Virus record (IMG/VR): IMGVR_UViG_3300025437_000076
Coordinates: 1-21,200 of that record
Origin: a virus
DNA: 21,200 nucleotides
Strand: one strand, 5' to 3'
Shown: positions 1 through 21,200 of the stretch, piece after piece
Layout: every line of letters begins with the position of its first letter
How positions within the stretch are numbered: position 1 is the stretch's first letter
The notes under the pieces: model-generated
Told to the model about the DNA's origin: nothing
The model's input: only the letters and a program-made list of their open reading frames with translations
Databases searched by the model: none
Position numbers and translations under genes: made by a program

Positions 1-2912
1 TGACTGGGCATGGCAATGGTATTGCTGGTGTCGCGTATCCAGTTGAAGTAATCGGTTGAATAGGTCGAAGTCAAAAGATACAAATTGACAATATTGGTCG
101 AGCTAGGATCAATTCTGCGATAATCAGGACTGTTATGGCGATACTGGAACATCAAGTTTTGTCGTCCCACTCGCATTTGGTAATTGCTCAATGCCACCAG
201 CGTGCCGCTTGACAATTGGTAGAATGCATCTTCTGCAGTGGCATAAAACAACTGACCATTGGTGAATAAATTTACATGATTGCCAATGGCGATCAGAGTC
301 GGATAAAGACTGCATACTGTGGTATTGTCCACTGCCACTAGATCGTTAAATCTGTTGTAGCCAGTGACTGATTTAAAATAAACATATTGTGCAGGAGCGT
401 CAACAATGTCACCAAACAGATCAGGATTGTCAGGAATGCCATCATTGTTGGTGTCAGCATAGGTTACAAAAACTTTGTCTTGGTTTACAAAACCGTCATC
501 GGCAATTAAGTTTTTGTACACATACCAAGTGTAATCACTGCCAATGGGTGTTGGTGCTGCAGCCGACGAATTGGTTTTTAGCACAGTGATTTGATCTTGT
601 AGCACAGTACCCGACTTGGGATCGTAAACTTTTAGTTTGGGATCATAGTAGAATGTGGTTTCACCAGCACTTTGGAAAATGTACGACAAGCCGCGATAAA
701 ACGCTGTATAAGTGGCTCCATCAAACGAGAAGCGTATCAGCCAATTGTCATCTAGTCCAGTGCCACTGGTGTCACCTTCGTAGTTGCCAAATGTGCCAGT
801 GATGTTTAAATTGTCGCTGGTGATGATTCTCCAGGTCTGGGTCATGCTGTCATAACCAATGCCAAAGTTTTTAAATCCGTTGATCAAGCCAACTACTTGA
901 CTCACAAATGTATTGCTGAAATTGTTTTTCCAAACTGGATATACTGCATCAATTACAGCACCTGCAGGCACTTTGATGTTCAAAGTCACAGGCCCTTGAC
1001 CGTTGGCAAAGTTACCAGCACCCGAGTTGGTACCATCGCCCAGCACCTCAACCACAGCAGCATAGATATATTTTTTGTCAGTAACCGACAAAACTGATCC
1101 AGGCAGCATGTTATTGGTGGCATCAAAATGATAACCATCCTGTGCTGCAAATCTAACTATGGCGCCTTTGGCCAAGTACTTGGCATTGTTTTGCACAATT
1201 GAACCAATTTGTGCAGGTCTATTATTGAACACAAAATAACCAGTGGCAGCATTACTGCCCACTGTGCTCAAATGCCAGGTGTAGCCAGTGGGCAAATATT
1301 CAGACTGATTGGGTTTTACAATATATGAATAATAGAATTGCTGCAGTTCGGTGGAGGCCACAATGTCCTTGGCCACTTGCTGGTTCACAATGTTCATGAC
1401 ATTGGTAAACGACGATACTGTAAAACTAAAAGTCTTGATACCATCATCCTGATACAGAAGGCCGTCAGCAGCAAAAATATTTGTACTAGAGTACTTGCCG
1501 CTGGGATCTAAGGTATCAAGATAACGACTGATACCCGAGCTGGTTCTATTGATGCCTTTGGCCTTGACCACAGTGGTAAAACTGGTAAAAGGAAGAATAT
1601 TGTAATCTTCCCCGGTGATCATGCGGTTTTGAGTATAGTACTGCTGCGGTGCGTTTTGTTTTATGTCGGCTGCAGTTTCTCTAGATGCAGCATTGTTCAC
1701 TGTGTACTGCAAACTGGCAGTGATAGACAGTGTTTCACTACGCCCGGTTCTACTGACATAGGTGAATGTTATAATGATGTTTGACATCTCAGCTGGAGTG
1801 ATCTTGTACGACAGACCATTGCTGGTTCTGTAGTAAGTTCTAAATGGTCCAATTGGGATGTTGGCAAAACTGCCATCACCAAACACTAGATCAATTTGAT
1901 CTCCAACCTTGGTGTTGACTTGATACAGGTTGCGCTGGCTTTGTTTGTTGTAAATCACATTGATGCCGGTGCCACTCACGGCTGGCACTTGAGTCCACAA
2001 ATTTTGTATGTTGTTGTTGGTATCTAGGCTATACAACCAAACATCAGAGTTATTTACATCGCCGTCGGTAAACGGCACCACACGATTCGGTAGCGAGTCT
2101 GCTAAATTAAAATCTTTGCTGGTCAATGTACCTTGCTTGAAGTATACAAAAAATCCAGTATTGGTTGATCCATTGCCGTAGTTGTCGTTGCGATACAACA
2201 AATTAAATATCGACGATGAGCTGGGAGGAACTTCGTAAATGTAGGGTTGACCAGCACTGGTTGCACTGACTGCTTCAAAGTCAAATGTGCTGTCTTCAAC
2301 TTGACTTCTAAACGCATACACACCCAACACATTAGGTATAAGATTCAGTGCATATTCTTCAGTGAGTATGCCATTGATGGTTTGTGAATTACCGGGCTTG
2401 CCCACCACTTGGCTAGTGACCAAGGCAGCATTAAGAATTGTGGTAAATTGCTCTAGCCAATTGTCGTTGCTTTGATCGTTCCAGTTGACCACTAGGCCAC
2501 TGAGATTCAAACCATTGCTGTCGTACAAGGTTTCTGTGGTGTTTATGCTTTGTATTTTTAACAATCCGCTGGCGGCTATGTTGCGTTTGGGGTTGTAACT
2601 GATTAAGCGTGCCAGTTTAAGAATACTGTCGCGACGTTCAGCGGTGTCAATAAAGTTTTCACGAGCATTCAAGTCGGTCCGGAAGGCAAGACTTTGACCC
2701 ATGAAAGCTATTAGGTCAATCAAGGCAACAAATTCGCTGCTTTCAATGAAGTCGTTGAAATCTTCAGGATAGTACAGGCGCAAGTAGTCAATCATGCTCT
2801 TACGCAAGGTCTCAAAGTCATAGCTGGTAAAATCAGCTTCTTGGAAGGTTTGATAGATCTTCTTCCAATTTTCTGTTACCAGTAAACTATTTTGTCGTGT
2901 GTTGATTGCCAT
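1..2912 (-). CDS. gp6: Baseplate wedge protein gp6-like (3' end beyond window)
   Basis: The reverse strand is open from an ATG at 2912 to the window edge, giving 970 complete codons without a stop. The N-terminal ~120 residues read as T4 gp6: a segment with FTSYDFETLRKSMIDYLR, then DFNDFIESSEFVALIDLIAF, then LAFRTDLNARENF and DTAERRDSILKLARLISYNP. The last visible part (RHNSPDYRRIDPSSTNIVN) resembles the gp6 C-terminal region. In T4, gp6 is about 660 residues and forms the ring of wedges that joins neighbouring wedges around the hub. This copy is at least 970, so the middle looks enlarged. Residues 820-831 (DTNNDGIPDNPD) look like a calcium-binding DxNxDG loop; that is inference. The gene is last in a leftward baseplate block. 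A late box lies 21 nt upstream of the ATG and there is no clear Shine-Dalgarno sequence. Identity is secure; the function of the extra length is unknown. Confidence 0.9.
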   Translation of the reverse strand, partial: MAINTRQNSLLVTENWKKIYQTFQEADFTSYDFETLRKSMIDYLRLYYPEDFNDFIESSEFVALIDLIAFMGQSLAFRTDLNARENFIDTAERRDSILKLARLISYNPKRNIAASGLLKIQSINTTETLYDSNGLNLSGLVVNWNDQSNDNWLEQFTTILNAALVTSQVVGKPGNSQTINGILTEEYALNLIPNVLGVYAFRSQVEDSTFDFEAVSATSAGQPYIYEVPPSSSSIFNLLYRNDNYGNGSTNTGFFVYFKQGTLTSKDFNLADSLPNRVVPFTDGDVNNSDVWLYSLDTNNNIQNLWTQVPAVSGTGINVIYNKQSQRNLYQVNTKVGDQIDLVFGDGSFANIPIGPFRTYYRTSNGLSYKITPAEMSNIIITFTYVSRTGRSETLSITASLQYTVNNAASRETAADIKQNAPQQYYTQNRMITGEDYNILPFTSFTTVVKAKGINRTSSGISRYLDTLDPSGKYSSTNIFAADGLLYQDDGIKTFSFTVSSFTNVMNIVNQQVAKDIVASTELQQFYYSYIVKPNQSEYLPTGYTWHLSTVGSNAATGYFVFNNRPAQIGSIVQNNAKYLAKGAIVRFAAQDGYHFDATNNMLPGSVLSVTDKKYIYAAVVEVLGDGTNSGAGNFANGQGPVTLNIKVPAGAVIDAVYPVWKNNFSNTFVSQVVGLINGFKNFGIGYDSMTQTWRIITSDNLNITGTFGNYEGDTSGTGLDDNWLIRFSFDGATYTAFYRGLSYIFQSAGETTFYYDPKLKVYDPKSGTVLQDQITVLKTNSSAAAPTPIGSDYTWYVYKNLIADDGFVNQDKVFVTYADTNNDGIPDNPDLFGDIVDAPAQYVYFKSVTGYNRFNDLVAVDNTTVCSLYPTLIAIGNHVNLFTNGQLFYATAEDAFYQLSSGTLVALSNYQMRVGRQNLMFQYRHNSPDYRRIDPSSTNIVNLYLLTSTYSTDYFNWIRDTSNTIAMPS

Positions 2913-2933
2913 TCGGTTACGCCCAGTATCTAG

Positions 2934-2941
2934 TATTTATT
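2934..2941 (-). promoter_or_regulatory. Late promoter box for gp6
   Basis: The reverse strand reads AATAAATA, one base off the T4 late consensus TATAAATA. With T4 geometry (box ending at -6), transcription would start near 2928, leaving a leader of about 16 nt before the gp6 ATG. It sits in the 52-nt gap after the gp25 stop codon. Confidence 0.6.
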
Positions 2942-2964
2942 TGTATTAAAATATGCGCTGTTTA

Positions 2965-3339
2965 TCAGCCGGCATGTAATCCAGTTTTTTGATCAAACTG
3001 CAGGTTCATGCGTTCGGTCTGATTTGTTGGTATATAGGTCAAGTCCAAAGAGATTTGTATACCTTGTTCGTATTCGGTGACAACAACAGAATTCACTGCC
3101 AAGCGTGGATCATATGACGCCAAACGCTTGATGTCTTTGATGATGGCTTGCCGTACATCTGGTGTAAATGGCTCAAATATCATGTTCCAGATAATGGTGC
3201 CGAAGCTGGGATTCATTAGTTTTTCACCCTGACGGATTTGAAAACTGTTGAACAAATCTTGTTTGACCAAGGCAAAATCGGTCAAACGAAATTTATTAAT
3301 TCGGTTGTAGGTGCTAAATCCCTTGTACGTAGTAGTCAT
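2965..3339 (-). CDS. gp25: Baseplate wedge subunit gp25-like
   Basis: This 124-residue protein matches the gp25 family in length (T4 gp25 is about 132) and pattern. It has ALVKQDLFNSFQIRQGEKLM followed by NPSFGTIIWNMIFEPFT and DIKRLASYDPRL. Gp25 is a small wedge component, related to type VI secretion TssE, that helps couple the baseplate to the first sheath ring. The frame stays open upstream to 3489, but that part is antiparallel code inside gp5. The ATG at 3339 is the sensible start because it follows the gp5 stop by 7 nt and the conserved part begins there. Upstream is CTTAAATA then CAGT then ATG, so a late box sits only 4 nt before the start codon and no Shine-Dalgarno is visible. Gp25 is probably also co-transcribed with gp5. 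Confidence 0.9.
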   Translation of the reverse strand: MTTTYKGFSTYNRINKFRLTDFALVKQDLFNSFQIRQGEKLMNPSFGTIIWNMIFEPFTPDVRQAIIKDIKRLASYDPRLAVNSVVVTEYEQGIQISLDLTYIPTNQTERMNLQFDQKTGLHAG

Positions 3340-3343
3340 ACTG

Positions 3344-3351
3344 TATTTAAG
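3344..3351 (-). promoter_or_regulatory. Late promoter box for gp25, overlapping gp5 stop
   Basis: The reverse strand reads CTTAAATA, and its TAA is also the stop codon of the gp5 gene (3349-3347). Using T4 geometry, the start of transcription would fall at or within a base of the gp25 ATG, implying a leaderless message from this promoter. Confidence 0.5.
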
Positions 3352-5557
3352 CCTGCTGATTATTGGTATTGTTAGCTGCCAGCACATCAACTGCATAGCG
3401 ACCCATGTTGTAGTACTGAGTACCTGTTGTGCCGTTTGCGTCGCTGCCGCCACCAGTGTCGCGCCAGTTCTTGGCGCCGCCAGCACCAATCAAGTGGCTG
3501 GCTGCCAACATACCGGCCACTGCACAGAGATCATCTCCTGACTGCAAGGCACCAATTCTAGTCAGTGTCTTGTAGTTAGAGTTTAGCAGGGCATACATTA
3601 CTTTTTCTTGTGTATCAGTACTGCTCAAGAAACTTTCCCTGCTGGTTATTCCGTCTTTGCCAGTCCATGAGTTGGGATAGTTAACTGCTTTGTTGCCGTA
3701 CAATTGTACTGCATCACGTTTGATATAGCCTTGATCAGCCAGCACCGGTGCACCCACTTGATATTTGCCTAGATAATTGTACTGGTTGGCCACGCCGTAG
3801 TTGAAGCTGCTTTCGTTCCAACCCAGCTGTGTCATTAAGGCCTTGGTCTGTGTTTGTGTCAGTGGTCCCACCGGACCTGGCGGAGCTGGATTATCATTTC
3901 TATTTAGATAACTCTGGTTTACAGGATTTTTTACTCCCTGATTCTGTGCAGCTTCGGGGCCTGCGCCCACTGGTTTGCCACCCTTACACTCCACAACCGG
4001 CAAGTCTTTAGCGGGTGCTGCACCCGATGTCACGTTGTTGCTGCGTAGCGAGCGAGTGGTAACTCCATCACTGGCCGTAGCGGTGTTGCCGGATGTACCG
4101 CCTTCAGGGAGAGCCACTGGTGGTTTTGCAGTCACACTCACTGACCCAGCCAGTTTGGTTGACAAATGATAACTCCAGGGTTCGTGTGTGGGTGCGATTG
4201 GTACAATAGTATCTAGAGCTCCGTCTACACTTTTCCAAACTAGGCCGTCTTTGCCGGTGTCGCTTAAGGCATTCATCTTTATTGCCATAGGGCGACGAAC
4301 AGCAGGCCCGGAACCTTCATTGAGTGTTACCAACTTGCCAGTAAATCTTAAATTATCTCCGCTACTGGTATAGCTGGCAGGACCTGAAGCATTGAGATCC
4401 ATGGCGCCACTACTGCCAACACCAACTTTGCCACCAAACAAAGTCAATTCTTGAGCAGAGTTTACTGCTATCTTAGTGCTCTGTAGATTTAAACTGTTGG
4501 CTGCATGTACATTAAATGATCCACCAGCGTGAAAATTTATATCGTTGTCGGCGTGGAAATTCAAATCGCCCTGTGCTCGCACATTAACGCTGGCGGCAGC
4601 AAAAATGTTCAGGTGACCCGGGCCGGTCATTTCAACCCAGACACTGCCATCGCTGTTGCCAATATAAAGTATGTGCTCGCTGTCGTTCATCAACAGCTGG
4701 TGACCGCCGGCGGTACGAAGACGTATCAGCTGATCCTTGCCTTGCCAGTTACCGTCGTCCATAACAAACGTGTGGCCACCTTTTCTAGCACCAATTTTAT
4801 ACTCGCCGGGCGCAATGTCGCCTGATGCTATTTTGCTTTCCTGTGTACTGGAACCAGCTGGATCATTGAGTGGTCTGCCGGGAGTACTCATACCAAATAC
4901 TGTGCTGGGAGTTTCGCGTTGGCTGCTACTGGATATGATGCCTCGAATATAATCGGTTTCTAGACCTTGCTCGAGCAAGACTTTGAAGATTTCTTCGTGT
5001 ATGGGCTTTTTGAGCAATGCAAATTTATACCAATCAAGATCGCCGGTGTTTTCATTGAATTCTGATGTTACTGTAGGGCCAAAATCGTAGGCAGCTGCCA
5101 CGTTGGCATCTTCGATGGTGGCATCATCAACTTTGTAAGTGCCAGCAATACCCGGTACCATCATGTGTCCCAGCTGATTGGGAATACAGGCAAACCAAAA
5201 TCCACGTGCAGGATCACCAGCAACAAATGTGCATAACACAAAGTTGCCAATGTCGGGCGGCACTGCCCAAAAACCATAGGTGTGACGTACCTTGCTGAAT
5301 GCGTTCTGCTTGTTAGAGTCAGGCTGTGTGGTACTGCCAAAGAATGGGCTGGCGTAGGCCACAGTTCGCCAATTGCCTTGCGATGTTTCGTCACCGCTGC
5401 TCAAATCAGGTATATAGACCTGCAACCGACCCGATCTAGTGGGGTCTATGTTGTTCATCACTTTACCAATATAGGGCCCGGTATCAAGCCTGGTGGCTGT
5501 TTCCTCACGGCGGAATTGATCGGGCGCTTGTTTACCTACTCGTCTATCTGTTGTCAT
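3347..5557 (-). CDS. gp5: Baseplate central spike gp5-like with C-terminal muralytic-type domain
   Basis: A 736-residue spike protein. Residues ~22-140 form the gp5/VgrG OB-fold region (GPYIGKVMNNIDPTRSGRLQ, then GFWAVPPDIGNFVLCTF and GFWFACIP). Residues ~255-380 carry short repeated beta-strand units (LNIFAAASVNVRAQGDLNFH and similar), expected for the trimeric beta-helix needle. After a low-complexity linker (~470-560), residues ~565-736 look like a lysozyme/lytic-transglycosylase-type domain. It has E582-S-S with N586 in GWNESSFNYG, followed by YLGKYQVG at ~595-602; E582 is my candidate catalytic acid. In T4 gp5 the lysozyme domain lies between the OB fold and the needle, so the order differs here. 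The protein pierces the outer membrane and locally opens the cell wall. The start ATG overlaps the stop of the preceding hub gene by 4 nt (ATGA), suggesting coupled translation. The spike call is firm; enzyme activity is inferred. Confidence 0.9.
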   Translation of the reverse strand: MTTDRRVGKQAPDQFRREETATRLDTGPYIGKVMNNIDPTRSGRLQVYIPDLSSGDETSQGNWRTVAYASPFFGSTTQPDSNKQNAFSKVRHTYGFWAVPPDIGNFVLCTFVAGDPARGFWFACIPNQLGHMMVPGIAGTYKVDDATIEDANVAAAYDFGPTVTSEFNENTGDLDWYKFALLKKPIHEEIFKVLLEQGLETDYIRGIISSSSQRETPSTVFGMSTPGRPLNDPAGSSTQESKIASGDIAPGEYKIGARKGGHTFVMDDGNWQGKDQLIRLRTAGGHQLLMNDSEHILYIGNSDGSVWVEMTGPGHLNIFAAASVNVRAQGDLNFHADNDINFHAGGSFNVHAANSLNLQSTKIAVNSAQELTLFGGKVGVGSSGAMDLNASGPASYTSSGDNLRFTGKLVTLNEGSGPAVRRPMAIKMNALSDTGKDGLVWKSVDGALDTIVPIAPTHEPWSYHLSTKLAGSVSVTAKPPVALPEGGTSGNTATASDGVTTRSLRSNNVTSGAAPAKDLPVVECKGGKPVGAGPEAAQNQGVKNPVNQSYLNRNDNPAPPGPVGPLTQTQTKALMTQLGWNESSFNYGVANQYNYLGKYQVGAPVLADQGYIKRDAVQLYGNKAVNYPNSWTGKDGITSRESFLSSTDTQEKVMYALLNSNYKTLTRIGALQSGDDLCAVAGMLAASHLIGAGGAKNWRDTGGGSDANGTTGTQYYNMGRYAVDVLAANNTNNQQA

Positions 5558-8463
5558 AATCCTGGGCCATTTCCTTCTTCGGGGCGAATAACAGTTTTAT
5601 GCTGTTGCCATCTAAGCATATCTACCAATTTTGGGTCTAACTTAGCGTTTGTCAATGCTTTTTGTTGACTATTACGTGCTGCCGCTTGTTCGTTTTTGTT
5701 TTTTGTTGTATTGGGGTTGTTGGTATTTGCGGCTGGCTCTGGTACTGCCTTGGCTGTGTCAGTTTTGGTATTTGCGGCTGGATCATCGTAATAGGGATTG
5801 AATCCTCTAGCTTCATCCAGGGCATTGGCCGACGAATCAGCTGCAGCGGTAGCTGGTGTAACTGCTTTGGTGGGGGCTTCAGTTTCTTTGCGCTGAGTTT
5901 GACTATCTTTGCTGGGTATCTCAGGTGTGACTTGATTGGCTTGATCCCAGGTTCGTACCAGCTGCAAAGTCTGTGTAAATTGGCCAGTTTGGAATTCGTG
6001 ATCCACAGTCAGCATCTTATACAGCCCGCTGAACGAACTGGTGGTAGATGCTGAATCAAATTTCATAAATCCAGTGGCATCATCAATGTCTACCGGAGTC
6101 CGGAATGTCAATTGTGCGAATATTTCTGTAGCATCAAACACCACGCTGTTGTTTGCATCTATTAGTACCCCGGGCGGGCTAGGGTTATTTGACGGATTAA
6201 AGTAAACATCATCTTGTTTGATGAGCTCGGGGTCGCCAATGATTTTTAAATTCACACTGATCATGTCGCCGCGGCTTTTGCTCAACATGCTTTTGCTGAA
6301 ATCGTTTACTAAAACTGCAGTAGCATCAGGGCTGTTAGCATCAGGCACATTGGCATTACTGGAAATGTACTTGGTCTGTTTGCTCTGCAACGGTGTGCCG
6401 GTTGAGGCTACTCCCCCTTGCTCGGGCTTTGGTGGCGGTTTGTCTTTTTGTTGCACCACAGTGGCAGTTACCTTATCACGCTGTGCTGTGATCATGGTGT
6501 AAAACAACACATCAAAGTCAATGTCAAAATTTAAAATGCTGGTGTTTTTACCAGTGTAGATGTAGTCGTATGCCTTGGTATAAGTGCCAGGCTTTGACAA
6601 CTGTGCATCTTTAAATTTTCTATTGTAGTAAATGTAGGGCTGTACAAAATAGGTAATTTTTTTACTGTAGGTGTCTAGTTTGTCATCAAAATCCATTAGA
6701 TTAATTTTGGTGGTTATTCTATACCATGTGATGGGCTTGCCTTCTTTGTCGGCCAACTCCTGCCCGCTAGTGTTTGCTGTTAGCGTTTTTGGATCTGGGA
6801 ATTGTTTTCGTATGAATTCGCTGCTACGCATGACAGTATTGATCACATCAATTATGCTGGTACCAGCATTGACTGGAAAAACCTCAACTTCGGTCTTGAC
6901 ACCCATCACTGGCAAACCAGCAGCTGATCTAGCAGCGTTGACTTCGTTTTTGACCGGATCCGGCATAGGTGTGCGGCGGCTAGAAGTTTTTGGCGGATAT
7001 GTCAGCGGGGAACTTGCAAAAAGTGGATCAAACTGGAATTCGTATATGGTTGGATGATTCTGATTTTGATTTTTAACCAGTTCTTTTTGGTAGGCATTGA
7101 CTGCGGCGGTATAACTGCCCACCAGATGCGGTGCATTAGATATGGCTTGATTTACTGCAGAGTATTTCTTGCGGGCTGCAGCTTCGGCATCCTTGGGATT
7201 TTTGGCATATTTGGACTTGGATAACTCGGTTTCTTGTCGCTGTGCAACTGCATCATTTACTTGTTTAATTGTGTTAATGTCGCCCGAACTTCCAGTAGAA
7301 CTAAAAAATTCTTTGACACTTTTGGCTGTTACTTCCAAGTTAATTGGAGTACTAACATTGCTTTCACTGTAAGCTGCATGGTGATACGGTATGGCCTGAC
7401 ACTGATATTCGGCACCTCTAACCGACACTTTTGCCTTGACACCAATCATCTTGAATGGTATATATTTGGTTTGATCCGGGATTGGGTGCAAAGGCATACC
7501 AGTATCACTGTTGCCAAGAAAATCTATTTGCATTAGGAATGGCATTTCTCCCCAGTTTTTTGCATCAATTTCGTTGGCCACTGCCAGCAATCGATCAAAA
7601 AAGGTGAACCCGTATGGTTCAATTAGGGTGAACGACATTGATATCACATTAGAATTTTTGCCGCGGGCATTTTGACCAACCACGGTCTGCATTTTAAATT
7701 CGCCAAAGTAGAAATCTTCATTGAATTTGGGATGACGAGCAAAAGTACCTTCTGTGCGACGACCACCGCTGGCAATCAACACAGTGCCAACACCGTTATA
7801 ACTGGGCACATACGGTGTTGGATTGTTCATCAAGTCATTGTACTTGGCTGGTGGTACAATGTGCATACTTAGATTGTAGGTATAGTCAGGATATTGATCT
7901 AGGGGATTGGGTCTACCGGGTATGGATCCTTGCGCTGCGGGAGCGGCAGCTGCAGTCTTAGCTTGATCCTGATCTTGCTGAGTTTGCTCGCCCGAAGTGT
8001 TTGCTGTAGAATTGGCCAGCTCTTGGGCTTTTTGTGCTGCGGCCAGTGCATCCTCGGCTGTGGTGTCTTTGTAATAGGGATTAAAACCAGCTGCTTCATC
8101 TAGTGCATCGTACGATACCGATGTGGGTTTGGCTTTGACCACTTTGTCTGTAACTGGATCTTTGTAATAGGGATTAAATCCACTGGCCTCATCTAAGGCA
8201 TCGTATGACGCTGGAGTTGCTGCTGGTTGAGCTGGTGCTGTTTTTTTGACTGCTCCGGCTGCAGTTTGACCAGCAGCAGCATCGCGAGCTATGGCATCTT
8301 TTGCCACAGAGGCGGCATAGGCCTGCGCCGACTGTATGGCCGAGGCTGATTTAGGATTGGGTTGGCGAGCCAGGGCCCAGTCATAGGCTTTTTTATATGC
8401 AGGATTGCTGGTTATTTGATCACCAGATACGCCGGTCAGTGTGTTGGGATCGCTGGTGGCCAT
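5554..8463 (-). CDS. Large baseplate hub protein (gp27-position), putative
   Basis: A 969-residue protein between gp53 and gp5, overlapping the gp5 start by 4 nt. Its position and size suggest the hub that carries the gp5 spike (the gp27 role), but I cannot show gp27 homology by eye. Residues 1-190 are Ala/Gln/Thr-rich and probably disordered. A structured segment appears to begin near 193 (PDYTYNLSMHIVPPAKYNDL), and further segments run to about 850. The tail (~850-969) is again low complexity and ends WQQHKTVIRPEEGNGPGL. A short motif, ALDEAxGFNPYYxD, occurs three times: within 86-102, within 117-133 and at 881-894, i.e. in both flexible ends. The gene begins 3 nt after the gp53 stop (TAATACATG); no strong ribosome binding site is seen. 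Alternative: a cyanophage-type structural protein that fuses hub and other tail functions. Confidence 0.55.
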   Translation of the reverse strand: MATSDPNTLTGVSGDQITSNPAYKKAYDWALARQPNPKSASAIQSAQAYAASVAKDAIARDAAAGQTAAGAVKKTAPAQPAATPASYDALDEASGFNPYYKDPVTDKVVKAKPTSVSYDALDEAAGFNPYYKDTTAEDALAAAQKAQELANSTANTSGEQTQQDQDQAKTAAAAPAAQGSIPGRPNPLDQYPDYTYNLSMHIVPPAKYNDLMNNPTPYVPSYNGVGTVLIASGGRRTEGTFARHPKFNEDFYFGEFKMQTVVGQNARGKNSNVISMSFTLIEPYGFTFFDRLLAVANEIDAKNWGEMPFLMQIDFLGNSDTGMPLHPIPDQTKYIPFKMIGVKAKVSVRGAEYQCQAIPYHHAAYSESNVSTPINLEVTAKSVKEFFSSTGSSGDINTIKQVNDAVAQRQETELSKSKYAKNPKDAEAAARKKYSAVNQAISNAPHLVGSYTAAVNAYQKELVKNQNQNHPTIYEFQFDPLFASSPLTYPPKTSSRRTPMPDPVKNEVNAARSAAGLPVMGVKTEVEVFPVNAGTSIIDVINTVMRSSEFIRKQFPDPKTLTANTSGQELADKEGKPITWYRITTKINLMDFDDKLDTYSKKITYFVQPYIYYNRKFKDAQLSKPGTYTKAYDYIYTGKNTSILNFDIDFDVLFYTMITAQRDKVTATVVQQKDKPPPKPEQGGVASTGTPLQSKQTKYISSNANVPDANSPDATAVLVNDFSKSMLSKSRGDMISVNLKIIGDPELIKQDDVYFNPSNNPSPPGVLIDANNSVVFDATEIFAQLTFRTPVDIDDATGFMKFDSASTTSSFSGLYKMLTVDHEFQTGQFTQTLQLVRTWDQANQVTPEIPSKDSQTQRKETEAPTKAVTPATAAADSSANALDEARGFNPYYDDPAANTKTDTAKAVPEPAANTNNPNTTKNKNEQAAARNSQQKALTNAKLDPKLVDMLRWQQHKTVIRPEEGNGPGL
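5782..5823 (-). repeat. ALDEAxGFNPYYxD motif, copy 3
   Basis: Encodes ALDEARGFNPYYDD at residues 881-894 of the 969-residue hub protein. This is the C-terminal copy of a motif also found twice near the N-terminus. Confidence 0.85.
8065..8115 (-). repeat. ALDEAxGFNPYYxD motif, copy 2
   Basis: Encodes SYDALDEAAGFNPYYKD at residues 117-133 of the hub protein. It starts 31 residues after copy 1 and differs from it by one residue, with several synonymous DNA differences. Confidence 0.9.
8158..8208 (-). repeat. ALDEAxGFNPYYxD motif, copy 1
   Basis: Encodes SYDALDEASGFNPYYKD at residues 86-102 of the hub protein, in the Ala/Thr/Pro-rich N-terminal region. Confidence 0.9.
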
Positions 8464-8466
8464 GTA

Positions 8467-8766
8467 TTAAATTCCCAAAGCAGTAACTAGTGCTTCTTTT
8501 TTAGGTATCTTTATGATTTGGCCTGTGTAAAAATCGCCCAGGGGGTCTACCAACACATTGGGATTTCTGCTGGCAAACACCCACCACAAGGCAGCATTAC
8601 CATACAAGTCATAGGCCAACAAGTCGGGTCTAAAATTATAGATCGAGTCAATTTTGTAATCTACATCATTTGTGTTTTTGGGCACGCTGCGGTTTTGCAT
8701 GACATCCAAAAACGGTCCAAGCTGTCCTGTGGTATAGTACGGACTAGCTGCTGAATAATTTGCCAT
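8467..8766 (-). CDS. gp53: Baseplate wedge subunit gp53-like
   Basis: A 99-residue protein with the gp53 signature YNFRPDLLAYDLYGNAALWW followed by VFASRNPNVLVDPLGDF and GQIIKIP. The C-terminal GQIIKIPKK resembles the end of a LysM-type fold. T4 gp53 is about 196 residues, so this is the short form with only the conserved core. Gp53 joins wedges to each other and to the hub during baseplate assembly. Its ATG overlaps the stop of the upstream gp48-like gene by one base (TAATG), and the hub gene follows after 3 nt, so the three are almost certainly one transcript with coupled translation. Confidence 0.88.
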   Translation of the reverse strand: MANYSAASPYYTTGQLGPFLDVMQNRSVPKNTNDVDYKIDSIYNFRPDLLAYDLYGNAALWWVFASRNPNVLVDPLGDFYTGQIIKIPKKEALVTALGI

Positions 8767-9563
8767 TATAGGAATCCTCCCTTGTCTTTGATAAGATCGC
8801 CGCGGGCAAACGCATCAAGATCAAATTTGGTTTGTGCCAGTCGGCTATAAACCGGCTGCAGTGAAATTTGTATTTGGCTGGCAGTGGGCATGCGTGTGGT
8901 GCCTTCGCCGCTGGGCACTTCGATATAGTCAACTTCGCCGCCCATGACATGTTGGAAATTGGTCAACACGCATGGCACATGCGGAAAATAGTGGCTTCCG
9001 TATCCATCTAGATACAAAATCGGTGGCGGATTACCAGCATTAGAGCCGGCGCCAAAGTACATTTTTGATGCGGCCCTGAAAAAATAAATACATGCTAGCA
9101 AATATTTGCCTTCTTCTAAATTTTGAACAGTGAATTCGCCAGAGATGTTGATGGCTGAAACTTCGCTGCTTTCATAGAAGTATGCAGGATAATTGCTGTG
9201 TGTGGTTTTTTGTTGCCCATATGATGCAACATAAGAAGTTGTAATTGTTGGCACATAGGGAAAAACTACACCTTGTGTGCCAGCTAGTGGCTGAAGTATA
9301 CCATTGGTGCCGCTGGCATACAAAAGAGTTGCATCAGAATTAATACTGACCCTAATGCGCCAATCTTGTTCAATACCGACTTCTTTGCCCGAGCTGCCAA
9401 AAATTACCTTGGTCTGCCCAGCCTGTGGGGCATTGGCCACATCGCCGCCAGGAGCCAAGTTGGCTATGGCCAGACGATTACCCACAGCGTCCGACACTGA
9501 GTTGGGTAACGAGATGTCGGGCATGCCGACGTCGGGTACGATGTTTTGATCAAATGATGGCAT
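8766..9563 (-). CDS. gp48: Baseplate/tail-tube junction protein, gp48-like
   Basis: A 265-residue protein heading the leftward baseplate operon. Recognisable segments are DWRIRVSI (~67-74), GVVFPYVPTITTSYVASYG, HSNYPAYFYESSEV, then a helical stretch YLLACIYFFRAASKMYFG, PPILYLDGYG, and EVDYIEVPSGEGTTRMP. This is the pattern of tube-initiator proteins annotated as gp48 in aquatic T4-like phages. T4 gp48 is longer (about 364), and gp54 is the alternative, so the numbering is less certain than the class. In T4 these proteins cap the hub and seed tail-tube polymerisation. The start at 9563 has a good ribosome binding site (AAGAGG, 6 nt upstream) and a late box 20 nt upstream, so this is probably the main late promoter of the operon down to gp6. 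Confidence 0.65.
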   Translation of the reverse strand: MPSFDQNIVPDVGMPDISLPNSVSDAVGNRLAIANLAPGGDVANAPQAGQTKVIFGSSGKEVGIEQDWRIRVSINSDATLLYASGTNGILQPLAGTQGVVFPYVPTITTSYVASYGQQKTTHSNYPAYFYESSEVSAINISGEFTVQNLEEGKYLLACIYFFRAASKMYFGAGSNAGNPPPILYLDGYGSHYFPHVPCVLTNFQHVMGGEVDYIEVPSGEGTTRMPTASQIQISLQPVYSRLAQTKFDLDAFARGDLIKDKGGFL

Positions 9564-9573
9564 AAAAAACCTC

Positions 9574-9602
9574 TTGCTTTTAATATTTATTCAGTGTAAT
9601 AT
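9574..9602 (+). promoter_or_regulatory. Weak sigma70-like promoter candidate for gp55
   Basis: TTGCTT (9574-9579), a 17-nt spacer, then TAATAT (9597-9602). Both hexamers are imperfect (about 3/6 and 4/6). It overlaps the divergent late box of the baseplate operon. This fits gp55 being expressed before the late genes, but the match is weak. Confidence 0.25.
9584..9591 (-). promoter_or_regulatory. Late promoter box for the baseplate operon
   Basis: The reverse strand reads AATAAATA, ending 20 nt before the gp48-like ATG. Inferred transcription start is near 9578, giving a ~15-nt leader that contains the AAGAGG ribosome binding site. It lies in the gap divergent from gp55. Confidence 0.65.
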
Positions 9603-9625
9603 GTGCTAAGTTTATAAAGGATACC

Positions 9626-10510
9626 ATGAAATCAAACTATCTAAACAATAAAGACATCCTTAAAGAGATTCACAAAAGCAAAACCACGTATTGTGTGTTT
9701 CTTGATCCAGCCGATGCTGACTACGACATGATACTGAATAATGTATCAGAAATTAATAAAAAGAATATCAAATTGGGACGTACTGCTCGTGCTGAACGCT
9801 TGACCAAGGCTGCATTTGATGCACAGATTGCAGCCGGTGTGGAAAAGAAAAAAATTACCGATCACGAAGTTGATGCCAAAAATGTGCCTGATACTGATGT
9901 GGTATTTAGAGTCATGACCTGGGATCATGTGCCGGTGGACATGGCCAAAACTGCCAAGGCCAAGGCCAAACTGGAAGAATTGCAAGAAGATGATCCACCC
10001 TATACCGAATACGATGACGAAGCTGACTTGTTGGCCACTACCAAGTATACCAAATGCAATTTCCCTCCATTCCAGCATTTTAAAGTAACCGATAACGGCA
10101 CCCCGTATTGCATTGGCAAGAGTCACTGGCGTGGTGACTTGATCACAGGCGAGTACAGCAAAGATCATGGCACAATGACCAAAAAACTAGCCTTGATGTT
10201 CATGAAACTATGCGAGCGTTATGCCACAAGAAGCAACTGGAGAGGATACACCTACAATGACGAAATGCGAAGCCAAGCCCTGCTACAACTCAGCCAAATT
10301 GGATTGCAATTTGACGAGTCCAAATCGCAGAACCCTTTTGCGTATTATACTGCCGCTATCACTAACAGCTTTACTCGTGTGTTAAACATTGAAAAGCGCA
10401 ACCAAAACTTACGTGATGACATTCTAGAAATGAATGGTATGACGCCTAGTTATACTCGACAAGGCATGAGCGGGGGCGGTGGTGCACCCAGCTACGACGG
10501 TGACGAGTAA
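9626..10510 (+). CDS. gp55: Late-transcription sigma factor gp55-like
   Basis: A 294-residue protein whose C-terminal half matches T4 gp55. Residues ~182-263 contain NWRGYTYNDEMRSQALLQL, GLQFDESKSQNPFAYYT and ITNSFTRVLNIEKRNQNLRD, the counterpart of the sigma region 2-like core of gp55. Gp55 binds host RNA polymerase with the sliding clamp and gp33 and recognises TATAAATA-type late promoters; eight such boxes are present in this window. T4 gp55 is 185 residues, and the extra length here is an N-terminal region (1-~140) containing TYCVFLDPADADYDMI and DVVFRVMTWDHVPV. Such a region is also my recollection of gp55 in cyanophage-type viruses. The Gly-rich tail (SGGGG, ~282-286) looks disordered. 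The start has AAAGGA 4 nt upstream. It heads a plus-strand run with gp47 and gp46, divergent from the baseplate block. Confidence 0.9.
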   Translation: MKSNYLNNKDILKEIHKSKTTYCVFLDPADADYDMILNNVSEINKKNIKLGRTARAERLTKAAFDAQIAAGVEKKKITDHEVDAKNVPDTDVVFRVMTWDHVPVDMAKTAKAKAKLEELQEDDPPYTEYDDEADLLATTKYTKCNFPPFQHFKVTDNGTPYCIGKSHWRGDLITGEYSKDHGTMTKKLALMFMKLCERYATRSNWRGYTYNDEMRSQALLQLSQIGLQFDESKSQNPFAYYTAAITNSFTRVLNIEKRNQNLRDDILEMNGMTPSYTRQGMSGGGGAPSYDGDE

Positions 10511-10518
10511 ATTGCCAA

Positions 10519-10547
10519 TTGATTCTACAACTAATTAATGTTACAAT
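10519..10547 (+). promoter_or_regulatory. Sigma70-like promoter candidate for gp47, possibly leaderless
   Basis: TTGATT (10519-10524; 4/6 to TTGACA), a 17-nt spacer, then TACAAT (10542-10547; 5/6 to TATAAT). The ATG of gp47 begins 6 nt after the -10 box, where transcription would start. No Shine-Dalgarno is visible before this ATG. Confidence 0.4.
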
Positions 10548-10552
10548 AACTG

Positions 10553-11569
10553 ATGAGTAATTTGTTTAAAAAAGCCGCGGTTTTCACGGACATTCACTTT
10601 GGCTTGAAGTCCAATAGTCTATCACACAATGAAGATTGTTTGAATTTTGTCAAGTGGGCCACAAGCCGTGCCCGCGAAGAAGGATGTGAAACAGCCCTGT
10701 TCTTGGGCGATTGGCACAACAACCGTGCCAGTATCAACATCGTGACTTTGAATTACAGCCTTAGGGCTCTGGAGCATCTCAATGACAATTTTGAAACTGT
10801 TTATTTTATTCCCGGCAACCATGATCTCTATTATCGTGACAAACGAGACATACAGAGTGTCGAGTGGGCGCGGCATCTCCCCAACGTTAAAATCGTTAAT
10901 GATTGGTTTTCAAGCGGTGATGTGGTTATTGCTCCTTGGTTGGTGGGCGACGACCATAAACGAATTCCTAAACTAAAGGGTCGTTACATGTTTGGGCACT
11001 TTGAGCTGCCGGGCTACTTGATGAATGCCATGGTGGCCATGCCTGAACATGGTGAAGTGCGTAGGGAACATTTTGGCAATTTCGATCATGTGTTTACCGG
11101 ACACTTTCACAAACGCCAAACACAAAAGAACATCACCTACATTGGCAACTGCTTCCCGCACAACTATGCTGATGCTGGCGATGACGAGCGTGGGCTCATG
11201 ATCTTGGAGTGGGGACAAGAGCCCACATTCCATGCATGGCCTGATCAACCCCGATACCGTGTGTTTAAACTAAGTGATGTGTTGAATCACACCGAAGCCA
11301 TTTTGAAACCGGGCATGCATTGCCGTGTCAACATCGACATTGACATCAGCTATGAAGAAGCATCGTTTATCAAAGAAACTTTTATCGGTACCTACAACTT
11401 GCGTGAAATCACCTTGATTCCACAAAAAGAACTAGACACTGGTGAAAATATCATGCTGGGTAACATTCAATTTGAAAGCATTGATCAAATTGTGACCAGC
11501 CAACTGACCAATATCGAAAGCGACAAGTTTAACAAAAATCTGTTGCTAGACATTTATAGAAATCTCTAA
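10553..11569 (+). CDS. gp47: Recombination endonuclease subunit gp47 (SbcD/Mre11-like)
   Basis: A 338-residue protein, essentially the length of T4 gp47 (339). It has the metallophosphoesterase motifs in order: DIHFG (D13, H15), GDWHNN (D53, H55), PGNHD (N89, H90, D91) and GHFHKR (H184, H186). These residues bind the two metal ions of Mre11/SbcD nucleases. With gp46 it forms the phage Mre11-Rad50-type complex that resects DNA ends for recombination-dependent replication and takes part in host DNA breakdown. The start at 10553 has no ribosome binding site and follows a sigma70-like -10 box directly. Its stop overlaps the gp46 start by one base (TAATG), so the two subunits are translationally coupled. 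Confidence 0.95.
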   Translation: MSNLFKKAAVFTDIHFGLKSNSLSHNEDCLNFVKWATSRAREEGCETALFLGDWHNNRASINIVTLNYSLRALEHLNDNFETVYFIPGNHDLYYRDKRDIQSVEWARHLPNVKIVNDWFSSGDVVIAPWLVGDDHKRIPKLKGRYMFGHFELPGYLMNAMVAMPEHGEVRREHFGNFDHVFTGHFHKRQTQKNITYIGNCFPHNYADAGDDERGLMILEWGQEPTFHAWPDQPRYRVFKLSDVLNHTEAILKPGMHCRVNIDIDISYEEASFIKETFIGTYNLREITLIPQKELDTGENIMLGNIQFESIDQIVTSQLTNIESDKFNKNLLLDIYRNL

Positions 11570-13338
11570 TGATTCGAATCAAAAACTTATCTGTAAAAAA
11601 CTTTATGAGCGTGGGCAATGCCACGCAGGCAGTCAATTTTGACCGTAATGATTTGACTCTGGTCTTGGGCGAAAACATTGACCTAGGCGGTGATGATACT
11701 GGTGCTCGTAACGGAACCGGCAAGACCACAATCATAAATGCACTGAGTTATGCCTTGTACGGCAATGCCCTGACCAACATCCGCAAGGACAACTTGATCA
11801 ACAAGACCAATGGCAAGAACATGACAGTCACAGTCGAGTTTGAAAAAGATGGCGTCAACTATAGAATCGAGCGTGGTCGTAAACCCAACACCATGGCATT
11901 CTATGTAGGTGATGTTGAACGTGAGATCACTGACGAAAGTCAAGGCGATTCGAGAGAAACACAGCAAGAAATTGAACGCATGTTGGGCATGAGTCATGAC
12001 ATGTTCAAGCACATTGTGGCCCTAAACACCTACACTGAACCGTTTTTAAGTTTGAAGGCCAATGATCAGCGCACCATAATTGAACAGTTATTGGGTATTA
12101 CTTTGTTGAGCGAAAAGGCTGATCGTCTCAAAGAACAAAACAAAGAAACCAAGGATGCCATACAGCAAGAGGAATATCGTATTGCAGCCGTGATCGATGC
12201 CAATCGCCGTATTAAAGAGCAAATTGAAAGCCTAAAACGTAGACAGGCCCTGTGGCAAAAGAAACGTGACAGCGATTTAGAATCCCTACAACAGGGCTAT
12301 GATGAACTCAGCAAGTTAGACATCGAAGCTGAGTTGGCTGCACATCAAGCCTTGGGCAAGTTCAATCAAACAGTCAAAGACATCGCTGACTTGAACAAAG
12401 CCATCAAACATGCACAGTTGGACGAGGACCGAGAAAGCAAACAGCTGGATCGTATTCGTCGCGAAATTACAGCCCTGGAAGACCACAAGTGTCATGCTTG
12501 TGGGCAAGACCTGCACGACAGCGATCATGACACTGTCTTGGCTCAAAAACAAAAAGAGTTACAGGAAGCAGCACTACAGGCCTTGGCCACCAACACACAG
12601 TTGATTGAACTGCAGTCGGCCCTAGACGAAATAGGCACAGCTGGTAAACCGCCCGAAGTCTACTACGATCGCGAAAGCGATGCGTTTGAGCATCGCAGCA
12701 GCATGGCCAGTATATTGAGTCAGATCATCAACAAGCAAAACGAAGCCGACCCCTACGCCGAACAAATCGAAGACATGAGCAATCATGCCATTGAAACTGT
12801 CAGCTACGACACCATTAACTCGTTGAGCAGCATTCGCGAACACCAAGAGTTTTTGCTTAAATTGCTGACCAACAAAGACAGTTTTATACGTAAACGCATA
12901 ATTGATCAAAATCTCAGCTATCTAAATGCTAGACTGGGTCAATACCTAGATCGTATTGGTTTGCCGCACACGGTCAAGTTCAACAACGACCTGTCGGTGA
13001 GTATCACTGAATTGGGGCGTGATCTAGACTTTGATAATCTCAGCCGCGGTGAGCGCAATAGACTTATCTTGAGTTTGTCTTGGGCCTTCCGCGATGTATG
13101 GGAGAGCCTGTACCAACAGGTCAATCTCTTGTTCATTGATGAAGTTGTGGACTCGGGCATGGACTCTAGCGGTGTTGAAAATGCACTGGCCATCTTGAAA
13201 CGCATGAGTCGCGAAAGCAACAAGAGCATATGGCTGGTCAGTCACAAAGACGAGTTGGCCGGGCGTGTCAGCAATGTGCTGACTGTGGTCAAGGAGAACG
13301 GCTATACCACGTACAATAACGACGTGGAAATGGCCTAA
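11569..13338 (+). CDS. gp46: Recombination endonuclease subunit gp46 (SbcC/Rad50-like ATPase)
   Basis: A 589-residue SMC-type ATPase (T4 gp46 is 560). The Walker A motif is GARNGTGKTT (45-54). Two charged coiled-coil arms flank a zinc hook, CHAC (C308, C311, within HKCHACGQDLHD). The ABC signature is LSRGE (491-495), Walker B is LLFIDE (D524, E525), and a late VSHKDE follows. Gp46 binds DNA ends with gp47 and uses ATP to control the nuclease; the zinc hook joins two complexes. All key residues are present, so it should be active. It overlaps gp47 by one base. No late box precedes it. Confidence 0.95.
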   Translation: MIRIKNLSVKNFMSVGNATQAVNFDRNDLTLVLGENIDLGGDDTGARNGTGKTTIINALSYALYGNALTNIRKDNLINKTNGKNMTVTVEFEKDGVNYRIERGRKPNTMAFYVGDVEREITDESQGDSRETQQEIERMLGMSHDMFKHIVALNTYTEPFLSLKANDQRTIIEQLLGITLLSEKADRLKEQNKETKDAIQQEEYRIAAVIDANRRIKEQIESLKRRQALWQKKRDSDLESLQQGYDELSKLDIEAELAAHQALGKFNQTVKDIADLNKAIKHAQLDEDRESKQLDRIRREITALEDHKCHACGQDLHDSDHDTVLAQKQKELQEAALQALATNTQLIELQSALDEIGTAGKPPEVYYDRESDAFEHRSSMASILSQIINKQNEADPYAEQIEDMSNHAIETVSYDTINSLSSIREHQEFLLKLLTNKDSFIRKRIIDQNLSYLNARLGQYLDRIGLPHTVKFNNDLSVSITELGRDLDFDNLSRGERNRLILSLSWAFRDVWESLYQQVNLLFIDEVVDSGMDSSGVENALAILKRMSRESNKSIWLVSHKDELAGRVSNVLTVVKENGYTTYNNDVEMA

Positions 13339-13382
13339 ATTTATAGGTTAAAACAACATGAGTCATAACTATATTACAACTT

Positions 13383-13844
13383 ATGACTTGGTTCTATCAG
13401 AATATGCCCGTTGATGCTTTGCCCGAAGATTGTGTTGGATTTGTCTATTGTATAGAAAATCTAACCAATGGGCGCAAGTACATCGGCAAAAAACTGGCTA
13501 AATTTGCAAAGACCACCTACCGGGTGGTTCAACAAAAGAACGGAGTTAAAAAGAAAAAGCGTATACGCAGCAAAATCGACAGTGACTGGCAACTGTATTT
13601 CGGCAGCAACGATGAGTTGAAACGAGATGTAGCTCTGCTGGGTGCAGAACAATTCCGCAGGGAAATACTGCACTACTGCTCTTCAAAAGCCCTTTGTTCC
13701 TACATCGAAGCACGTGAGCAATTCGATCGTAAAGTTTTAGAGTCAGCCGACTACTATAACGGACAGATTTCAGTAAGGGTGCATGGCTCACACATCATAG
13801 ACAAAATTAAAAAATCACTGACACCAAGTCAAACTCACACATAA
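13383..13844 (+). CDS. GIY-YIG nuclease-like protein
   Basis: A 153-residue protein with a GIY-YIG fold signature. The first motif is degenerate (GFVY, 19-22, in VGFVYCIENLTNGRKYIGKK) and the second is YIG at 33-35. A downstream SYIEAREQF offers E109 as the metal-binding glutamate of this family. Between them lies a Lys-rich segment (KKKKRIRSK, ~56-64) that could bind DNA. Such free-standing proteins are common in aquatic T4-like phages, and their substrate is not known to me. It follows gp46 by 44 nt. The ATG is preceded by TATATT ending 7 nt upstream and by no ribosome binding site, so a promoter at the start codon is possible. Whether it is a homing enzyme or a repair/degradation nuclease cannot be told. 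Confidence 0.7.
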   Translation: MTWFYQNMPVDALPEDCVGFVYCIENLTNGRKYIGKKLAKFAKTTYRVVQQKNGVKKKKRIRSKIDSDWQLYFGSNDELKRDVALLGAEQFRREILHYCSSKALCSYIEAREQFDRKVLESADYYNGQISVRVHGSHIIDKIKKSLTPSQTHT

Positions 13845-14195
13845 ATTTACATCATAGGCGCTGTGCATGGCTAGGTCATGCTCCATTGAAGAACGGTGAA
13901 ATACCCGGTCTGGATCTTGGATGCCAAAGACAATTACTAACTTAAGGTAATAAATGATTGAGGCGCTGTGAAAAAGATACAACCTCAGCTCATAGGATTT
14001 GGGTCTATTCCGGATCACTAGGGTTCCGTTGATTTGTGAAGCTTGAGTAGGGGGTACCGGTCAACCGCCTCCGCGCCGCAAGGCAATCTCATTAGAATAG
14101 ATGACTGTGCTACTCGGATGATGCCAGATCAATTCACCGTGCTTACGGTGAATTATGACCAATTAATCTGGATGATACTGAAGTCAATAGATATT
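13845..14195 (+). ncRNA. Hairpin-rich intergenic region, possible structured RNA
   Basis: This is the main part of the only long non-coding gap, between convergent genes. I see no convincing ORF and no tRNA or tmRNA ends. It holds several complementary pairs on the plus strand. GCATG/CATGC are at 13865-13869 and 13877-13881. CGGA/TCCG are at 14011-14014 and 14025-14028. GAGTAG (14045-14050) pairs with CTACTC (14110-14115) and encloses a GCC-GCAA-GGC tetraloop hairpin. CCAGAT (14124-14129) pairs with ATCTGG (14166-14171) and encloses a perfect 10-bp hairpin at 14131-14154. A 10-base direct repeat, AGGCGCTGTG, occurs at 13856 and 13961. Family and direction are unknown, and it could be only 3' untranslated sequence. 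Confidence 0.3.
14131..14154. repeat. Perfect 10-bp inverted repeat
   Basis: AATTCACCGT, loop GCTT, ACGGTGAATT. There is no T-run on either side, so it is not a typical intrinsic terminator. It sits inside a longer CCAGAT/ATCTGG pairing. Confidence 0.85.
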
Positions 14196-14227
14196 AAAAA
14201 AATGTTGTGAGCGCTAGCGAAACAACA
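14196..14227 (-). terminator. Intrinsic terminator for leftward gp26 transcript
   Basis: Read on the reverse strand, TGTTGT (14227-14222) pairs with ACAACA (14208-14203) around a GC-rich loop and is followed at once by seven T's (14202-14196). It lies about 50 nt past the stop of the small ORF that follows gp26. A second 7-bp hairpin (14227-14244, loop CTTG) lies just upstream and shares one base with it. Confidence 0.65.
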
Positions 14228-14244
14228 GACTTGCTTGCAAGTCT
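14227..14244. repeat. 7-bp inverted repeat next to the terminator
   Basis: AGACTTG, loop CTTG, CAAGTCT on the plus strand. It may strengthen termination of leftward transcripts. Confidence 0.6.
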
Positions 14245-14279
14245 TAATATGATGGTGAACTATAAAGGACAATAACGAC

Positions 14280-14498
14280 TTAGAAGAAAGGAACACCAGT
14301 TTTCTTGGTAACTTCGATGTTGTCTTTGATTATTTTGCCAATGATTTCACGTTCGCCATGACTCAACATCATGGCATCATCATAGGTGAGTCCACCCCGC
14401 ATGTACCAGCTGAGTCTTAGTGCTTCGTCTCGTAAGGCTTTTGACTCTTTGTCGTATCCCTCAATTAGCTTGACGATACCCTCATTATCAAGAGTCAA
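14280..14498 (-). CDS. Small tail-assembly ORF, likely translated by -1 frameshift from gp26
   Basis: A 72-codon ORF in the -1 frame relative to gp26. It is rich in charged residues, with ALRLSWYMRGGLTYDDAMM, LSHGEREIIGKII and a C-terminal KKTGVPFF. It resembles small proteins next to gp26 in other aquatic T4-like phages, but I do not recall a proven function. The only near-start codon is a TTG at 14498 with a UAAGG-type site 5 nt upstream. Both sit in the 5' arm of a 17-bp stem, so independent initiation looks hindered. The frame is open through the gp26 slippery site, so it may be made mainly as the C-terminal part of a ~354-residue gp26 fusion. By analogy with lambda G/GT this would be a tape-measure chaperone; that is inference. 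Confidence 0.65.
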   Translation of the reverse strand: MTLDNEGIVKLIEGYDKESKALRDEALRLSWYMRGGLTYDDAMMLSHGEREIIGKIIKDNIEVTKKTGVPFF

Positions 14499-14506
14499 AA
14501 GCCTTA
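14433..14506 (-). other. Large mRNA hairpin downstream of slippery site
   Basis: In the gp26 message, UAAGGCUUUUGACUCUU (14506-14490) pairs perfectly over 17 bp with AAGAGUCAAAAGCCUUA (14449-14433). The 40-nt loop can fold further: GUAUC (14479-14475) with GAUAC (14458-14454), and UCAA (14473-14470) with UUGA (14464-14461). The 5' arm contains the gp26 stop codon, a UAAGG ribosome-binding-like site and the TTG start candidate of the next ORF. No T-run follows, so it is not a terminator. Confidence 0.85.
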
Positions 14507-15343
14507 ACCGAAAAAAGCTGCGTAGTCAAACGTGATTTGGATATCAAACGGTTTGCTGCACTCGGCACAATTGACATGTACTGGTTTGACAGCACCCTCT
14601 GTGTTCAAATTAGCTAGCTTGGCTTGTACTGCTTTTGTGACAGTAGTACTTGAATTTGTATAGAATTCATTTATAAAAGTTTTATCTCGTACCTGTGTGC
14701 CATCATCGGTTTCGATGTATTCGGTGCTGTCTACCAGTGTTTGCAACCCAATGTTGACAATTTTGGCCATTTGATCATTGATCATTACGCTGCGTTCAGT
14801 CTCGTCCATGCTGGTGTTTTCAATGGCTTGTAATAGCTTTTGTTCTTCAAACTGAGCTTGATTGGTTTTGTTTAGACTAAAATACGGCTGTGGATACAGT
14901 TTGATCTTTAGGGAGTCAACTGCAACTGGATCATCGTAACTGGGCATTCTAATGTTGTCTAACACCATACGCAAATCGATAGCATAGTCATCAAAGTTGT
15001 CGCATGCTGGGCATCTAGCGTTGAACGGCATCTCATGCCCAAAGCTGGCAATTCTAATGGCAATTATGACAGCATCAACATCAATACTGGGCATGCGCCA
15101 AGCGTCTAAGATATCAGGGCAGCAGCTTTGAATCACACTGATTACACCAGCACCGTTCATGAGTGCGTCTGGCGTCTTTAGTGTGATTTCATCTTTGGTG
15201 GTCATTGGGTAGATGGCAACTTCGCCGTTCAAGGGCAACTTTATGGCATCGTCGGGCCAATAGGTGCCGCCGCTGGGCAGTTTAAGGTAAATTGCTGGCT
15301 GTCTGAAGTGTTTGGCCAAGGGATTGTTGGGGTTTGAAGCCAT
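14504..15343 (-). CDS. gp26: Baseplate hub / tail assembly protein gp26-like
   Basis: A 279-residue protein of the T4 gp26 baseplate family. The diagnostic part is VAIYPMTTKDEITLKTPDAL, then MNGAGVISVIQSCCPDILDA and IIAIRIASFGHEMPFNARC. Two CxxC pairs, C111/C114 and C259/C262, could form a zinc site. In T4, gp26 is needed for hub assembly. Its neighbours here (a small C-terminal-frame ORF and the tape measure gene) suggest it acts as a chaperone loading the tape measure. It ends FDYAAFFG, and the FF codons form a slippery site, so a fraction of ribosomes may make a longer fusion. The ATG at 15343 has GGAG about 8 nt upstream and a late box 31 nt upstream, symmetric with the tape measure promoter. 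Confidence 0.85.
   Translation of the reverse strand: MASNPNNPLAKHFRQPAIYLKLPSGGTYWPDDAIKLPLNGEVAIYPMTTKDEITLKTPDALMNGAGVISVIQSCCPDILDAWRMPSIDVDAVIIAIRIASFGHEMPFNARCPACDNFDDYAIDLRMVLDNIRMPSYDDPVAVDSLKIKLYPQPYFSLNKTNQAQFEEQKLLQAIENTSMDETERSVMINDQMAKIVNIGLQTLVDSTEYIETDDGTQVRDKTFINEFYTNSSTTVTKAVQAKLANLNTEGAVKPVHVNCAECSKPFDIQITFDYAAFFG
14510..14516 (-). other. -1 ribosomal frameshift slippery heptamer T TTT TTC
   Basis: The gp26 reading frame here is GCT TTT TTC GGT TAA, so the heptamer T TTT TTC is in the canonical X XXY YYZ phase. A one-base backward slip continues as CGG TTA AGG CTT TTG ACT, exactly the frame of the next ORF. The stem begins 3 nt after the heptamer; melting of its first A-U pairs would give the usual spacer of 5-8 nt. 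Confidence 0.75.
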
Positions 15344-15353
15344 ATTTGATCTC

Positions 15354-15361
15354 CATAAATA
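15354..15361 (+). promoter_or_regulatory. Late promoter box for tape measure gene
   Basis: CATAAATA on the plus strand, 31 nt before the tape measure ATG. It is the left arm of a perfect 10-bp inverted repeat (15353-15362 with 15374-15383). Inferred transcription start is near 15367. Confidence 0.7.
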
Positions 15362-15374
15362 ATTGATATGTACT

Positions 15375-15382
15375 TATTTATG
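15375..15382 (-). promoter_or_regulatory. Late promoter box for gp26
   Basis: CATAAATA on the reverse strand, 31 nt before the gp26 ATG. It is the mirror image of the tape measure box. Inferred transcription start is near 15369, so the two divergent transcripts would begin within a few bases of each other. Confidence 0.7.
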
Positions 15383-15392
15383 GTAAAAAAAC

Positions 15393-18300
15393 ATGGCTGA
15401 AATGAATGACCAAGATCTCAATGCTGTGATTGAGCTGTTTGCTAAATTGAAACCTGAACTGGCTGAAATTTTAAAACAGTATAAAAAAGAAAATCAATCG
15501 GCTGCCGCACGACAAGCCCAGCAAAAGAAAGAAGATCTAGCCAAACGAGAACAATACCGATCCACGCTCGAATTAAACGCCAAAATCAAGCAGGCCGCTA
15601 GCGATGGTGTAATGGGCAAATTCATCAAGGGCTTTACTTCTATAGGTCGCGAGAATTTTGCCGACACCATGAAAGACTTTAATAAAAGTCTTAAAGATCT
15701 TGATGCTGCAATTAAAAACACAACCGACGACAGCCACAAGGAAGCATTACAAAAACAACGAGAAACCGTAGCATCAAATTTAAGATTGGTGCAAACTCAG
15801 CAAGCTACGTCTGAGTTTATTAAAACCTTTAGTAAAACTGCTGTTAGTCAGATTTCTGCCACTACCGGTAGTTTTGTAAAATCCCTACAATCGGGTGCCA
15901 GCTCCACTGATTTAAGTAGCACGCTAATGAATGGTGCAGTTGATCTTGCAGCCGGATCAGCTGGCATGCTTGGTGGAGCCATGCAAGGTGTTGGCAGTGC
16001 CATGTCGCACCTTAAAGGCAAAGCTGGCTACGCAGGTATTGCACTTGATCTATTTGGTGGCGCTCTACAATCGTTTGCTGGCGGGGCAAGCAAACTGGCC
16101 AAATTTGGCATCGAGGTTTTATCCAAGGAAGTAGAAAAAACAGTCAATGCTTTCAATAGCATGAGTTCGTCTGGAGCCTTGTTTGCCAATGGCATGACTG
16201 GTATGCGGCAAGCAGCAAACAGTGCCGGTTTAACTGTCGAACAATTCTCAAAAGTGGTGTCGGCTAACTCAAGTACTCTAGCAGAAAGCGGTTTGGGTGT
16301 TGGTGAGGCTTCACGCAAGATGGGTGCGGTCAGTGCTGAATCGTCAAAATTAATAGGATCCAGCGGCAAATCATTGCAGCGAGAAATGCTACAGCTGGGG
16401 TACAGTTTTGAAGATCAAGCAGCATTAACAGCTGAAGTCATGGCAGATTTGCGTAAAGGCAACCAGTTGAAAAACATGAGCGATAAACAAATTGCTCAAG
16501 AAACTGCATCATATGCCACTAATCTACGTACTATTGCAGCAATAACCGGCGAAGATGCAAAACGTAAAATGGAAGAAAACCGCAAGGCTGCAACACAGGT
16601 GGCGTTCCGAAACAAATTGCAGGAATTGGAAAAGAAACAGCCCGGTGTAATGAATAAAATAATACAGAGCATGAACACCATGGACGAAACTAGTAAAAAA
16701 GCGTTCATGGAAAAACTAACCATGGGTAATGTGGTTGATAAAAATGCCAATATTTTAATGCAACAATTGCCGGGTATGTCTGAACAAATCGACGGCATGG
16801 TGGATTTAGCAAAAAGCGGGCAATTCTCAGTTGACGAAGCACAACGTCTGCAGGGTAAAACCAATGACAAGATGCGTGCAAACTTTGGGAATCTCAATGA
16901 CATAGGTATTGCAGGCATGGCCGGTGCCGGTGGATTAGAAGATCTAAATCGAGGAATTAGCGGAGTAGTTGACAATACTGATAAAGTCACTGAAGAGTCA
17001 GTAAAGAGTGCACAGGAAGCTGCAAAAAAACAAAAAGAAACTAACGATAAATTAACCGATGGTGTACTATCAGCTGAGCAGGCAGCACAAGATTTAAAAC
17101 TGGCATTAGAAAAAGAATTAACGCCGGCTATTGCAAAATTTGCCGAAGTATCTAAAGAGATGCTGGGCGCAGTGCAGGACATGCTCAACGATATGGGGTT
17201 AGGTACCAAGAAAAAAGGTAAAGAAGAAGAATTTGGATCAACCGCTGGTGGTATCACTGGTGATATTGCTGGTAGTGCAGTGGGTTTAGGTTTTGGTGAA
17301 GTAATTGGTGGCGCAATTGGTACAGCTATTGCTCCCGGTGTTGGGACTGTAATTGGCACCGAACTTGGTGGTATAGCAGGTACAATACTCGGTGGATTAA
17401 CCGCTGGCGCAGTGGGTGACGCAATTGGCGGCGCCATTGGTAAAGGTGTTGACAAATTCAGTAACTGGACATCTGGGAAAAAAGAAGAAGGCTATGCCAT
17501 GGGCGGTGTCAGTACTGGTCCCACCTCGGGTTATCAGCAATTGTTGCACGGTACTGAAGCCATAGTGCCTTTACCTGACGGCAAGACTATTCCAGTTAAA
17601 TTGGACATGGGCGATTTTACTCGCAACAGCATGGGTCAATCCAACGACTCTAAATCAACCAATTGGGGCGGTGCTGCAATGGGCGCTGCAATTGGTACTG
17701 CGATACTTCCTGGCATTGGTACTGCGCTTGGCGGCTTGCTGGGCGGGTTAACACAGGATACTAAAGATAACGGCCCGGACATGGGCGTATGGGAAAGCTC
17801 CACTAGCGAACTCGTAAAATCCAATAACGATCTAGGGCGTGCTTTTAAAGATATGGGATTCGGCACCTCCAAATTGGATCTTGGCAAGATGCTGGGTACT
17901 AGTGGATTATTTGATCAAAATCAAAAAATAGTTGATCAAATGACAGCTAACCAAGCAGCCGACAAAAACAAAGAACGACCCAGCGTGCTTGATACAATGG
18001 GTAATGCAGCCATTGGCGCAGCACTTGGGTCAATGATATTGCCTGGAGTCGGTACCATAGTTGGCGGTGTGTTGGGCAGTGGCATGCTTGATAATTTTGT
18101 TGGAGCCAACGATAAAAAAGATGATACCAGTAAGAGTATTGGTGCCACTATAGAAGATAGTTTTAAAGATTTAATGCCATATGGTATTAACAATACCGGT
18201 CAACCAGGCCTTAACACACCCGACATCAACGGTCTTATTTCTTCAATACAGTCTGATAATAACTTTAAAATAAAAACTGGTGGATTATTTGGTGGTTCAA

Positions 18301-18512
18301 AAGACAACCGAGACACTGACTCAAATCAAAGCATAGTTGCACCTGGCAGCGATCGCAACGTAAAATCTGCTGCTGCCGGTGCAGAATTAAATGATTTAAT
18401 GAAGCAACAGCTGGATTTGCTAAGACAGCTGGTCAGCAAAGCTGGAGATCAAGTGGATATGCAATCTTCTACCCGCGATTTACAGCAAAGATTACTTGAT
18501 AACTCCTATTAA
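15393..18512 (+). CDS. Tail tape measure protein
   Basis: A 1039-residue protein. It begins with a charged helical region (~1-130), followed by long Ala/Ser/Gly-rich helices. The motif GYQQLLHGTEAIVPLPDGKT (within ~710-731) is the GxEAxxPL signature of phage tape measure proteins. Three glycine-zipper hydrophobic segments share one pattern, GAxxGxxxxPGxGTxxGxxxG, starting near residues 640, 764 and 875; they could insert into or cross the host inner membrane. The C-terminus is a short coiled coil (LMKQQLDLLRQLVSKAGDQV). The protein sets tail length and is ejected before the DNA; at ~0.15 nm per residue it would specify a tail of roughly 150 nm. T4 gp29 is much shorter (590). There is no good ribosome binding site. 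It is divergent from gp26, with which it shares a symmetric promoter region. Confidence 0.85.
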   Translation: MAEMNDQDLNAVIELFAKLKPELAEILKQYKKENQSAAARQAQQKKEDLAKREQYRSTLELNAKIKQAASDGVMGKFIKGFTSIGRENFADTMKDFNKSLKDLDAAIKNTTDDSHKEALQKQRETVASNLRLVQTQQATSEFIKTFSKTAVSQISATTGSFVKSLQSGASSTDLSSTLMNGAVDLAAGSAGMLGGAMQGVGSAMSHLKGKAGYAGIALDLFGGALQSFAGGASKLAKFGIEVLSKEVEKTVNAFNSMSSSGALFANGMTGMRQAANSAGLTVEQFSKVVSANSSTLAESGLGVGEASRKMGAVSAESSKLIGSSGKSLQREMLQLGYSFEDQAALTAEVMADLRKGNQLKNMSDKQIAQETASYATNLRTIAAITGEDAKRKMEENRKAATQVAFRNKLQELEKKQPGVMNKIIQSMNTMDETSKKAFMEKLTMGNVVDKNANILMQQLPGMSEQIDGMVDLAKSGQFSVDEAQRLQGKTNDKMRANFGNLNDIGIAGMAGAGGLEDLNRGISGVVDNTDKVTEESVKSAQEAAKKQKETNDKLTDGVLSAEQAAQDLKLALEKELTPAIAKFAEVSKEMLGAVQDMLNDMGLGTKKKGKEEEFGSTAGGITGDIAGSAVGLGFGEVIGGAIGTAIAPGVGTVIGTELGGIAGTILGGLTAGAVGDAIGGAIGKGVDKFSNWTSGKKEEGYAMGGVSTGPTSGYQQLLHGTEAIVPLPDGKTIPVKLDMGDFTRNSMGQSNDSKSTNWGGAAMGAAIGTAILPGIGTALGGLLGGLTQDTKDNGPDMGVWESSTSELVKSNNDLGRAFKDMGFGTSKLDLGKMLGTSGLFDQNQKIVDQMTANQAADKNKERPSVLDTMGNAAIGAALGSMILPGVGTIVGGVLGSGMLDNFVGANDKKDDTSKSIGATIEDSFKDLMPYGINNTGQPGLNTPDINGLISSIQSDNNFKIKTGGLFGGSKDNRDTDSNQSIVAPGSDRNVKSAAAGAELNDLMKQQLDLLRQLVSKAGDQVDMQSSTRDLQQRLLDNSY
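17310..17375 (+). repeat. Glycine-zipper segment 1 in tape measure
   Basis: Encodes GAIGTAIAPGVGTVIGTELG, first of three related segments with a central PGxGT. More Gly/Ala-rich zipper sequence lies on both sides. Confidence 0.7.
17682..17747 (+). repeat. Glycine-zipper segment 2 in tape measure
   Basis: Encodes GAAIGTAILPGIGTALGGLL and neighbouring glycines, starting at residue 764. Nearly the same pattern as segments 1 and 3. Confidence 0.75.
18015..18080 (+). repeat. Glycine-zipper segment 3 in tape measure
   Basis: Encodes GAALGSMILPGVGTIVGGVL and neighbours, starting at residue 875. Confidence 0.75.
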
Positions 18513-18515
18513 TTG

Positions 18516-18523
18516 GTTAAATA
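18516..18523 (+). promoter_or_regulatory. Late promoter box for gp20
   Basis: GTTAAATA, four bases after the tape measure stop and 22 nt before the gp20 ATG. Inferred start near 18529 gives a ~17-nt leader with only a weak GAGA-type ribosome binding site. Confidence 0.6.
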
Positions 18524-18545
18524 CTACTAACTGAGAACACCATAT

Positions 18546-20267
18546 ATGTCGTGGAAAAAATACTTTAGAGCTGCAAATACGTCTGGATCCATGAGCCCTG
18601 TTGGCAGTGGTGGCGAGGGCAGCATGTCTTATCGCAATTATCAAAGCCAATTGCCGGATATCTACGTGGGTCACCCCAATCGTTTAGAGCGCTACAATCA
18701 GTACGAGCAAATGGATCAAGACAGTGAAGTTAATGCTGCGCTGGATATTTTGGCCGAGTTCTGCACACAGCCCAAGTTGGAAACACAAATGCCTTTGGAC
18801 TTGCACTTTAAAGAAAAGCCCACTGACAACGAAGTTAAAATCATCAAAGAACAACTGTTACAGTGGGTCAACTTGAACGACTTTAACAAACGCATGTTTA
18901 AAATTGTGCGTAATACCATCAAATATGGCGATCAAGTTTTTATTCGCGACCCTGAAACATTCAAACTGTACTGGACTGAATCCAGCAAAATAGTCAAGGT
19001 CATTGTCAATGAAGCCGAAGGCAAAAAGCCCGAGCAGTATGTGATCAAGGACCTGCAACCTAATTTTCAAAATCTAACTGCCACAGCAGTCAGCACCACA
19101 GACACTTACACCAACAGTCCCCAAGTGGGTGGCCCACAAGGCAGCTATGTGCAGCCAAGAAGCCCCTACAGCGGCGGCAGCAGATTTACACATGCCACAA
19201 ACGAAAGCGTGATCAATGCTGAGCACATTGTGCATTGCAGCTTGACCGAAGGCCTAGACGTGTTTTATCCGTTTGGCAGCAGCGTGTTAGAGAACATTTT
19301 CAAGGTGTTCAAACAAAAAGAACTGCTGGAAGATGCCATCATTATCTATCGTGTACAGCGTGCACCTGAACGTAGAGCATTCTATATTGACGTTGGTAGC
19401 ATGCCAAGTCACATGGCCATGGCCTTTGTGGACCGTGTCAAAAACGAAATTGCACAGCGCAGAATACCCACACAGTCAGGTGGTGGTGCCAACATGATGG
19501 ACGCTACCTATAATCCCTTGAGCACAAACGAAGACTTTTTCTTCCCGCAAACTGCTGAAGGTCGTGGCAGCAAGGTTGAAGTGCTGCCCGGCGGCAGCAA
19601 CTTGGGCGAGATCACTGACTTGAAATTCTTTACCAACAAGTTGTTCCGTGGTCTACGTATCCCCAGTAGTTACCTGCCCACTGGCATGGAAGATGGCACA
19701 CAGGCTGTGACTGACGGGCGTGTAGGCACTGCCTTGATCCAAGAATGGCGTTTTAACCAGTACTGCAAGCGTTTGCAAAAGATGATCATTGACAAACTGG
19801 ACCAAGAGTTCAAGATGTTCATGCGCTGGCGCGGTATCAATATCGATGGCCAACTGTTTGACTTGGTGTTCAATGAACCGCAAAACTTTGCACAATATCG
19901 CCAGGCCGAAGTTGACGGTGCTAGAATTGGTACATTTACACAGCTAGAAGGTTTCCCATATTTCAGTAAACGTTTCTTGATGCAACGCTACTTGGGCTTG
20001 AACGAACAAGAGATGAGCGAAAACGAAACCATGTGGCTAGAAGAAAAAGGCGACAAGGAAAATGCTGCAGCCGATCCCCTGGGTCTACGCAGCGTGGGCA
20101 TTACTCCTGGCGGCTTGGACACTGACTTGGCTGCAGCCACACCACCTGACCTTGGCGATGGCAGTGAAGCAGCTCCTGGTAGCTCAGGCGGCCCCGTGGG
20201 AGTTGGCGCAGGTGGTGTTCCCGGCGGTGGTGGTGTAGGCGCCAATCCGGTACCGAACCCAGCATAA
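18546..20267 (+). CDS. gp20: Portal vertex protein gp20
   Basis: A 573-residue portal protein (T4 gp20 is 524). Characteristic stretches are VGHPNRLERYNQYEQMDQDS near the N-terminus, INAEHIVHCSLTEGLDVFYP, the helix-rich KELLEDAIIIYRVQRAPERR with AFYIDVGSMP, and LFRGLRIPSSYLPTG. The middle part corresponds to the gp20 region widely used as a marker for aquatic T4-like phages. Twelve copies form the ring at one capsid vertex through which DNA is packaged and ejected, and the ring also nucleates prohead assembly. The last ~55 residues are Gly/Pro/Ala-rich (GVGAGGVPGGGGVGANP) and look disordered, beyond what T4 gp20 has. It is followed 25 nt later by the 74-residue gene and then the prohead core gene, the usual head-gene order. 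Confidence 0.95.
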   Translation: MSWKKYFRAANTSGSMSPVGSGGEGSMSYRNYQSQLPDIYVGHPNRLERYNQYEQMDQDSEVNAALDILAEFCTQPKLETQMPLDLHFKEKPTDNEVKIIKEQLLQWVNLNDFNKRMFKIVRNTIKYGDQVFIRDPETFKLYWTESSKIVKVIVNEAEGKKPEQYVIKDLQPNFQNLTATAVSTTDTYTNSPQVGGPQGSYVQPRSPYSGGSRFTHATNESVINAEHIVHCSLTEGLDVFYPFGSSVLENIFKVFKQKELLEDAIIIYRVQRAPERRAFYIDVGSMPSHMAMAFVDRVKNEIAQRRIPTQSGGGANMMDATYNPLSTNEDFFFPQTAEGRGSKVEVLPGGSNLGEITDLKFFTNKLFRGLRIPSSYLPTGMEDGTQAVTDGRVGTALIQEWRFNQYCKRLQKMIIDKLDQEFKMFMRWRGINIDGQLFDLVFNEPQNFAQYRQAEVDGARIGTFTQLEGFPYFSKRFLMQRYLGLNEQEMSENETMWLEEKGDKENAAADPLGLRSVGITPGGLDTDLAAATPPDLGDGSEAAPGSSGGPVGVGAGGVPGGGGVGANPVPNPA

Positions 20268-20278
20268 TTTACATTTGG

Positions 20279-20286
20279 GTTAAATA
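20279..20286 (+). promoter_or_regulatory. Late promoter box for 74-aa gene, near-leaderless
   Basis: GTTAAATA followed by ACGTAT and the ATG. With T4 geometry the transcript would start about one base before the start codon. Confidence 0.5.
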
Positions 20287-20292
20287 ACGTAT

Positions 20293-20517
20293 ATGTTAAT
20301 TGCTGAAATGTTTGATTCTGCACCCGAAGGGTACTACACCGAAAAGGAAGACCATACTCCTTTAAAGCTGTCTGACCTCCGCAAATCACGTCTGAGTCTT
20401 GAGCAGCTTAATCGTTTACGGATCATGAACGATGTGCGTAAGTTTGAGCACGAAAAGAAACTAGACTCAGTTTCTAAACAATACAACACCGCTGAACCTG
20501 AAGCGTCCGGCGTATAA
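20293..20517 (+). CDS. Small conserved head-region protein
   Basis: A 74-residue charged protein between gp20 and the gp67-like core gene. Residues ~20-62 (TPLKLSDLRKSRLSLEQLNR then MNDVRKFEHEKKLDSVSKQY) should form helices with many basic and acidic residues; the C-terminal end looks disordered. I recall similar small proteins at this position in aquatic T4-like phages, annotated as hypothetical. T4 has gp67 directly after gp20, so this gene is an addition relative to T4. A role in prohead assembly is suggested only by position. No Shine-Dalgarno is seen, and the late box ends 6 nt before the ATG. Confidence 0.75.
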   Translation: MLIAEMFDSAPEGYYTEKEDHTPLKLSDLRKSRLSLEQLNRLRIMNDVRKFEHEKKLDSVSKQYNTAEPEASGV

Positions 20518-20607
20518 TCTAAAATCCCCCTCAAAAACACCTATATAACTAGAAATATTTGCATATATTGTAAATAAGTTACAAGCTATACTAAAAAAGG
20601 AGTTCTT
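20518..20607 (+). promoter_or_regulatory. AT-rich gp67 leader with late box and strong ribosome binding site
   Basis: The gap holds TGTAAATA (20569-20576), a late-type box with inferred start near 20582, and AAGGAG (20597-20602) 5 nt before the ATG. This is the best ribosome binding site in the window, fitting an abundant scaffold protein. Confidence 0.6.
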
Positions 20608-21200
20608 ATGAACAAGTACGAACAGCTGATTGAATTTATTATCAATGAGAATGAAGATAAAGCTCGCGAATTGTTTCACCAATTGGTGATCGAGAAAAGC
20701 CGCGATATCTATGAATCACTCATTGACGAAGAAGATTTTGAAGAAGACATGGGCGGTAACGAAGTTACAAGCCTAATGCACGAAGTCGAATCCGACGAGT
20801 CCGGCATGCACGAAGCCGAAGAAGACGGCGAAATGGACATGAGTCCCATGGGCGGCGAAGAAGAGCACAGCGATGTAGACGGCAACGAACTACCATCTGA
20901 TGACTCTTTTGACGACGTTGACGGTATGGGCATGGAACCAGGCGAAGAAGGCGTTGAAAGCAAAATTCAAGACATCGAATTGGCTCTTGACGATCTTAAA
21001 GCTGAATTTGAAAAACTAATGGGCGGTCATGAACACGGCGAAGAAGAATTCGGCGGCGAAGAAATGGGCGACGAAGGCGAAATGGAATTCGGCGGCGAAG
21101 AGCACACTGAAGAAAGCATGGTTCGTGAATATGTTGAAGATCACGGCCAAGTTTACAAACAAGAACCAGCTGCTGGCGAAGGCAAAACAGTTGGCAAAGG
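20608..21200 (+). CDS. gp67: Prohead core (scaffold) protein gp67-like, partial
   Basis: An open frame of 197 complete codons, cut by the right edge. The N-terminus (QLIEFIINENEDKARELFHQ then LVIEKSRDIYESLIDEEDFE) resembles T4 gp67, which also starts with a short helical segment and then turns strongly acidic. The rest is Glu/Asp/Gly-rich, with GGEE and EFGGEE units repeated (for example EFGGEEMGDEGEMEFGGEE). A short helix (KIQDIELALDDLKAEFEKLM) lies near 110-135. T4 gp67 is only 80 residues, so this version is greatly extended. The protein is an internal core component of the prohead, expected to be cleaved by the gp21 protease during maturation. Its place right after gp20 supports the call. 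Confidence 0.75.
   Translation, partial: MNKYEQLIEFIINENEDKARELFHQLVIEKSRDIYESLIDEEDFEEDMGGNEVTSLMHEVESDESGMHEAEEDGEMDMSPMGGEEEHSDVDGNELPSDDSFDDVDGMGMEPGEEGVESKIQDIELALDDLKAEFEKLMGGHEHGEEEFGGEEMGDEGEMEFGGEEHTEESMVREYVEDHGQVYKQEPAAGEGKTVGK

Follow-up and report, generated by a model that had tools for sequence, protein, structure and literature searches.

The gp26 homologue encoded in the window (the whole analysed stretch of 21,200 nucleotides, drawn from a 21.2-kb IMG/VR record) is most probably a tail assembly chaperone (TAC) of a T4-superfamily jumbo phage, made in a short and a long form through −1 frameshifting, a reading to which the sequence comparisons described here lead us to assign a probability of about 0.93. 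The slippery heptamer at the end of the gene and its codon phase are conserved, the −1 frame behind it is open and under selection, the downstream stem covaries, and the protein belongs to the Pfam family PF12322. We infer the occurrence of slippage, its rate and the role of each form as follows. Most ribosomes would halt at the TAA and release the short form of 279 aa, while in a minority two tRNA-Phe would re-pair one base back (TTT TTC to TTT TTT), aided by the stem 3 nt downstream of the heptamer, and −1 reading past the slip would yield a minor long form of 354 aa that ends in a helical extension. For lambda G/GT, tape measure binding by the short form and tail tube recruitment by the extension are described (PMC5009743); if the analogy is followed, the tape measure protein here would be coated by short-form molecules, while the extra module of the long form would recruit tail tube subunits.

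The gp26 gene and its 3′ junction

The gp26 product matches PF12322 (T4_baseplate) at 7.4e-14 and 52.4 bits, above the curated cut-off of 24.5, and the baseplate hub family phrog_150 at 1.1e-16. Read on the minus strand, the gene ends GAC TAC GCA GCT TTT TTC GGT TAA, with an in-phase T TTT TTC exactly where a preliminary description of this DNA had placed it (Table 1), and from position 14510 the −1 frame continues CGG TTA AGG CTT TTG..., with its stop at 14282..14280. The fusion frame of 354 residues proposed in that description agrees with the count (278+76 = 354 aa), and its remark that the 72-codon ORF lacks a nearby ATG is borne out, the listed ORF starting at TTG. An identical gp26 protein and junction are found on a 210-kb contig (L002). 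The isolates nearest to the window are the jumbo phages Sinorhizobium phage Phosso, Agrobacterium phage Atu_ph07 and the RaK2/PBECO4/PA5oct group; a DNA-level search against phages gave no match.

Table 1. Positions in the window of the gp26 junction, its predicted products and the neighbouring tape measure gene.
Feature	Position	Strand	Evidence
gp26 homologue, 279 aa, predicted short form (TAC-N / lambda G equivalent)	14504..15343	-	PF12322, phrog_150
Slippery heptamer T TTT TTC, X XXY YYZ zero-frame phase	14510..14516	-	sequence; kept in relatives
Zero-frame stop TAA, one codon past heptamer	14504..14506	-	sequence
−1 extension, 76 aa + stop (predicted TAC-NC part / lambda T equivalent)	14280..14510	-	open in all relatives; codon-position bias; Atu_ph07/Phosso relatives
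17-bp stem, 5′ arm, 3 nt past heptamer, likely stimulatory structure	14490..14506	-	inverted repeat; covariation
17-bp stem, 3′ arm	14433..14449	-	inverted repeat; covariation
Probable tape measure protein, divergent neighbour	15393..18512	+	phrog_167 4.3e-8, phrog_794 2.7e-6 (tail length tape measure)

Conservation of the heptamer

Loci for comparison were gathered by similarity of gp26 and not by the heptamer. A scan with the window gp26 returned 60 loci, and the 56 whose 3′ end is complete all carry an in-phase T TTT TTC, a gp26 stop 1-4 codons past it, an open −1 frame and a related extension. Further scans with gp26 queries from cyanophages, KVP40, PBECO4 and phiM12 brought the total to 215 complete IMG/VR loci, every one of which has an in-phase heptamer (TTTTTTC in 201, TTTTTTT in 14). 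With sequences of at least 90% nucleotide identity removed, T TTT TTY is in phase in 109/109 representatives; other Phe-Phe pairs in the same loci take this form in 21/337 cases (6.2%). Judged by these counts, the conservation of the heptamer is not a product of chance.

The pattern extends to cultured phages. The T TTT TTC junction is present in eight of nine isolated jumbo phages (Phosso, Atu_ph07, RaK2, SNUABM_47, PA5oct, Vibrio 2.275, PBECO4 and SCTP-2), the ninth, XacN1, reading T TTT TTT A, and a −1 frame extension follows in all nine. A gp26 ending in T TTT TTC/T with a −1 extension is likewise found in P-SSM2, S-PM2, phiM12, the pelagiphage HTVC008M and KVP40. Salmonella phage Vi01 (L092, Ackermannviridae) has a related −1 extension behind gp26, with GAA ATT TTC ATT TAA replacing the canonical heptamer. 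Aligned across related phages, as the preliminary description had proposed, the junction keeps its heptamer and −1 frame, and in the window's own clade also its stem; the comparative predictions on which the frameshift reading could have failed all came out in its favour.

A run of T also invites another explanation, in which RNA polymerase rather than the ribosome slips and produces mRNAs one base shorter or longer. The six T of the heptamer, and the longer run of the T TTT TTT variants, would suit such slippage, but six T are short for it, most genes retain the C and so hold the run to six, and the covarying stem 2-6 nt downstream together with the strict codon phase fits slippage by the ribosome; an origin in transcription is highly improbable.

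The extension in the −1 frame

No Pfam family matches the −1 extension of the window, while Atu_ph07 and Phosso carry a related extension directly behind gp26. Across lineages the extension varies between 58 and 76 aa and is kept in all of them. Mismatches counted by codon position of the −1 frame fall mostly on the third position, both in the window clade (5441/2681/9727) and in the cyanophages (6569/3604/12676), and by this pattern the extension is conserved and under coding selection. The missing annotation of the frame might be taken to mean that it is a chance or decaying overlap without a product, and nothing else was found in favour of that idea; the retention of 58-76 aa extensions in all lineages and the third-position bias in the −1 frame speak against it. 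Comparison of relatives refutes it, and its remaining probability is negligible.

A more substantial alternative is that a small gene of its own encodes the extension and is translated from a start at the gp26 stop, through re-initiation or termination coupling, with the heptamer incidental. Annotators have treated it so, as gp51 in cyanophages and as hypothetical proteins in PBECO4, SNUABM_47 and Phosso, and an ATG lies within 8 codons of the junction in 17/37 cyanophage representatives. Separate initiation is possible in many cyanophages and in KVP40, PBECO4, Phosso and Atu_ph07, since these have an ATG near the gp26 stop, and re-initiation could contribute in such phages. In the window clade, by comparison, an ATG is this close in 1/35 representatives, and in 9/35 none of the first 20 extension codons is ATG, GTG or TTG. 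Re-initiation is a weak rival in the window because its clade is mostly devoid of start codons near the junction. The −1 frame stops directly before the heptamer in 12/105 representatives of the three main groups, and in these it can thus be entered from gp26 only. The invariance of the heptamer at the nucleotide level and the presence of the same kind of domain within the single polypeptide of T4 gp51 also count against a separate gene, which as a general account is very unlikely.

A stem downstream of the heptamer

Frameshifting by the ribosome would be further favoured by the RNA that follows. The perfect 17-bp stem starting 3 nt past the heptamer that had been described previously was recovered, its arms enclosing a 40-nt loop, and among seven pairs of inverted repeats within 120 nt in the window it is the sole perfect one. 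The RNA of this stretch folds at -34.8 kcal/mol (z = -3.9), with none of 200 shuffles as good. Covariation was counted on a named structure, the window's 17-bp helix, instead of on an RNAalifold prediction. Among 35 window-clade sequences, compensatory (double) changes occur in 13 of the 17 stem pairs, in 56 cells, a result reached by 0/500 shuffles and clearly exceeding slid controls; at two pairs the alternatives are near even (U-A 15 vs C-G 14; A-U 15 vs G-C 15). RNAalifold predicted no consensus structure from the same alignment, probably because divergent members of the clade break the consensus.

A helix of the GGCTYTT/AARAGCC type begins 2-6 nt past the heptamer in most window-clade representatives. 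It is weak or absent in the most divergent members (L045, L049, L052) and in PBECO4, and candidate stems of other kinds stand about as far from the heptamer in other lineages. Loci resembling phiM12 and the pelagiphages (L209, L219, L252 and similar ones) show long-range candidate stems, CCCTCTC.../...GAGAGGG, that begin about 6 nt past the heptamer and enclose loops of 84-94 nt, an architecture unlike that of the window. A separate observation concerns L089, L090 and other cyanophage loci, where a Shine-Dalgarno-like GAGGGA/GAGGGT often stands about 8-14 nt before the heptamer. This stretch could be a second stimulator, though it falls in the conserved LEGLxSFF codons and is inseparable from amino-acid constraint.

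Relationship to T4 gp26 and gp51

Both T4 gp26 (8.8e-64) and T4 gp51 (3.9e-52) match PF12322, and their shared family makes them paralogues; gp51 consists of a gp26-like protein with an additional C-terminal part. The cyanophage extension is annotated as gp51, 'baseplate hub assembly catalyst', and matches phrog_634. Profile comparisons identify the C-terminal part of gp51 as homologous to the extensions of the cyanophage and phiM12 types (E 1e-8 and 4e-8), and the alignment of gp51 with the cyanophage-type frameshift fusion runs on through the junction (E 2e-20). The window-clade extension aligns with the jumbo-phage extensions at 4e-25, and its motif falls in register with that of the cyanophage extensions; its similarity to gp51 alone was not significant by profile comparison. 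Foldseek searches with AlphaFold models of gp26 (pLDDT 86.6) and gp51 (87.6) returned no PDB match at E <= 0.001, and a sequence search for a solved relative found none, its weak matches being designed helical proteins.

The two solutions differ in their distribution. The searched T4-type genomes have two full-length genes of the family (gp51 being split in G005) and all other genomes have one, and the heptamer is absent from all nine T4-type gp26 genes, one of which ends GAG TTC TTT GAG TTA CTA TAA. In the T4-like G005 (L080, 125062-125813), gp51 is divided into two reading frames around 125427, which may be a sequencing error or a real frameshift. As these alignments indicate, gp51 is the natural in-frame equivalent of the frameshift long form, and T4-type phages would reach both products through two genes, 26 and 51. 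It is fairly likely that a T-rich −1 frameshift in gp26 is ancestral to the whole T4 superfamily including the jumbo phages, that the stimulatory stems evolved independently, and that the T4-types replaced the frameshift once, by duplication and in-frame fusion into 26 and 51.

Genomic neighbourhood and a structured RNA

The preliminary description had set the fusion gene beside the tape measure gene. The adjacency holds for the probable tape measure gene, but a shared operon does not, gp26 being transcribed away from its neighbour. S-PM2 has its genes arranged as tail tube, gp26, extension and tape-measure-like protein, which is the classical position of a tail assembly chaperone.

On its other side, the extension of the window is adjoined by a conserved structured RNA of about 400 nt, contained in a 430-bp stretch (13846-14275, plus strand) without a plausible gene. 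At least 120 stretches of viral contigs in IMG/VR contain its near-invariant core of 19 nt, GGGGTACCGGTCAACCGCC, and 38 copies of the RNA align over about 400 nt. The consensus fold of 35 copies comprises 109 pairs, with 94% of cells paired and 46 pairs showing at least two double changes. The RNA matches no family in Rfam 15, which gave no match anywhere in the window. In three relatives (L003-L005) the RNA is again located behind the gp26 extension, and in a fourth (L050) it stands elsewhere. This RNA may be more novel than the gp26 frameshift. Adjoining it is a gene for a SegE-like GIY-YIG homing endonuclease (13383-13844, plus strand; PF19835, 7.7e-33), a family that carries the odd label 'NAD synthetase' in PHROG 447.

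Comparison with known systems and biological meaning

The resemblance to lambda G/GT, already drawn in the earlier account, is supported by the S-PM2 gene order and by gp51 as a fusion of a gp26-family protein with the extension. It is one of architecture: a short protein and a predicted minor −1 extension stand next to the tape measure gene, as in lambda, but the slippery site is another one, GGGAAAG in lambda, and in the window the two genes are transcribed divergently. A TAC frameshift in Vandenendeviridae and Andersonviridae (PMC12846349) shares with the window a myovirus TAC, a T-rich −1 site and a conserved extension, though it belongs to other phage families and uses another motif, GTTTTT.

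The earlier account had known of no described case in gp26 of T4-like phages, and in this it has to be amended. In a 2010 review, gp26 and gp51 of T4 appear as chaperones of hub assembly (PMC3004832), and according to a 2016 review long-tailed phages conserve the G-T frameshift, 'except T4' (PMC5009743). Vladimirov, Gautam and Davidson (Virology 2022, 566:9-15) then identified the genes that encode TACs in T4-like phages, a study seen here through the passages that cite it: the PRFect paper (PMC10885494) does so for T4-like phages in which a long fusion gene accompanies the short gene, and the paper on phage Adele (PMC12846349) for poly-T slippery sequences in the TAC-N genes of T4-like phages. 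From these citations, we read the TAC genes in question as 26 and 51. So described, they would share with the window gp26 the PF12322 family, the pair of short and long products and the poly-T slippery site in the TAC-N gene; the window differs in that its uncultured jumbo-phage clade has a single gene and the 17-bp stem, whereas T4 itself has two genes. Given what is cited on the two-gene solution and the poly-T sites, this kind of system is already known, and the present comparison adds a broad survey that takes in jumbo phages, a stem with covariation and, in the window, a new member. A literature search for a gp26 frameshift in RaK2-like jumbo phages found no description, an absence that is weak evidence.

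For annotation, the finding would mean that the long form of gp26 is split or missed in many genomes. Jumbo phages and clades from metagenomes would come under the rule of short and long tail chaperones in long-tailed phages, and gp26 and gp51, hub proteins of T4 that are essential yet little understood, would take a clear place alongside lambda G and GT.
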